The notes beneath the pieces were generated by a model. It ran no database searches. It was not told where the DNA came from and worked only from the letters and a program-made list of their open reading frames with translations. Source: Neptuniibacter pectenicola (GTDB taxonomy: Bacteria > Pseudomonadota > Gammaproteobacteria > Pseudomonadales > Balneatricaceae). Taken from it: DNA of 64,000 nt. The stretch lies in contig NZ_LUTS01000005.1 of NCBI RefSeq assembly GCF_001597735.1, positions 124,001 through 188,000 of the forward strand, given 5' to 3'. Shown here one piece after another: positions 1-64,000 of this stretch. The translations under genes were made by a program, and so were the position numbers. Within the stretch, counting starts at the first letter, position 1; each line of letters starts with the position of its first letter.

Positions 1-213
1 TACGACCTTGAAGTCACCCGCGCGATCAGTGAAGCGGTGAATGTGCCTATTATTGCTTCCGGTGGTGTAGGCAACTTAGACCATCTGGTTGAAGGCTGTA
101 TTGAAGGTAAAGCCGACGCCGTGTTAGCTGCGTCGATATTTCATTTTAATGAATACTCAATTCCGCAAGCAAAAGCGCATATGCGTGAGCACGGTATAGA
201 GGTGCGCCTTTAA
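1..213 (+). CDS. hisF: Imidazole glycerol phosphate synthase cyclase subunit, C-terminal end (partial)
   Basis: The window opens inside this gene. The 70 visible codons run in frame from base 1 to a TAA at 211-213. HisF closes the imidazole ring in histidine biosynthesis, using ammonia supplied by HisH. The visible part holds the last beta/alpha repeats of the TIM barrel, including the IIASGGVG phosphate-binding strand and the [11 protein letters not shown] strand typical of HisF C-termini. The rest of the his operon would lie upstream of the window. A hairpin terminator follows closely, so hisF looks like the last gene of its transcript. Confidence 0.93.
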
Positions 214-241
214 ACGCTGCAGTTAACAGTGATTACATTTT

Positions 242-265
242 AAAGCTCCGTAAGGGGCTTTTTTA
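242..265 (+). terminator. Rho-independent terminator after hisF
   Basis: A 7-bp stem (AAGCTCC paired with GGGGCTT, with one G-T pair), a GTAA loop and a following run of T residues lie 29 bases after the hisF stop. Confidence 0.8.
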
Positions 266-471
266 TTGCCTGGATTTTGGTTATTCAATGATCTGGAGGA
301 GGGGCCGTTTTGCCCCGATTTTGCTGAAGGCGGGAGGGCTAGACCGCCATGATTTAGGTAACAACTGAACTAAATCAATTCTTTTTCCATAATATACGAT
401 TGTTTTATTGATGATACTTGTGGATAGAGGCTAAAGTGGTATGACATGTTATTTTTATCGAGGTGTCCGAC

Positions 472-954
472 ATGAACACTAAAAACAATAAACGTCTCTT
501 TAGTCGCGTTAAAGTTAAATTTTGTTTAGCGATCGCTATCAGTATTACCTCCTTCTCAGCGTCTGCGGCGTTACTACAAATGCATGAAGATGAGCTACTA
601 AACTCTTGCCACCTGTTACATAAAGATCACGCCTCCGCTGAGGCGCTTGCGTGTGCGACCTACATCAGTGGATTTTTAGATGGCGCATTGCTGACCGATA
701 AAGAGAACGCTAACGAGCTCAAGCAAGCAGAAAAAAGCGGCTTTATGGAGCGAGCGTTACGGACGCGTTTAGGTGATCGGGGATCGGACGACAGTTACCT
801 GCATTTTTGTGTGCCAAGCGCAAAAGCGAGAGCCGATGTTATTGAGCAGTTAGCCCCTTATCTTTCCGATCGGGATGATGATGCAACCGCACTAAAAAAA
901 TCCATTTATAACGGCCTTAAAGCTGAGTTTCCTTGTCCGAAAACCTCTAAATAG
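472..954 (+). CDS. Exported Rap1a/Tai-like small protein
   Basis: A protein of 160 residues with a basic N-terminus and a hydrophobic stretch ending near SASA, so it is probably exported to the periplasm. The mature part has two conserved-looking cysteine neighbourhoods (NSCHLL and ALACATYISGFLDG), then FCVP and a C-terminal FPCP. This pattern resembles the Rap1a/Tai immunity-protein fold family, many members of which are housekeeping-like orphans with no toxin partner. I see no toxin gene nearby. An in-frame GTG lies at 463, but the GAGGTG Shine-Dalgarno at 460-465 fits the ATG at 472 better. Function is unknown; family membership is recognised by pattern only. Confidence 0.7.
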   Translation: MNTKNNKRLFSRVKVKFCLAIAISITSFSASAALLQMHEDELLNSCHLLHKDHASAEALACATYISGFLDGALLTDKENANELKQAEKSGFMERALRTRLGDRGSDDSYLHFCVPSAKARADVIEQLAPYLSDRDDDATALKKSIYNGLKAEFPCPKTSK

Positions 955-964
955 AGGTGATATT

Positions 965-996
965 GCCCTTCCCTAACTCGTGTGTAGGGAAGGGGC
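965..996. terminator. Convergent hairpin between the Rap1a-like gene and elbB
   Basis: An 11-bp inverted repeat (GCCCTTCCCTA and its near-perfect complement) lies between two convergent stop codons. There is only a short T-rich tail on the plus side. It probably ends transcription from both directions. Confidence 0.6.
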
Positions 997-1013
997 TCTT
1001 TATAGCGCGCGTG

Positions 1014-1667
1014 TTAGGCCATATCTAGGACGCGGGTGACCAATTTCTTAATACCTGACGCCGCTTCGGCAATCGAACCTGCCAGCATATAGGCAGGTGT
1101 TGTGACTACCTTTAACTGCTCATCCACCACAATGTCGTCGACCGGACAGTTGATATGGGTTCCGCCCATCGCTTCAGCGGTATCGGCTGTCTCTTTATCG
1201 TTCCCAAGGGTAAATTTAACGGAACTGCCAAATAACAGAGGGCTCATGGCCGGGGCGATACAGATTAAACCGACAGGCTTACCCGCTTGGTGGATCGCTT
1301 GGGTGAAGGTGACTACCCCACTGTTGACGTGGCAATTTGAACCATTGATCGCGAAATCAGATAAGTTTTTAGCGGCGCCAAAACCGCCGGGGATAATTAA
1401 CGCATCATAATCATCAGGGTTGGCTGTGGCGAGGTCAATTATATCGCCTCGGGCTACACGGGCGGCTTCAACTAAGACATTACGGGTCTCCCCTTCGGCG
1501 ACCTCACCGGTTAGGTGATTGATAACATGAAGTTGGTCGATATTGGGCGCCATGCATTGATACTCTGCACCCTGTTCTGTCAGTTGTAGCAGTGTGAGAA
1601 CAGACTCATAGATCTCAGAACCATCATAAACACCACTGCCGGATAAAATTACGGCGACTTTTTTCAT
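1014..1667 (-). CDS. elbB: Isoprenoid biosynthesis glyoxalase ElbB (DJ-1/PfpI superfamily)
   Basis: A 217-residue protein with the DJ-1/PfpI glutamine-amidotransferase-like fold. Visible landmarks are the N-terminal VILSGSGVYDGSE strand-turn, the DALIIPGGFGAAKNL loop, and the nucleophile elbow GLICIAPAM with the conserved Cys. The family member ElbB (YhbL) of E. coli has weak glyoxalase activity and was linked genetically to isoprenoid synthesis; its true substrate is uncertain. The length matches the family. The gene is transcribed divergently from hemB, with about 200 bp between the two starts. Confidence 0.92.
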   Translation of the reverse strand: MKKVAVILSGSGVYDGSEIYESVLTLLQLTEQGAEYQCMAPNIDQLHVINHLTGEVAEGETRNVLVEAARVARGDIIDLATANPDDYDALIIPGGFGAAKNLSDFAINGSNCHVNSGVVTFTQAIHQAGKPVGLICIAPAMSPLLFGSSVKFTLGNDKETADTAEAMGGTHINCPVDDIVVDEQLKVVTTPAYMLAGSIAEAASGIKKLVTRVLDMA

Positions 1668-1675
1668 TGGATTAG

Positions 1676-2875
<1,200 letters not shown>

Positions 2876-2927
2876 TCACCTTACTATTTTGTAGGGTGAA
2901 GCGATCAAGGACATAGGCTGAGTAAGT

Positions 2928-5132
2928 ATGGTTGATACAGTTGAACAAAATGAAGCGGCGGCGGTGCTTGCACAGAATGAAGCCATCGCGGCATTTGAAC
3001 AAAGCGAAGCGGCGGCAGCCTTGCTGGAGAGCCGTGAAAATGTTGCCATTACTGAGCAGGAAGTTGAACAAACGCCAGTCGATTTAAAAGCGCCTGAGCT
3101 TTATATCAACCGCGAACTCAGCCATCTTCAATTTAATATTCGTGTCCTTGAACAAGCGTTGGAAGAGCAACATCCTCTGCTTGAACGGTTGATGTTCTTA
3201 TTGATCTTCTCTAGCAACTTAGATGAGTTCTTTGAGATTCGTGTAGCTGAGCAGATGACTCAGCTTAAATATGGTCGAGAGGCGGTTGGCCCCGATGCAA
3301 TGCACCCGAAAACCGTGCTGGATCGTATCAGTGAGATCTGTCACCTGATTGTTGATCGACAGTATAAAATCTTAAACGATATGATCTTTCTGGAGATGGA
3401 GAAGGAGAATATCCACTTTATTCGACGTCATCTGTGGACGGAAGAGCAGACCGCGTGGGTTGAAAATTATTTCCAAGAAAAAGTTGTTCCTGTTATTAGC
3501 CCTGTTGGGCTTGATCCATCACACCCTTTTCCACGCTTAGTGAATAAAAGTCTTAATTTTATTGTTGAACTCGACGGTAAAGATGCGTTTGGACGTGAAA
3601 CGGGTATGGCGATTATACCGGCCCCCCGTTCACTGCCGCGCTTAATTCGTCTACCGGATGAATTATGTGATGGTGGTGATAACCTGATCTTTCTCTCATC
3701 AATTATCCATGAGTTTGCCGATGAGCTTTTCCCCGGTATGAAGGTGGAAGGCTGTTACCAGTTCCGTATTACGCGTAATGCGGATATGACATTCGACATG
3801 GAGGAGGTGGAAGACCTTGCTAATACGTTACGTGGTGAGCTGCACTCACGTAAATACGGTGATGCGGTTCGTCTTGAAGCGGATCAGCGTACACCTGAAG
3901 CGTTAATCGAGTTTCTGCAGAAAGAGTACAAACTGGACGAGTCACAAACTTACCGTGTGAATGGCCCTGTTAACCTGACACGTTTAATGGCGGTTCGTGA
4001 TCTTGTGGAGCGTAATGACCTGCGTTGGAAACCGTTCTCACCAGGGGTGCCGGGCAAGCTTAAAGGCGATAATGTTTTTGATGCCCTACGATCGGGTGAT
4101 CAGCTGTTAATGCACCCCTTCCAGTCGTTTACACCGGTGGTCGATCTTTTACGCCAAGCGGCAAAAGACCCCGATGTAGTCGCGATCAAGCAAACGCTCT
4201 ACCGTACCGGTGTTAAATCCGACATTGTGAACGCACTGGTCGAAGCCGCTCGGTCAGGGAAAGAAGTGACCGTAGTGATTGAGCTGAGGGCGCGCTTTGA
4301 CGAAGAGAGCAACCTGCATTTAGCCGCACGACTGCAAGAGGCGGGCTGCCTTGTTGTGTATGGTGTTGTTGGCTATAAGTGTCACGCGAAAGCGATGTTG
4401 ATCATTCGCGAAGAGGGGCAAAAGTTGGTGCGTTACTCCCATTTAGGGACAGGTAACTACCACTCAGGCACCGCCCGTTTGTATACAGATTATAGTTACC
4501 TCACCGCGGATCAAGAAGTGGGCGAAGATGTCCATAAAGTGTTTCAGCAGCTTACGGGTATGGGCAAAATACAGAAGCTCAAAAAACTGTATAACGCACC
4601 CTTTACCCTGCATGCGAAGATGCTAGAGCTGATTCGTAATGAAACCCGCTTAGCCAAGTCCGGTAAAAAAGGGCATATCATGGTGAAAGTGAATGGGTTA
4701 ACTGAGCCTAAACTGATTAGGGCGTTGTATGAAGCCTCAGCGGCGGGCGTTAAGGTTGATCTGATTATTCGTGGTATGTGTCGCCTGCGTCCCGGAATTG
4801 AAGGCTTATCGGATAATATTAATGTGCGTTCGATCATCGGTCGCTTCCTAGAACATACGCGGGTTTATTACTTTGGTAATAACGGTAAACCTGAGGTGTT
4901 CTGTGCCAGTGCGGACTGGATGGAGCGTAACATGCTGAACCGCGTGGAGACCGGCTTCCAAGTATTTGGCAAACATGCGGAACGTCTAAAGCGTGAGCTG
5001 GATTATTATATGAAAGATAACTGTCAAAGCTGGGAGCTACAGGCAGATGGTAGTTATCTACAGAATAAGCCTGCTGAAGGGGAAGAGGTTTTCTCCGCAC
5101 AGCAGACCTTACTCGAAGAGTTTGCACGCTAG
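2928..5132 (+). CDS. ppk1: Polyphosphate kinase 1
   Basis: Reversibly polymerises the ATP gamma-phosphate into inorganic polyphosphate. The 734-residue product has the four-domain PPK1 layout. The N-terminal helical domain starts near residue 58 (LYINRELSHLQFN). The two catalytic-domain histidines lie at about 486 (KCHAK) and 505 (YSHLGTGN), 19 residues apart like H435 and H454 of the E. coli enzyme. The first 50 residues are an extra alanine/glutamate-rich extension with imperfect QNEA/QSEA repeats. The Shine-Dalgarno before ATG 2928 is weak, so a later start cannot be excluded. No ppx gene is adjacent. The transcript probably ends at the following terminator. Confidence 0.95.
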   Translation: MVDTVEQNEAAAVLAQNEAIAAFEQSEAAAALLESRENVAITEQEVEQTPVDLKAPELYINRELSHLQFNIRVLEQALEEQHPLLERLMFLLIFSSNLDEFFEIRVAEQMTQLKYGREAVGPDAMHPKTVLDRISEICHLIVDRQYKILNDMIFLEMEKENIHFIRRHLWTEEQTAWVENYFQEKVVPVISPVGLDPSHPFPRLVNKSLNFIVELDGKDAFGRETGMAIIPAPRSLPRLIRLPDELCDGGDNLIFLSSIIHEFADELFPGMKVEGCYQFRITRNADMTFDMEEVEDLANTLRGELHSRKYGDAVRLEADQRTPEALIEFLQKEYKLDESQTYRVNGPVNLTRLMAVRDLVERNDLRWKPFSPGVPGKLKGDNVFDALRSGDQLLMHPFQSFTPVVDLLRQAAKDPDVVAIKQTLYRTGVKSDIVNALVEAARSGKEVTVVIELRARFDEESNLHLAARLQEAGCLVVYGVVGYKCHAKAMLIIREEGQKLVRYSHLGTGNYHSGTARLYTDYSYLTADQEVGEDVHKVFQQLTGMGKIQKLKKLYNAPFTLHAKMLELIRNETRLAKSGKKGHIMVKVNGLTEPKLIRALYEASAAGVKVDLIIRGMCRLRPGIEGLSDNINVRSIIGRFLEHTRVYYFGNNGKPEVFCASADWMERNMLNRVETGFQVFGKHAERLKRELDYYMKDNCQSWELQADGSYLQNKPAEGEEVFSAQQTLLEEFAR

Positions 5133-5147
5133 ATAGCGGCGCAAATC

Positions 5148-5190
5148 AGGCATAAAAAAACCAACCTAAGTGTTGGTTTTTTTTATGCCT
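5148..5190. terminator. Bidirectional terminator between ppk1 and the SDR gene
   Basis: A near-perfect inverted repeat: AGGCAT, an A-run, CCAAC, a short loop, GTTGG, a T-run, ATGCCT. It has U-tracts for both strands and sits between convergent genes. Confidence 0.9.
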
Positions 5191-5202
5191 AGTAAAAATC
5201 GG

Positions 5203-6063
5203 TTAAGGGTCTGTTTTTAACAACGTGGCATAACCCTCTTTATAGCTAGGGTATTGAAAAACATAACCACTCTCCTTTATGCGCTGGTTGCTACAGCGTT
5301 TGCTGCCTGCGCGCCGTGTTGCTGATTCGGAAAGGACCTTAATCCCGAGCTGTTGCGCCATCCAGTGAGTCACATCATACATCGTGGCCGGTGTGTTGTC
5401 GGTGGCCAGATAGATCGTTTCAAGTTTCTCTCCACCTAAGGCTTTTGTTATTAAGTGAGCCAGTACACCGGCGCAGTCGTCACGATGAATGCGGTTAGTG
5501 AATTGGCGAGGGGTAGCCGGTGCCACATCACCTCGTTTAACCCGTTTGAGTAGATGGTTGCGCCCTGGACCGTAGATGCCGGTAAAGCGTACAACGGTTG
5601 TGGGGTAGGGAGCCGCGAGTGCTGTTTTTTCGGCATCACACATGATCTTTCCGCTAAATGAGCGGGGTAAGCAGGGGCTGTTTTCATTCACGAGGCTATC
5701 ATCATCTTGATGATAGACCCCTGAACTGGAGACGAATAACAGGTGTTTAGGTGGGGTGCTCAGGCTCCGCAGCAGATTGTTTAACCCATCCACGTAGGTT
5801 TGTTGATAACCTTCAGGGCTAAAGTTGGGTGAAGCGGCGGCATAGACGACAATATCGCAGTGAATTCCTTGTAACTTGGCTTGTAGATCATCAATTTGAG
5901 TGAGATCTACGCTTATTCCTTGGATGCCTTGTGGAAGCTGGTTTATATTACGTCTTAGGCCAATGACTTTATGCCCTTGACTAGCGAGTCGCTGACCTAA
6001 GGTTGAACCTACATCGCCACAACCTGCGATTAAAATAGTGTGTTGTTGTGTATTCAGCGGCAT
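5203..6063 (-). CDS. NAD(P)-dependent epimerase/dehydratase-like SDR (YeeZ type)
   Basis: An extended short-chain dehydrogenase-like protein of 286 residues. The N-terminus has a Rossmann dinucleotide motif (GCGDVGSTLG). Further on are VDLTQ, the FVSSSGVYHQ strand carrying the Ser/Tyr region, VVRFTGIYGPGR and NRIHRDDCA, all typical of sugar-nucleotide-epimerase relatives such as E. coli YeeZ. The substrate is unknown. The start at 6063 is chosen because GGGAGG lies four bases before that ATG; the frame is open to 6084 without a site. The gene diverges from oxyR, with only 47 bp between starts, which is room for a shared regulatory region. Confidence 0.85.
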   Translation of the reverse strand: MPLNTQQHTILIAGCGDVGSTLGQRLASQGHKVIGLRRNINQLPQGIQGISVDLTQIDDLQAKLQGIHCDIVVYAAASPNFSPEGYQQTYVDGLNNLLRSLSTPPKHLLFVSSSGVYHQDDDSLVNENSPCLPRSFSGKIMCDAEKTALAAPYPTTVVRFTGIYGPGRNHLLKRVKRGDVAPATPRQFTNRIHRDDCAGVLAHLITKALGGEKLETIYLATDNTPATMYDVTHWMAQQLGIKVLSESATRRAGSKRCSNQRIKESGYVFQYPSYKEGYATLLKTDP

Positions 6064-6110
6064 AAGGCCTCCCATTAATCTCATGGCATCATAGCAAAGG
6101 ATAACGCTGA

Positions 6111-7016
6111 ATGACTCTAACAGAACTGCGATACATTGTTACGTTGGCACGCGAACAGCATTTCGGCCACGCTGCAGAGAAATGCTTTGTCAGTCAGCCA
6201 ACCCTCTCTATTGCGGTCAAAAAATTAGAGGAAGAGTTGGGTGTACCGCTATTTGAGCGGAGTAAAAATTCAGTTCGTGTCACCCCCGTTGGGGAGAAAG
6301 TGGTTCAGCAGGCACAGCGTGTGCTTGAGCAGGCCGACACCATTAAAGACCTCGCCCTTGAGGGTAAAGACCAACTTAAAAGTCCATTACGGGTTGGTGC
6401 TATCTATACCATCGGGCCGTACCTTTTTCCTCACCTTGTCTCTGAAGTTCAAAAGCTGGCGCCCGATATGCCGCTGTATATTGAAGAGAACTTTACAGAG
6501 AATTTACGGTTAAAAATTCGCAACGGTGAGTTGGATGCCATTATTGTTGCCCTGCCGTTTAATGAGCCGGACATATTGACCCGTCCTCTTTACGATGAAA
6601 ATTTTGAGATGTTGATGCCTAAAGGCCACCCTTGGGCACAACTGAAAGAGATCAACAGTGAGGATCTACCGCAAACACCTTTGCTACTGCTGGGTGAAGG
6701 CCACTGTTTTCGGGATCAGGTTTTGGAGTCGTGCCCTACGTTATCTCAGGCGATGCATGATCAACATACCATCACTGAAGGCAGTTCCCTCGAAACCATA
6801 CGGATGATGGTGGGATCTGGACTGGGCTGCTCGGTACTGCCGCAATCCGCTGTTTATGGGCCGGCCGCATCAGACCTGGTTGTTACTCGACCTTTTAAAA
6901 CCCCTGTTCCCCAGCGTACGGTGGGTGTTGCTTGGCGTGCGAGTTATCCTCGTCCTCAAGCGATTGATATATTGGTTGAGGCGATCAGTTGCTTTAATCC
7001 GGCGAGTAAACGATGA
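6111..7016 (+). CDS. oxyR: Hydrogen peroxide-sensing LysR-type regulator OxyR
   Basis: A LysR-family activator of the peroxide response. The N-terminal winged helix-turn-helix is at residues 1-60 and the effector domain follows. The two redox cysteines are present at exactly C199 (GEGHCFRDQ) and C208 (LESCPT), the positions that form the regulatory disulfide in E. coli OxyR. Length (301 aa) is normal. No katG or ahpC target is adjacent. The stop overlaps the recG start by four bases (ATGA), so the two are translationally coupled, an arrangement seen in pseudomonads and relatives. Confidence 0.96.
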   Translation: MTLTELRYIVTLAREQHFGHAAEKCFVSQPTLSIAVKKLEEELGVPLFERSKNSVRVTPVGEKVVQQAQRVLEQADTIKDLALEGKDQLKSPLRVGAIYTIGPYLFPHLVSEVQKLAPDMPLYIEENFTENLRLKIRNGELDAIIVALPFNEPDILTRPLYDENFEMLMPKGHPWAQLKEINSEDLPQTPLLLLGEGHCFRDQVLESCPTLSQAMHDQHTITEGSSLETIRMMVGSGLGCSVLPQSAVYGPAASDLVVTRPFKTPVPQRTVGVAWRASYPRPQAIDILVEAISCFNPASKR

Positions 7017-9091
7017 CAGAATCCCTAGCCGATATTCCGGTTAGCGAGCTTAAAGGTGTGGGGGCCGCGCTAGAGGCAAAGCTCCACAACTTAGGTATTC
7101 GTACGCTACAAGACCTTCTTTTCCATCTGCCGTTACGCTATCAAGACCGTACACGTATCGTCCCTATGGGCTCACTTAGGCCGGGCGATGAATGTGTTGT
7201 GGAGGGTGAGGTTAAACTGGCGGATGTAAGTAAAGGTCGCCGCCGCAGTTTACTGTGTAGGCTGCAAGATGGCACCGGCATGATTACGCTGAGATTTTTT
7301 CATTTTTCCGCAGCCCAAAAAAACACCTTAAAAGTGGGGGCGCGATTACGCTGTTTTGGTGAGGCCCGCACGGGGGCCAATGGTTTAGAGATCGTTCACC
7401 CCGAATATAAGCGGGTAGAGAGTGATGATCTTGTGCCGGTGGAGGCGTACCTGACGCCCGTTTACCCTACCACTGAAGGTCTGCATCAGGGCCGCTTACG
7501 TGCGTTAACGGAGCAGGCGCTCCGGTACCTCGATAAAGGCGCTCTGCAAGAGCTGGTGCCGCCCGCATTAAGGCAAGGGTGGAAGTTCCCCGGTTTAGAT
7601 AATGCGGTGGCTTACCTGCACCGTCCTCCGGTTGATGCTGACCAGCACTTATTGTTGGATGGCTTACATCCTGCACAGCGGCGCTTAGCGTTTGAGGAGC
7701 TGCTTGCTCATCACCTTTCACTCCTTAAACTACGTCAGAAAGCCCGTGAGAAAGGTGCGCCTGAACTTTCAGGCAACGGCGAATTGAAAGCGCGTTTCTT
7801 GGCCCAACTTCCGTTTCCTCTGACCGGTGCTCAAGCGCGCGTGAGTGAAGAGGTCGCCGCAGACCTTGCTCAAGCCTTTCCTATGCTTAGGTTGGTGCAA
7901 GGCGATGTAGGTTCAGGCAAAACGGTTGTCGCCGCGCTAGCGGCGGTTCAGACGGTAGAAAGCGGCATGCAAGCAGCCGTTATGGCACCGACGGAAATAT
8001 TGGCCGAGCAGCACTTTATTAATTTTAGTCAGTGGCTTGAGCCTTTAGGGGTTAAAGTGGCGTGGTTAGCCGGTAAATTAAAAGGTAAAGCGCGTAAAGA
8101 GCAGCTTGCGTTGATACGTAGTGGGGACGCGCGTGTCGTTGTGGGCACCCATGCACTGTTTCAGGAGGAGGTTGTTTTTTCCGATCTTGGATTAGTGGTG
8201 ATTGATGAGCAGCATCGTTTTGGTGTTCATCAGCGCCTCTCTTTACGGGAGAAAGGCCGTAATGGCGAGCTGGCGCCCCATCAGTTAATTATGACCGCTA
8301 CGCCGATTCCGCGTACGTTAACGATGAGTGCCTATGCCGACTTAGACTGCTCTATTATTGATGAGCTACCCCCCGGACGTACGCCGGTTAATACGGTGGT
8401 CATCGCTGATAGTCGCCGTGACGAGGTGATTCAGCGCGTACGTAATGCGTGTCAGGATAAGCGTCAGGTGTATTGGGTGTGTACCCTGATTGAAGAGTCC
8501 GAAGCGTTGCAGTGCCAAGCGGCAGAAGTTACCGCTGAGACGTTGAAAGAAACTTTACCCGAATTAAAGGTTGGGTTAGTCCATGGCCGTATGAAGCCCG
8601 CGGAAAAGGCTGACATCATGGCGCAATTTAAATCGGCTGCGCTGGACTTGCTGGTGGCAACTACGGTGATCGAGGTCGGTGTCGATGTGCCTAATGCCAG
8701 TGTGATGATTATTGAAAACCCAGAACGGCTAGGTTTAGCCCAGCTTCACCAACTGCGCGGGCGTGTTGGTCGTGGTTCAGTAGAGAGTCATTGTGTGCTG
8801 ATGTACCATGCGCCCCTGTCGAAACAAGGGCGTGAGCGGTTGAGTGTAATGCGCGAAACTACGGATGGCTTTCGTATAGCAGAAAAAGACCTTGAACTAC
8901 GTGGCCCCGGTGAAGTATTAGGCACAAGGCAGACGGGTGTTATGCAGTTTAAGATGGCTGATCTACAGCGTGATTCTGACCTGTTAGTGCGGGTCAAAGC
9001 CTTAGCGTCGCAGATGCATGAGTGGCCAGACTGTGCTGAGTCCTTAGTACAGCGTTGGCTGGGTCGGGGTGAGGATTATGGCAATGTATAA
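7013..9091 (+). CDS. recG: ATP-dependent DNA helicase RecG
   Basis: A branch-migration helicase that remodels stalled forks and Holliday junctions. The 692-residue product has the N-terminal wedge/OB domain (HLPLRYQDRT, then the nucleic-acid-binding region), Walker A GDVGSGKT near residue 297, the DEQH box (VVIDEQHRFG) near 397, TATPIPRTL, and the C-terminal helicase motifs through QLRGRVGRG and the RecG-type TRQTGV segment. The start overlaps the oxyR stop (ATGA). Nothing is unusual apart from the coupling to oxyR. Confidence 0.96.
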   Translation: MTESLADIPVSELKGVGAALEAKLHNLGIRTLQDLLFHLPLRYQDRTRIVPMGSLRPGDECVVEGEVKLADVSKGRRRSLLCRLQDGTGMITLRFFHFSAAQKNTLKVGARLRCFGEARTGANGLEIVHPEYKRVESDDLVPVEAYLTPVYPTTEGLHQGRLRALTEQALRYLDKGALQELVPPALRQGWKFPGLDNAVAYLHRPPVDADQHLLLDGLHPAQRRLAFEELLAHHLSLLKLRQKAREKGAPELSGNGELKARFLAQLPFPLTGAQARVSEEVAADLAQAFPMLRLVQGDVGSGKTVVAALAAVQTVESGMQAAVMAPTEILAEQHFINFSQWLEPLGVKVAWLAGKLKGKARKEQLALIRSGDARVVVGTHALFQEEVVFSDLGLVVIDEQHRFGVHQRLSLREKGRNGELAPHQLIMTATPIPRTLTMSAYADLDCSIIDELPPGRTPVNTVVIADSRRDEVIQRVRNACQDKRQVYWVCTLIEESEALQCQAAEVTAETLKETLPELKVGLVHGRMKPAEKADIMAQFKSAALDLLVATTVIEVGVDVPNASVMIIENPERLGLAQLHQLRGRVGRGSVESHCVLMYHAPLSKQGRERLSVMRETTDGFRIAEKDLELRGPGEVLGTRQTGVMQFKMADLQRDSDLLVRVKALASQMHEWPDCAESLVQRWLGRGEDYGNV

Positions 9092-9161
9092 CGGCCACTC
9101 CCTTATTGAGATAGATGTGACGACCCATCGTTTTAAAATTTATTCATAGTAGAGATCTGTT

Positions 9162-9674
9162 TTGATTAAACCGACAGCGCAGCAATTAGATATCATTTCA
9201 CATCAACTAGGGCGTGAACCCCGTGGTTTAGCCGGCATTGCCGTTCAGAATGAGCAAGGTATTCCGCTGGTGTTACAGATGGAGGCGCTAGTTAATGATA
9301 AGCCGTTCCCCACGTTGTTTTGGCTCTCCAGTAAAGATATTTATCAAGCGATAGCTGAGATCGAAACCTCGGGGGCGGTAAAGGAACTAGAGCAAGAATT
9401 AGCCTTGGATGAAGCGCTGCTTGCCGAGCATCTGGCTGACCAGCAACGCTATGTTGACCTGCGTTGGTCCACAGTGACAGAGGCTCAAAAAGAGCGGATA
9501 GAGGCGTTAGGCTACACCCATCTTTATAGCCAGTACGGTATTGGTGGTATCTCTCAATGGGATAAAATTCGTTGCCTACATATGCAGTACGCTTATCATC
9601 TAGCCGCAGGCTCCGCTATAGGGCGTATTTTGGATGAGCGTTTTGATCTTGCTTCAATGAACGCTAAGGCTTGA
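9162..9674 (+). CDS. DUF501 family protein
   Basis: A 170-residue protein with the DUF501 signature: the QLGREPRGLAGIA N-terminal segment, then the FPTLFWLSSKDI strand and the later HLYSQYGIGGI / IRCLHMQYAYHLA region. The family is widespread and cytosolic but has no known function. The start codon is TTG at 9162; no better Shine-Dalgarno-supported ATG is seen, so the exact start is uncertain. It lies 70 bp after recG on the same strand and could be co-transcribed. Confidence 0.8.
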   Translation: MIKPTAQQLDIISHQLGREPRGLAGIAVQNEQGIPLVLQMEALVNDKPFPTLFWLSSKDIYQAIAEIETSGAVKELEQELALDEALLAEHLADQQRYVDLRWSTVTEAQKERIEALGYTHLYSQYGIGGISQWDKIRCLHMQYAYHLAAGSAIGRILDERFDLASMNAKA

Positions 9675-9764
9675 ACGGCCAACAAAAATCTTATCTACGG
9701 AAAGTTACGACTTTCTTGTTTATACTCAATGGATCAACGGTCATTACTTACACAGGAGTTTTAA

Positions 9765-12700
9765 ATGCTTAGCCAGTCTGTACGCAGCATGTGCGGGTGT
9801 TTTTTAATACTGTGTTGTTCCTTTTTATCCCTTCAGCTGAATGCGGCAACGGTCACCTATGACTTTAGCGGCAGCGGTCACACCGCTTTTCGCGGTGAAA
9901 ATAACAGTGTCACCTCGATAAGTGGCCTCAGTAGCTTTAGCGATTCCGATATCAATACGCAGAACGGTTCAAGCGCAAGTTATGAGGCGAGTACTCGTCG
10001 TAATTATCCTAAAATGTTGTATCGGTTTTCAATCAATGAAAGCGCTGCGAATATCGACGCTATCACCGCGACATGGGTTGGATTCGGTGATCACTCCAGT
10101 AATGGTCAGCGGGGCGCTCTACTCTATATCCGTAATTTTAATGGTAGTTTTGAACAACTGGATAGTAGTAGCAGTTCCAGCCTTGATACGTTGACCGGAT
10201 CGGTCTCTTCTAATATTGCTAATTATATTGATGATGGAGAGATTGAAATATTATCCGTAAATAGCGGGCGTAAACAGAATAATAATCAGAGCGCCACCCA
10301 CTACACGGATTATGTGAAAATCGAGCTAGAGACCACGTCAGTACTGCCGGACCCGCGGTTAGAATACCGGTTTGATGACTGTTCGCTGGCATCGGGTGTA
10401 ACCGATAGCGCGAGTTTTTATGATGGTACGGCTAACAGTGCCGACAGCACGGACAGTGTGGCGCAGATTAATCGAAGTTTAGACCTGAGCGCAACGGGCT
10501 CGCTAGATTGGATTACAGTGCCCCAAGGGGCCGTAAACGGGTTAAACGATTTTAGTCTCTCTGTTTGGATCAAAACCGCAGTTTCGAAATCCCAGCAAGA
10601 GATCTTCCATGCCTTGGGCAGTTCTACAAGCGATGATGAGATTGAAATCTACCTCGTCAACAGTACTGAAGTGCGACTTAATGTAGGTGATAACGGTGCG
10701 ACGATCAGTGCCGGAACCACACTGACTGATGATGATTGGCATCACCTGTTAGTAACCCGTAGTGGGAACGGGATGTGCCTTTATGTGGATGGTGGGTTAG
10801 CGGGTTGTCATACGGCGGGAGGCTCCGGCCAAATATCCATTAATGATGCCTCAGCGGTCGTGATTGGCCAAGAGCAAGACGCTTTTGGTGGCAGCTTTAG
10901 TAGTAGCCAAGCATTTGATGGCTATATAGATGAATTTAAAATTTATGCCTCTGAATTAGACGCCGATCATGCAAGCCAGATTTATAGTAATGAAGGGAGC
11001 GGTTTAAATGCCGACGGCAGTACCCGCGATCCATCAGCCTGCATCAGTGTATTACCGACCCCATTAGCAGAATATCGTTTAGATGAAGGGAGCTGGAGCG
11101 GCGCCAGTGGTGAAATAGTCGATAATGTGGGGAGTAATAACGGCTCGATTGTTGATACCGGCAGCGGAAACGTAACCAGTATTTTTGACGGTAAGATCTG
11201 CCGTGCAGGGAGCATTGGCCAAAATACAACAGCAGCTGAACAGTATGCCATTGATACTACAATAGATATTGATGATCAGGTCGGTAATACAGGGACGATC
11301 AGTTTTTGGTACCGCTCCTCTACCACATGGGGTTCAGATGGCCGTAAAGTATTGCTCAGTGCAGCGACATCTAGCCCAAATAATAAGTATTTTTTCTTAA
11401 CAGAAGAGACAAATAGTCGTTTAAGGTTTGGTTTGGAAAATGCCTCGGACGCGGATTACCGTTTCTCCTCTTCAAATACATTTAGCTATGGCTCATCTGA
11501 TTGGGTACACCTCGTTGTAACTTGGGATATGGGTAATCAACAGATGCAGCTCTTTGTAGATGGCGAGCAGGAGATCAATAGCAGTATTCCTTCCAATCAG
11601 GAGATTGGTGAGCTGCTATCGCTTTATGTAGGTGATAACCGTGGTAGTTACACCGCCGGTGAAGGTGCTAACTCTGCCAATGGTGATGTGGATGAAGTGC
11701 TTATCTTTGATTCCGTTTTAAGCGATCAAGATATCGCCACCATTTATGTTAACCAGAACCAGGGCAAAAATTATGATGGCTCTGTACGGGTCGGCTGTTC
11801 CGCGCTAGTGGATTGGCATTTTGATGAAAGCAGCTGGAATGGAAGCGCCGACGAAGTTGAAGATAGCAGCGGTAATGATAACCATGGGGTGGCTCAAAGT
11901 GCAGACACTGTGTCGGCAGGCGCAGTTTGTCGGGCGGGTGATTTTGATGGTGCTGCCGATTATTTAACGGCGACCGATCTGTCACAGTTACAGACGACTG
12001 CGAGCCTGAGCTTTTGGATTAAAACCACTCAAGTTGGAAATAATGTCGCGTGGCAAGCCCCAGGTGTGGCAGGTATTGAGGAGAATGGTGGTGCTGATGA
12101 TATCTTTTGGGGATGGATCGATGGGTCTGGGCATATAGGCCTAACCGTTGGTGATGATTACGCAACGACCAAGTCCAATACAGTGATAAATGATGATGAT
12201 TGGCACCATGTCGTTTTAACACGAGAGACGGTGTCGGGTGAATATAAAATTTATATTGATGGCGTGTTGGATAAAAGCGGAACGGGCACGGCGGGCGATA
12301 TTGGTAATGGTTTTTCATCCATAGGTCGTATAGAAAATACTCGAGGAACGCCTGTTTATTTCGAAGGCCAGTTAGACGAAGTTATTATTTTTGAAGATGT
12401 TTTAGAGGATAGTGACGTCAGTGGTATTTATGCCAATCAAACTGCAGGTAAAAACTGGGATGGTACGGCCCGAGATGCATGTGCTTCGGCGGTGGCCTAC
12501 TACGAAATTAGCCATAGCTCACCTGCGCTGACCTGTGAGCCAGCTAATATCACCATTACCGCTAAAGATGATGCGGGACAAAATATCGCACCTGAAAATG
12601 GCACGACAATTACGTTGTCGAGTGAACTTGTATCTGGGGCGAATGTCACCAATACATTTAGTCCGGCAACATACACGTTTGATGGCAGTTCTATGGCTGC

Positions 12701-14699
12701 TACGATTCAGTTAATTCGAACCTCTGTCGGTGTGCTAGATATTGATGTGGATGATGGGTCCGCAACGGACCGTGACGGTGACTTAACTGATCCCGATATT
12801 GAATATGCCGACGCGGCGTTCAAGTTTTATGCGGATGGTGTGATTGACGGGATCGATCTACAGATTGCAGGCAAACTGAATACGCTAGCGCCTAATGCCC
12901 AGAGGGTCACCATCAAAGCGATCCAAACGGACCCTGACACAGGGCGTTGTACTGCGTTGAAGCCTGGTGCCGGTGTGCAAGTAGGGTTTGGTTACGAGTG
13001 TAACTCTCCTGATAGCTGCTCCGCGAATGACCTATTATTTGTTAATGGGAATGCTAACCCCGCACCTGGGGTTGATTTGGGTGGCACCCCAAGCTTCGTA
13101 ACCTCATCGGTTGATTTCGATGTTAATGGTGAAGGCGAGGTTGTTTTTGATTACCAAGATGCGGGTCAGATTAAGCTTCACGCTATGGCTGAAGAGGAGG
13201 TGACTGGCGGCAGTGGTCGAGCGGTGATTGCGGGGAGTAGTAATCTATTTGTTGTTAGGCCCTTTGCGTTTGGCTTCTCTTCAATTACATCGGATGGGGT
13301 CAATAATCCACAAGGCGATGAGAGCGCTGGTGCGGGTTTTACATCCGCAGGCAGTGATTTCGATGTCACGCTGAATGCCTATCTATATCAAAGTGCCTAT
13401 GATTCCGACAGTAATGGTATTCCCGATGACGGTGTTGATGTCAGCGTAAATAATGGCATTACACCTAATTTTTCCGGGGAGGTGGAGCTGACCGTTGATT
13501 CCTATACGCCTACCGTTGCAACGAGCGTAACCCTCAGTGGGGATGCCCCCGTCCTGTTTGATAGCTACGGGGTGCGTGGAGGTTCAGATGTGACGGCGAC
13601 GCTGCAATATGACGAGGTGGGTAGCATTTATCTTAAAGCGTCACTTGCGAACTATCTGGGTGAAATTGCGGGAGATATATCCAGTATTCCGGTCAAAATC
13701 GGGCGTTTCTATCCCGATCATTTTGCCATTGTAAACGACAGTATCAGCGCAAGTTGTAACACCGGATTCACCTACATGCAGCAGCCGTTTGCTGAGTTCG
13801 CCTACACCGTTGAAGCGAGGCCTAAAGGCGTCACGGATAGCACGAGTGATGAGGCGCGCATTACGCAGAACTACGATGCGAATGAATACAGTGCAACGGC
13901 GGTTATCCACGCTGTGGCTGAAAATGATAATGTAGGCATCGACTTAGGGGCTCGGTTAAGTAGCTACTCCAGCAGTGATAATTGGCGCGCAGGGGAATAT
14001 CTATTTAATAGCGATGCAACGTTGTTTAGCCGTAATCCAGATGCGGCGGGCTTAGAGGATGGGCCGTTTAATAAGGTGCAGTTTGGCCTAAGTCTGGCGA
14101 GCGAGCGAGACGATCGGGACTTTGCTGGCGGTGAGCTTACTATGAATGCGGCGAATAGCGATGATTGCGTTAGCACCGGCGGTTGTACCGCTGTGCCAAT
14201 CGGCGCTGAACAAGTGCTTAGGTATGGTCGCTTGCAGATCCAATCGGCCCATGGTCCTGAGGGCGAAGACCTTGTGGTTCCGTTTACTGCGCAGTATTGG
14301 GATGGCACGGCATTTGTAACCCATGTGGATGATAGCTGTACCCAGCATCCCTTAGGGAATATTAGTTTTGACGGCAGTGTCATTGGGCCAACCGATGCTG
14401 AGCGAACGGTGTCGGTAGGTGATGGTAGTACGCTAGGCGGGTTAAATATGACAGGAACGAATGCTGCTGCGACCGCGGGTGAGTTTAGTCTGATCTTCAG
14501 TGCACCGGGTGTCGCGACGGGCGGTAATGACAATACCGGTTATTTTCCTGTTGATGTGACTAACCTAGCTGCGTGGTTACGTTATGACTGGAACCAAGAT
14601 GGGAGCGGCGATGATGCTAACTTGCCCGAGGCGAGGGTAACGTTTGGCCGTGCCCGTGGCAGTGATCGCATGATCTTCTGGCAAGAACGCTATCAGTAA
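9765..14699 (+). CDS. Giant exported LamG-domain protein with MshQ/DUF6701-like C-terminus
   Basis: A 1644-residue exported protein. The signal peptide is clear (hydrophobic CFLILCCSFLSLQL, then AA). After about 170 residues come three LamG/concanavalin-like modules starting near residues 199 (LEYRFDD), 433 (LAEYRLDEG) and 682 (VDWHFDESSW), each with a conserved GYIDEFKIY-like or DGDVDEVLIF-like strand. From about residue 905 to the end lies an Ig-like/DUF6701 region of the kind found in MshQ of MSHA type IV pili (CEPANITITAKD; a late cysteine-rich part, DDCVSTGGC; conserved end MIFWQERYQ). MshQ is normally the last gene of an msh operon, but none is present here. A surface adhesin or pilus-associated role is inference. 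A good terminator follows. Confidence 0.78.
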   Translation: MLSQSVRSMCGCFLILCCSFLSLQLNAATVTYDFSGSGHTAFRGENNSVTSISGLSSFSDSDINTQNGSSASYEASTRRNYPKMLYRFSINESAANIDAITATWVGFGDHSSNGQRGALLYIRNFNGSFEQLDSSSSSSLDTLTGSVSSNIANYIDDGEIEILSVNSGRKQNNNQSATHYTDYVKIELETTSVLPDPRLEYRFDDCSLASGVTDSASFYDGTANSADSTDSVAQINRSLDLSATGSLDWITVPQGAVNGLNDFSLSVWIKTAVSKSQQEIFHALGSSTSDDEIEIYLVNSTEVRLNVGDNGATISAGTTLTDDDWHHLLVTRSGNGMCLYVDGGLAGCHTAGGSGQISINDASAVVIGQEQDAFGGSFSSSQAFDGYIDEFKIYASELDADHASQIYSNEGSGLNADGSTRDPSACISVLPTPLAEYRLDEGSWSGASGEIVDNVGSNNGSIVDTGSGNVTSIFDGKICRAGSIGQNTTAAEQYAIDTTIDIDDQVGNTGTISFWYRSSTTWGSDGRKVLLSAATSSPNNKYFFLTEETNSRLRFGLENASDADYRFSSSNTFSYGSSDWVHLVVTWDMGNQQMQLFVDGEQEINSSIPSNQEIGELLSLYVGDNRGSYTAGEGANSANGDVDEVLIFDSVLSDQDIATIYVNQNQGKNYDGSVRVGCSALVDWHFDESSWNGSADEVEDSSGNDNHGVAQSADTVSAGAVCRAGDFDGAADYLTATDLSQLQTTASLSFWIKTTQVGNNVAWQAPGVAGIEENGGADDIFWGWIDGSGHIGLTVGDDYATTKSNTVINDDDWHHVVLTRETVSGEYKIYIDGVLDKSGTGTAGDIGNGFSSIGRIENTRGTPVYFEGQLDEVIIFEDVLEDSDVSGIYANQTAGKNWDGTARDACASAVAYYEISHSSPALTCEPANITITAKDDAGQNIAPENGTTITLSSELVSGANVTNTFSPATYTFDGSSMAATIQLIRTSVGVLDIDVDDGSATDRDGDLTDPDIEYADAAFKFYADGVIDGIDLQIAGKLNTLAPNAQRVTIKAIQTDPDTGRCTALKPGAGVQVGFGYECNSPDSCSANDLLFVNGNANPAPGVDLGGTPSFVTSSVDFDVNGEGEVVFDYQDAGQIKLHAMAEEEVTGGSGRAVIAGSSNLFVVRPFAFGFSSITSDGVNNPQGDESAGAGFTSAGSDFDVTLNAYLYQSAYDSDSNGIPDDGVDVSVNNGITPNFSGEVELTVDSYTPTVATSVTLSGDAPVLFDSYGVRGGSDVTATLQYDEVGSIYLKASLANYLGEIAGDISSIPVKIGRFYPDHFAIVNDSISASCNTGFTYMQQPFAEFAYTVEARPKGVTDSTSDEARITQNYDANEYSATAVIHAVAENDNVGIDLGARLSSYSSSDNWRAGEYLFNSDATLFSRNPDAAGLEDGPFNKVQFGLSLASERDDRDFAGGELTMNAANSDDCVSTGGCTAVPIGAEQVLRYGRLQIQSAHGPEGEDLVVPFTAQYWDGTAFVTHVDDSCTQHPLGNISFDGSVIGPTDAERTVSVGDGSTLGGLNMTGTNAAATAGEFSLIFSAPGVATGGNDNTGYFPVDVTNLAAWLRYDWNQDGSGDDANLPEARVTFGRARGSDRMIFWQERYQ

Positions 14700-14722
14700 A
14701 TAGTAGGGACGCTTTAGGCAAT

Positions 14723-14750
14723 AAAAAAGCAGGCAAAAGCCTGCTTTTTT
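14723..14750. terminator. Bidirectional terminator after the LamG protein
   Basis: Hairpin AAAAAAGCAGGC, loop AAAA, GCCTGCTTTTTT. The symmetric A and T tracts serve both the LamG gene and the convergent ferredoxin gene. Confidence 0.93.
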
Positions 14751-14771
14751 AGTGTACTAAGGATCATACAA

Positions 14772-15038
<267 letters not shown>

Positions 15039-15045
15039 CTATAAA

Positions 15046-15552
<507 letters not shown>

Positions 15553-15721
15553 TTAAAACTTGCTCAATCAAGTTCTAGTGACATAGCAAGTTTGCAATTG
15601 CGGCATATTATCCGAATTATTCGGGCTGTACAAATACTATAATGGAATGTCTTGATCTCTGTCGGTTATAAAAAAACAATTTATTATTACAAATAACTAT
15701 AAAGGTTTTAGGGGTATTAGT

Positions 15722-16978
15722 GTGATTTTGTCATTGCGAATAGGTCTGGTTGCTCTGATTTTTACGGTATTGTCTGGCTGCCAGGCACTGCAAAAGGTAG
15801 ATCAGGGGTTATATCAAGTCGCAGAATCTGTCAGTGAAAAGGACCGTGTGACAGGGCAGCGTAGCTTAAGTATGGCTGACCGTCGTGCCCAGATAGAACA
15901 AGGGAATGCGTATGTTGATCAACTCATCGCCCAAGAGCAGAAAAATAAACGCCCCGTTAATGCGGCGGTTAGCCGAACACAATACCAGCGCCTCGTTCGT
16001 GTTTTTGACCGTATTCATCAAGTATCCCACCTAAAACAGGAACGTTGGCAGCCGCTGTTAATTAAACGTGACTCGTTTAATGCCTTTACAACTGGGGGCA
16101 CCTATATCGTAGTGCATTCGCAGTTGATGGATGACCTACCAGATGATGCAGAACTTGCTGCGGTATTGGGACATGAGATCGCCCATACTGTCGCCAACCA
16201 TGTTTATGAACGCCAAACCCACGCCCAGATCAGCGCATTGGCTGGTTCAAATGCAGCAGGCCGTAGTGGTTATCAGGCCGCTTTTACCCACGAGAGCGAA
16301 CGGGAAGCGGACCGTATCGGTATTTTATACACCGCGCTTGCCGGTTATGACCCGCTAGCCGCCAGCCGTATCTGGCAGCGTAAGTATGCGGAACAGGGTA
16401 ACGCGCGGGCGTTATTTCACCATGACCATCCGGTGAATGCTGAGCGTTATCAAGAAGCGAAAAGCGTCGGCACTCAGGTATTACCTTATTATAAAAAGAA
16501 TCAAATAAACCCTAAGGCCGCCGAGTTGTTGGATAACAATGTGCTGTGGCGAAAAAATGAGAATGAAGTGGCGGCGGGTGAAGGCGGCGGTGTCGCGGCG
16601 CTACTATCGACAGCCTTAGGTGCTTATGTTCAACATCAGCAGGCGAAAGGGGAAGAGCAGCGTCAGTTGCAACAAGCCAGTTTTGTGAAATCAGTCGAAT
16701 CGGTACTCAAAGTTGAGTCGACCCGTAAAACGGGAACGCATCAGCTTGAAACCCGCTGGCGTTATGCGGCTAATGGTCCTATCTTAACAGACGTAGTGAT
16801 GGGATTATATTTGCAGCGTAATGGTAAAAGTGAACGTTATGTCTCCCACGTTGATGGCTATATCAAGCCGGGCCAACGCTTTACGGCCATATTCTCACTG
16901 CCTCAAACGCTTAAAGTGGACGATCTCAAAAAATATGGTGCAAAGTTATATTTAGATGATGCCCAAGCTGCGCGCTAA
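15722..16978 (+). CDS. M48 family metalloprotease lipoprotein
   Basis: A 418-residue lipoprotein with a short signal and a lipobox (VLSGC), so it is probably anchored in an envelope membrane facing the periplasm. The zinc-protease motif HEIAH lies near residue 151, with a downstream ESEREAD supplying the third zinc ligand, as in BepA/LoiP relatives. The C-terminal third, after a glutamine-rich stretch (QHQQAKGEEQRQLQQ), is an extra beta-rich domain not found in the shortest M48 lipoproteins. A role in outer-membrane protein or lipid quality control is inferred from the family. The start is GTG 15722, preceded by TTAGGGGT. The stop codon lies inside the terminator palindrome. Confidence 0.88.
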   Translation: MILSLRIGLVALIFTVLSGCQALQKVDQGLYQVAESVSEKDRVTGQRSLSMADRRAQIEQGNAYVDQLIAQEQKNKRPVNAAVSRTQYQRLVRVFDRIHQVSHLKQERWQPLLIKRDSFNAFTTGGTYIVVHSQLMDDLPDDAELAAVLGHEIAHTVANHVYERQTHAQISALAGSNAAGRSGYQAAFTHESEREADRIGILYTALAGYDPLAASRIWQRKYAEQGNARALFHHDHPVNAERYQEAKSVGTQVLPYYKKNQINPKAAELLDNNVLWRKNENEVAAGEGGGVAALLSTALGAYVQHQQAKGEEQRQLQQASFVKSVESVLKVESTRKTGTHQLETRWRYAANGPILTDVVMGLYLQRNGKSERYVSHVDGYIKPGQRFTAIFSLPQTLKVDDLKKYGAKLYLDDAQAAR

Positions 16979-16993
16979 TTAATTAGCGTTTTT
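16973..16993 (+). terminator. Loopless palindromic terminator overlapping the M48 stop codon
   Basis: CGCTAATT followed directly by AATTAGCG and five T residues. The palindrome includes the TAA stop of the M48 gene. Confidence 0.75.
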
Positions 16994-17079
16994 GCGTGAG
17001 TCTTAATTTTTCTGTAACTCATTCTGTGTGCCGACTTTATATAATAAGTCTCTGAATAGCAGAAGGTGATTAAACAGAT

Positions 17080-17703
17080 ATGCCCCGAAGGACGAAAAAA
17101 GAAGCAGAACAAACACGTCAGCTACTTTTGGAGACGGCGTTAACGCTGTTTGCTGAAAAAGGTATTGCAGGCACAAGCTTAAAGGATATAGCGTCTGCTG
17201 CGGGGTTAACCCATGGTGCTCTGTATTGGCATTTTAAGAATCGAACCGATCTTGTTGACGCACTGTATGACGAGTGCCGTTTTCCGTTAGAGGATCTTTT
17301 TTTGGATCAGCTGCAATCGGCACGGCAGGATGCGCTGGAATCTTTAGGCGATTTTATTATTCAATGGAGTCAGCGAGCACTGACTGAGACGCGTCCTGCG
17401 TCCATATGGAAGGTGTTTCATCAAGGTGTAGCTCATACGCCAGAATTAGAAGCGATCGCCAGTAAGATAAGAGATGAGCACCGTGAGTGGTTACACCTCT
17501 TATCAAAGCTTATTAAGAAAGCGCGCAAACAAAAACGTATCGCCCATAAACCCTCGACTAACATTGACCCGGTGCCCGCGGCCGTTTTAGGTGTGATTAT
17601 GGGTATTATCGCCAGCGTTTATAATACGGGGTCTGGTTTGGTTCATGCGAAACAGCAAACCAAGTTCCTGAGCCAGCACTTTATACAAGGATTAAAGCTT
17701 TAG
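17080..17703 (+). CDS. TetR/AcrR family transcriptional regulator
   Basis: A 207-residue repressor-type protein. The N-terminal helix-turn-helix (ALTLFAEKGIAGTSLKDIASAAGLTHGALYWHFKNRTDLV) is very like AcrR/TtgR regulators of RND efflux pumps, and the C-terminal ligand-binding domain has the MAATS-type length. No efflux operon is adjacent: upstream is the M48 gene and downstream is convergent rsmD, so the target is unknown. ATG 17080 is preceded by AGAAGGTGATT, a reasonable ribosome binding site. Confidence 0.88.
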   Translation: MPRRTKKEAEQTRQLLLETALTLFAEKGIAGTSLKDIASAAGLTHGALYWHFKNRTDLVDALYDECRFPLEDLFLDQLQSARQDALESLGDFIIQWSQRALTETRPASIWKVFHQGVAHTPELEAIASKIRDEHREWLHLLSKLIKKARKQKRIAHKPSTNIDPVPAAVLGVIMGIIASVYNTGSGLVHAKQQTKFLSQHFIQGLKL

Positions 17704-17732
17704 CTTGAAATATGGCCGCAGATACGTAGCGC

Positions 17733-18341
17733 CTACGCCCGTTTATATAAGCGGTAGGTGACTTGCCCTGCGGTTTTATTCCTATATTCCTGCCAGTGGG
17801 GCGGAACATCCGGATTGGCCAATTCAGATTCCGTTTCAATATAGATGTAAGCGTTGTCGCGCAACAGATTTTTACTTTCTAATAGTGCACAGCAGGGGGC
17901 TATCAAGTTTTGTCTAAAGGGCGGGTCGAGAAAAACAAGGTCATACTTGCTCTCTTGATCCTGTTGACGGGCCTCTAGCCATGCCAACACATCTGTTTGG
18001 ATAATCTCGCCGTTCTGGGCTTTTAAGTTTTGCAGGTTCGCGTTCAATTGGCGGGCCGCCGCCGCATCACGCTCGATAAACGTCATGCGTTCAGCCCCCC
18101 TTGAAAGCGCCTCAAAACCTAAAGCGCCACTGCCACTAAACATATCTAAGCATTGAGCGCCGGGAACAATGGTTTGAATCCAGTTAAACAAGGTTTCCCG
18201 TACTCTGTCGGGTGTTGGCCTGAGCCCATCAGTGGCTAAAAATTCAAGCTTTCGTCCGCGCCATTCGCCAGCAATGATACGTAACTGTGAGCGGGGCGTT
18301 GATTTATCTTGTTTGCGGCGGGGTGGATTTTTATGGCCCAT
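17733..18341 (-). CDS. rsmD: 16S rRNA (guanine966-N2)-methyltransferase RsmD
   Basis: Methylates G966 of 16S rRNA on assembled 30S precursor. The 202-residue product has an N-terminal RNA-binding strand (LRIIAGEWRGRKL), GLRPTPDRVRETLFNWI, the SAM loop CLDMFSGSGALGFEALSRGA and the catalytic LDPPF motif. It starts nine bases after the stop of the M16-like gene and is probably the second gene of that operon. The rsmD-M16-like gene versus ftsY divergent arrangement is the same as in pseudomonads. Confidence 0.95.
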   Translation of the reverse strand: MGHKNPPRRKQDKSTPRSQLRIIAGEWRGRKLEFLATDGLRPTPDRVRETLFNWIQTIVPGAQCLDMFSGSGALGFEALSRGAERMTFIERDAAAARQLNANLQNLKAQNGEIIQTDVLAWLEARQQDQESKYDLVFLDPPFRQNLIAPCCALLESKNLLRDNAYIYIETESELANPDVPPHWQEYRNKTAGQVTYRLYKRA

Positions 18342-18350
18342 ATGATTTCC

Positions 18351-19544
18351 TTAAAGCACCGGCGATTGAATAATGCTGATTGGCTGCGAGGCATCCAGTG
18401 CTTGTTGTGTCTGCTTAATAATGTCATCCGGGTCTTGATCTAATAGCTGATCAATATAGGTTTCCATTGTATCCGTTGGCAGTTGGTAAAATGCGATTAA
18501 GCTCAACGCGGCGACTTGGTTCATATTATCACGCATACGCTCTTGCCAGATGCCAGCTAGCCGATTTTGGCTTTGCTCAACGAGCTCTTCGTTAACCTGT
18601 TGCTGCAACTGGGGCAGAATCGGCCCAGGATTCTGATCGCCTTCTAAGATCAACGCTTGAAAACCGATGTGCTTAAGTGAGGCCCAAAGAATGCGAAAGT
18701 TTAAATTGTGCTGGTCTTGGTATTTATTTAACAGGTCTTGAATGACTTGAGCGCTGATGCGGTGCGTAATAAAACTATCCGACGCCCGTGGCGGCAGAGT
18801 TTGCCCAAGCAATAAGCGAAAGGTTTTATCCGGACTGTTTTCACGGAGTAACGCGGCGGGTTGGCTATCAGGATAGCTTAGGCCGGTGGGTCGTAGCGTC
18901 TGTGGTAGTTGTTGCTCAATTAACTCAACATAATCCTCTGCATCTTCACCGCTAATGGCGAACAGCGGTGCAGTAAATAGCTCGGCATAGGATGGGCCAA
19001 GTAGGTTGAGTACCGAGGTGTCGTCCGCCGGTTGTAGCTGTTGATAGAAACGATTAACCAGTGTCTGTTCTGCTGATTGCTCGGCTAAATAATCGCGTGC
19101 CTGAATCTTTTTCAACGGCTCTCGCCAGCGAGAGGCGTCAACCGGCTTGCTTAGTGCTTGCCAAATACGGTTGAGTGCGGGGGCAGGTTGTTCATTGGCC
19201 CAAGAGAGGGTGACTTCAATACGGTCTTGTCGTGGCGTGACGTTGTAACTGTAGGTCGGGCTGGCTAACGCACGTAAACGTTGTTGCAATATGAGGCTTT
19301 TTAATTGCTGAAGTTGCTGCTGAGTGGTGTTTAGCGCCGGCTGAGTCGCGAGAAGAAACACCAGCTGCATCGGCTGATCGTCCAGCTCCATCCAATAGAG
19401 GGTCTGGCTGTCGTTACTGTCGACGTCGTGGTATTCAACAGCCCCAGGTCCCATAGAGGAAAGAATAAGAATGGCGATTAAGCTGAACCAGACTAAGCCT
19501 ACGAGGTATTTACGATTAAAAATGGGGCGGTATTCGTTTGTCAT
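18351..19544 (-). CDS. M16-like membrane-anchored protein without a zinc site
   Basis: A 397-residue protein with one N-terminal membrane segment (YLVGLVWFSLIAILILSS) and a periplasmic part resembling the non-catalytic half of an M16 peptidase pair (LQQLKSLILQQRLRALASPTYSYN, and a late LLNKYQDQHNLNFRI segment). It has no HxxEH. In Pseudomonas two M16-like genes, one catalytic and one not, lie between ftsY and rsmD; here only the non-catalytic type is present. Function is unknown; the family link rests on position plus weak sequence features. Confidence 0.65.
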   Translation of the reverse strand: MTNEYRPIFNRKYLVGLVWFSLIAILILSSMGPGAVEYHDVDSNDSQTLYWMELDDQPMQLVFLLATQPALNTTQQQLQQLKSLILQQRLRALASPTYSYNVTPRQDRIEVTLSWANEQPAPALNRIWQALSKPVDASRWREPLKKIQARDYLAEQSAEQTLVNRFYQQLQPADDTSVLNLLGPSYAELFTAPLFAISGEDAEDYVELIEQQLPQTLRPTGLSYPDSQPAALLRENSPDKTFRLLLGQTLPPRASDSFITHRISAQVIQDLLNKYQDQHNLNFRILWASLKHIGFQALILEGDQNPGPILPQLQQQVNEELVEQSQNRLAGIWQERMRDNMNQVAALSLIAFYQLPTDTMETYIDQLLDQDPDDIIKQTQQALDASQPISIIQSPVL

Positions 19545-19738
19545 CTTGAATTTTCTCAGACACTAAATGTTCATATAACGGCGCTTTGGCTTGAACCCAT
19601 TTCGCGTAAGCGTAAAGATAGGTCCGCTTGGGTATCTGATCTGGGTTATGCAGCCGATTTACTGTGATAAGATACCAGACTTTGTCGATGAACTGCTGAT
19701 TTTTCAGTTGTTATAAGGTAATTGAGAGTGGATAACGG

Positions 19739-19873
19739 ATGTTAAGTTTACAAGAGATGTTTGTTGATAAGGGTTGGGATACCAGTTACATCGCTTATAC
19801 CGGTGCGCTTATTACAATTGTTGTGTTGGCAGGTATCTATCGTTATCTCCGTGATGATAATTCATCCGATTAA
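19739..19873 (+). CDS. Small single-span membrane protein (44 aa)
   Basis: ATG 19739 to TAA 19871-19873 encodes 44 residues: a soluble start (MLSLQEMFVDKGWD), one hydrophobic helix (TGALITIVVLAGIY), a basic stop-transfer (RYLR) and an acidic tail. An in-frame stop lies two codons before the ATG, and GAGAG is ten bases upstream. The topology predicts a short periplasmic or cytosolic N-terminus and a cytosolic basic end. It lies 72 bp before ftsY on the same strand, divergent from the M16-like gene. It is not a known family to me. Confidence 0.55.
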   Translation: MLSLQEMFVDKGWDTSYIAYTGALITIVVLAGIYRYLRDDNSSD

Positions 19874-19944
19874 TTTAGCGTAGGTAATAATCGAATTTTA
19901 AACCGTGGTGAAGGCTATAGCGTGCCAGGGTATGAGGAAGTTAA

Positions 19945-21285
19945 ATGTTTAAAAAACTGAAATCCATGTTCGGAGGTTCTTCGGCGGAAGAAACCGCTGT
20001 TGAAACGCATGAAACCGACAACAGCTCAGTTGAGAAAGTTGAAGAGAACCAACCCGCGAACGCAGAGCTTAAAGCAGAGTCATTGGTTGAAACAGTTGCT
20101 GAAACCGTTACTGAAACAGCTGCTGAGTCGGTTGAGACCGAGCCCTCCGTTACCCTAGACCGTCAGCCCGTCGTTGAAGAGCCCGCCAGTGTTAGTGAGG
20201 TGGTTGAGCCCGCGACGGTTGAGGTGGCTGCTGAGGCCGTTACGGAGGTGGTTGCCGATGACCCTGCCCCTCTCGTTGAAGCACCGGCTCCCAGTGACAC
20301 CGTTGTTGATGCCATTATAGAAGAGACGCCAGCACCCGCCGTTCAAAACAATGATCCAGCGGAAGAGAAAAAAGGCTTTTTTGCCCGCATTAAACAGGGC
20401 TTGAGTAAAACCAAAGCCAATCTGTCAGAGCAGTTAGGTAACATCTTTTTAGGTGCTAAAGAGATCGATGATGATCTGCTCGAAGAGATAGAAACCCTAT
20501 TGTTAACGGCGGATGTTGGGGTTGAAGCCACCTCCGATATTATTGGTCGCTTAACCGAAAAGGTAGCGCGTAAACAGTTGGGCGACCCTCAAGCTCTACA
20601 AGCGGCATTGAAAGATGAGCTGTCCACGCTGTTGCATCAATCGGAACAGCCGTTGCAGATCGATTGCAGTAAAAAGCCATATGTTATTTTAATGGTTGGC
20701 GTTAACGGTGTAGGTAAAACGACCACGATCGGTAAGCTCGCTAAAAAGTTCCAGAGTGAAGGTAAATCGGTGATGTTAGCGGCGGGTGATACGTTCCGTG
20801 CGGCCGCGGTTGAACAGTTACAGGTCTGGGGCGAACGTAATAAAGTCCCTGTTGTTGCTCAGCATACGGGGGCGGATTCAGCCTCGGTTATCTACGATGC
20901 GGTGCAATCTGCACAGGCGAAGAATATTGATATTCTTATTGCCGACACTGCCGGTCGTTTGCAAAACAAAGACAATCTGATGCAAGAGCTTGAAAAAGTC
21001 GTGCGCGTCACGCAAAAATTGTCGCCTGAAGCGCCCCATGAGGTTATGTTGGTACTTGATGCGGGCACGGGACAGAATGCGTTAAGCCAAGCAAAAATCT
21101 TTAAAGAGAGCGTCGGTGTAACAGGTATCTCTCTGACGAAGCTAGATGGTACAGCCAAAGGCGGCGTTATCTTTGCAATCGCTAAACAGATGGATCTGCC
21201 GATTCGCTTTATCGGCGTGGGTGAACAAATTGATGATTTGCGCCCCTTTAACTCGCAAGAATTTGTAGACGCACTGTTTGATTAA
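19945..21285 (+). CDS. ftsY: Signal recognition particle receptor FtsY
   Basis: The SRP receptor GTPase that docks ribosome-nascent chain complexes at the Sec translocon. The 446-residue product has a long acidic A domain (residues 10-150, rich in Glu/Val/Ala repeats such as ETVAETVTETAAESVE), the N helical domain (GFFARIKQGLSKTKANL), and the G domain with Walker A GVNGVGKTT near residue 252, DTFRAAAVEQL, DTAGRLQNK and TKLDGTAKGG. It starts the ftsY-ftsE-ftsX-rpoH cluster, a classical gene order. Confidence 0.97.
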   Translation: MFKKLKSMFGGSSAEETAVETHETDNSSVEKVEENQPANAELKAESLVETVAETVTETAAESVETEPSVTLDRQPVVEEPASVSEVVEPATVEVAAEAVTEVVADDPAPLVEAPAPSDTVVDAIIEETPAPAVQNNDPAEEKKGFFARIKQGLSKTKANLSEQLGNIFLGAKEIDDDLLEEIETLLLTADVGVEATSDIIGRLTEKVARKQLGDPQALQAALKDELSTLLHQSEQPLQIDCSKKPYVILMVGVNGVGKTTTIGKLAKKFQSEGKSVMLAAGDTFRAAAVEQLQVWGERNKVPVVAQHTGADSASVIYDAVQSAQAKNIDILIADTAGRLQNKDNLMQELEKVVRVTQKLSPEAPHEVMLVLDAGTGQNALSQAKIFKESVGVTGISLTKLDGTAKGGVIFAIAKQMDLPIRFIGVGEQIDDLRPFNSQEFVDALFD

Positions 21286-21333
21286 CAGCGTTGCCCTAAC
21301 TTTTGTATACGTGATTGGATATGACCGTAAGCG

Positions 21334-21990
21334 ATGATTAAGTTTGATAACGTCAGTAAGCGTTACCCGGAGGGCCATGATGCCCTGCGCGATGTGAGCT
21401 TTAGCCTAAATCGAGGGGAGATGGCGTTTCTTACCGGCCACTCAGGTGCAGGTAAAAGTACGTTACTTAAATTGATCATGTTAATGGAGCGGGCCAGTCG
21501 CGGGCAGGTGTCTATTGCGGGTCAAGACCTCGCTCAATTCAGTCGTGACGACATCCCTTATCATCGGCGTCGTATCGGCGTAGTTTTTCAAAACCATCAG
21601 CTGCTATTTGATCGCAGTGTCTTTGAAAATGTCGCCTTGCCTCTACATATCTCCGGTTATGATGAAGAAGATATTGGAAAACGTGTACGTGCAGCGTTAG
21701 ATAAAGTGGGCCTCTTGCATAAAGAGAAGCTCAACCCCATTACCTTATCCACAGGTGAACAGCAGCGTATAGGTATTGCACGGGCGATTGTGCATAAACC
21801 CCAAGTCCTTCTGGCGGATGAGCCAACCGGTAACTTGGACCCTGCGTTGTCAGAAGAGATTATGCGCTTGTTTATGGAGTTTAACCTTCATGGTACAACC
21901 GTATTAATTGCGACCCATGATTTAGCACTGGTATCACGTATGCCTTATCGGACGTTGACCCTTGACCAAGGAAGATTGATTAATGGCTAA
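21334..21990 (+). CDS. ftsE: Cell division ABC transporter ATP-binding protein FtsE
   Basis: The ATPase of the FtsEX complex, which activates septal peptidoglycan hydrolases through FtsX. It is 218 residues with Walker A GHSGAGKST, a Q-loop (VVFQNHQLL), signature LSTGEQQR (Thr replaces the usual first Gly of SGGEQ) and Walker B VLLADEPTGNLD. It overlaps ftsX by eight bases, which indicates translational coupling. Confidence 0.97.
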   Translation: MIKFDNVSKRYPEGHDALRDVSFSLNRGEMAFLTGHSGAGKSTLLKLIMLMERASRGQVSIAGQDLAQFSRDDIPYHRRRIGVVFQNHQLLFDRSVFENVALPLHISGYDEEDIGKRVRAALDKVGLLHKEKLNPITLSTGEQQRIGIARAIVHKPQVLLADEPTGNLDPALSEEIMRLFMEFNLHGTTVLIATHDLALVSRMPYRTLTLDQGRLING

Positions 21991-23020
21991 CCGTGAACCG
22001 GTCAAACGAGGGGCTGAACGCCAGCGACCAGCGGATAAACCTGTGGCCGATACCTCGGCTGCGCATGCCCATAAAGGGGCGGCCAAACATCGCGTTGATT
22101 TTGTTGCCGAATTTAAAAGTTGGATTAGGCATCATAAAAGTACCGCTCGACAGTCACTGCAGCGCTTATGGTTAACGCCTTTACCTAGTTTTATGACATT
22201 AGCAGTGCTGGCAATTGCGTTAGCCCTGCCGGGATTAATGTTTGTGGGCCTTAAAAACATCAACCACCTTAGTGGTGAGTGGAAAGGGGACCCGCGCATC
22301 TCGTTGTACTTACAAAAAACACTGCCCGCGGAAGAGGCCGAGCGCTTTAGTCAAAAAATGCTCTTGCGTACAGATCTGGCAGCCGTTGAGTTAGTGACTA
22401 AAGAGCAGGGGCTGCATGAGTTTCAGCGGATCTCCGGTTTTTCCGATGTACTTGAATTTCTGGACAAGAACCCCCTACCTGCCGTGGTGGTTGTTCAACC
22501 GCTGGATAATCAGAAAGCTTCGCTCAGTGCGCTTCAACAAGCATTAAATGAACTGCCTGAAGTAGAAGACGCGGTGTTAGATATGGTGTGGGTCGAACGT
22601 TTATCTTCATTTGTTCGGCTGGCCAACCGTGTTGTCTTGGTACTGGGTGCCTTATTAGCCCTCTCCGTTTTGCTGGTGGTTGGTAACACCATCAGGTTAT
22701 CGATTGAAAGCCGTAAAGATGAAATCCAAGTGGCCAAATTAGTAGGTGCCACGGATTCATGGGTCAAACGTCCTTTTATCTATACCGGCTTTTGGTTTGG
22801 TCTAATTGGTGCGGTGATCGCTTGGCTGTTTGTTGAGATCAGTCTGCTGCTAATTAGCACACCGGTCGGGCAATTGGTTTCACTCTATCAAACAGACTTC
22901 GAACTACAGCGGCTTGGCTTTATTGATAGCCTCTCGTTGATCGGTGTTGGGGTGTTATTGGGTCTATTTGGTGCACGCTTAGCCGTAGGACGTCACCTGA
23001 GAGAGATAGAACCGCAATGA
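21983..23020 (+). CDS. ftsX: Cell division protein FtsX
   Basis: The membrane partner of FtsE. The 345-residue product has an unusually long basic cytosolic N-terminus (about 65 residues, rich in Lys/Arg/Ala) before the first membrane helix (TLAVLAIALALPGLMFV). A periplasmic loop of about 110 residues recruits hydrolase activators in known systems. Three further helices follow (VLVLGALLALSVLLVVG, FWFGLIGAVIAWLFV and the last hydrophobic stretch), with the conserved IQVAKLVGATDSWVKRPF cytosolic loop between the second and third helices. Confidence 0.95.
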   Translation: MANREPVKRGAERQRPADKPVADTSAAHAHKGAAKHRVDFVAEFKSWIRHHKSTARQSLQRLWLTPLPSFMTLAVLAIALALPGLMFVGLKNINHLSGEWKGDPRISLYLQKTLPAEEAERFSQKMLLRTDLAAVELVTKEQGLHEFQRISGFSDVLEFLDKNPLPAVVVVQPLDNQKASLSALQQALNELPEVEDAVLDMVWVERLSSFVRLANRVVLVLGALLALSVLLVVGNTIRLSIESRKDEIQVAKLVGATDSWVKRPFIYTGFWFGLIGAVIAWLFVEISLLLISTPVGQLVSLYQTDFELQRLGFIDSLSLIGVGVLLGLFGARLAVGRHLREIEPQ

Positions 23021-23078
23021 ATCCACTCATCTTGTCGTAACATTTGCGTTTTATCCTTATCCTCGCTATATTTTCCGG

Positions 23079-23099
23079 TCCGTTATACTTAATAACGGA
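23079..23099. promoter_or_regulatory. Perfect 8-bp inverted repeat upstream of rpoH
   Basis: TCCGTTAT, spacer ACTTA, ATAACGGA lies 59 bases after ftsX and 80 before the rpoH start. No T-run follows directly, so it may be an operator or leader hairpin rather than a simple terminator. Confidence 0.45.
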
Positions 23100-23179
23100 A
23101 TTAGATTGAACTTTTGTATTATAAATTGAGTCATAACTGCGAACTTTTGATAAGAAGCAAGAATGATGCGAGGTCATTA

Positions 23180-24034
23180 ATGGGCACTAGCTTACAAGTT
23201 ATTGATACACTTTCTCCGGGACGTAATCTGGATGCATATATGCAGTCTGTGACTGCTATTCCAGTATTAAGCGCCGAAGAGGAGCGTTCTTTGGGTGAGC
23301 GTTTGCATTTTGATGGTGACGTAGAAGCGGCCCGCCGTTTAGTTATGTCACACCTGCGCTTTGTTGTTCATGTTGCTAAAACCTATTCTGGCTATGGTTT
23401 GCCACTAGGTGATCTGATTCAGGAAGGCAACGTCGGTTTGATGAAAGCGGTTAAACGCTTTGACCCAACGATGGGTGTACGCTTGGTATCCTTTGCTGTG
23501 CATTGGGTTAAAGCCGAGATGCACGAGTTTATTCTGCGTAATTGGCGCATTGTTAAAGTGGCCACCACTAAAGCTCAGCGCAAATTGTTTTTTAATCTTC
23601 GCTCCAAGAAAAAGGGCTTAGGTTGGATGACAACCGACGAAGTAAACTCTATTGCAGAAGATTTAGGTGTTGATGCTAAAGTGGTTCGTCAGATGGAAGG
23701 CCGTATGGCATCCGTTGATACTGCCTTTGATGCACCAGAAGGTGCAGACGATGAGCAGGCCGCATGGGCGCCAGCACACTTTTTAGAAGATAAAAGCGCT
23801 GATCCATCACAGCAGGTTGAAGACAGCAATTGGGAACAGGACTCACAGCGACGCTTGATGAGTGCCATGTCCGATTTAGACGAGCGTAGTAAAGATATTT
23901 TAGCCCGTCGTTGGTTGTCCGATGATAAAGCCACTCTGCATGAACTGGCCGCAGAATATGAGGTTTCAGCTGAGCGTATTCGCCAGTTAGAAAAGAATGC
24001 GATGAAGAAGATTCGCATCTCCATGGAAGCTTAG
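23180..24034 (+). CDS. rpoH: RNA polymerase heat-shock sigma factor sigma-32
   Basis: Directs transcription of heat-shock chaperones and proteases. The start is taken at ATG 23180 (284 residues, the same length as E. coli RpoH), with GCGAGGT upstream; the frame is open from a TTG at 23114, but those 22 residues are not sigma-like. Region 2 is clear ([20 protein letters not shown], with [16 protein letters not shown]), as are the RpoH box (QRKLFFNLR), which is diagnostic of sigma-32, and region 4.2 ([20 protein letters not shown]). In E. coli, mRNA structure around the start codon controls synthesis; whether that applies here was not folded. Confidence 0.96.
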
Positions 24035-24050
24035 TGAGTCGCATTTTATA

Positions 24051-24075
24051 AAAAGCCGCGTATAGCGGCTTTTTT
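24051..24075 (+). terminator. Rho-independent terminator after rpoH
   Basis: Hairpin AAAAGCCGC, short loop, GCGGCTTTTTT, 17 bases after the rpoH stop. Confidence 0.93.
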
Positions 24076-24161
24076 GTGTCTGTAATAGCGTGGTTTGAGT
24101 CGGTTTTCTAGCTACATGGGCAAACTATTTCGGTATAATCTTTCAAATATCTGGGTTCCTA

Positions 24162-24542
24162 ATGTCGAAAAAACTTATATTAATGATCTCGGCAATGAGC
24201 GGCTTTTTGGCGGTCGCCTGCGGAGCGTTTGGTGCTCATGGGTTAAAAGATCTGCTTGAACCCCATTTATACGCAACCTATCAAACCGGTGTGGAATATC
24301 AGTTCTACCACACCTTTGCGTTATTATTTATTGCGTTAGCCCCCTCGGATTTATCCAGTAAATACTTAGGGTGGGCGGGCATTGCATTTACATTAGGGAT
24401 TCTACTTTTTTCCGGCAGTCTTTATCTGTTGGCGTTGACGGGTATTAAGGTACTTGGGGCGATAACCCCATTGGGAGGCATCGCTTTCTTATGTGGGTGG
24501 GTACTCGTTGGCTATACAGCAATTATTTCGAACAGGAGATAA
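24162..24542 (+). CDS. DUF423 family small membrane protein
   Basis: A 126-residue inner-membrane protein with four hydrophobic helices. The DUF423 hallmarks are present: an N-terminal GAFGAHGLKD, YQTGVEYQFYHTFALL, and a C-terminal AITPLGGIAFLCGW. The family (E. coli YgdD, Bacillus YwdK) has no known function. The stop is five bases before the thiS start, so the gene is probably co-transcribed with thiSG. ATG 24162 has only a weak upstream site. Confidence 0.9.
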   Translation: MSKKLILMISAMSGFLAVACGAFGAHGLKDLLEPHLYATYQTGVEYQFYHTFALLFIALAPSDLSSKYLGWAGIAFTLGILLFSGSLYLLALTGIKVLGAITPLGGIAFLCGWVLVGYTAIISNRR

Positions 24543-24546
24543 ATCA

Positions 24547-24747
24547 ATGCAGATTCAGGTAAATGGTGAGATGCTGCAAGTGCAGGATGATATCACCCTT
24601 ACTGGCCTGATTTCACAGCTTGAGCTTGGTGATAAACGCATTGCTATTGAGCTTAATTTAGAAATCATTCCTCGCAGTGAACATGCAGAAACAGTATTGA
24701 AAGAAGCGGATCGTGTTGAGATTGTACATGCGATTGGTGGGGGTTGA
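24547..24747 (+). CDS. thiS: Sulfur carrier protein ThiS
   Basis: A 66-residue ubiquitin-like protein that, as a C-terminal thiocarboxylate, delivers sulfur for the thiazole ring of thiamine. It ends in the required Gly-Gly (HAIGGG). The start at ATG 24547 follows AACAGGAGAT; the frame is open to 24493, but the shorter form has the family length. It is directly followed by thiG. I do not see a conserved TPP riboswitch in front of this unit. Confidence 0.94.
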   Translation: MQIQVNGEMLQVQDDITLTGLISQLELGDKRIAIELNLEIIPRSEHAETVLKEADRVEIVHAIGGG

Positions 24748-24808
24748 GGTCGATCATTTTAGATCTAACACCGACTCATAATGACTACAATTTTTTTGGA
24801 TATACATC

Positions 24809-25600
24809 ATGTCTCATCAGAATGACCCATTGATTATCGCAGGACAAAGCTACAATTCACGTTTGTTAATTGGTACTGGCAAATATAAAAACTTGGAAGA
24901 AACCCGTATTGCCATCGAGGCAAGTGGTGCCGAGATTGTGACGGTTGCCGTTAGACGTACCAATATCGGGCAAAACCCAGATGAACCTAATTTATTGGAT
25001 ATCATCACACCCGATAAATACACGATTTTGCCAAACACCGCCGGCTGCTTTAACGCCGAAGATGCGGTGCGTACCTGTAAGTTAGCCCGTGAGCTGATGA
25101 ATGGTCACGACTTAGTCAAACTTGAAGTCTTAGGCGATCAAAAAACACTTTACCCCAATGTGGTTGATACCATTAAAGCTGCGGATAAGCTTGTCCAAGA
25201 TGGCTTTAAGGTGATGGTTTATACCAGTGACGACCCTATCGTTGCTCAAGAGCTAGAAAGCCTGGGCTGCGTTGCGATCATGCCATTGGGTTCCATGATC
25301 GGCTCTGGATTAGGTATTTTGAATCCCCATAATATCAACGTCATTATGGAAGATGCGAAAGTACCGGTCCTTGTTGATGCCGGTGTAGGCACCGCGTCTG
25401 AAGCCGCTGTTGCCATGGAGATGGGCTGTGATGCAGTGCTGATGAACTCCGCCATTGCCGGTGCACGTAACCCGGTTCTAATGGCCTCCGCTATGCGTAA
25501 AGCCATTGAAGCGGGTCGTGAAGCGTTTCTTGCCGGTCGTATGCCGCGTAAACGCTATGCCAGTGCGTCCTCTCCCATGGACGGAACCATTATTGGCTAA
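24809..25600 (+). CDS. thiG: Thiazole synthase ThiG
   Basis: Condenses 1-deoxy-D-xylulose 5-phosphate, dehydroglycine and ThiS-thiocarboxylate into the thiamine thiazole. The 263-residue TIM-barrel protein has [12 protein letters not shown], the VKLEVLGDQ strand with the Schiff-base lysine, and the phosphate-binding [28 protein letters not shown] segment. A 61-bp gap separates it from thiS. No thiE, thiF or thiH is adjacent, so the pathway is split around the genome. Confidence 0.96.
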
Positions 25601-25644
25601 GCGGCTGTCCCTACAGTAGTGATGCTAAATTACGGAATATTTTC

Positions 25645-25675
25645 AGCCTGATCGAAAGATCGGGCTTTGCTTTTT
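25645..25675 (+). terminator. Terminator between thiG and trmB
   Basis: Stem GCCTGATC, loop GAAA, GATCGGGC, followed by a T-rich tail. It separates thiSG from trmB. Confidence 0.85.
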
Positions 25676-25686
25676 AGGTCAGGTTG

Positions 25687-26418
25687 ATGTCAGAAGAAAA
25701 TAAGATCGAACAGCCGCAGGTAGAAAACCCCGCTGAAGAAAAACATATGCGTACGGTCAAAAGCTTTGTACTACGCGCGGGCCGTATGACTGAAGGACAG
25801 CAAAAGGCGATGGATGATGTTTGGCCGAGTATGGGGCTAGAGCTAAACAATGGCCTGCTAGACTTTAATCAAGTGTTTGGCCGCGAAGCACCTGTCGTGC
25901 TTGAGATCGGCTTTGGTATGGGTGACTCGCTGGTTGAAATGGCAAAAGATCAGCCTGAAAAAAACTACATCGGCGTTGAAGTTCACCGTCCGGGTGTTGG
26001 CCGCTTACTCAGTAATGCGGAAAAAGAAGGCCTCACCAATATCCGTGTTTTCTGTGACGATGCCATTGAAGTCCTCGCCCAGTGCATTCCAAATAATAGC
26101 TTAGATTGCATACAACTCTTTTTTGCCGACCCTTGGCATAAAAAGCGTCACCATAAGCGCCGTATCGTACAGCCAGAATTTGCACAAACCCTACGCCAGA
26201 AGTTAAAAGTAGGCGGTGTTTTCCATATGGCAACCGATTGGGAAAACTATGCGGAGCATATGATGGAGGTGATGAGCGCCGCTGAAGGCTATGCTAATGC
26301 CGCTGGCGAGGGCCAGTACTCGCCTCAACCCGAGTGGCGTCCAGTGACTAAATTCCAGAAGCGCGGTGAGCGTTTAGGTCATGGGGTTTGGGACCTAATG
26401 TTTGAGAAAACAAGCTAA
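25687..26418 (+). CDS. trmB: tRNA (guanine46-N7)-methyltransferase TrmB
   Basis: Makes m7G46 in the variable loop of tRNAs. The 243-residue SAM methyltransferase has [15 protein letters not shown] (motif I), [16 protein letters not shown], and the family-defining [19 protein letters not shown] and [17 protein letters not shown]. The start may be TTG 25684 or ATG 25687; the ATG is preferred. The GGTCAGG just upstream is a weak ribosome binding site. It lies directly after the thiG terminator and so needs its own promoter or read-through. Confidence 0.95.
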
Positions 26419-26450
26419 GGTATTCTCGCTTCATTGCAGGTAAAAATAGA

Positions 26451-26482
26451 AAAGGCTGATGCATTGCGTCAGCCTTTTTTTT
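26451..26482 (+). terminator. Rho-independent terminator after trmB
   Basis: Stem AGGCTGA with its complement TCAGCCT, a nine-base spacer and eight T residues. Confidence 0.93.
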
Positions 26483-26649
26483 AGTGCCGAATAGGTCTGG
26501 GCTGTCTCTTTGCGTTGTCTTTAACGCCCTAGGCCATGTACTTGTTTTGCGACCCAGACTGCGTTACAAAGATAAGCAGATCAGGCAGGTGGATGTCTGG
26601 CATAGGGAGGTATATGGAGCCCATTATATATAAATGAGGACAGGTACTC

Positions 26650-26765
26650 TGTAAGCGGCTTCGGCCAAAGGCTGGCCTCCTACAGGCGTTTGTTTCTCAT
26701 GCCGTCTTATCTGTAGGAGCTCACCCTTTATACCCGGAACGGGTGCCAGAGCGAAAGGTTGGTGG
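26650..26765. repeat. REP/BIME-like inverted doublet
   Basis: The gap from trmB to the small ORF at 26871 is about 450 bp. Inside it, CTCCTACAG (26677-26685) and its exact complement CTGTAGGAG (26711-26719) face each other across 25 bases. Each is attached to its own GC-rich hairpin (GGCCAAAGGCTGGCC on the left; ACCCG-GAA-CGGGT on the right). The GTAGGAG head and paired layout are like pseudomonad-type REP sequences arranged as a BIME. No RAYT transposase is in the window. Other copies would be expected elsewhere in the genome. Confidence 0.55.
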
Positions 26766-26870
26766 AGCCTAAGCCCGCTTGATCGCAAAAACATTAACGG
26801 AGTCAGCGCTTGCTTTTTCCACTTATTAAAGAAAATATCGCGCATAAAAATAGTTAACGGGAACAGAGCA

Positions 26871-27041
26871 ATGTCTAAAAAAGTCGTTACCTTTGAGTAC
26901 GAGAAAGAAACTAAAAACAGTGTGCGTTATAAGGAAGTGCCTGACGAAGGTACTGCCCCGATTGTGGGCTCTTTGTATGTTCAGAAATGGTTTGCGGGTG
27001 AGAGTAAAACCCTTGAGGTTACGATTGAGAAAAAAGATTAA
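26871..27041 (+). CDS. Small conserved-looking protein (56 aa)
   Basis: ATG 26871 to TAA 27039-27041 gives 56 residues, highly charged, beginning SKKVVTFEYEKETKNSVRY and ending in LEVTIEKKD, with an apparent beta-strand alternation. The GGGAACAGAGCA before the ATG is a usable ribosome binding site. A strong terminator-like hairpin follows at 27081. It resembles short cytosolic proteins of unknown function seen in marine bacteria, but I cannot name a family. Confidence 0.6.
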   Translation: MSKKVVTFEYEKETKNSVRYKEVPDEGTAPIVGSLYVQKWFAGESKTLEVTIEKKD

Positions 27042-27080
27042 CCGTTCCGAGTCACATTGATTCGGTGAACAGCGATTAGA

Positions 27081-27118
27081 TAAAAAAATCCCCAGCGGTG
27101 TGGCGCACCGTTGGGGAT
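27081..27118 (-). terminator. Terminator for putA (minus strand)
   Basis: A 12-bp GC-rich stem (TCCCCA-CGGTG type) with a T7 tract on the minus strand. It is about 100 bases beyond the putA stop. It may also stop transcripts from the 56-residue gene, although it lacks a plus-strand U-tract. Confidence 0.85.
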
Positions 27119-27217
27119 AAGCTCTTTGTGATAAACCCATGACTAATCACAAAGTATGTGGAAGGGCTAATCCATGATGAGATAGGCTGTTTCCAAGGTA
27201 AGGTTTACTTCCTACGC

Positions 27218-30200
27218 CTATTCACTGGCTGCTATTAAGCTCGCATTACCTCCGGCTGCTGTTGTGTCGATACACAGGTGGCGTTCAATCACGAATCTTT
27301 CCGGCTGATCCATCTCTGTGATAAGGGGTAGCAGTGCGCCTTCGCGTTTTGACAGCGCGATACGCAGATCCCGTTGCTGATCTGTGCTGGCGTTATAGCA
27401 AACGGCAGCAAAGCCTTGTACCGACGAGATTGCGTTAAGGGCTAAGCTGCCTTCTGTGCCCAGAAGGGGCAAGTTCTGCTGGGCGGCTTGGGTCAATAGG
27501 TCTGCAATGTCAGAGGCAATAACAATCACTTTGTTGCCTTGGCTCAGGGCTGTTGCCGCTTGCTGACGGGCACTTGTTCTGTCTGGACCTAAGCAGAGCA
27601 CAACGCCCCGTTCCTTCTCTGACAGTAGGTTAAGTTCGCCTGTGGGGCCTGGTAGCTCTACGGCATGCCCGCTATCTAGGTTGAGTGTTTTAAACTCTTC
27701 GGCAAAGACGTTTAATAATGCGGCTCTACTCGCGTGCTTAGGCAGGTTTTGGGCCTCGTTAAGCTCGGTGATGAGCGTTTGTAGCGTTGCGGGCTGAACC
27801 ATATGGCTCTGTTGATCCACTGCCGAGTAGTACTGGTTTGGTTGGGTAAAACGTTTCACGTAGTGGGGGCCGCCCGCTTTGGGGCCGGTGCCTGATAAAC
27901 CCTCTCCGCCGAAGGGCTGTGAGCCGACGATGGCGCCAATCTGGTTTCGGTTGACATAGATGTTACCGACCGCAATTTGGCTGGTGATCTGCTCAACACG
28001 GTTATCAACGCGTGTATGTAGGCCAAATGTAAGGCCATAGCCTTTTGCGTTAATGTTGGCGATCACTTGATCGATCTCATCTGCGGCAAAGGTGGCGATA
28101 TGGAGTACGGGCCCAAAGATCTCCTCTTCAAGCTCCTCAATGCCCTTGACAGCGATGACGGTGGGGGCGACAAAGTGACCGCCATCAGGAGTGGGCAGCT
28201 GTTTGAGTAGCTGGCCTTTCGCCGCAAACGCTGCGCAATGGTTATCTATCTTGTTTTTAGCGTTCTCATCGATGACAGGGCCGATGTCGGCGCTTAATTG
28301 CCATGGATCACCTAAACGTAACTCGTCCATTGCACCAAAAAGCATAGTTTTTAAGTGCTCGGCAATATCTTCTTGTACATAGAGTATGCGTAGCGCCGAG
28401 CAGCGCTGGCCGGCACTTTGGAAGGCGGACATCACTACGTCGCGAACTACTTGTTCCGGCAGTGCGGTTGAGTCAACCAGCATCGCGTTCATACCGCCTG
28501 TTTCGGCCACAAGAGGGGCGCTAGGAGCGAGTGTTTCAGCCATGATGCGGTTAATGCGTTGTGCGGTTTGGGTTGAGCCGGTAAAGCAAACGGCGGCAAT
28601 GCGTGGGTCTGATGTTAACGGCACGCCCACATCGACACCGGAGCCGGTAAGCAGCTGAATGACATCAACGGGGATGCCCGCTTCATGCATGAGTTCGACT
28701 GCGCGGGTGGCCATTAACGGCGTTTGGTCCGCAGGTTTTGCTATTACGCTGTTTCCTGACGCGATGGCGGCAAGTACTTGGCCGGTGAATATCGCTAATG
28801 GGAAGTTCCAGGGTGAGATACACGTGACCACACCTAAGGCGTGTTTGTTGGCTAGTTTTTCCGCTTCATTGGCGTAGTAGCGTGCAAAATCGACGGCTTC
28901 ACGAATCTCACCGACAGCGTCGAGCAATGTTTTTCCCGCTTCTCGGCAGGCGAGTGAGAATAGCTCGGGGGCGTTCGCTTCAAACAGCTCAGCCACTTTA
29001 CGTAAACAGACAGCGCGTTCCGCTGGTAGGGTTGTCGACCACTGCTGAAAACCTCGTGCGGCGGCGCTAATCGCGGTTTCTATATCTTGTGGGTTAGCTG
29101 AGGTTACATGCCCGACGCAATCATTGAGGTTTGCGGGGTTGTATATGGCAACGGCTTTATCACTTGTAAGGTCGCCAGCAATAAGTGGCTTGGCCACCCA
29201 GCTTTTTGTTTTAAAGTGCGCCCGGGCGTTATCTAAGGCTGCTAGTGTTGTGGGGTCGGTAATATCCCAACCTTTAGCGTTGAGCCGTTGTGCGCCAAAT
29301 AGTTCTGCGGGTTTGGCTATGTTGGCATTAGATAGACGGTTGGGTGTGCTTAACACCTGTTCAAACGGGTCTTTAGCGATCATTTCGGGTGTGATGCGGG
29401 TATCAACAATTTGGTTCACAAATGAGCTGTTTGCACCGTTTTCCAGTAGTCGTCGTACGAGGTAGGCTAGCAGGTCTTGGTGTGCGCCTACCGGCGCATA
29501 GATGCGGCAGCGGGTGTGATTAGATTTGAGGACGGTATCGTGCAGTGACTCGCCCATCCCATGTAATCGTTGAAACTCAAAGTTATCCACATTGTATTTC
29601 TGCGCCATGTATAAAATAGAGGCCGCAGAATGGGCATTATGGGTGGCAAACTGTGGATAAATACGATCCGTCATGTTGAGCAGTTTTTCTGCGCAGCACA
29701 TGTAGGAGAGGTCGGAATTAACCTTGCGTGTAAATACGGGGAAACCGTCTAAGCCGAGCACTTGTGCGCGTTTGATCTCGGCATCCCAATAGGCGCCTTT
29801 TACTAGACGGACCATGATCCGGCGATCGAGTTTAGTGGCCAGTGCATAGAGCCAGTCCAGTACATGGCTGGCACGCTGGCCGAAGGCTTGTACAACAATA
29901 CCAAAACCCTGCCAATCGCTCAGGCGTTCATCGGAGAGAACTGCTTCAATCACATCTAAGGATAGGTCAAGGCGGTCTGCTTCTTCGGCATCAATGTTAA
30001 AGCCCATGTTGGCGTCTTTTGCTTGTAGGGCGAGCGTCAACGTACGCTCGACCAGCTCAGTCATAACTCGATCACGTTGTGCAACTTCGTAGCGCGCATG
30101 GAGGGCTGATAATTTGACCGAGATGCCGGGGTTTAAACGAATATCGGTATGGCTGCAGCGTAGGGCGAGTGCTTCGATCGCTTGAGCATAGGCGTGGTGG

Positions 30201-30838
30201 TATCTAAGCGCATCGGCGTCTGTCCGCGCCGCTTCGCCTAGCATGTCGTAAGAGTAAGCGTAACCAAACTTCTCAAGCTTCTCTGCTCGTTGGGTGGCTT
30301 CTTCAATGGTGCGGCCTAAAACAAATTGGCGTCCAAGTTCTTTCATTGCTTGGGCAACGGCGGTGCGTATTAGTGGCTCGCCTAAGCGTTTAATCATGCT
30401 TTTAAGTGTCGAGCTTAGGTTTTTATCCTCGTCATTTTGGAGGAGTTTGCCGGTAATGAGTAAAGCCCACGTTGAGCTATTTACTAATGACGATGCGGAT
30501 TGCCCTAAGTGGCCTTTCCAGTTGCCTGATGCCACTTTATCTTCGATTAACGCGTCAATGGTTAGGCTATCAGGTACGCGCAGTAAAGCTTCTGCTAAGC
30601 ACATTAAGGCGACGCCTTCTTTGGTTGTTAGGCCGTACTCAGCTAAGAACTTTTCCATCATGGATGGGCTGCTTTCATTACGTACTTTTTTGACGAGTTC
30701 AGCAGCGTTTTGCGATATGGTGTGGCGGTCTTGTTCGTTTAACGAGGCATTATTAATTAGATGGTTAATAGTCATAGCCTCGTCAGCTAGATAATGCTCA
30801 CGAATCTCTAAACGGGCTTGTTCGATCGATAAACTCAT
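27218..30838 (-). CDS. putA: Bifunctional proline dehydrogenase / P5C dehydrogenase PutA (no DNA-binding domain)
   Basis: Oxidises proline to glutamate in two steps with substrate channelling. The 1206-residue product has the helical arm region (GVALMCLAEALLRVPD) from the start, the FAD-dependent PRODH barrel (SVKLSALHARYE; MVRLVKGAYWDAEIKRAQ; YAPVGAHQDLLAYLVRRLLENG) up to about residue 460, and the aldehyde dehydrogenase domain (SPWNFPLAIF; catalytic Glu in AETGGMNAML near 778; catalytic Cys in SAGQRCSALR near 812). A C-terminal ALDH-superfamily-like tail follows. The ribbon-helix-helix that makes E. coli PutA (1320 aa) a repressor is absent. Control probably passes to the nearby Lrp-type gene. 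Confidence 0.96.
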   Translation of the reverse strand: MSLSIEQARLEIREHYLADEAMTINHLINNASLNEQDRHTISQNAAELVKKVRNESSPSMMEKFLAEYGLTTKEGVALMCLAEALLRVPDSLTIDALIEDKVASGNWKGHLGQSASSLVNSSTWALLITGKLLQNDEDKNLSSTLKSMIKRLGEPLIRTAVAQAMKELGRQFVLGRTIEEATQRAEKLEKFGYAYSYDMLGEAARTDADALRYHHAYAQAIEALALRCSHTDIRLNPGISVKLSALHARYEVAQRDRVMTELVERTLTLALQAKDANMGFNIDAEEADRLDLSLDVIEAVLSDERLSDWQGFGIVVQAFGQRASHVLDWLYALATKLDRRIMVRLVKGAYWDAEIKRAQVLGLDGFPVFTRKVNSDLSYMCCAEKLLNMTDRIYPQFATHNAHSAASILYMAQKYNVDNFEFQRLHGMGESLHDTVLKSNHTRCRIYAPVGAHQDLLAYLVRRLLENGANSSFVNQIVDTRITPEMIAKDPFEQVLSTPNRLSNANIAKPAELFGAQRLNAKGWDITDPTTLAALDNARAHFKTKSWVAKPLIAGDLTSDKAVAIYNPANLNDCVGHVTSANPQDIETAISAAARGFQQWSTTLPAERAVCLRKVAELFEANAPELFSLACREAGKTLLDAVGEIREAVDFARYYANEAEKLANKHALGVVTCISPWNFPLAIFTGQVLAAIASGNSVIAKPADQTPLMATRAVELMHEAGIPVDVIQLLTGSGVDVGVPLTSDPRIAAVCFTGSTQTAQRINRIMAETLAPSAPLVAETGGMNAMLVDSTALPEQVVRDVVMSAFQSAGQRCSALRILYVQEDIAEHLKTMLFGAMDELRLGDPWQLSADIGPVIDENAKNKIDNHCAAFAAKGQLLKQLPTPDGGHFVAPTVIAVKGIEELEEEIFGPVLHIATFAADEIDQVIANINAKGYGLTFGLHTRVDNRVEQITSQIAVGNIYVNRNQIGAIVGSQPFGGEGLSGTGPKAGGPHYVKRFTQPNQYYSAVDQQSHMVQPATLQTLITELNEAQNLPKHASRAALLNVFAEEFKTLNLDSGHAVELPGPTGELNLLSEKERGVVLCLGPDRTSARQQAATALSQGNKVIVIASDIADLLTQAAQQNLPLLGTEGSLALNAISSVQGFAAVCYNASTDQQRDLRIALSKREGALLPLITEMDQPERFVIERHLCIDTTAAGGNASLIAASE

Positions 30839-30997
30839 ATATCACCTCATATATTATAAGGTATATTTTAGCTTTCTACGGTAAGTCTAATTCTCTTTAT
30901 ATTTGTCATATAAAGCCAAATTATTTAAAAATTAACGAATATTATTTTATTTGGTCTATATATCTTTATTTTTTTAGTCAAACTGGCTTTTGTAATA

Positions 30998-31031
30998 AAA
31001 AGCCCCGATTGCGCAATACAACCGAGGCTTA
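30998..31031 (-). terminator. Terminator for putP (minus strand)
   Basis: On the minus strand, AGCCTCGGTTG, a seven-base loop, CAATCGGGGCT (with G-T pairs) and TTTTT, just after the putP stop. putP and putA therefore look like separate transcripts. Confidence 0.8.
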
Positions 31032-31059
31032 ACATAATCATAGTCTGTCTTTTAAGGGG

Positions 31060-32532
31060 TTAGCTTTTTATTTCTGCTACCACGTCATCGAAGCGCTTCT
31101 GAATGGTGGCGGAGGGTGGCGGAGTTATCAGTGATGTGAAGATAATTGCGATAAACGCAAGCGCGACACCGGGAATGATCTCATACACATCAAACCAACC
31201 GCCCGATAGCTGCTTCCAAACTACAACAACGACACCACCGGTAATAATACCTGCAAGTGCGCCCGCTTTAGTCATGCGTTTCCAATAGAGTGAAAGCATG
31301 AGTGCTGGCCCAAATGCTGCGCCAAAGCCTGCCCAAGCATAGGAGACAAGTGACAACACTTTAGAGTCTGGATCCATGGCTAAGCTGGTTGCGATGACGG
31401 CAATGACGATCACGGCATAACGACCCACAAGAATCAGCTCCTCTTGGGTCGCATCTTTTTTGAACAGGGCTTTGTAAAAGTCTTCTGCTAGCGCTGAGGA
31501 CGAAACCAGTAGTTGGGAATCTGCTGTACTCATTACCGCGGCTAAGATAGCCGCTAATAAAATACCTGCGACGACCGGATGGAAAAGCGCATCAACCAGA
31601 ACCATAAAGACGGTCTCGTTATCACTTAAGCCTGCGGGCAGGTAACCGATAGCGGCTAAACCGATAGTGCAGGCACCGAGCATCGATATGCCGGTCCAAA
31701 GTACGGCGATACGACGTGCTGTCGGTACACTGTCTTTGCTTTTAATGCCCTTGAAACGCGCCAATATATGGGGTTGTCCAAAATAACCTAGCCCCCAGCC
31801 GACCAGCGACAAGGTCCCGATTAAGGTTATTGGCGCGCCTTTAGCGTCGGTAAATATATTGAGGAGTTCTGGGTTTTTGGCCTCTACCGCAGCGAGTGTG
31901 CCACTTAGGCCGCCAATTTCACCCATCGCAAAGAGGGGGACCAAGACAAGAGCGCCGACCATAAGTAGGCCTTGTACAACATCGGTCCAAGAGACGGCAA
32001 GAAACCCACCAAACAGGGTATAAGAGATAACGGCCACCGAGCCAATGAGGACGGCAATGGTGTAATCAAAACCGAAGACGGTTTCAAAGAGTTTACCGCC
32101 TGCGACTAGGCCGGAACTGGTATAGAACAAAAAGAAAACAAGTACGAAGATTGCGGAGATAACGCGAAGGCTATGGCTGCTGTCTTCAAAGCGTTTCTCA
32201 AAAAATGCGGGGAGGGTTAAGGCGTCTTCTGCGCGCTGGGAGTAAACCCTGAGGCGCTGGGCTATTAATAGCCAGTTGAGCCATGTACCCACTAAGAGCC
32301 CACCGGCTAACCAGACCGAGCCTAAGCCAGCGGCCATTGCATAGCCGGGCAGCCCCATAAGCAGCCAGCCGCTCATATCGGATGCGCCTGCACTCAACGC
32401 ACTTGGGATCGGCCCTAAATTACGACCACCGAGTATGTAATCAGACAGATCCTGAGTGCGACGATAAGCAACAATGCCGATAGCCAGCATTAGCATTAAA
32501 TAGAGAATAAATGTAATGGTTACGATCACCAT
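31060..32532 (-). CDS. putP: Sodium/proline symporter PutP
   Basis: Takes up proline with sodium across the inner membrane. It is a 490-residue SSS-family transporter with about 13 hydrophobic helices. Typical PutP segments are YILGGRNLGPIPSALSAGASDMSGWLLMGLPGYA (helix 2, sodium and proline site), the GGFLAVSWTDVVQG loop, FGQPHILARF, and AAVMSTADSQLLVSSSALAEDFY. It lies upstream of putA on the same strand, with a terminator between, so proline uptake and breakdown are side by side. Confidence 0.95.
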   Translation of the reverse strand: MVIVTITFILYLMLMLAIGIVAYRRTQDLSDYILGGRNLGPIPSALSAGASDMSGWLLMGLPGYAMAAGLGSVWLAGGLLVGTWLNWLLIAQRLRVYSQRAEDALTLPAFFEKRFEDSSHSLRVISAIFVLVFFLFYTSSGLVAGGKLFETVFGFDYTIAVLIGSVAVISYTLFGGFLAVSWTDVVQGLLMVGALVLVPLFAMGEIGGLSGTLAAVEAKNPELLNIFTDAKGAPITLIGTLSLVGWGLGYFGQPHILARFKGIKSKDSVPTARRIAVLWTGISMLGACTIGLAAIGYLPAGLSDNETVFMVLVDALFHPVVAGILLAAILAAVMSTADSQLLVSSSALAEDFYKALFKKDATQEELILVGRYAVIVIAVIATSLAMDPDSKVLSLVSYAWAGFGAAFGPALMLSLYWKRMTKAGALAGIITGGVVVVVWKQLSGGWFDVYEIIPGVALAFIAIIFTSLITPPPSATIQKRFDDVVAEIKS

Positions 32533-32899
32533 GGAGAAACCTCACTGTCATGCAGTTATGTTTATTATAGTTTTATTCTGCGCTATGCCATTACTTTCTA
32601 TAAAAGCACATGACGTCGGGTGAATTTTCACCACTCGTTTAATGTAGGCATATCAGTACAAAATGTTACTCGCATACTTCTGGGAATTTGAACTGTATTA
32701 ACGTTATTTATAGTTAATATGGCTTTTTTTATGGCTGTTTAAGTGAGATTGTCCTGCATAATGGCTGCTTTTTAGTTTTCGGTTGTGACATAAATTTTTA
32801 TTGATAAATTTGACCATTACAGCGCAAAAACAGTCGTATTCACTATTTTTTTGTAATATACCTATACGATTTAACCGTTCTTGCGAGGTAATGTAGCCG
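32533..32899. other. Intergenic region between putP and the Lrp-type gene
   Basis: This 367-bp AT-rich gap separates two divergent genes and must hold both promoters. I see no clear ORF. It is a likely place for binding of the adjacent Lrp-type regulator, but I do not recognise a defined operator. Confidence 0.5.
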
Positions 32900-33370
32900 A
32901 TGGATAATCCAGAAAAGTTAGATAAATTAGATCTTTCGATCCTGCGAGAGCTGCAAAAGAATGGTCGTATTACGGTAACGGAGTTGGCGTCTCGGGTTGG
33001 ATTATCGAAAACCCCTTGCCAGGTTCGCATGAAGCGCTTAGAAGATTTGGGCTATGTGATGGGGTATACCGCCCTGATCGATCAGAAAAAGTTAGGGTCA
33101 AAGCATGTGGCATTTGTTCAAGTGACACTTAACGATACGAAAACCAAAGCCCTTGAGGCGTTCAATCAAGCGGTGCGGTTGATTCCTGAAGTTGAACAGT
33201 GCCATATGATCGCAGCCAACTTTGATTACCTGCTCAAAGTGAGAACCTCAGATATCAACACGTATAGGGAAGTGCTAGGTGAGCAGATTTCAAACCTGCC
33301 CCATGTAAAACAAACCAGTACGTTTGTTGTGATGGAAGATGTGAAGGATGTAGCGTCTAAGGCCATCTAG
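32900..33370 (+). CDS. Lrp/AsnC family regulator, probable proline-utilisation regulator
   Basis: A 156-residue Lrp-type protein: helix-turn-helix at residues 10-55 (DKLDLSILRELQKNGRITVTELASRVGLSKTPC) and a C-terminal RAM ligand-binding domain (HVAFVQVTLNDT; VEQCHMIAANFDYLLKVRT). The SKTPCQVRMKRLE recognition region is like PutR/BkdR-type activators. It is divergent from putP, and PutA here lacks its own DNA-binding domain, so activation of putA and putP in response to proline is a reasonable inference. Direct evidence is only positional. Confidence 0.88.
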   Translation: MDNPEKLDKLDLSILRELQKNGRITVTELASRVGLSKTPCQVRMKRLEDLGYVMGYTALIDQKKLGSKHVAFVQVTLNDTKTKALEAFNQAVRLIPEVEQCHMIAANFDYLLKVRTSDINTYREVLGEQISNLPHVKQTSTFVVMEDVKDVASKAI

Positions 33371-33377
33371 TTGAACA

Positions 33378-33403
33378 AAAAAAGCCCGCTTAATAGCGGG
33401 CAA
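33378..33403 (-). terminator. Terminator for the Spy/CpxP-like gene (minus strand)
   Basis: On the minus strand, GCCCGCT, loop ATTA, AGCGGGC and a T7 run. It lies between convergent genes. Confidence 0.88.
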
Positions 33404-33465
33404 AGGTCTGACAGTGAGGAGCTAATGACAAGATTGGGGTTAGCTTGTCTTACAAAAATACGCGT

Positions 33466-33966
33466 TTAGTGACACTTCTTGTCACCGTGACGACCATGGT
33501 CACGGTCTGCATCACGTTTCGACATTTTTTTGCCCATTTCACTTTGTAACTCAATAAATTCTTTCTCTTGCTCTGGTGTTAAAATTTCAAACAACTTCGC
33601 TTTCTGTTCCGCTTTTTCCAAAATCATAGATTTAGTTTGATCTTGAGCTTGTAGCACTAAGCTATTTAGCTGTGTTTGGTAGTCTGCTGCGCTTGGGTCC
33701 AGCTTCTGAAGCTGTTTAAACACATCCTTGCGGGATTTCTGTTTATCGCCGCGCTTCTCCTGTTGGCTTAACATCTGCTCTTTTAGCTGAGCCTGTTGTT
33801 CTGTGGTTAGGCTCAGTTCTTTAGTTAAGTGCTCAATGCGGTTCTCTATACGGTGTTCGTGTCGTTTTTCCATACGCTCATCGCTGTCGGCATGGGCTAA
33901 TGTAAAACCTGCGCCAGATAGAGTAATGATCGCTGCTGAAAGTCCTGCAATAAGTTTGGTACGCAT
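33466..33966 (-). CDS. Spy/CpxP-family periplasmic chaperone-like protein
   Basis: A 166-residue exported protein. The start at 33966 is chosen because GGAGAG lies nine bases before it; the frame is open to 34020. It has a signal peptide (LIAGLSAAIITLSGAGFTLAHA), then a helical, highly charged mature part with two LTxxQ-type motifs (LSLTTEQQAQLKEQM and LTPEQEKEF). The C-terminus is His/Asp-rich (DRDHGRHGDKKCH), perhaps metal-binding. In E. coli, Spy is an ATP-independent periplasmic chaperone and CpxP inhibits CpxA. The divergent cpxR start and the CpxR box between them support the CpxP-like role. Confidence 0.88.
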   Translation of the reverse strand: MRTKLIAGLSAAIITLSGAGFTLAHADSDERMEKRHEHRIENRIEHLTKELSLTTEQQAQLKEQMLSQQEKRGDKQKSRKDVFKQLQKLDPSAADYQTQLNSLVLQAQDQTKSMILEKAEQKAKLFEILTPEQEKEFIELQSEMGKKMSKRDADRDHGRHGDKKCH

Positions 33967-34042
33967 TGTTATCTCTCCGGTGTTATCTGTTTCGATGTTG
34001 TGCAGTTTGCGTGATGTCACTGCAAAGTTGGGTATAGGAGAT

Positions 34043-34057
34043 GTAAAGTTTGGTAAA
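34043..34057. promoter_or_regulatory. CpxR box in the divergent spy-like/cpxR promoter
   Basis: GTAAA-GTTTG-GTAAA: two exact GTAAA half-sites with the five-base spacing of the E. coli CpxR consensus. It lies 77 bases upstream of the spy-like start and 96 upstream of the cpxR start, a good place to control both genes. Confidence 0.8.
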
Positions 34058-34153
34058 TGGGTGTGAGCAGCAAGGTTTTTTAAACGGAAAAGCTCTATTA
34101 TTTAATGGCACAAATCGTACTATTTATGAACCACTGAGTTAGGAATAATAAGC

Positions 34154-34864
34154 ATGGGTGACAAACAACGGCTGCTGATGGTCGATGACGATACAGAGCT
34201 ATGCGAGTTGATAGGTGATTACCTAGAACACGAAGGTTATCTAATGGAGTACGCCCACAACGCGAATGAAGCGTGTGAGCAGCTTACCCGTGCGGATCGT
34301 TACGACCTGATGATTCTTGATGTCATGATGCCAGGTAAAAGCGGTTTAGAGCTGTTGCAGCAGATCCGCCCTAAGGTTCAGCTGCCTGTCATTATGCTAA
34401 CGGGTCGGGGTGAGGATATTGATCGTATTCTTGGATTAGAGATGGGGGCGGATGATTATTTAAGTAAGCCCTGTAACCCTCGCGAGTTGCTTGCACGTAT
34501 TCGGGCGGTGCTTCGACGGATCGAGCCACAGCAGCAAGAAACGCTGTTCCCTGATAATGGGATAACGGTTTGTGGCGTGAGTTTAGATCCGGGTATTCGT
34601 GAGGTGAAAGTAAATAACCATACGATTGAACTCACCGGTACTGAATTTAATGTTTTAGCGTATCTGATCGCGAATGCGGGTTCCGTGTTAGAGAAAGGTC
34701 AGTTAACTGAGCTGGTACTGCACCGTAAATTAGCAGCCTATGACCGAGCTATTGATGTGCATGTTAGCCGTGTTCGGCAGAAGTTAGCGGAGCACCTGTC
34801 GGGTAAAGAGTTGATTAAAACCGTACGTGGTGTGGGTTATCAGTTTGTTAAAGGTGATGTATGA
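34154..34864 (+). CDS. cpxR: CpxR-like envelope stress response regulator
   Basis: A 236-residue OmpR-family regulator. The receiver domain has the acidic pair (MVDDD), phospho-acceptor D56 (MILDVMMPG) and the conserved lysine (YLSKP). The C-terminal winged helix contains ELTGTEFNVLAYL and the VHVSRVRQKL recognition helix. The name rests on similarity to CpxR, the partner kinase, the divergent Spy/CpxP-like gene and the perfect CpxR box upstream. It overlaps cpxA by four bases (ATGA). Confidence 0.9.
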   Translation: MGDKQRLLMVDDDTELCELIGDYLEHEGYLMEYAHNANEACEQLTRADRYDLMILDVMMPGKSGLELLQQIRPKVQLPVIMLTGRGEDIDRILGLEMGADDYLSKPCNPRELLARIRAVLRRIEPQQQETLFPDNGITVCGVSLDPGIREVKVNNHTIELTGTEFNVLAYLIANAGSVLEKGQLTELVLHRKLAAYDRAIDVHVSRVRQKLAEHLSGKELIKTVRGVGYQFVKGDV

Positions 34865-36255
34865 AGTGGTATAACCGCCTGTTCTGGAAAATATTTGTCT
34901 CTATTTGGGCGGTTAGTTTTTTTGTGCTCCTTGCAACCATTGTGTTTGTTGGCGCCGTTACCGAACAGGATCGTTTTAAAGATGTGATTACGGCTAAATC
35001 GGAAGGCTATGCCGAGGCGATGGTGGAGAAGTATGAGCATAAAGGGTTTAAAACCTTAATCCCTAATCTGCCACGTCCACGGCCTAAACATCGGGGTGAG
35101 GATGATCATGAGCGGGGGCCGAGGCCCGGCCCGGGTCCTGGAGCAGGACCCGATCAAGATAAGCATGAAGATTTTCGTCGCGCGGTTTGGCTAAATATTT
35201 CTGAGCGGGTTTTTATTACGGATATCGAACGGCAAAAAAAGGTCATCGGCTTTAAAAACTTTAAACGGGATTCGGATTCGCTTTACGTCTTTAACTTCAC
35301 CTCTGAGAGCGGGCGTGTTTATAAGGTTGAAGTGGATTTGCATTGGGATGCTTCGCCGTTGACCCATCTTTTAGCCACGGTATTGTCCTTGCAGATGGTG
35401 TTGATTCTGCTTATCGCGTCAATCGGTGCGTTACTGGTATCGGCGATTGTCACCCGTCCGTTAAACCTATTACGCGAGCACAGCCAAGCCATCTATCGAG
35501 GCGAGTTAGATCGTCGTACGGATGAAAAACTGCGTAAACGGGGAGATGAGTTGGGTGAGCTCGCGCGGGATTTTGATCGCATGGCTGACTATGTACAGCA
35601 GACCATTACGTCCCATCAGCGCCTAATGCAGGATGTCTCCCATGAGTTACGCGCCCCACTGGCTCGCTTACAAGCCGCCGCCGGTATCGCTGAGCAACGT
35701 ATGGGTGAAGACGATAAAGCGGTTAAACGGATAATCAAAGAGTGTCAGCGGTTAGATCAATTGATTGGTGAGATTTTATCCTTGTCCCGTTTAGAGCAGA
35801 TGGATGGGCACGGCGAGAGGGTATGGTTGTATTCACTGCTACAAGAGTGGGTGGATGATGCGCACTTTACCTACCCTAAACGCCATTTCAATCTGACGAT
35901 GAAGTCCGACTGTGAAGTGAGTATTAACGTTAAACTACTAGAGCGGGCCGTTAATAATATTTTAGGCAATGCCTGTAAGCATACGGCTGAAGGTGTAGAT
36001 ATTGATTTGACGGTGGATAAAACGGACCAATGTGTTCTCTGCATAAGGGATCATGGGGCCGGGGTGTCGGACGCTGAATTGGCGCAACTGTGTAACCCTT
36101 TCTATCGTGGGCAAAGCCAAGCAAAAGGCTATGGCTTAGGGCTTAGTATCGCGCAAAGAGCGGTAGAGCGTTTAGGTGGAACCTTAACCTTACGCAACCA
36201 CCCTGATGGGGGATTGGAAGCGATTATTGGCTTGCCATGCAGCTGCCCTCCCTAG
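34861..36255 (+). CDS. cpxA: CpxA-like sensor histidine kinase
   Basis: A 464-residue inner-membrane kinase. A first helix (IFVSIWAVSFFVLLATIVFVGAV) and a second (LATVLSLQMVLILLIASIGALLVSAIV) flank a periplasmic domain. A HAMP domain follows, then HisKA with the phospho-histidine in DVSHELRAPLARL (near residue 261), and an ATPase domain with the N box (NNILGNACKHT) and G boxes (DHGAGVS; YGLGLSIAQ). The periplasmic part has an odd low-complexity stretch rich in Pro, Gly, Arg and His (about residues 75-100). It is expected to sense envelope damage, with the CpxP-like protein as an inhibitor. Confidence 0.9.
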   Translation: MKWYNRLFWKIFVSIWAVSFFVLLATIVFVGAVTEQDRFKDVITAKSEGYAEAMVEKYEHKGFKTLIPNLPRPRPKHRGEDDHERGPRPGPGPGAGPDQDKHEDFRRAVWLNISERVFITDIERQKKVIGFKNFKRDSDSLYVFNFTSESGRVYKVEVDLHWDASPLTHLLATVLSLQMVLILLIASIGALLVSAIVTRPLNLLREHSQAIYRGELDRRTDEKLRKRGDELGELARDFDRMADYVQQTITSHQRLMQDVSHELRAPLARLQAAAGIAEQRMGEDDKAVKRIIKECQRLDQLIGEILSLSRLEQMDGHGERVWLYSLLQEWVDDAHFTYPKRHFNLTMKSDCEVSINVKLLERAVNNILGNACKHTAEGVDIDLTVDKTDQCVLCIRDHGAGVSDAELAQLCNPFYRGQSQAKGYGLGLSIAQRAVERLGGTLTLRNHPDGGLEAIIGLPCSCPP

Positions 36256-36290
36256 TGGGTTGTGAGTAGAGGCGAGGACGATGAGCACCG

Positions 36291-37079
36291 TTATGGATTA
36301 ACGGCGTTTAGCGATGGGAGCTCTGCTGGGATCATATCATAAGCGGCTAAGATCGCTTTGATCTTGCCCTGTTGATGGAGCTGAATAATTCGTTGATTAA
36401 AGGCCGTGACGACCTCATAGGGAACAGCGGCTTTTGATAGGCCGATGTAGTAGATAACCTGTCCATGAAAGCCCGCAGGGCGTACCGATAAAAGCCCTAG
36501 CCTTTTTATCAGCATATTAACGACATCAATATTGCCAAAGAGTAAGTCGCATCGACCCCCATTGAGCATTTTTATGGCGGTGGTGAAGTTGGTGGTGGTT
36601 ATAATTCTGATCGGTTTGATCTGCCGAGAGGTCATCTCTTGTTGGATCGAAATAAGGTGGTTATACATATTAGACGGCGAATTTACGATCACGCATAAGC
36701 CGGCCAAACTGGGTAAGTCGGTATAGTGTGCTGGGTTGTGAGTCTGGGAGTAAAAGCCATAACCTGTTTTTAAAATGGGCGGGCTAAAATGTAACCACTC
36801 TTCTCGGGCCTCATTTTTTCCCACCATAAATAAACCCGATGCGGTACCCCGTTTGACCTCATGCTGAGCTCGTCGCCAAGGGAGTATTTCAAAATCACAG
36901 TCAAACCCTTCCTGCTTGCATGCCTCTTCTACAATGTCTTTGCCTGGGCCTGCGGCCAGCCCATCTTTTTGAAACATAAAGGGAGGCAGCTGAGTCGTTT
37001 TAAACTCAAGGGTGGCTGCATTACTGTGTATAGATAAAAACAGTAATAGGCATAAATAACCGGAAACCGATTTGATCAT
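36291..37079 (-). CDS. Periplasmic solute-binding protein, family 3 type
   Basis: A 262-residue exported protein. ATG 37079 is preferred (GAGAG upstream, clear signal peptide SGYLCLLLFLSIHSNA); the frame is open to 37115. The mature part follows the SBP_bac_3 pattern: KTTQLPPFMF, GPGKDIVEEACKQ, ILPWRRAQHEVKRG, then GRCDLLFGNIDVV and a final GKIKAILAAYD. Many such stand-alone proteins, related to amino-acid receptors, have no cognate permease. None is present here either. Ligand unknown. Confidence 0.8.
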   Translation of the reverse strand: MIKSVSGYLCLLLFLSIHSNAATLEFKTTQLPPFMFQKDGLAAGPGKDIVEEACKQEGFDCDFEILPWRRAQHEVKRGTASGLFMVGKNEAREEWLHFSPPILKTGYGFYSQTHNPAHYTDLPSLAGLCVIVNSPSNMYNHLISIQQEMTSRQIKPIRIITTTNFTTAIKMLNGGRCDLLFGNIDVVNMLIKRLGLLSVRPAGFHGQVIYYIGLSKAAVPYEVVTAFNQRIIQLHQQGKIKAILAAYDMIPAELPSLNAVNP

Positions 37080-37190
37080 AAAACTCTCAAAAAACAATAT
37101 TATTATTAGGCTCATCTAATATTGTAGCTGAGCCTTTCCGTTGTGCCTAACGATTACAAGCCATCAGCACAGTGGTCGACGCTTGTTGGG

Positions 37191-38363
37191 TTAAGATTTA
37201 TTGAGCTTAATAAAGCGGCGCATGGCGGCGCTTAGACGTTCAATACCGGCTGAGATATCCTCTGTTGGAATAATCAGCGAGGGCGTTAAACGGATCATGT
37301 TTTCCCCCGCTGTGAGTACGATAACCCCCTCCTCTAGTGCGATTTGCATAAGCTGGTACGCCTTGCCTTGATATTCGGGTAGCAATAAACAACCCATTAA
37401 CAGGCCCTGCCCTCTAAATGTTTTGAATACCGGATGGAGTTGATTCGCTCGCTCTAGCTGGTTGATAAATTCTGTATGCTTTCGCTCCACGCCATCTAAC
37501 ACACTGGATGTGTCGATAATGCTGAGAACTTTGTTCGCGATAGCGCAGGCTAAGGGGTTACCGCTATAGGGTGTTTCGGGTGTGCTGGTCTGAAGCGAGC
37601 GGGTTACGGCCTCATTACAGAGCATGGCGGCAAGGGGAAGGCCGCTGGCTAATGCGTTAGCCGACGTTAGAATGTCGGGTATCACGTTGTAGTGTTGGTA
37701 GGCGAAAAGCTTACCGGTTCGGCCCATGCCGGTTTGTATCTCATCAAAGATGAGCAGGGCTGAATAGTGATCACAGAGTGCGCGTACAGATTTTAGGTAA
37801 CTTGGGTCTGCCGACGTCAGCTCGTTCTCCTCTTGTATCGGCTCAATAACAACCGCGCAGGTGTTGTTATTAATAGCGCATTTTAGGTTATCTATATTGT
37901 TAAAGGCGACATAGGTTGTGTCTTCGGGCGTGTATTCTGTACTCGGGCTATTTTTTTTGTTTTTACAGCGGATAATTTCTGTTTTTTTAGGCCCAAAATG
38001 CTCGAGTGCGTAAGTGCGAGCCAGCTTAAATGCCGCAGCAATGGCATCGGCGCCGGAGGTGGCAAAGTGTACATGGTGGGCAAAGGTTTTTTCACACAGG
38101 GCTTTGGCGAGTTGTAGTGCCGGTTGCTGGGCCCATACATTATTGATCTGCCAGAGCGTATCTGTTTGTTGCTGGAAGGCTTGGATAAGCTGAGGGTGAC
38201 AGTAGCCTAACGTATTGATGGAGATGCCACCGGCAAAATCTATATATTCGTTATTAGCCTGATCCCAAATGTGGGAACCTTGGCCGCTGGCAGGTGTAAT
38301 CGGTAGCGGCGACCCGTTGGAATCACTCTGCTCAAAGGTTTCTCTTGGGATATTACTTTGCAT
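37191..38363 (-). CDS. ArgD-like class III aminotransferase homologue lacking the catalytic lysine
   Basis: An intact 390-residue reading frame aligned by eye with acetylornithine aminotransferase: TLGYCHPQL, ATSGADAIAAAFKLAR, VVIEPIQ, LLIFDEIQTGMGRTGKLFAY, YSGNPLACAIA, and IRLTPSL at the end. Two active-site features are gone. The Schiff-base lysine (normally TTAKALGGG) is N236 (TSANALASG), and the NAFHGRT-type cofactor loop is replaced by a shorter, unrelated stretch at about residues 131-150. D207, which binds the pyridine nitrogen, is kept. It cannot be a normal transaminase. It may be a regulatory or binding pseudoenzyme, or a gene in early decay. The neighbour is a solute-binding protein. 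Confidence 0.82.
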   Translation of the reverse strand: MQSNIPRETFEQSDSNGSPLPITPASGQGSHIWDQANNEYIDFAGGISINTLGYCHPQLIQAFQQQTDTLWQINNVWAQQPALQLAKALCEKTFAHHVHFATSGADAIAAAFKLARTYALEHFGPKKTEIIRCKNKKNSPSTEYTPEDTTYVAFNNIDNLKCAINNNTCAVVIEPIQEENELTSADPSYLKSVRALCDHYSALLIFDEIQTGMGRTGKLFAYQHYNVIPDILTSANALASGLPLAAMLCNEAVTRSLQTSTPETPYSGNPLACAIANKVLSIIDTSSVLDGVERKHTEFINQLERANQLHPVFKTFRGQGLLMGCLLLPEYQGKAYQLMQIALEEGVIVLTAGENMIRLTPSLIIPTEDISAGIERLSAAMRRFIKLNKS

Positions 38364-38503
38364 GACACAACCCCTTAACTACATTGATAGTTTCTAGTTT
38401 AGTCGATAAGGGAGGATTGCGATGTTTGTTAAGGGTTGTTATTGCTTAAATAGGTTGTGGGGCTGTTGCGACAGGGTACGCCCTTAGCGTGTAAGCCTGC
38501 TAA

Positions 38504-40627
38504 TTAATTGAGCAGGCCTTCTGCATCCGCGTCTTGCCTGATGGAGCAGGCGTTATATTCAAGACAAACACGGCAATGAAATTGGCAAGCTTTATAGTGA
38601 GCTTTGAAGGTTTCAAAATCGATCGGGCGGCTGAAAAGGAAGCCTTGCATCAAGGTGCAGTCAATATCTTGCAGAAAGCGCATCTGCTCCTTCGTTTCCA
38701 CGCCTTCGGCAACCACGCTTAAACCTAGCTGCTTAGCCATGGCAATAATGGTTGATGTGATTGCAATATTATCTTTGTCTTTAGGGATGTCGTGTAAGAA
38801 AGAGCGGTCAACTTTAAGGAGGTCAACGGGCATTTTTTTCAAATGACTTAATGATGAGTACCCAGTCCCAAAGTCATCAATCGCTAAGCTTATACCCATC
38901 ATCTTAATTCTGTTAAGTGTATCGATAGCATACTGCATATCCCGCATGAGCATGCTTTCGGTAATCTCTAGCTCCAACCAATGAGGCGCTAAGCCTGAGG
39001 TCGCGAGCGCCTCTTTAATATGTTCGATAAGGTCAGGATCATCAAACTGTCGAGCGGATAGGTTTACGCACACTTTTAAGTGGGGCAAACCTTCGGCTTG
39101 TAGCTGTTTTGCCGCGTTGCAGGCTTTGAGTAATACCCAGCGACCAATGGGAATGATCGCCCCCGTTTCTTCAGCGTAGGGAATGAAATCGTCTGGGGGG
39201 ATCGCGCCCCGTGTCGGGTGCTGCCAACGCAGTAACGCTTCGATGGCAGAGATACGACCGTCTTGAGCATTTACTTGGGGTTGGTAGGCTAAGGATAATT
39301 GGTTACTTGCGAGCGCGTTTCTTAAATCGTGTTCGATGCTGAGTATGTGTTGCGCTTTTTCATCCATATAGGTTTCATAAAACGCGAAGGTATTTCGTCC
39401 TAGCTGCTTAGCGTGATACATCGCCAAATCGGCATTACGTAAAAGGTCACTGGCATCTTGGCTATCGACCCCAATCAGGGTTATGCCGATACTGACTGTG
39501 ATTCGGACGTCATGAAAGCCTATCTGCACGGGTTGCGCGAGTAAGGTTAGCAACTCATTGACGCTGTTTATGATGGCGTCACGCTCATGGAGGTCTTGGA
39601 AAATGATGGTAAATTCATCGCCGCCGAGCCTAAAGACCGAGGCGTTGTCCGAGACGCAATAACAAAGCCGATTCGCAATGGTATTAAGCAAGGCATCACC
39701 AGCCTCATGGCCCATCGTGTCATTGATCTGCTTAAAGTGGTCTAAGTCTAATAACAGCAGTGTATGAGGCCCAGTATGGGACGGTGAATGTAGGTACTGG
39801 TCTAAGGTGCGTCTAAAGTTTCGGCGATTACCCAAATCAGTGAGTGGGTCATAATAAGCCATCTTCTCTAGTTGCTGATCATGTGCTTTTATTTGGGATA
39901 TATCCTCACTAACGGAGACAAAATTAGTGATATTGCCCAGTTCGTCATGTATCGGAGATATATTTTGTAACGACCAGTAGGTGCTGCCATCTTTTCTTTT
40001 GTTGAGTAGGGTGCCATGCCATTTCTTCTGATGGCGAATGGTGTTCCATAGCTCAGTGTAGGTCGCTTCGGGGGTCATGTTAGAGCGTAATAAACGTGTG
40101 CTTTTCCCTTTTATCTCACTGAGGTTATAGCCTGTCATATCGCTGAAACGGGTGTTGGCGTACTCGATCTCGCCGTTAGCGTTAGTGATAACGACGGCGC
40201 TTCCTGTATTTTCCACCGCGTTTTTGAAAAGCTTTAGCTTTCTCGCTAGGTGCGCGTTCTTACTGGCATTGCGGAGCGTGATAAAGAACAACCCTTGTTC
40301 CATGGCATCGGGGTGCACAATAGAGCACTCAATTTTGAGCAACATGGAGGGTTGATCGGGCTGTTCTAGTTGCATGTATGTAGCGTGTTGGTGACTACTG
40401 TCTTGTGTAAGGGGTTCGAGGTGCGGGCGTAATGCCTGAACAAAGTCTTGGGGTAAGCCATCTGATTTATCAGCTTGTATACGCTCCCAGATCAATTCGG
40501 CGGCACAAGGGTTGTTGGCAACGCATTGGAGAGTTGAATCTAACAACAATACACCGACGCTCGATTGGCTAAACCAATCGATGAGCATGTTGATGTGACG
40601 TTCAGCAGACTGTGTATTTTTTTGCAT
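38504..40627 (-). CDS. PAS-GGDEF-EAL cyclic-di-GMP protein
   Basis: A 707-residue cytosolic protein with no membrane helix. A first PAS-like region (residues 10-120) is followed by a good PAS domain (FKNAVENTGSAVVITNANGE through NFVSVSEDISQI). The GGDEF domain has an intact RLGGDEF motif; the EAL domain has AIEALLRWQHP, ELEITES, DDFGTGYSS and VVAEGVET. Both catalytic domains look competent, so it may make and break c-di-GMP under PAS control. The C-terminal tail after the EAL domain holds three cysteines near the end (CQFHCRVCLEYNAC), possibly a metal or redox site. Confidence 0.93.
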   Translation of the reverse strand: MQKNTQSAERHINMLIDWFSQSSVGVLLLDSTLQCVANNPCAAELIWERIQADKSDGLPQDFVQALRPHLEPLTQDSSHQHATYMQLEQPDQPSMLLKIECSIVHPDAMEQGLFFITLRNASKNAHLARKLKLFKNAVENTGSAVVITNANGEIEYANTRFSDMTGYNLSEIKGKSTRLLRSNMTPEATYTELWNTIRHQKKWHGTLLNKRKDGSTYWSLQNISPIHDELGNITNFVSVSEDISQIKAHDQQLEKMAYYDPLTDLGNRRNFRRTLDQYLHSPSHTGPHTLLLLDLDHFKQINDTMGHEAGDALLNTIANRLCYCVSDNASVFRLGGDEFTIIFQDLHERDAIINSVNELLTLLAQPVQIGFHDVRITVSIGITLIGVDSQDASDLLRNADLAMYHAKQLGRNTFAFYETYMDEKAQHILSIEHDLRNALASNQLSLAYQPQVNAQDGRISAIEALLRWQHPTRGAIPPDDFIPYAEETGAIIPIGRWVLLKACNAAKQLQAEGLPHLKVCVNLSARQFDDPDLIEHIKEALATSGLAPHWLELEITESMLMRDMQYAIDTLNRIKMMGISLAIDDFGTGYSSLSHLKKMPVDLLKVDRSFLHDIPKDKDNIAITSTIIAMAKQLGLSVVAEGVETKEQMRFLQDIDCTLMQGFLFSRPIDFETFKAHYKACQFHCRVCLEYNACSIRQDADAEGLLN

Positions 40628-40725
40628 TATATGACTTTGTTTTAATTATTTGTCAGAAGTCACTAAATAATGAGCTTTCTTGTGTATGAATAGTTTGATT
40701 TAGTTCAGTGTTTTGTTATTTAGTG

Positions 40726-40752
40726 AAAAAAAAAGCACCCGAAGGTGCTTTT
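40726..40752 (-). terminator. Terminator after the PII gene (minus strand)
   Basis: Minus strand: AAAAGCACC, loop TTC, GGGTGCTTTTTTTTT. A short stem with a long U-tract just after the PII stop. Confidence 0.88.
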
Positions 40753-40757
40753 CATTA

Positions 40758-41138
<381 letters not shown>

Positions 41139-41251
41139 TCAACACTCAGCAGTTTTAACTACAGTGAAGTATGGGCATAAGTATACCTAGAAAAATACAG
41201 AGTGGTATATCAGATTTAGTGAAGGGAGAGGAAAAGTGATTGTTAATAAAA

Positions 41252-41282
41252 CAAAAAAAGGGTGCCGAAGCACCCTTTTTCA
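41252..41282 (-). terminator. Terminator after amtB (minus strand)
   Basis: AAAAAAGGGTGC, short loop, GCACCCTTTTTT, with U-tracts in both directions, immediately beyond the amtB stop. Confidence 0.9.
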
Positions 41283-41294
41283 ATCTACTAGAGA

Positions 41295-42551
41295 TTATTT
41301 AGCAGATGTGAACTCTGGGTATGCTTCCATACCGCATTCAGAGATATCAACACCTTCATATTCTTCTTCTTCAGTTACACGTACACCGATCACTGCTTTG
41401 ATTATAAACCAAGTAACCAAGCTTGTTCCGAATACCCATCCGAAGATAGTTAGTGCACCAATGATCTGACCAGAGAAGGCAGCGCCATCGTTTGTTAATG
41501 GTACAAGTAGCAGACCAAGAAGACCTACAACACCGTGTACAGAGATCGCACCGACTGGATCATCAATTTTCATCTTATCAAGCGTCAGGATGCTGAAGAC
41601 TACTAATACACCACCGATCGCACCAAACAATGTAGCTTGAAGTGCAGACGGGGTTGATGGTTCAGCTGTGATAGCAACTAGACCGGCTAGCGCACCGTTA
41701 AGTGCCATTGTTAGATCCGCTTTACCAAACAGTAGGCGAGCAACAATCAGCGCAGCAACAACACCACCGGCAGCAGCGGCGTTAGTGTTCATGAACACAA
41801 CCGCAACAGCATTTGAGTTAGCAACGTCGGACGTAGCAAGTACAGAACCACCGTTGAAACCGAACCAACCTAACCACAAGATGAATGTACCTAGTGTCGC
41901 TAGCGGTAGGTTTGCACCAGGGATGGCGTTAACGCCACCTTCTTTAGTGTATTTACCTTTACGAGCGCCAAGAACAAGTACACCAGCAAGGGCTGCAGCA
42001 GCACCGGCCATGTGAACGATACCCGAACCTGCGAAGTCAGAGAAACCTAGATCGCCAAGTGTGTACATGCCGAATACAGCATTGCCACCCCACGTCCAAG
42101 AACCTTCCATTGGGTAGATGAAGCCAGTCATTACGATAGCAAAAGCAAGGAAAGCCCAAAGCTTCATACGCTCAGCAACGGCACCCGAAACGATAGACAT
42201 TGCAGTCGCTACGAATACTACCTGGAAGAAGAAGTCAGCTGATGGTGCATAAGTAGCAGGTTCTTCTGCGCCAGTGAAACCATCACCAGTAATGCCAGAA
42301 AGTAGGTATTCACCACCGTACATGATTGCGTAACCGCAAACTAAGTACATGATGCATGACACCGCGTATAACGCGACGTTTTTAGTTAGGATTTCAGTGG
42401 TGTTCTTAGCGCGAACTAGACCAGACTCAAGCATGGCAAAGCCAGCAGCCATCCACATTACTAATGCGCCACATACTAAGAAGTAAAAAGTATCGAGGGC
42501 ATATTTCAGCTGAGTAACATCAGCAGCTGTTGTATTTAAAAGTTCTTCCAT
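41295..42551 (-). CDS. amtB: Ammonium transporter AmtB
   Basis: A 418-residue trimeric ammonium channel of the inner membrane, gated by PII (GlnK). The start at 42551 is chosen from the GGAGGA eight bases upstream; the frame is open to 42614, overlapping glnK. About 11 hydrophobic helices are present, with the twin histidines of the pore (GSGIVHMAG and SVHGVVG) and FNGGSVLA. There is no obvious cleaved signal: the first helix follows a short acidic N-terminus. The long helix-linking loops carry extra alanine-rich inserts. It lies 37 bp after glnK and is probably co-transcribed with it. Confidence 0.95.
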   Translation of the reverse strand: MEELLNTTAADVTQLKYALDTFYFLVCGALVMWMAAGFAMLESGLVRAKNTTEILTKNVALYAVSCIMYLVCGYAIMYGGEYLLSGITGDGFTGAEEPATYAPSADFFFQVVFVATAMSIVSGAVAERMKLWAFLAFAIVMTGFIYPMEGSWTWGGNAVFGMYTLGDLGFSDFAGSGIVHMAGAAAALAGVLVLGARKGKYTKEGGVNAIPGANLPLATLGTFILWLGWFGFNGGSVLATSDVANSNAVAVVFMNTNAAAAGGVVAALIVARLLFGKADLTMALNGALAGLVAITAEPSTPSALQATLFGAIGGVLVVFSILTLDKMKIDDPVGAISVHGVVGLLGLLLVPLTNDGAAFSGQIIGALTIFGWVFGTSLVTWFIIKAVIGVRVTEEEEYEGVDISECGMEAYPEFTSAK

Positions 42552-42588
42552 TGGTTGGTTCCTCCAGAAGCAATCAGTAAGTCTATAT

Positions 42589-42966
<378 letters not shown>

Positions 42967-43013
42967 TTAAATCGCTAAGTAAATGGTTAATTACCGATTT
43001 CTGCTCTAGGTAT

Positions 43014-43029
43014 TGCGAAGGATGTGCCA
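43014..43029 (-). promoter_or_regulatory. Sigma-54 promoter of glnK-amtB
   Basis: On the minus strand, TGGCAC-ATCCT-TCGCA: a perfect -24 TGGCAC and a -12 element with GC in place (TCGC in place of TTGC), with the invariant spacing between GG and GC. It lies about 87 bases before the glnK start. Confidence 0.8.
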
Positions 43030-43135
43030 TGTTTATAAAATTCTTTATAATCAATCAGTTAGGATTGGTGTGGTGGGGCTGTATGATTTTTGTGCAATAT
43101 TATAGGGCGATAGTTTAAGCTCTATTTTGCTGCAC

Positions 43136-43150
43136 GCACCATAATGGTGC
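43136..43150. promoter_or_regulatory. NtrC-binding palindrome upstream of glnK
   Basis: GCACCATAATGGTGC, matching the NtrC consensus TGCACC-N4-TGGTGCA except at the outermost bases. It lies about 107 bases upstream of the sigma-54 element, the usual enhancer distance. It is also about 80 bases before ubiK on the other strand. Confidence 0.8.
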
Positions 43151-43228
43151 TGTTGTTAGTAAGGCTGGTTTGTTATGGGTTTATTGTTATAGTTGAACTC
43201 GTGTTTTATCTGATTTTAGGGGTACAAA

Positions 43229-43486
43229 ATGATCAAGCCACAACTGGTTGAAGGCTTAGCAGAGCAGTTCTCTCAATTCCTGTCGGGTGAGGCGAAGGTG
43301 CTTGACCAGGAGAGTGTAAGGGCGCAAGTGAAATCAATGCTGCAAGGCACGTTTGATCGCTTAGATATTGTCAGTCGAGAGGAGTTTGATGCGCAAAAAG
43401 CGGTGTTGTTGCGCACAAGAGAGAAAGTCGAGGCGCTTGAGAAACAGTTACAAACATTAGATGAGCAGTTACAAAAAGCGCCATAA
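43229..43486 (+). CDS. ubiK: Ubiquinone biosynthesis accessory factor UbiK
   Basis: An 85-residue coiled-coil protein (YqiC/UbiK, BMFP family) that supports aerobic ubiquinone synthesis with UbiJ. It has the expected amphipathic N-terminus (QLVEGLAEQFSQFL), the central MLQGTFDRLDIVSREEFDAQKAVL segment, and a C-terminal coiled coil (REKVEALEKQLQTLDEQL). ATG 43229 follows TTAGGGGT. ubiK next to comM is a common order in gammaproteobacteria; here a degenerate GGDEF-EAL gene has come between them. Confidence 0.93.
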   Translation: MIKPQLVEGLAEQFSQFLSGEAKVLDQESVRAQVKSMLQGTFDRLDIVSREEFDAQKAVLLRTREKVEALEKQLQTLDEQLQKAP

Positions 43487-43542
43487 GTTAGCGGGTAGGT
43501 TGGTTAGGCTTACTTCTATTTAATCCAATGCGGGGCTGATTT

Positions 43543-45195
43543 TTGATAATGGACAATTTTGCGCAACAGTTATTTCTATATTCACCTCAAGCGGTAATCG
43601 TTACGGATAAGGATAACCGTATTATTCAGGTTAACCCCGCCTTTCACGAGATTTCAGGTTACAGCGTAGACGATGTCATGGGGCAGAACCCCCGTATATT
43701 AGGTGCGGGTAACGTATCTGATGGTAGTTATGAGGCCGCTTGGTTGGCGCTGGATGAGGAGGCTACATGGCAGGGTGAGTTATTTAATCGACATAAGAAC
43801 GGGTCTGTTTATCCTGCGTGGTTCAATATCATCAAGCTAACGGATGCCGAAGGGCGGGTAACGGGTTATATCGCTCAGTTTTTTAATATGAGCCCATTAA
43901 AAACGAGTGTCGATGCACCGTCTCAAGTGGCCCAATATGATGAGCTAACCCATCTGCTTAATTGGGATATGTTCCAAGATATATTGGACCGTCGGCTGGA
44001 GAAAGCGAAAAAAGAGGATGAACAGCTAGCGGTGATGCTGGTTGATTTAGACCGTTTTAAGTGGATTAACGACAACCTCGGGCGTGATGTGGGTGACAAC
44101 CTGTTGCAAGAGGTGGCACGGCGTTTAGGCTCGGTGGTCCGGGATGAAGATGCGTTAGCGCGATTAAGCAGCGATGAGTTTGTCATGATGTTGCCTGCGG
44201 TGGATGGCATGGACGCCGCTATCAAAGTGGCACAACGGGTGGTTGAACAGCTCTCCCATGGGGTCTTTGTCGATCATCGAGAGATTTTTATTAGTGGCAG
44301 TGTCGGCATCTCTATCTTCCCTGAACATGCTGAACGGGGTAAAGATCTCGTTAAAAAAGCAGATGTGGCGATGTACGCGGCGAAGCAGGGTGGCCGTAAC
44401 ACATTTAGGGCCTACAGTAGCCTGATGGAACGTAGTAAAGGGCCTCAGATTCTGCGTGAAGAGGACTTGATTACAGCGCTTGTTAGTCATGATATTCAGA
44501 TGACTTACTTGCCGGTATACAGCATTTATAGCCATCGGGTTGTGGCGGTACATGCGCGACCGTGTTGGAACCATCCAGAATTAGGGCAAGTACCGTTTTC
44601 TGGATTCTCGGCCTTATTGGAGCACTCCGACGCCATCGAACAGTTTGAGCATTGGATCGATGCCGAGTTGCGCGGTTTAAGTGTGGTATGGGAGCGTTTT
44701 CCGGGGCTGCGCTTTATCTCTTTCCGTATTGAATCCCAGCAACTCTCGAGTAAAGAGAGTATTCAACGTTGGGTCAGTCAGCTACATCAATACCAGCAAG
44801 TAGGGCGGGTGATGATCGATGTTGATATTCAAACGGCACTGGATAAAGAGGGGGCGCTGTTTGATTTATTAACGAGTGAAGCCCTATTGTCGATCAGTGG
44901 TTTTGTCTGTGAAGCTCCGGTGCTGGAAAAGATACGCGATATAGATCCCGACTTTATCAAGCTGGATGAGGGGCTCGTTACTATGATGAGTAGTGATGAG
45001 GGGCGTCAAAAAATTGTGGATAATGTCCTGAAAATTGCCGATAAGCTTGATATAGAGGTGCTCGCCGACGGTGTTAGCACTGCCGGACAGCGGGGTGAAC
45101 TGACGGGGCTGGGTTGTATGTTAATGCAGGGCCGTTATTTTGGTATGCCGTTAACCTTGCAACAGCTGCTTGAGCACTTAGCGGTTGAGCATTAA
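43543..45195 (+). CDS. PAS-GGDEF-EAL protein with degenerate catalytic motifs
   Basis: A 550-residue protein with a PAS domain at residues 8-120 (LYSPQAVIVTDKDNRIIQVNPAFHEISGYS), then a GGDEF-fold domain in which the motif is SSDEF (ARLSSDEFVMM, about residue 208), and an EAL-fold domain in which EAL is VHA (VVAVHARPCWNHP, about 334) and AEGVET is ADGVST. The DDFGTGYSS catalytic block is not recognisable. Neither cyclase nor phosphodiesterase activity is expected. It may be a c-di-GMP receptor or regulator. The start may be TTG 43543 (GGGG seven bases upstream) or ATG 43549. It sits between ubiK and comM on the same strand. Confidence 0.9.
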   Translation: MIMDNFAQQLFLYSPQAVIVTDKDNRIIQVNPAFHEISGYSVDDVMGQNPRILGAGNVSDGSYEAAWLALDEEATWQGELFNRHKNGSVYPAWFNIIKLTDAEGRVTGYIAQFFNMSPLKTSVDAPSQVAQYDELTHLLNWDMFQDILDRRLEKAKKEDEQLAVMLVDLDRFKWINDNLGRDVGDNLLQEVARRLGSVVRDEDALARLSSDEFVMMLPAVDGMDAAIKVAQRVVEQLSHGVFVDHREIFISGSVGISIFPEHAERGKDLVKKADVAMYAAKQGGRNTFRAYSSLMERSKGPQILREEDLITALVSHDIQMTYLPVYSIYSHRVVAVHARPCWNHPELGQVPFSGFSALLEHSDAIEQFEHWIDAELRGLSVVWERFPGLRFISFRIESQQLSSKESIQRWVSQLHQYQQVGRVMIDVDIQTALDKEGALFDLLTSEALLSISGFVCEAPVLEKIRDIDPDFIKLDEGLVTMMSSDEGRQKIVDNVLKIADKLDIEVLADGVSTAGQRGELTGLGCMLMQGRYFGMPLTLQQLLEHLAVEH

Positions 45196-45205
45196 TCGAG
45201 GAGAG

Positions 45206-45250
45206 TACCCCCCTAGCTGTGTCACTTTTCAAGTGATGGCTTAGGGGGTA
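45206..45250 (+). terminator. Long hairpin after the degenerate GGDEF-EAL gene
   Basis: TACCCCCCTAGCTGTGTCAC and its near-complement face each other across about seven bases. The tail is only T-rich. It is probably a terminator isolating comM. Confidence 0.7.
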
Positions 45251-45292
45251 TCTTTAGCCTTATCTTTACTACTCTTCCAAGGATGGAAGCTT

Positions 45293-46807
45293 ATGTCATT
45301 AGCGATTGTTTACACCCGTGCGCAGGTGGGGATTGATGCTCCACTTGTGACCGTTGAGGTCCACCTATCGGGTGGGCTACCTAGTTTTTCAATAGTGGGC
45401 CTGCCTGAAACAGCGGTGAAAGAAAGCCGGGAACGGGTGCGAAGCGCGCTTATCAATTCCGGGTATGATTTCCCACAACGTAGAATTACCGTCAACCTCG
45501 CGCCGGCTGATCTCCCTAAAGAAGGTGGGCGCTATGACCTTGCCATCGCAATGGGGATTTTAGCGGCCAGTGCTCAGGTGTCCGCTGAATCGTTGACGTC
45601 GCTCGAACTGATTGGTGAGTTGGCGCTCTCCGGTGCATTAAGGCCCGTGGCGGGCGTGCTTCCTGTTGCGCTCGCCTGTCGTGAGGCGAAACGGGGCTTA
45701 CTCCTTCCCGCCGCAAATGGGGATGATGCGACCCTGGCGTCAGGCTTAAATGTCTACCCTGCGAACCATCTGCTGGATGTGTGCGCCCACTTAAAAGGTG
45801 AGCAGTTGATTAGCTGTGCGATTGCTAAGTCTTTCGAGCACAGCTACCAAGCGGTGTATCCCGATTTGAGCGATGTGAAAGGGCAGTTTCAGGCGAAGCG
45901 TGCGTTAGAGATCGCTGCGGCGGGATCGCATAATCTATTGCTGGTCGGGCCTCCGGGCAGTGGTAAAAGCATGTTGGCAAATAGGCTACCCGGCTTACTG
46001 CCTGACATGACGGAGTCCGAACGGTTACAGGTAGCGTCCATTCACTCGATCGCCCAACGGAGTGGCGGTGAAGGGCTGATGTGCCAACGCCCTTTTCGAG
46101 CACCACACCATACGGCCTCATCGGTTGCCTTAGTCGGCGGGGGTGGAAACCCCAAACCGGGTGAGATCTCTCTGGCCCACCAAGGGGTGTTGTTTCTGGA
46201 TGAGTTGCCTGAATTTAGCCGTAAAGTTTTGGAGGTGTTACGTGAGCCGATTGAGTCCGGTGAAATTTTAATTTCGCGCGCGGCTAGGCAATCGGTGTTT
46301 CCTGCTCGGTTCCAACTGGTGACCGCCATGAATCCTTGTCCCTGTGGTTATTATAGCGATGGCTCTGAGCGTTGCCGCTGTAGCCCTGATCAGGTCAGGC
46401 GTTATCAATCACGGGTGTCGGGGCCGCTGTTGGACCGTATTGATCTACAGCTAAGTGTGCAGGCGTTGTCGCAAAAGGAGTTGATGGCTTTTCCTGAGGC
46501 GCAGGAGACGAGTGAGCAGGTGAGGGCGCGGGTTATTTTGTCGCGCGGGCGACAGATAGAGCGCCAAGGTTATCCTAACCAGTTGCTTGAGGGTAAACAG
46601 CTTGAGCAGATTTGTTGTATAGGTGAGGCGGATAAGGAGATGTTGGCTCAGGCGCTAGAGAAATTACAGCTATCGGCGCGAGCGTATCATCGTGTTTTAA
46701 GGGTTGCGCGTACCATTGCGGATCTTGCGGGGGTTGATCACGTGGAGCGTAATCATCTATTGGAGGCGTTAAGTTACCGGGTGTCGGCACGAACCGTGTT
46801 GCAATGA
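45293..46807 (+). CDS. comM: ComM/YifB Mg-chelatase-like ATPase
   Basis: A 504-residue AAA+ protein. In Vibrio and Acinetobacter, ComM is a hexameric branch-migration helicase that helps incoming DNA integrate during natural transformation. The N-terminal ribosomal-S5-like domain (FSIVGLPETAVKESRERVRSAL) is followed by Walker A GPPGSGKSML near residue 218, LFLDELPEFSRKVLEVLREP, MNPCPCGYY with zinc-type cysteines, and a C-terminal helical domain. Length is typical. Whether the organism is competent cannot be judged here. Confidence 0.95.
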   Translation: MSLAIVYTRAQVGIDAPLVTVEVHLSGGLPSFSIVGLPETAVKESRERVRSALINSGYDFPQRRITVNLAPADLPKEGGRYDLAIAMGILAASAQVSAESLTSLELIGELALSGALRPVAGVLPVALACREAKRGLLLPAANGDDATLASGLNVYPANHLLDVCAHLKGEQLISCAIAKSFEHSYQAVYPDLSDVKGQFQAKRALEIAAAGSHNLLLVGPPGSGKSMLANRLPGLLPDMTESERLQVASIHSIAQRSGGEGLMCQRPFRAPHHTASSVALVGGGGNPKPGEISLAHQGVLFLDELPEFSRKVLEVLREPIESGEILISRAARQSVFPARFQLVTAMNPCPCGYYSDGSERCRCSPDQVRRYQSRVSGPLLDRIDLQLSVQALSQKELMAFPEAQETSEQVRARVILSRGRQIERQGYPNQLLEGKQLEQICCIGEADKEMLAQALEKLQLSARAYHRVLRVARTIADLAGVDHVERNHLLEALSYRVSARTVLQ

Positions 46808-46834
46808 GACAAAGGAAGCGGGTGTCAGCGGGGT

Positions 46835-48553
46835 TTAATTAGGTTTGGGTAGCATCCGTTTAAAGTCATTAAAACTCACGGGTGGGCTGTAAAAGTAGCC
46901 TTGAATCTGGTCGCAGTTATCTTGAATCAAAAAGTCTAACTGTTCACGGGTTTCAACCCCTTCGGCGACCACGGTTAATTTCATATTGTGTGCGAGGCTG
47001 ATGATCGAGTGAACAATCTCCTCGGCTTCTGATGATTCATGCAGGTGGCTGACAAAGGATCGATCAATTTTGAGTGCGCTGATGGGGAGTTTGTGGAGGA
47101 GTGAAAAGGATGAGTAGCCGGTACCAAAGTCATCCAGCGAAAAGGTGATACCCTCTTCAGCTAGGGAGTCTAGGCACTCTCTGACGTGGTTTTCATCATT
47201 AAAGATAGCCGACTCGGTTAGCTCAAACTCAAGTACAGAGGTATCTATATCTTCTTGTTTGATAATACGTTTGATTGTGTCGACTAACATATCATCTTTA
47301 AATTGCCGGAATGATAGGTTAACGCCCAAACGGTCAATATGGATACCGGCCTCTTTCAGTTCTTTTAGATGCAACCCTGCTTGCCTAATTGTCCAGTAAC
47401 CAATAGGGACAATTAAACCGTTTCGTTCGCAGAGCGGGATAAAATCGCCAGGCATAATCATGCCGCGGGTGGGGTGCTGCCATCGAATGAGCGCTTCGGC
47501 ACCCACAATTTTGCCTGAGCGTAGATCAATACGAGGTTGATAAAAGAGTACAAACTGTTCGGCTCTGAGGGCGGTCATTATCTCTGATTCGAGACCTGCC
47601 GTTTTATCATTGCTGAGTTCCATGCCCGGTCGATAGATAGAGTAACTGCAACCATGAATCTGCTTGGCTTGCATGCGAGCCATACTCGAACGTTTGGTCA
47701 GTAGATCAACCTCGCTGCCATGCTCGGGGGCCAATACCGCGCCGATACTACAGTCTATCTGGGTGTGGGATAGATTGTGGGCGTAGGGTGATTTAAGGGT
47801 CGTAATAAGTTTACTGAGCAGTGCTTTTACGGTGTCGAGTAACGAGTCTGTGCCGGGAAGATCCAGAATAATGGCAAACTCATCATTACCTATACGGGCA
47901 ACAACCTCATCGCTACTCACACAGTTTTGTATGCGTTTGCCCATCTCCAAAACGACTTCATCGCCGGAGGAAAAACCATATCGCGTATTAAACTTTCGGA
48001 AATGATCTAAATCCACAGTGACTAAGGCCAGTTGGCGGCCTTGTTGTACCAGCGAGTTGAGTTTGTGCAGGAGCGTTAAATAAAAGAATTGACGGTTGCC
48101 CACGGGGGCTAAGGTGTCCGAATGGCGTAAAAGCTGTATCTCGGTGTTTTGCTTAACCGTTAGCTCTGCGTGCCGTAATGTGCGTAAAAATATCTCTGTG
48201 TTGAGTGTTTCGTTTGATAGAAAGTCAGTGGCGTTGGCTGCTATGAGTTCCTGTCCTTGGCGCTCGGTCATATGAGGGCTGAGTGCAATCAATGGAATAT
48301 GAGGACGGAACTGGTGTAGATCAGAAATAAGGGTGGAGCAGGGCAGTGGAGAATCGTTGCAGCTAAGTAAAATGAAATCGATAGAAGACTGCTGCAAAAG
48401 CATCATTGCTTCCACATGGTCATTACAGCGCGTCAATTGATACAACGGATATTCTTCCAGTATCGACTTTAGCCTGTTGTGATTTTCCTGACGACTATCA
48501 ATCAGTAAAATCATTTTATGTTTATCGGGTAACTGCTGTAGCGCTGAGCACAT
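46835..48553 (-). CDS. Receiver-like/GGDEF/EAL protein with degenerate receiver and GGDEF motifs
   Basis: A 572-residue protein (ATG 48553, with GGGAAG six bases upstream; an in-frame TTG lies at 48559). The first 130 residues have a response-regulator shape (MILLIDSRQENHNRLKSIL; later LIALSPHMTERQGQELIAANATDFL), but the usual phospho-acceptor Asp position reads Ser (FILLSCNDSP). The GGDEF motif is GNDEF (RIGNDEFAIIL). The EAL domain is complete (GAEALIRWQHP, ELTES, DDFGTGYSS, VVAEGVET), so it is probably a phosphodiesterase. The degenerate GGDEF may bind GTP as an allosteric site, as in known EAL partners. Confidence 0.92.
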   Translation of the reverse strand: MCSALQQLPDKHKMILLIDSRQENHNRLKSILEEYPLYQLTRCNDHVEAMMLLQQSSIDFILLSCNDSPLPCSTLISDLHQFRPHIPLIALSPHMTERQGQELIAANATDFLSNETLNTEIFLRTLRHAELTVKQNTEIQLLRHSDTLAPVGNRQFFYLTLLHKLNSLVQQGRQLALVTVDLDHFRKFNTRYGFSSGDEVVLEMGKRIQNCVSSDEVVARIGNDEFAIILDLPGTDSLLDTVKALLSKLITTLKSPYAHNLSHTQIDCSIGAVLAPEHGSEVDLLTKRSSMARMQAKQIHGCSYSIYRPGMELSNDKTAGLESEIMTALRAEQFVLFYQPRIDLRSGKIVGAEALIRWQHPTRGMIMPGDFIPLCERNGLIVPIGYWTIRQAGLHLKELKEAGIHIDRLGVNLSFRQFKDDMLVDTIKRIIKQEDIDTSVLEFELTESAIFNDENHVRECLDSLAEEGITFSLDDFGTGYSSFSLLHKLPISALKIDRSFVSHLHESSEAEEIVHSIISLAHNMKLTVVAEGVETREQLDFLIQDNCDQIQGYFYSPPVSFNDFKRMLPKPN

Positions 48554-48811
48554 CGCCAACTTCCCAAGTGTGACACTTTTTTATAGACACAAATTTATTA
48601 AGAGGTGTCTCCCTGCAAAATTATTCGTGTCATAATTACTTATTCATGCACTATTCAGACTAACACTCTGTAAGAATTATTAAAACACTTGTTTTATTTT
48701 TATATATCAAAGGGTTAACAGTATTTTTTAGTTGGTTTTACCCTAGTCGCGTTCTTATTGTTTCGGCTGAGCGCCTTTAAGCTTTAGCTGTTTTTGAAGG
48801 TTTTTTAAAGA

Positions 48812-50824
48812 ATGTCTCGTTTAAATCCACGACAGAAAGAAGCAGTGGACTATATTGGTGGTCCATTATTGGTGCTAGCGGGTGCCGGTTCCGGCAAGAC
48901 CAGTGTGATTACACGCAAGATCGCCTACTTGATAAACGCCTGTGGCATTGCTGGGCGAAATATCGCCGCCGTTACGTTTACCAATAAAGCCTCACGGGAG
49001 ATGAAAGAGCGTGTAAATGCGCTATTAGAGGGGAACCCAGCGGGTAAAGGGCTGACGGTTGCGACCTTCCATAACCTAGGTCTGACAATTATTAAGCGTG
49101 AGCATAAACATCTAGGCTTTAAGCCGGGTTTTTCTATTTTTGATGATCAGGATACAAAAGCCCTTCTAAAAGATCTGATGCTGCAAAATAATGAAGAAAG
49201 CGATCAGGTCGATGTTGTGCGCAATCAGATCTCAAGTTGGAAAAATGAGATGCTGACCCCCGCGCAAGCGTTAGCGTCAGCGCAGTTACCACAAGATATT
49301 CTATGTGCGCGGGCCTATGACGAGTATGAACAACATTTACGTGCTTATAACGCAGTGGACTTCGATGACCTGATACTTGTACCTGTCCGTTTGTTTGAAG
49401 AGCAACCGCAAGTACTTGAACGCTGGCAGAATCGATTACGTTATTTGCTGGTGGATGAGTATCAAGACACTAACTTATCCCAGTACCGCTTAGTTAAGCT
49501 GCTTGTTGGCCATCGAGGCGCACTCACCGTTGTAGGTGATGACGATCAGTCTATCTATGCGTGGCGTGGTGCGCGCCCTGAAAACTTAGTGCAGCTAGAG
49601 AAAGACTACCCTAGTTTAAAAGTTGTTAAGTTAGAGCAGAACTACCGTTCGACCAGCCGTATTCTTAAAGCAGCGAATACGCTGATTGCCAATAATCCCC
49701 ATGTGTATGAAAAAACACTCTGGAGCGATATGGGGCTGGGTGATCCGATCCGTGTGATCCATACACGTAACGAAGATGCGGAATGTGAGCGTATTGCGAC
49801 TGAAACCTTAGACCTGCATCTGCGCAACAATATCCAGTTTAAAGATATGGCGGTGCTCTACCGGGGTAACTTCCAAGCCCGCTTGTTGGAGATGAAGCTA
49901 CAGCACTACCAAGTGCCATACAAGCTAAACGGGGGCACCTCCTTTTTTGCACGGGCAGAGATCAAAGACTTAATGAGCTACCTAAAGGTGCTGGTTAATC
50001 CTGATGATGACAACGCGTTCTTGCGTATTATCAACCTCCCACGTCGCGAGATAGGCCCGAGCACACTGCAAAAGCTAGGGCAGTACTCCGTTGAACGCCA
50101 GATCAGTATGTTCAATGCCTGTGAAGAGTTAGGCTTAGAACAAGTGATGCCCGCAAACGCCTTAGAGCGGCTGCGCCGTTTTTGTAGTTGGATGCAGCAT
50201 ATCTATCGTCAATGTCACCAAGGTGATCCGATTGATGCGATTTATGAAATGATGCGAGATATCGATTACGAAGGCTGGATCGCACAAAACAGCTCCAGTG
50301 ATGCCATGGCTGAAAAGCGGATGCAAAATGTGCATTTTTTGATGGATTCGCTCAAATCAACGATGGAACGCTTGCAGGAAGATGAGCCGGATGCGGGGAT
50401 TCAAGAAGCGATAAACCGCTTAATCCTAATCGATATGCTGGATCGACAAGAGGAAGAGGACGATTCCAATCGTGTCCAACTGATGACCTTACATGCCTCT
50501 AAAGGACTTGAGTTTCCCCATGTGTTCCTGATGGGTATGGAAGAGGAACTGCTTCCCCACCGGAACAGTATAGAAACAGATAATATTGAAGAGGAGCGTC
50601 GTTTAGCTTACGTGGGTATTACCCGAGCAAAGCGTTGTTTAACGATTACCTTAGCGAAGCAGCGTAAACAGTATGGCGAAGTGTTGGATTGCCTACCAAG
50701 CCGCTTTTTGGATGAACTTCCCCCTGAAGACCTTGAGATCGAAGGAGCAGGGGAAAAATGTCCCGTGCAAAACCAGAAGCGGGGGCAAGCTACGCTTAAT
50801 AGTTTGAAAAATATGTTCGACTAG
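48812..50824 (+). CDS. rep: ATP-dependent DNA helicase Rep
   Basis: A 3'-5' superfamily 1A helicase that helps the replisome clear protein roadblocks. It is 670 residues (E. coli 673), with Walker A GAGSGKTSVI near residue 23, DEYQDTNLSQYRL, the GDDDQSIYAWRGA motif, QNYRST, and the late TLHASKGLEFPHVF and VGITRAKRCL motifs. The MSRLNPRQKEAV start is the family's own. The C-terminal tail ends in a basic segment with SLKNMF, as in Rep. A strong terminator follows. Confidence 0.97.
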   Translation: MSRLNPRQKEAVDYIGGPLLVLAGAGSGKTSVITRKIAYLINACGIAGRNIAAVTFTNKASREMKERVNALLEGNPAGKGLTVATFHNLGLTIIKREHKHLGFKPGFSIFDDQDTKALLKDLMLQNNEESDQVDVVRNQISSWKNEMLTPAQALASAQLPQDILCARAYDEYEQHLRAYNAVDFDDLILVPVRLFEEQPQVLERWQNRLRYLLVDEYQDTNLSQYRLVKLLVGHRGALTVVGDDDQSIYAWRGARPENLVQLEKDYPSLKVVKLEQNYRSTSRILKAANTLIANNPHVYEKTLWSDMGLGDPIRVIHTRNEDAECERIATETLDLHLRNNIQFKDMAVLYRGNFQARLLEMKLQHYQVPYKLNGGTSFFARAEIKDLMSYLKVLVNPDDDNAFLRIINLPRREIGPSTLQKLGQYSVERQISMFNACEELGLEQVMPANALERLRRFCSWMQHIYRQCHQGDPIDAIYEMMRDIDYEGWIAQNSSSDAMAEKRMQNVHFLMDSLKSTMERLQEDEPDAGIQEAINRLILIDMLDRQEEEDDSNRVQLMTLHASKGLEFPHVFLMGMEEELLPHRNSIETDNIEEERRLAYVGITRAKRCLTITLAKQRKQYGEVLDCLPSRFLDELPPEDLEIEGAGEKCPVQNQKRGQATLNSLKNMFD

Positions 50825-50842
50825 GTCGCTGTAACACACAGA

Positions 50843-50872
50843 TAAAAAAAGCCGCTAATAGCGGCTTTTTTT
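50843..50872. terminator. Bidirectional terminator between rep and cytochrome c5
   Basis: AAAAAAAGCCGCTA, short loop, TAGCGGCTTTTTTT, between convergent genes. Confidence 0.93.
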
Positions 50873-50890
50873 ATATCAGAACGGCGCGTA

Positions 50891-51313
50891 TTACTGAGCG
50901 CTGTCCATCATATGCTGAATCGCATCTTTTAGCTCATCATCAGAACAATCAGTACACAAACCACGTGGTGGCATCGCGTTTAAACCGTTGATTGCTGATG
51001 CAAGTAGGGCGTCAATACCTTTAGCGCCACGGTCAGCCCACTCAGATGTACCAAATTTTGGTGCACCCGCCGCGCCTGTCGCGTGACATGCTGCACATTT
51101 AGTGGAGTAAACTTGCTCGCCTGTACGAGCAGCAGCCGGAGCCGCTACAGCAGCTGCGCCACCACAGCTATCATCGCCTTCAATACAAACAGAACCTACT
51201 GCTTTAATGCGCTCTGCAACAGCTTCATCGTTAGATGTCGCCTGTACTGACGCACTTAATGCAATACCTAGACCTAGAGCAACCAATGCTGAAGTGATTT
51301 TTTTCACAGTCAC
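50891..51313 (-). CDS. Periplasmic cytochrome c5
   Basis: A 140-residue monohaem cytochrome that ferries electrons in the periplasm, for example to terminal oxidases. It has a signal peptide (ITSALVALGLGIALSASVQA), an Ala-rich linker with a cysteine pair, the haem site CAACH (C73, C76, H77), M114 in LNAMPPRG as the likely sixth ligand, and the C120/C123 pair (CTDC) that forms a disulfide in cytochrome c5. The start is one of two GTG codons (51313 or 51307), both near GAGAGGT. Its pairing with rep is by position only. Confidence 0.93.
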   Translation of the reverse strand: MTVKKITSALVALGLGIALSASVQATSNDEAVAERIKAVGSVCIEGDDSCGGAAAVAAPAAARTGEQVYSTKCAACHATGAAGAPKFGTSEWADRGAKGIDALLASAINGLNAMPPRGLCTDCSDDELKDAIQHMMDSAQ

Positions 51314-51635
51314 GACCTCTCAATAAACCACAAATTAATATGCGCAGCGCGATCTGTCAGGATGCCTAGTTGCAACAAACGTTGCCCTGGGGCGGAAATT
51401 CAGACTCGACTGCTCAAAGTTTCACCGGCTGCGGATTATAACGGTAAATAATCACAACTGAAATGGGGCTTTGGCAGGAGAAAGGTTCAATCAGCTGATT
51501 TAGCGCAATTTTTTATAGTTAAAGTGCTATAAACCATAAATTTAAAAGTGGATTGATAAAAAAATAGATTTTATTAAACTAAAGGAGTACAAATACTTTA
51601 ATACTAAGGTCTAGAAACAAATAGCGGTGTAATGA
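51314..51635. other. Intergenic region upstream of the small Cys-rich ORF
   Basis: A 322-bp gap between divergent genes. It becomes very AT-rich towards its right end. It should carry the cytochrome promoter on the minus strand. I see no clear RNA gene or ORF. Confidence 0.4.
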
Positions 51636-51881
51636 ATGACCAGCAACGGAATGTATGAAAATTGTGTTTGCCGAACCTTGAAAGGTGAACCAATTCAAAC
51701 AGCCAAGCTAACACTTTTAAGCTCTATCCCAAACCAACAAATCTACAGATGCTGTAACTGCCATGCTTTTTTAGCGTATATCGAAGACAAAAACCAGTGG
51801 GAGGTCATCATGCAAGGCGACCTCGAAGAAGAGCTAAAAAGTCTATATTGCCCCTCCTCTAATCAAACACAAGCAAATTGA
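51636..51881 (+). CDS. Hypothetical cysteine-rich small protein
   Basis: An 81-residue open frame with no family I recognise. Cysteines are grouped as CVC near the start and CCNCH in the middle, plus one near the end (LYCPSS), which could hold a zinc ion. No clear Shine-Dalgarno precedes ATG 51636. Base composition is like the AT-rich accessory region just to the right, although it lies outside the tRNA-delimited island. It could be a real small gene or a chance frame. Confidence 0.4.
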   Translation: MTSNGMYENCVCRTLKGEPIQTAKLTLLSSIPNQQIYRCCNCHAFLAYIEDKNQWEVIMQGDLEEELKSLYCPSSNQTQAN

Positions 51882-51893
51882 ACTTAAAAAGCC

Positions 51894-51922
51894 TTGGCGA
51901 ATAAGCAGCGCATCGGTAGAAT
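51894..51922 (+). promoter_or_regulatory. Promoter of the tRNA-Arg gene
   Basis: TTGGCG, a 17-base spacer and TAGAAT: a near-consensus sigma-70 promoter. The GC-rich ACGCC after the -10 resembles the discriminator of stringently controlled stable-RNA promoters. The mature tRNA starts 24 bases further on. Confidence 0.75.
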
Positions 51923-51946
51923 ACGCCACGCAAACACTTCTTGAGT

Positions 51947-52023
51947 GCGCCTGTAGCTCAGCTGGATAGAGTAGCAGGTTCCGATCCTGTTGGTCGGGGG
52001 TTCGAATCCCTCCAGGCGCGCCA
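51947..52023 (+). tRNA. tRNA-Arg (anticodon CCG)
   Basis: A complete 77-base cloverleaf. The acceptor stem GCGCCTG pairs perfectly with CAGGCGC; discriminator G and an encoded CCA follow. The anticodon arm is GCAGG-TTCCGAT-CCTGT, giving anticodon CCG (reads CGG). The T arm is GGGGG-TTCGAAT-CCCTC. It is the attachment target of the island to its right: the last 41 bases are repeated exactly at 57516-57556. Confidence 0.95.
51983..52023 (+). repeat. Left attachment site (attL-like) inside tRNA-Arg
   Basis: A 41-bp block from the anticodon loop (GATCCTG) to the CCA end, identical to 57516-57556. Crossover in an anticodon loop or T arm is typical of tyrosine-recombinase islands. Confidence 0.82.
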
Positions 52024-52172
52024 CTTTTTTATATGTCTCCACATCTTTCAGTTTCCTCCTCACCGAAATTCAGTGCACCAAACTGGAGGGTGAGAATCCC
52101 CGATGGGTTCGAGCCGAGCGAAGCGAGACAACGGAGCTTGCGACGGCCCGCAGGGTGAGCGCAGCGAATAAT
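52008..52172 (+). repeat. 165-bp tRNA-tail repeat, copy 1 (left edge of island)
   Basis: The unit begins with the tRNA 3' end (CCCTCCAGGCGCGCCA), continues through a T-rich start and CAAACTGGAGGGTGAGAA, then GGGTTCGA, a roughly 57-base GC-rich stretch with GAGCGAAGCGAG, and ends at AATAAT just before another CCCT. This copy differs from the others by a few substitutions. It is followed by CCCTACAGCG in place of a further tRNA tail. Confidence 0.85.
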
Positions 52173-52468
52173 CCCTACAGCGATGTGCCAAAAATAGCCA
52201 TTTTGATCAATAATTGTACAGATTTAGGGGTGTTTTAAGGTGTCATATGGGAGGGGGTATTGTGATTTCTACAGGTGGAAATTAGACCCCCTATGGGGGA
52301 ACTTTGGGAAAGGTAAAGGGGGATAAGGGCTCACAAATTTATAACCTAATAATTTCCGACTAACTCTAAAAGCGGTAACATATTGAATAGCCTCAACAAA
52401 TCTAATGAAATAATATTCTTAACACAATAAACTCATTATGACTCAAATGGATTTAATGGTTATTCAAC
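52173..52468. other. Non-coding left part of the island
   Basis: About 300 bp with G-rich patches (GGGAGGGGGT, GACCCCCTATGGGGG) followed by an AT-rich promoter-like stretch before the helicase gene. The integrase gene of a typical island would sit here next to the tRNA, but no frame of useful length is open on either strand. Confidence 0.5.
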
Positions 52469-54367
52469 ATGGCTCTAATGGAACGCTACGATCTGTATAG
52501 GTTTTTATCCATCTTTCTAAGATCGGATAAGGAAAGGCATATATTGATAGAACTTTATGCAGCAATTCAAATAGAGAACGGGGAGTTCAGGCCTAAATCC
52601 GAACAGCATTTAACTGAGCATCTTCGCGGCCTACTTGAGCACTTCTCAGATCATACAATTACTGAACTAATGCAGCTTTTTGCACAACAATTGCAAACCT
52701 TAAGCCATGATGAGTTTGTCGATTTAGTTCTTTTTAACAAGCTAACACAAATAGTAGATAAGCATAAAAGCATTGAAAACTGGAACAATCCGAAAAAGAG
52801 AAAACCCTCTAGATCGAGTCACCAATCGACGACTAATCCACGCACTGAAGCCTCAATATTAAAGCTCCTTTCTTCAGCTACCGAAGAACAACAATATGTT
52901 GCTTCACAATGTAATAGTAGTGACTTAATTGTGCTTCAAGGCTATGCAGGCTGCGGTAAAACCTCAGTATTAGAAATGATTTTCTACGGTGAACCAAACA
53001 AGAAACGGGAAACTTTATTCACCGCATTCAATAGGGATATTACTAACAACGTTAACTATAACAACCCTGAACTAGAAAGCCTGACATTCGATCAGCTGGG
53101 CTACAAGCTGGGTTTAAAGAAATCCCCTTGGACACGTGAATTCATTACAACGACAAGTATAAATTACCCTGAGTTGTCGGGAATACTAGGCGTTAAAGCG
53201 AATAGTGTATTATCTGGATATGAGAATATCTCAGGGCATAAGATCACCCGCCTTGTTTATTCAATCATTGACCAATTTAGTAACAGCTACTCAAACAGCT
53301 TTTCTGATAGTTTAATTCCTTCTGAAATAACGATTCCAGAAGCCAGGAAGCAGCTACTAGAGTATGCAACACACTTATGGTCAACAATGATTGCAACACC
53401 TGATTTCTTTCAGCATCCCATGATCAAACCGTCCTTCATCACTAAGCACTGGTCAATGGACGGAGGAAAAATACCTCACAGATATTCACGTTTATTTCTT
53501 GATGAAGCCCAAGATGTAAATGGTGCATTTACCCGCATAATTGAAAACACTAAAAACTTACAAATTATTACTGCTGGAGATCGGTATCAACAACTATATG
53601 GCTGGAGAGGTGCAGTTAATGCTATGGATAAGTTATCCGGTGATCGCCTTGCCGTGACTCACTCATTTAGGTACGGCCCATCCCTATCAGAGCTTTCAAA
53701 TAATATTCTCAGTCTTATGAGCTCGTCTCCTAGCGAGCTAATCACATCTTATAATCCAAACGCAGATACAAAAATAATTCCATATACTGAGAATCATCCC
53801 GAATGCGATGTCGTCTTAGCGAGATCAAGGGCATCAATCTTCGAAATTGCTAGAACTTTAGCTAATGAAAATACAGCCTTTCACCTTAATTTAGATATCC
53901 CTGAATGGGCATGGTTACTAGAAAGCGCACTAGCATTATTTAATGACCAATTTTCTACAAACAAACATCGTTTAATATTGCCCCATGACAGCTGGTATCA
54001 ACTAGAGAGCTGGGCTGAAACAGCAATGGACACCGATCTCCTTACATGCATCAAGATAGTGAAGAAATATGCCTCAACATTAAGTGAAGACCTGCACAAA
54101 ATTCAGTCTAAAAATGTAGGTCCTAATTATGAAGGCTGCGTGATACTTTCAACAACTCATAAAATTAAAGGCAGAGATTGGGACAATGTAGCTTTAGCTG
54201 ATGACTTTCTAAACATCATTGACAAAGAAGGGGCAACAACCAAACAAATTGACGATGAGCTATGCATCGTTTACGTTGCTTTAACCCGTGCTAAAAAAGC
54301 ACTATACATTCCCCATAGACTACATGACTGGATATCTGACCAAGCATCAACAAAGCGGCCTGTATAA
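52469..54367 (+). CDS. UvrD-like superfamily 1 helicase, FBH1-type
   Basis: A 632-residue SF1A helicase. The first 140 residues are a helical, motif-free extension with a basic linker (PKKRKPSRSS). Then come Walker A GYAGCGKTS (about residue 157), a motif Ia-like FTAFNRDI, Walker B LFLDEAQDVNGAF (about 340), motif III GDRYQQLYGWRGAVNAM, motif IV-like HSFRYGPSLSELSN, motif V STTHKIKGRDWDNV, and motif VI VYVALTRAKKALYIP. The AFNRD and THKIKGREW-like pattern is closest to F-box helicase FBH1-type proteins. Such helicases counter recombination or take part in phage defence; no nuclease domain is fused here. There is no strong ribosome binding site before ATG 52469. Confidence 0.88.
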   Translation: MALMERYDLYRFLSIFLRSDKERHILIELYAAIQIENGEFRPKSEQHLTEHLRGLLEHFSDHTITELMQLFAQQLQTLSHDEFVDLVLFNKLTQIVDKHKSIENWNNPKKRKPSRSSHQSTTNPRTEASILKLLSSATEEQQYVASQCNSSDLIVLQGYAGCGKTSVLEMIFYGEPNKKRETLFTAFNRDITNNVNYNNPELESLTFDQLGYKLGLKKSPWTREFITTTSINYPELSGILGVKANSVLSGYENISGHKITRLVYSIIDQFSNSYSNSFSDSLIPSEITIPEARKQLLEYATHLWSTMIATPDFFQHPMIKPSFITKHWSMDGGKIPHRYSRLFLDEAQDVNGAFTRIIENTKNLQIITAGDRYQQLYGWRGAVNAMDKLSGDRLAVTHSFRYGPSLSELSNNILSLMSSSPSELITSYNPNADTKIIPYTENHPECDVVLARSRASIFEIARTLANENTAFHLNLDIPEWAWLLESALALFNDQFSTNKHRLILPHDSWYQLESWAETAMDTDLLTCIKIVKKYASTLSEDLHKIQSKNVGPNYEGCVILSTTHKIKGRDWDNVALADDFLNIIDKEGATTKQIDDELCIVYVALTRAKKALYIPHRLHDWISDQASTKRPV

Positions 54368-54397
54368 TCACCAATAAAGATTAGACATGAGGCTTAA

Positions 54398-54490
54398 ATG
54401 GCCAAAAAATCCCTACCTAAAGTTGAGGTCGCAACACACCTATATGGGCTAGGAGAGGTTGCTACCCAATCGACAAAAAAACAGCCCTAA
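54398..54490 (+). CDS. Possible 30-residue ORF after the helicase
   Basis: ATG 54398 to TAA 54490, beginning MAKKSLPKVEVATHLYGLG, 30 bases after the helicase stop. TGAGGC lies upstream. It could be a short real peptide or the start of a gene cut short by a mutation. Nothing in it is recognised. Confidence 0.25.
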   Translation: MAKKSLPKVEVATHLYGLGEVATQSTKKQP

Positions 54491-54574
54491 CGATAATTAT
54501 CAAATGGTATAAAAAGAAAAAGGGCTAATATAAACCATTGATGAAGGTAGTGCAGATAACTGCCCCTTGTTTGA

Positions 54575-55120
54575 TTAACGCTGCCCTCCATTATGTGTAT
54601 GCCTAGCATCGCCTAGTTTGGTATGTAAATTTGAAACAAATTTAAAATTATTACGAATAACCTGAAACACACATCGAGACTGTATCCAACACAAATATAT
54701 AAGGAGAGCTACAACTCCCCCTTTTATAAATGCGTAATACGTTTTGTAGAACGTCGTATCATGGATTAATGCCTTAATTAAAAAGACAAATAACGTAGTA
54801 ATCATGACTATTGCCGACAATATAATTATATAAACCAAACCTTCGACTCGTTCAGCATCTTTTGTATTCGCAATATAACTTGCATCATCATTGACTATAG
54901 ATGTAATTGCATTTGGATAAATAAAACCTAACCAAAGTCCAACTATAGTAAAAACAGCAGCCGAAACAGTTTGCAGCATACCAAGAACATCGCTAGCCGA
55001 TGAAAAAGTTACAGTCTCGTAACACAAAGCTCCAATAGCAATACAAACACTTAGAGATATCAACTCTATAAAAAAACGAGGCAATAAAGCTGCAAAGGCT
55101 TCCCGAATGTCAGGGCTCAT
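54575..55120 (-). CDS. Four-helix membrane protein, second gene of the cassette
   Basis: A 181-residue protein with four hydrophobic helices (ELISLSVCIAIGALCY; VSAAVFTIVGLWLGFIYP; VYIIILSAIVMITTLFVFLI; GVVALLIYLCWI), short loops and a basic, His-rich C-terminus (HTKLGDARHTHNGGQR). GGAGAA lies nine bases before ATG 55120. It starts 23 bp after the stop of the 379-residue gene and is probably co-transcribed with it. I recognise no family. Small multi-helix proteins paired with a soluble partner are common as membrane-damaging effectors in abortive-infection systems, but that is only an analogy. Confidence 0.7.
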   Translation of the reverse strand: MSPDIREAFAALLPRFFIELISLSVCIAIGALCYETVTFSSASDVLGMLQTVSAAVFTIVGLWLGFIYPNAITSIVNDDASYIANTKDAERVEGLVYIIILSAIVMITTLFVFLIKALIHDTTFYKTYYAFIKGGVVALLIYLCWIQSRCVFQVIRNNFKFVSNLHTKLGDARHTHNGGQR

Positions 55121-55143
55121 TTTTTAACATTCTCCAAAATCAA

Positions 55144-56283
55144 TCATGCCGATTTAGTTTTATCATAATCGTCAGAGTCATCTACATGTTTGACTATTTG
55201 TGACAACAGCCTCTGGCGAACTGATTTTATCTTATTCAACACAAGTTCAGGGGAGTAATGGTCCTCACCCGATGAGTCATGAATAACCAGCTCCGTCTTA
55301 ACTGTATATTCAGATAACCATGTTGTTCCACTGCCAGGGCCATCAATCTTAAACCCTATATTATTCCAAGAAGAATCCTCATCCCTAATTTCAAATAATC
55401 GATGTAATTCATCAATAGAAGGTGAGCCATCAACTATGACTTCAATCTTTTTCGGCAATTGGCTCGTATGAGAGTCACCAAAGAATGAAGGTAAATATGC
55501 ACTACCAATTTTCAATAACGGAGTCCGAGTATCCTCAATAAATGATCTAGTAGTGTCTCGAATAACCGTATGGGTTATCTGGCCATGAATACCATCAAGA
55601 TCCTCTTTAAGTGTATTAAATTTAAGTTCACGGGCTTTGAATTTGAATAAGCAATTGCATGACTCATCCCCTTCTTCAAAGGGAAAGGTAGTAACAGTAC
55701 TTCTTATTGGGCGAGTAGAGTCTTTTGGGTTCTCTCTCAATATTTCACGCTGTTTCCGACGACCAAAAAGACTATTATTGTTCACGTGATCGCGAACATA
55801 AGAAGCTAAACGACCAGTATCCGCAGAAGAATGAGGGAAGCGAATAGAGGCAAATTTATTATGTTCAGGGATGAACCAGTAATAACATGGCTGCCCCCAT
55901 ATAATCTTATCACCATCATGTTCTGCCCCAGCTACTATAGTTTCATTTGCATCTGGCCCAACCTTTGTGCCTTCTTTGATCCCATGAATGCTGCCCGCAT
56001 GGTCCCCAACAGCGCGATACACTACTATTACAGAATCTTTTGTTAAAGGATCAACAGCCATCCCACGACAATACGTTTTTGCCCTCAAGGGAGCCTTAAC
56101 AGGGTCCCATGGAAGAGTCTGTTCAATCTTCTTACCGTTCAACCATGAACAAAGATCCTCAAGAACTTCAGTTAGGGTTCCAAACTTATGCTCAGGGTCC
56201 TTAGAATTTCTTTTTAAACGATAAAAACCACATTCTTCAATATCAAAAAATGTGACAAGGCCTCTGTCTTGATCCATAAACAT
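55144..56283 (-). CDS. Unknown 379-residue soluble protein, first gene of the cassette
   Basis: No family recognised. The product is acidic and strand-rich, with no membrane helix or signal. Points visible: an N-terminal VTFFDIEECGFYRLKR; a short AKTYCRGMAVDP; the aromatic WGQPCYYWFIPEHNKFASIRFPH near residue 135; a cysteine pair ESCNCLFKFKARELKF in the middle; and a C-terminal domain (PKKIEVIVDGSPSIDELH through YSPELVLNKIKSVRQRLLSQIV) ending in a charged tail. The start ATG follows AGGCGGAA. It precedes the four-helix protein by 23 bp. An inverted repeat lies in its 5' leader. Together they look like a two-gene functional unit. Confidence 0.65.
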   Translation of the reverse strand: MFMDQDRGLVTFFDIEECGFYRLKRNSKDPEHKFGTLTEVLEDLCSWLNGKKIEQTLPWDPVKAPLRAKTYCRGMAVDPLTKDSVIVVYRAVGDHAGSIHGIKEGTKVGPDANETIVAGAEHDGDKIIWGQPCYYWFIPEHNKFASIRFPHSSADTGRLASYVRDHVNNNSLFGRRKQREILRENPKDSTRPIRSTVTTFPFEEGDESCNCLFKFKARELKFNTLKEDLDGIHGQITHTVIRDTTRSFIEDTRTPLLKIGSAYLPSFFGDSHTSQLPKKIEVIVDGSPSIDELHRLFEIRDEDSSWNNIGFKIDGPGSGTTWLSEYTVKTELVIHDSSGEDHYSPELVLNKIKSVRQRLLSQIVKHVDDSDDYDKTKSA

Positions 56284-56301
56284 TTATTATTCCGCCTAAT
56301 T

Positions 56302-56367
56302 TTGGAAGATGCTGACTAGAGTCAGTAGATAGAGTATCGACAAAGAGGATAAGGCAACATCTTCCAA
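56302..56367. promoter_or_regulatory. Inverted-repeat leader of the two-gene cassette
   Basis: TTGGAAGATG (56302-56311) and CATCTTCCAA (56358-56367) are perfect complements, enclosing a second palindrome, CTGACT-AG-AGTCAG (56312-56325). This lies 20 bases before the start codon of the 379-residue gene on the minus strand. It could be an operator pair or a structured leader RNA. Confidence 0.5.
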
Positions 56368-56500
56368 TGATGTGGGGGTTGGTCGTTCCATCAATTCAAG
56401 TATTAATATAACAAGATGAGACTTAACCTCCAAGCGAACTAAGGGAAAAGTTTATCTGGCTAGTTATGGGCCCTGAGACATTCATGATGTTTTTTCAATT

Positions 56501-56974
56501 CTAATCAAGTTGAGCTAGAACCAAGCGATATGCCCTTTCCATGTTGGAAAAATGGTTTTTATCGCTATCTTTCCACACGTAAAAACTTCCTTCCCTTACC
56601 TCTTCTATTTTAAAAGAGTCGTGCCAAGGAGATTCTTGCTCAACAAATACTTTAGGCAAAGAGTAACCACAATCATTGAATTGATCTGCGGTGATATCAA
56701 CAATAAAATCATCTAAGGCAAGCCATGCATGTGTCATTAGCTCTTCATCATCGCCTCCATCTCGCCCTCCCACGTACTCGAAGTCAAACCCATTTTCTTT
56801 TAGAAACTCAGCAAGTAGCTCAGAACTGTCGCCACAACATCCCGCAGGAAAACCGGATGTTTGATAGTCTGGATGCTTGTAGAGAGATATCTCATTTGGA
56901 AAGCTATTTTGAGGGACTCTTTCTAATGCTCGGCGAAATTGCCCTGCCAAATCATGCAATTTTAATAAATCCAT
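56501..56974 (-). CDS. Transglutaminase/papain-like cysteine-fold protein
   Basis: A 157-residue protein with the pattern GFPAGCCGDSSELLAEFL (C46/C47), THAWLALDDF (H82) and IVDITADQF (D93), matching the Cys-His-Asp order of transglutaminase-like or papain-like folds found in many bacterial and phage orphan proteins. The spacing fits a catalytic triad. The substrate is unknown and no signal peptide is present. It stands alone on the minus strand between two long AT-rich gaps. Whether it is enzymatic or part of a toxin or immunity function cannot be told from sequence. Confidence 0.7.
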   Translation of the reverse strand: MDLLKLHDLAGQFRRALERVPQNSFPNEISLYKHPDYQTSGFPAGCCGDSSELLAEFLKENGFDFEYVGGRDGGDDEELMTHAWLALDDFIVDITADQFNDCGYSLPKVFVEQESPWHDSFKIEEVREGSFYVWKDSDKNHFSNMERAYRLVLAQLD

Positions 56975-57205
56975 ATATTAAACCTACTGTAGTAAATTTT
57001 AAGATTCAGATATTAAAAGCAAGCGTGCTTACTTTATAAATACAAGAGGCAGCTAAACAAATTCATGCCCTATTTACTACTAAGTTTGCTACTAAGATAT
57101 ACTCAATCGATAGGATCTTCAGAGGTAAGCCCTTGATTTCATTAGTCACGGGTTAGATGGCTAGAACCCCGCCATCTCCACTATCGAAGTCTTCAGTTAA
57201 TCCTA

Positions 57206-57358
57206 CTATGCCTCTGGTGTAGTTGTTACGAACTCCTTAGGCAAATTAGCATATTCACAGTCATTACAGATTAAATCTCCCGTTTGTGCTCCCTTTATTT
57301 TTTCTTTCGATATGCTGGTAGAGTGACACTTAGGGCATGTGCGTTTTGAGTCAGTCAT
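57206..57358 (-). CDS. Small zinc-ribbon protein
   Basis: A 50-residue protein with CPKCHS and CNDCEY, a treble-clef or ribbon zinc site. ATG 57358 is preferred over an upstream GTG at 57391: the longer start adds only 11 weakly conserved-looking residues, and AAGG lies nine bases before the ATG. Function unknown. It is the last gene before the right tRNA-fragment repeat. Confidence 0.6.
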   Translation of the reverse strand: MTDSKRTCPKCHSTSISKEKIKGAQTGDLICNDCEYANLPKEFVTTTPEA

Positions 57359-57515
57359 TCTTGCGTAACCTTTTAAATTAAATAGCGACACTGGATACCA
57401 TGCCTCATAGTCGCATATTGTGAAAGGTTAGGGTTGTTTTGGTACACAAACGGTATCACAATTTAAGAAATGAGCTTGATTTTGATTTTGAAGTATCTTA
57501 TATTTCAATGACTTA

Positions 57516-57556
57516 GATCCTGTTGGTCGGGGGTTCGAATCCCTCCAGGCGCGCCA
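57516..57556 (+). repeat. Right attachment site (attR-like), tRNA-Arg 3' fragment
   Basis: A 41-bp exact copy of tRNA-Arg positions from the anticodon loop to CCA. It is not a functional tRNA: the 5' half is absent, and the preceding bases (ACTTA) do not match. Confidence 0.85.
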
Positions 57557-57704
57557 TTTTTTATATGTCTCCACATCTTTCAGTTTCCTCCTCACCAAAA
57601 TTCAGTACACCAAACTGGAGGGTGAGAACCCCCGATGGGTTCGAGCCGAGCGAAGCGAGACAACGGAGCTTGCGACGGCCCGAAGGGTGAGCGCAGCGAA
57701 TAAT
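57541..57704 (+). repeat. 165-bp tRNA-tail repeat, copy 2
   Basis: A 164-bp unit starting at the CCCTCCAGGCGCGCCA of the right attachment fragment. It matches copy 1 with a handful of substitutions and a one-base indel in the T-run. It is followed directly by another full tRNA tail, which begins copy 3. Confidence 0.9.
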
Positions 57705-57869
57705 CCCTCCAGGCGCGCCACTTTTTTATATGTCTCCACATCTTTCAGTTTCCTCCTCACCAAAATTCAGTACACCAAACTGGAGGGTGAGAACCCCCGA
57801 TGGGTTCGAGCCGAGCGAAGCGAGGCAACGGAGCTTGCGACGGCCCGCAGGGTGAGCACAGCGAATAAT
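57705..57869 (+). repeat. 165-bp tRNA-tail repeat, copy 3
   Basis: In direct tandem with copy 2, beginning CCCTCCAGGCGCGCCA and ending before CCCTC and a T-run. Copies 2 and 3 are almost identical, so the duplication is recent or homogenised. Confidence 0.9.
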
Positions 57870-58109
57870 CCCTCTTTTTTCTTTATGTGTGTTCTTGTTG
57901 AGTTGTTGTTGGCTATCTATCCGAGCGCAACAGCGCCTACAAAATCCGTTTGCATGGCGTATTTGTCTGTTGGTCACAATGCAACATCCTATATTTGTCG
58001 AGCGGGGTATCACGTATTGGTGTCACAGAGGTCTGTAACAATGTAGATGTCTGTTCTATCTGCTATATTTTACTCAGTAGTGGAGGTTTATTAATTCAAG
58101 GAGCAGCTC

Positions 58110-58406
58110 ATGCTGATAACATTTTCAACCGATGCATATAGCAGTATTACGATGTTTGGTGATGTAGGTCTTTCCATGCTAAAAATGATGGGACATAGCG
58201 CTACCGTACCTGGCGCAATTCTGGCCGAAGATGTGCCTGAAGCACTGAGCAAGTTATCCGCTGCAATTGATGCGGATAAAAACCAGTCACCCGTGATGGA
58301 CGAGGATACTGAGGAGGCAGAAGTGAGCATTACCAATCGTGCGCTTCCGCTAATTGAGCTTCTTACTGCTGCTGCGAAGGAAAAATCAGACGTTATGTGG
58401 AAATAG
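58110..58406 (+). CDS. DUF1840 family protein
   Basis: A 98-residue protein. The family pattern is clear: MLITFSTDAYSSITMFGDVG, MLKMMGHSATVPGAILAEDVPEAL, and a C-terminal RALPLIELLTAAA. The family is small and cytosolic, with no known function. AAGGAG seven bases before ATG 58110 is a strong ribosome binding site. It lies to the right of the tandem repeats and is probably core chromosome. Confidence 0.88.
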   Translation: MLITFSTDAYSSITMFGDVGLSMLKMMGHSATVPGAILAEDVPEALSKLSAAIDADKNQSPVMDEDTEEAEVSITNRALPLIELLTAAAKEKSDVMWK

Positions 58407-58633
58407 TTACAGCACTGGATTACTTTAAGCCTTTAGTGAGGCTTAAGGGTGGAGGTGAAAACATCAACTAAGTATCGGCCTTTTTGCTCTCAGTGTTCGA
58501 GAAATAGATACCGCCCTCATTCTCACCTATATCCAAAACGACAAGGGGAAGTGGTAACCATACAGTTCCCCTTTGTTTTATCTGCTTTTCGATAATCTCT
58601 TATGCTTTGGCCACAACTTCAAATACCAAGCAA

Positions 58634-59143
58634 TTAATATGACTGCACCCCATGCTTCAATAGCATACGAGGTAGAACATCATCTAAGTTCTGAACGTCC
58701 TTATCTTCAAGTTCGATTAACTTAAAGCCGTATTGTTTATAAATTTCCTGCTTCTGTGCTTTTCTGTGTAGATATTTTGAATCGTTTTCGTAGCCCCAGT
58801 ACTCGATGTAGACCTTGCCTGTTGGGATGTAGAAGTCGCAGTAGACCTCCTCTTCAATAGGTAGTTTTCGCTCATAGGCATGAACTATTTCAGCCATATA
58901 TAACCAATTATCTATTAGCATTTCTGCTTTGGAGCGAACGTAATGTCCATCGGTGGTACGAAGTTTTGCTTCAAATTTGTCACGGAAGTTTGAGTCATCA
59001 CTCGTTTCTTGTTTTGCTTCTTCGGATGCCGCTTCACCTTGGACTTCGCTAATGGTGGTTTTTAGGGCTTTGTTTTTAGTGATGGATTGGGGCCAAACAA
59101 CATAAGGGATACCTGAGCGGAAATTCTTCTTAATATTGCTCAT
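58634..59143 (-). CDS. PD-(D/E)XK-like small nuclease-fold protein
   Basis: A 169-residue protein. After a Glu/Ser-rich linker, residues 65-160 follow the restriction-endonuclease-like pattern: HYVRSKAEMLIDNWLY (helix with the conserved Glu), CDFYIPTGKVYIEYWGY (the D...E core strands), KAQKQEIYKQYGFKLIELED (lysine helix and final strand). Similar stand-alone proteins occur in marine gammaproteobacteria and are sometimes mis-called glycerol kinase. Activity is unproven. The neighbours do not suggest a role. The start at 59143 lies in a basic IKKNFRSG context as expected. Confidence 0.68.
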   Translation of the reverse strand: MSNIKKNFRSGIPYVVWPQSITKNKALKTTISEVQGEAASEEAKQETSDDSNFRDKFEAKLRTTDGHYVRSKAEMLIDNWLYMAEIVHAYERKLPIEEEVYCDFYIPTGKVYIEYWGYENDSKYLHRKAQKQEIYKQYGFKLIELEDKDVQNLDDVLPRMLLKHGVQSY

Positions 59144-59561
59144 TACTTAAAATTGTCTTGAATATTATGCTGACAATTTTCTTTGTGCGGTGCAGTTGTT
59201 ATTTTTATCTGCCTTTGCCTCTATTTACATAGAGGCCCTTGAATTTACATGAATCGGTCATATTTAGTATTTTGCTGCACTGCACAAAAATGTAATGACT
59301 TTTTGTTGTTAATTGGTTATTTTATAAACAGGTCTAAAGGTCTTAGAGCGTGCTAGTAAGAAAACGCAACGAAGTTGACGTCCGATCAGCTACCGCTAAG
59401 CCCTTATAATAAGAACCAGAATGTAAGATTTAATTGAGATAGCAACATAGCAGAGTAGTTTGTTGTTTGTGTCTACAGCCCTAAGGCGTAGCCCCGTTTT
59501 AAGTACGGCGCGTGAGGGAGGCAGAGATAAGACAGCAGCCAAGGTTTTACTTAATACGTTT
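59144..59561. other. Long leader-like intergenic region before the 61-residue ORF
   Basis: This 420-bp gap has an AT-rich left half and a GC-rich right half (about 59480-59540, with ACAGCCCTAAGGCGTAGCCCCG and GTGAGGGAGGCAGAG) that looks structured. No standard riboswitch or RNA family is recognised. It could be a leader RNA or an unannotated small RNA. Confidence 0.35.
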
Positions 59562-59576
59562 CACAGTTCGGCTGTG
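59562..59576 (+). promoter_or_regulatory. Hairpin directly before the Shine-Dalgarno of the 61-residue ORF
   Basis: CACAG-TTCGG-CTGTG forms a short stem ending one base before AGGAGG (59577-59582). It could affect ribosome access. Confidence 0.45.
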
Positions 59577-59589
59577 AGGAGGTTAAAAC

Positions 59590-59775
59590 ATGTGCATACC
59601 TGCTTCAATGAGTTTAGATGAGCTGATAGAGAAAACCCATTCGCTTACGGATACTCACCATGAAATTCTATCAAGCTGCGAGTCTCTAGAAGAGATCGTA
59701 TCCCTTAATAACTGGTACTGGAATGCGATGCATTCCCTATGGCAGCAGGCGAACGCACCTGAGTGCGCGGCCTGA
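59590..59775 (+). CDS. Hypothetical 61-residue protein
   Basis: A short, acidic, probably helical protein (SLDELIEKTHSLTDTHHEIL, later LNNWYWNAMHSLWQQ) with cysteines at positions 2, 30 and 59. I recognise no family. The near-perfect AGGAGG seven bases before ATG 59590 argues that it is translated. It is preceded by a hairpin and a long leader. Confidence 0.6.
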   Translation: MCIPASMSLDELIEKTHSLTDTHHEILSSCESLEEIVSLNNWYWNAMHSLWQQANAPECAA

Positions 59776-59896
59776 TCTCAGCCCCTCGCCCAGCGAGGGT
59801 GGGGTGCTAGTGTCTATTATATGTTTGTGATTATTTGTCGCTTCAATTTCATTTAGTCGCGATAATGGGCGTTTATCATGTGACCTATGGATATGT

Positions 59897-60814
59897 ATGG
59901 CCATTGCCAGATCCCCTTCTAAATTAACCTTGCCGCAGACTAATCCGGGTGTGACGACAGTTGTCGACTACTTGATAGGCAAGTTTCCGCAGATCGGTGC
60001 GCAGGTATGGCGGCAGCGCGCGATAGAGGGAAAGCTGCACTGGCATGATGGTACCTTAATTACACCCGCATCGGCTTACCGGCCAAAGCAGCGTGTCTAT
60101 TACTATCGTGAGGTTGAGCAGGAGCCGGTGGTTCCGTTTAGCGAAACGGTTTTATTTGCAGATGCTGATATTTTATTGGCTTATAAACCTGCTTTTCTTC
60201 CGGTGACGCCCGGTGGGCGTTATGTGAATGAATGCCTACAGAACCGTTTGCGGTTAAAAACAGGGGTGGAAAACCTACAGGCGATCCATCGTATTGATCG
60301 GGCTACCTCAGGCTTGGTTCTGTTTTCCCTTAACCCTGAAACCTGTCATTTATATCATCAGTTATTCGCGTCTCGGCAGGTTCATAAAACCTATCAAGCG
60401 ATTGTGAAAATTGATGGGGACTGTGATAAACCTATAGAAGGTCAGACGTGGGAGGTAACTAATCGGTTAGTGCCAGGGGATCCGCGGTTTTTGATGCAGG
60501 TTTGTGATGGGGAGGCTAATAGCCATTCGCGTGTGCGCTGTATCGAGCGCTTGGGGGAACGTGCACTGTTCGAATTAACGCCGATTACAGGTAAAACTCA
60601 TCAGTTACGCGTGCATATGCAGGCGTTGGGTTGGCCTATTTTACACGATCGCTACTACCCTCAGTTACAGCCCAAATCGGCTGATAATTATGCGCAGCCG
60701 TTGCAGTTGTTAGCGCAGCAGCTTAGCTTTATTGATCCGGTCACCTCAGCGTCTCGTGTCTTTCACTGCGGTTATAGACTCAATTTAGCCAGTGAGCAGT
60801 TTGAGATGGTGTAA
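59897..60814 (+). CDS. RluA-family pseudouridine synthase
   Basis: A 305-residue rRNA or tRNA pseudouridine synthase. The catalytic aspartate is in AIHRIDRATSGLVLF (about residue 134), with an upstream LLAYKPAFLPVTPGG strand and the downstream TGKTHQLRVHMQALG. It has an N-terminal S4-like or short RNA-binding region (FPQIGAQVWRQRAIEGKLHWHDG). The RNA target cannot be assigned; it is closest in outline to RluA-like proteins of unknown specificity. No good ribosome binding site is seen before ATG 59897. Confidence 0.88.
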   Translation: MAIARSPSKLTLPQTNPGVTTVVDYLIGKFPQIGAQVWRQRAIEGKLHWHDGTLITPASAYRPKQRVYYYREVEQEPVVPFSETVLFADADILLAYKPAFLPVTPGGRYVNECLQNRLRLKTGVENLQAIHRIDRATSGLVLFSLNPETCHLYHQLFASRQVHKTYQAIVKIDGDCDKPIEGQTWEVTNRLVPGDPRFLMQVCDGEANSHSRVRCIERLGERALFELTPITGKTHQLRVHMQALGWPILHDRYYPQLQPKSADNYAQPLQLLAQQLSFIDPVTSASRVFHCGYRLNLASEQFEMV

Positions 60815-60833
60815 ATGACGGTTTAGGTTGGTG

Positions 60834-63299
60834 TTACTGGGTGAGAAACGCCTCAAGCGTCTCTTTATCGAGCGGTTTGCTATATAAAAAGCCTTGGGCC
60901 TCATTACATCCCGCTTGGGTTAAAAAGTCTGCTTGCTCAGTGGTTTCTACCCCTTCGGCAATGACCGTGAGTCCTAAGCTGGAGGCTAAAGCTATGATGG
61001 CTTTGGAGATGGCCATATCACCGGTATCCGTTGGGATGTCGCGGATGAAACTACGATCAATTTTTAGTTTATGAATAGGTAGTTTTTTGAGGTAACTCAG
61101 GGATGAATAGCCGGTACCGAAATCATCAATCGATAAAGTGACACCGAGGTTTTTTATCTCATTAAGTTGTTCTACTGCTCTATCTGTTTCCTGCATGATG
61201 TAGCTTTCTGTGACTTCGAGTTCGAGGCGGCATGAGGGTAAGCCTGTTTCAGCTAGAGCTTCTTTGACAATATCGACCAGCTTGCCGCGTTTAATCTGTG
61301 GACCTGCGATATTGACCGCAATACGGCCAAAATCTAAGCCTTGATCCAGCCATGCTTTTGCTTGGGCGCAGGCGGTGCGTAAAACCCAGTCGCCAATTTT
61401 AATGATCAAATTGGACTCTTCAGCAAAGGGAATAAATTTTCCGGGTGGAATGTTGCCTGCTGTAGGGTGCTCCCAGCGGAGTAATACCTCCATGCCGATG
61501 ATGGCATTGTCATCTAAGCGTATTTGCGGCTGATAGTTGAGGTGAAATTCACCTTTTTCCAGTGCTTGTTGCAGGTTGGTTTTGAAAAATACCTGCTCCA
61601 GTGCGCTGTTGGTCATATCCTCTTGGTAAAACTGATAGGTATTGCGGCCATTATGTTTTGCGCGATACATGGCCGCATCCGCATTACGTAAAAGCTCGGT
61701 TGAGTTATCACCGTCTTGAGGATAAAGGCTGACACCAATACTGGCGGTTACTGACGCGGTGTGGTCCGGCAGGCAAAAGTCTTGCTGGAATGCGTGTAAG
61801 AGCTTTTGTATAACAGTAAGCAGGTCATCGGTGTGATTAATGTCTTCTAGAAGCAAAATAAACTCATCACCACTAATGCGTGAGACAGAATCCTCTTTTC
61901 GTATACAGCTCTGCAAGCGTTTTGCTGATTCTTGTAATAGCTGATCGCCAATCGTATGGCCGAAGCTATCGTTAATGATTTTAAAATTATCAAGGTCAAA
62001 AAATAGAACGGCCACCAGCGATTTTCTACGTTTAGCCCGTTTAATGGCGTGGTCGATATACTCGTTTAACAGTAATCGGTTGGGTAGGCCGGTGAGGAGA
62101 TCGTGATGGGCTAAATGGTAGAGATCTTTTTCCGTTTTTTTCATTTCGGTGACGTCGCGTACAACACAGACCAGCTCATCTTCTATCGACATTTGATTTA
62201 AGCGGGCATCAAAGTGCCGTAGTTCGCCTGCTATCTCCAATGTATAGGTGAAAATCTGCATGGTTTGAGTACGTTCGAGCTGCAAGAGCTTGTCTTGGAA
62301 GAGCGCGCCTAGCTCTGGCGGTAAAATATCTTGCATCTTCTTGCCCAAAAATGATTTAGGCTCCATATACAGTTGACGCTGATTATAGGCTTGAACCGAT
62401 AAAATCGTACCATCAGATTTAAGCTGAAAATAGATGTCAGGGAGGGCCTGAAATAGGCTTTTTAATTCCGCCGCATAGTGCAGTTTATCCGCCTCAAACT
62501 GCTTGCGTTTAGTAATGTCTTGTACAATGCCTACCATGCTACTGATTTCGCCAAAGCTATCGAGTTGGTGGCTGCCAGATCCCCATATCCAGCGTATCTC
62601 ACCATCTTTGCGCTTAATGCGGCACTCAAAATCCCAGTCAGTTTTGCTTTTTATGGAATATTTGAATTTTTGATCTACCTCCTGTCGGTCTTCAGGCAGA
62701 ACATGTTCCAGAAAAACCTCATAGTTCCAGTGAGACAGTGGCTTATCGTAGCCAAATATTTGGTCATGTTGGGGTGAACGATACGCGCTATTTTCTAAAA
62801 GGTTGAGCTCCCAGCTGCCGGTGTGGCTCTGTTCCAGCACAAAATTAAGGCGCTTTTGGGTTATCTCTTTTTGTTTTTCGGCAAGGCGGCGCTCAGTGAC
62901 ATCAGTGGCTTGTATAATATAGCCAACTAAAGGGCCGTTATCCGATTGGTAGAGTGCGGTGGTGGCTGCTTCGGCATAGCGCAAACTACCGTTTACATGA
63001 TAAGTATCTTCTGTTTTGACCGGTGTCCGTTGAGATGCCGCTTGTAGTAAGCGTTGCTTCCAAATTTTTTTCCACTCTGGCAAGTTGCGCCATGCGGGAG
63101 ACTCCCAGAATAACTTCCCTACATAGTCTTCGCGTTTAGCGCCTTGCTGAGTAAGGGCTAACTGGTTGATTTTAAGTACACGTCCATCTGGCGACAAAAT
63201 AGCCATAAATTGAAACTGTTGATTAAACACCATCTCGAACAGGCGTTCAGGGGCGTCATCCATGTGGAGACTATTAGATGTCGGATTTTTTAGTATCAT
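60834..63299 (-). CDS. Multi-PAS GGDEF-EAL cyclic-di-GMP protein
   Basis: An 821-residue soluble sensor. Three PAS-type regions lie at about residues 17-140 (FMAILSPDGRVLKINQLAL), 150-275 (a PAC motif with WDFECRIKRKDGEIRW) and 280-390 (SLFQALPDIYFQLKSDGTILSV). The GGDEF domain carries SGDEF (RISGDEFILLL), a variant still active in some enzymes. The EAL domain reads EVL at the signature (GMEVLLRWEHP) with DDFGTGYSS and VIAEGVET intact, so phosphodiesterase activity is likely. It is convergent with the pseudouridine synthase gene. Confidence 0.93.
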   Translation of the reverse strand: MILKNPTSNSLHMDDAPERLFEMVFNQQFQFMAILSPDGRVLKINQLALTQQGAKREDYVGKLFWESPAWRNLPEWKKIWKQRLLQAASQRTPVKTEDTYHVNGSLRYAEAATTALYQSDNGPLVGYIIQATDVTERRLAEKQKEITQKRLNFVLEQSHTGSWELNLLENSAYRSPQHDQIFGYDKPLSHWNYEVFLEHVLPEDRQEVDQKFKYSIKSKTDWDFECRIKRKDGEIRWIWGSGSHQLDSFGEISSMVGIVQDITKRKQFEADKLHYAAELKSLFQALPDIYFQLKSDGTILSVQAYNQRQLYMEPKSFLGKKMQDILPPELGALFQDKLLQLERTQTMQIFTYTLEIAGELRHFDARLNQMSIEDELVCVVRDVTEMKKTEKDLYHLAHHDLLTGLPNRLLLNEYIDHAIKRAKRRKSLVAVLFFDLDNFKIINDSFGHTIGDQLLQESAKRLQSCIRKEDSVSRISGDEFILLLEDINHTDDLLTVIQKLLHAFQQDFCLPDHTASVTASIGVSLYPQDGDNSTELLRNADAAMYRAKHNGRNTYQFYQEDMTNSALEQVFFKTNLQQALEKGEFHLNYQPQIRLDDNAIIGMEVLLRWEHPTAGNIPPGKFIPFAEESNLIIKIGDWVLRTACAQAKAWLDQGLDFGRIAVNIAGPQIKRGKLVDIVKEALAETGLPSCRLELEVTESYIMQETDRAVEQLNEIKNLGVTLSIDDFGTGYSSLSYLKKLPIHKLKIDRSFIRDIPTDTGDMAISKAIIALASSLGLTVIAEGVETTEQADFLTQAGCNEAQGFLYSKPLDKETLEAFLTQ

Positions 63300-63389
63300 T
63301 TAGGAAGTATTGTAGAAGAGTGTGAATTAATACAGTTTATATATGAAATATATCTACATTAGTTTTTTTGTATATCTTTCCATATGTAG

Positions 63390-63897
63390 GTGACCAAGCG
63401 GTGTTGCTTGCTAGGTATAAATGATGCGGGTTGTATGTTGTTAGGTCAGATGGACCGTCTGGATCCGGCTGAATGGAAGCAGATGAGAACGTGTTAGGAC
63501 TGTTGAATGGTGTTCATCTAGTGCTAGGGGTATGAAAGAAAGGCAGTGCGGAACGATCATTAATGTGAGTTTTGTTGCTGGACGAAAAACCTTTCCTAAT
63601 CATGCGGCGTATTGCGGTACTCAATTTGCGGTGGATGCGATCAGTGAGCATTTACGTGAAGAGCTTGCTGATACCGGTGTGCGTGTTATTACGCTTGCGC
63701 CTAGAGCAGTAGAGACAGAATTGCTGTCGCACACAACGTCGCAGGACGTTATTGATGCTTATCAAGATTGGAAAGGGGCAATAGGTGGCGCGATAAGGCC
63801 GGAAGATGTATCTGCATCGGCACTCTTTGCTTATCAGCAACCGCAGAATGTATGTATTAGGGAGATTGTTATCGCCCCGACAAGACAGGAGTCTTAA
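63390..63897 (+). pseudogene. Decayed SDR oxidoreductase pseudogene
   Basis: Fragments of a classical short-chain dehydrogenase lie in order but in different frames: VTKR (63390), NDAGCMLLGQMDRLDPAEWKQM (about 63418-63485), LGLLNGVHLVL (about 63494-63526), and the open C-terminal part from 63532 (MKERQCGTIINV onward). At least two frameshifts and an internal deletion break it. The retained part has lost catalytic residues: the YxxxK motif reads YCGTQ, and the Ser loop reads INVSFVAG rather than INVSSVAG. The N-terminal Rossmann motif is missing. Confidence 0.85.
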
Positions 63898-64000
63898 GTG
63901 CGTTCGCCCCTGATCCTATTAAATGGGTCGGGGGGCTATTGACGCATGACGCTTTGTCGCAATGTGGTGGCGTGCTGTTGTAATACCAAGGTTCGATCAA

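Follow-up and report, generated by a model that had tools for sequence, protein, structure and literature searches.

We report a gene in the window, the 64,000-nucleotide stretch of the Neptuniibacter pectenicola genome analysed here, whose predicted product descends from the succinylornithine transaminase AstC, has lost residues central to PLP chemistry and, on balance, has probably been retained as a pseudoenzyme with a non-catalytic function. The features on which this reading is built, together with those of a second lysine-less copy in the genome G105, are collected in Table 1.

Table 1. Features discussed in the text (positions refer to the window unless a locus handle precedes them).
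Feature	Position	Strand	Basis or remark
AstC-derived pseudo-transaminase (P0001), 390 aa	37191..38363	-	intact ORF, PF00202, AstC models, trees
Codon 236, Asn (AAC), at the Schiff-base lysine position (E. coli AstC Lys252)	37656..37658	-	alignments, ORF start
Junction (codons 136/137) of the 15-codon in-frame deletion	37953..37958	-	alignments
C-terminal part (codons 284-390), zero invariants lost	37194..37514	-	alignment, amino acid branch lengths
Shine-Dalgarno-like AAGGGG, 7 nt 5' of the ATG	38371..38376	-	by eye; AAGGAGG similarly placed in G010, G004
-10-like TAAACT, also 5' of functional astC genes	38396..38401	-	by eye
PAS-GGDEF-EAL gene, syntenic neighbour 5' of astC	38504..40627	-	synteny
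SBP_bac_3 periplasmic binding protein gene	36291..37115	-	occupies the position of the rest of the ast operon in G010, G004
Histidine kinase, right-hand syntenic flank of the AST locus	34861..36255	+	synteny
Response regulator, right-hand syntenic flank	34154..34864	+	synteny
G105 AstC* (P0002), 400 aa	L241:8148-9350	-	family search, lysine position read
G105 AstD-like gene, 455 codons open, 3' of the Lys-less AstC	L241:6739-8106	-	astD comparison

An AstC orthologue with an eroded active site

The minus-strand frame runs from an ATG through 390 codons without a stop, as an earlier sequence-only reading of this DNA had stated, and its product matches Pfam Aminotran_3 (PF00202) with 315.5 bits against a cut-off of 30.5, which makes it a class III aminotransferase by descent; no other domain was found in the Pfam search. 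The same reading had called the protein ArgD-like, a label we replace, since the closest family is AstC and not the biosynthetic ArgD. The best models are PRK05093 (456.7 bits) and TIGR03246 (455.1 bits), with 336 bits for the argD model TIGR00707, and separate argD-like genes (L002 and L003) are present in the same genome. The curated cut-offs of all three models (522, 609.95 and 410.05 bits, respectively) are missed by the window protein, while the astC orthologue of the related genome G010 exceeds each of them. In trees of astC the gene is placed with that of G004 (support of 61 in one tree and 76 in another), and judged by models and trees it is an AstC orthologue. The -10-like hexamer in front of it is found by eye in identical form 5' of astC in seven of the eight other species, G007 having TACACT.

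Residue 236, within 'PDILTSANALASG', is Asn, a position taken by the Schiff-base lysine in E. coli AstC and Salmonella ArgD, and a 15-codon in-frame deletion takes out FHGRT...GGQ, including Phe138 and Arg141 of E. coli AstC, whose numbering is used from here on; the loss of the lysine and of the FHGRT loop, both proposed earlier, is thus confirmed by the alignments. There is one further gap, of a single codon near the N-terminus. Comparison with 16 functional orthologues defines 149 invariant columns, of which 45 are gone in total, 34 by substitution and 11 by deletion; each of the 16, for its part, retains 96-100% of those that are invariant among the remaining 15. The statement that most other conserved blocks remain is thus correct only in part, 104 columns being kept. 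Besides Phe138, Arg141 and Lys252, the losses include Tyr18, now Gly, Thr281, now Pro265, and the conserved glycines beside Glu195, while Asp223, Gln226, Glu195, Gly105 and Ala106 are still present in the cofactor pocket.

PMC3590144 describes AstC as a functional dimer whose interface holds the PLP, with Lys252 making the aldimine, Arg141 salt-bridging the substrate, Thr281 reaching over from the adjacent protomer to contact the phosphate of PLP, and Tyr18 and Phe138 shifting upon substrate binding. According to the same paper, the apo-AstC model apparently starts at residue 21 and one apo-protomer has no density for two loops, printed as His142-Ala163 and Val274-Gly283 (the histidine printed as His142 being residue 139 in our numbering). 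In these segments (1-20, 142-163 and 274-283) 17 of 22 invariants are lost from the window protein, compared with 25 of 115 elsewhere (Fisher P = 1e-6; the 137 invariants were defined over 21 references). The window protein looks like a permanent apo-form, and, judging from its residues, transaminase catalysis has almost certainly gone from it. Orthology to an enzyme family combined with the loss of Lys252, of Arg141 and Phe138 and of the threonine that binds the PLP phosphate bears out the earlier term pseudoenzyme; the new role suggested along with it gains only indirect support, from the intact frame, the distribution of losses at the C-terminus and the parallel case in G105 described below.

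An AlphaFold2 model of the protein has a mean pLDDT of 88.6 and matches best S. typhimurium ArgD (4jev, TM 0.94) and E. coli AstC (4adb, TM 0.93), although the model may echo functional relatives, since its alignment consists almost wholly of them. The stretches below 50 (residues 1-3, 14-18, 137-144 and 260-265) fall in or beside the N-terminus and the damaged loops, and the model is weakest around the pocket.

The locus and the AST pathway across the genus

Eight of the ten other Neptuniibacter genomes carry an astC orthologue, 49-59% identical to the window gene and in every case with the lysine and FHGRT; G003 and G008, the two nearest sisters, gave weaker matches only. Search coordinates give the gene order astC, astA, astD, astB on a single contig in G001, G002, G004, G006, G009 and G010, and show the ast genes of G005 and G007 split over contigs. 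As in the window, a PAS-GGDEF-EAL gene lies 5' of astC in six of the eight Lys-bearing members. For G010 and G004, the two Lys-bearing members of the genus for which all flanks were drawn (the others were taken from search coordinates), the order is AmtB, EAL gene, astC, M20 hydrolase, HGLS-like gene, astA, astD, astB, histidine kinase and response regulator. In the window, nothing lies between the EAL flank and the kinase/regulator flank except the dead astC and the periplasmic binding protein gene, which within the genus has close homologues (61%) only in G003 and G008. In these two sisters the same flanks enclose the binding protein gene alone, with its match starting 177 and 174 bases, respectively, after the EAL match.

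Neither astA nor astB was matched at E <= 0.001 in the window genome (G000), G003 or G008, nor was astD at E <= 1e-130, while all three were found in the other eight of the 11 genomes; the broader AOST model likewise gave no match in the window genome. The operon context of an AstC, searched for as astA, astB and astD, is hence not found around or apart from the window gene. Since the three genomes share the flanks, the absence of ast genes and a branch with 100% support in a tree of the EAL gene (nine genomes), the simplest account is that a common ancestor of the window species, G003 and G008 lost the AST pathway, with astC surviving in one line and being deleted in the other.

The sequence-only reading had held that close relatives with the lysine, this copy alone being mutated, would speak for simple decay or a sequencing error. 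Within the genus this is literally the case (eight of eight with Lys), but the observation does not discriminate, since the two nearest sisters are without the gene and the changes resemble neither a single hit nor uniform decay.

Some further observations on the locus may be recorded. AST operons of this family have an HGLS-like gene (PF07063) and an M20 hydrolase gene placed between astC and astA, as at L156:11545-12348 and at the corresponding place in L158 and L243-L245. AstB (TIGR03241) was found in eight of the 11 genomes of the genus, only that of G007 reaching the curated cut-off. At 40758-42957 the window holds two small ORFs, which we take to be PII-like, flanking a transporter-like gene that is presumably an AmtB-like ammonium transporter. 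In G008 (L166:12822-14203) two consecutive LTXXQ-like matches are seen; G003 has one, but its contig ends soon after.

Constraint on the window gene and a second lysine-less copy

The loss of invariants is unevenly distributed along the protein. Beyond residue 283 (G010 numbering) all 27 invariants are kept; with a cut at residue 300, which was picked after the alignment had been viewed, none of 20 C-terminal invariants but 34 of the 118 others are lost (Fisher P = 0.004), a pattern that the G105 gene repeats. The amino acid branch of the window gene measures 0.70 in the N-terminal part (G004/G010 mean 0.18) and 0.49 in the C-terminal part (0.33), so that relative to its neighbours it is lengthened 1.5-fold in the latter and 3.9-fold in the rest. 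Compared with G004, second-position mismatch is raised in the N-terminal part (0.208, four functional pairs giving 0.127-0.130) and ordinary in the C-terminal part (0.189, against 0.171-0.210), while compared with G010 it is raised in both (0.247 and 0.255, respectively). The branch as a whole is long in the astC tree (0.62, with 0.22 for G004), as it would be under relaxed constraint.

Simulated neutral evolution to 34 lost invariants introduced 5.4-6.7 stops on average, under a simple model with uniform mutation and no indels that started from the G004 gene, that of a living relative. The probability of finding no stop was 0.002-0.007, that of finding no C-terminal loss 0.003-0.004, and both together were obtained in none of 4000 runs at each of three kappas. 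These simulations disfavour the very recent loss of function that had been offered as an alternative to a new role, since the active site is altered too far for a short neutral phase without stops. The frame is open, the gaps are in frame and the loss is uneven, in place of the stops, frameshifts or uniform loss of constraint of a pseudogene. An eroded active site combined with untouched C-terminal invariants and an open frame would most simply be accounted for by selection on a folded protein. The ratio dN/dS, proposed earlier as a check, gave no usable value: with synonymous sites saturated and dS and branch lengths at the bound, the omega of about 0.004-0.005 was discarded, and a two-ratio model brought no improvement over a single ratio (lnL -8983.95 and -8984.77). 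An omega of 1 on the window branch was rejected (lnL -8999.98), yet this branch spans the functional past of the enzyme.

A second lysine-less copy was found in G105, from another genus of the family. Its AstC* has Asn at the lysine position, SHGHT in place of FHGRT and an intact frame, lies between an EAL gene and a kinase with matching EAL, kinase and regulator flanks, and groups in the tree with other genera, away from the window gene (nearby support 43 and 88). Here 35 of 137 invariants are lost, none of them among the 19 C-terminal ones, with 12 of 22 lost in the segments that PMC3590144 describes as disordered or unmodelled in apo-AstC and 23 of 115 elsewhere (P = 0.002). Neutral runs remained free of stops in 1.2-1.5% and free of C-terminal loss in 0.4-0.5% of cases. 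The two copies share 22 lost positions, with 10.7 expected (P = 4e-6), which may simply be those that matter only for catalysis. In contrast to the window gene, AstC* keeps Thr281, and a degenerate AstD-like gene adjoins it, in which 74 of 184 invariants are substituted and 15 missing (the comparison included L157 and L159-L161; AstD frames were delimited by stops at both ends and so include a few codons before the start). Neutral runs for this gene gave about 13 stops on average and no stop-free case among 2000 per setting. By eye, its presumed catalytic Glu and Asn motifs are changed while the presumed Cys motif stays. Judged by sequence, the AstD-like protein is probably another pseudoenzyme from this eroded operon. 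As five AstA-family matches and a Lys-bearing AstC occur elsewhere in G105, the old AstC copy there looks redundant and the pathway not lost.

A tie between dead AstC and the EAL gene was considered and found to be unsupported: both lysine-less copies have the EAL gene upstream, but so do the six Lys-bearing astC genes of the genus and that of G045 (L136), and the EAL gene persists in G003 and G008 although astC is absent there.

Lysine-less copies appear to be rare. Of 102 AstC-like matches (E <= 1e-60) in 116 genomes of the family, 100 have the lysine, the exceptions being the window gene and that of G105. In 390 genomes of the order, an even subsample of a larger group with G105 apparently not among them, the AstC model listed 22 matches of 405-582 bits besides the window gene; no further lysine-less copy was seen among the 20 of these that were read (all but G292 and G222), every one of which has Lys and FHG. 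Of the matches above 600 bits, a few had been read in the family survey. The best 80 of 580 relatives in a contig search all have the lysine, several of them being the same genomes as in the family set. Four other AstC-like copies are possibly broken (L240, G098:C15:10780-11490; L268, G151:C1; G046:C175; G088:C8): two are partial matches, both with Lys, and two have one in-frame stop. A literature search of open-licence papers returned no title naming a lysine-less AstC or ArgD pseudoenzyme, and PLP and transaminase terms, looked for in PMC10211241, were not found there.

Competing explanations and proposed model

The main rival to a retained function is slow decay, a dying astC drifting without function under relaxed constraint after the loss of the pathway, which by luck has met neither stop nor frameshift so far. 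We consider this possible but rather doubtful. It is in keeping with the AST genes not being found in the window genome or the two sisters, with these sisters having dispensed with the gene altogether, which counts against a retained function, and with the acceleration of the window branch, its C-terminal part included (1.5-fold, with the raised mismatch to G010). The gaps, all of them in frame, speak against it, and so do the absence of stops and the C-terminal preservation, each improbable in the neutral runs and never met jointly there, as well as the ordinary C-terminal second-position divergence from G004, the -10-like and Shine-Dalgarno-like elements and the second case in G105. A sequencing or assembly error, to which the single genome of the species might lend some weight, is rejected as extremely improbable, since 34 substituted invariants and in-frame gaps within an open frame on a 285-kb contig exceed, in number and kind, what a few errors would produce.

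The sugar dehydratase ColD, of the same fold and with His for Lys, is a precedent for lysine-free chemistry, and the residues remaining in the cofactor pocket (Asp223, Gln226, Glu195, Gly105 and Ala106) would suit a new enzyme whose pocket was rebuilt for such chemistry, perhaps with another cofactor or none. With the Phe138/Arg141 loop deleted, Thr281 replaced by Pro and Tyr18 by Gly, the model weakest near the pocket and a single sequence defining no new conserved motif, we regard this as unlikely. LCB1 (SPTLC1) of serine palmitoyltransferase belongs to a different aminotransferase subgroup and is, like the window protein, a PLP-fold protein without the cofactor lysine. PMC3794620 credits it with important roles despite the missing lysine and with a known partner, LCB2, whereas the window protein has candidate partners only. 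By analogy, the window protein might be the inactive subunit of a mixed dimer, tuning the ArgD-like L002 or L003 as LCB1 does LCB2; this is a specific form of the retained function, counted within it, and we think it improbable, if a little less so than the new enzyme. AstC is dimeric with PLP at the interface according to PMC3590144, and two argD-like genes remain in the window genome, but these candidate partners are only about 30-34% identical, and damage also extends to the loop with Thr281, on which the active site of a partner would depend. Known systems otherwise offer partial parallels. With E. coli AstC (4ADB; TIGR03246) and the interchangeable ArgD the window protein shares orthologous descent, the fold (TM 0.93) and Asp223, Gln226 and Glu195, and with the astC of six genus members its EAL neighbour; it differs from them in the missing Lys252, Phe138, Arg141, Thr281 and Tyr18, the 15-codon deletion, scores below the cut-offs and the missing AST operon. 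MocR/GabR proteins put the aminotransferase fold to regulatory use (PMC6522883) but are PLP-dependent and carry a DNA-binding domain, unlike the window protein with its single Pfam domain.

We propose a model for the retained, non-catalytic pseudoenzyme in which the ancestral astC, first gene of the AST operon, outlasted the loss of the pathway in the ancestor of the window species and its two sisters. The window lineage would then have lost PLP chemistry, with the lysine, the Phe138/Arg141 loop, Tyr18, the cross-dimer Thr281 and the glycines beside Glu195 disappearing, while the fold, the C-terminal part, the -10-like element and the ribosome-binding site were retained. The protein would most likely be non-catalytic, probably free of PLP and similar to apo-AstC, and would exert its effect through a protein partner, as a homodimer or paired with a surviving class III aminotransferase. 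We infer that the gene is expressed and that selection acts on this non-catalytic function; which partner is bound, and with what effect, is a matter of conjecture.

A broader proposal, which we advance tentatively and hold to be less probable than its opposite, is that break-up of the AST operon at the AmtB-EAL-HK-RR locus can leave dead AstC behind as a recurrent, selected PLP-free scaffold or regulator, accompanied in G105 by a dead AstD. Such a class III transaminase pseudoenzyme would have at least two origins, the loops disordered in the apo-form being dispensed with and the C-terminal part serving as the working surface. If true, selection would maintain a function of a metabolic transaminase even though both the pathway and the cofactor chemistry have vanished, and would do so repeatedly at one locus. 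A non-catalytic role of AstC would moreover be directly testable in this genus, where the window species has the protein only, two sisters have none and eight relatives have a Lys-bearing AstC.
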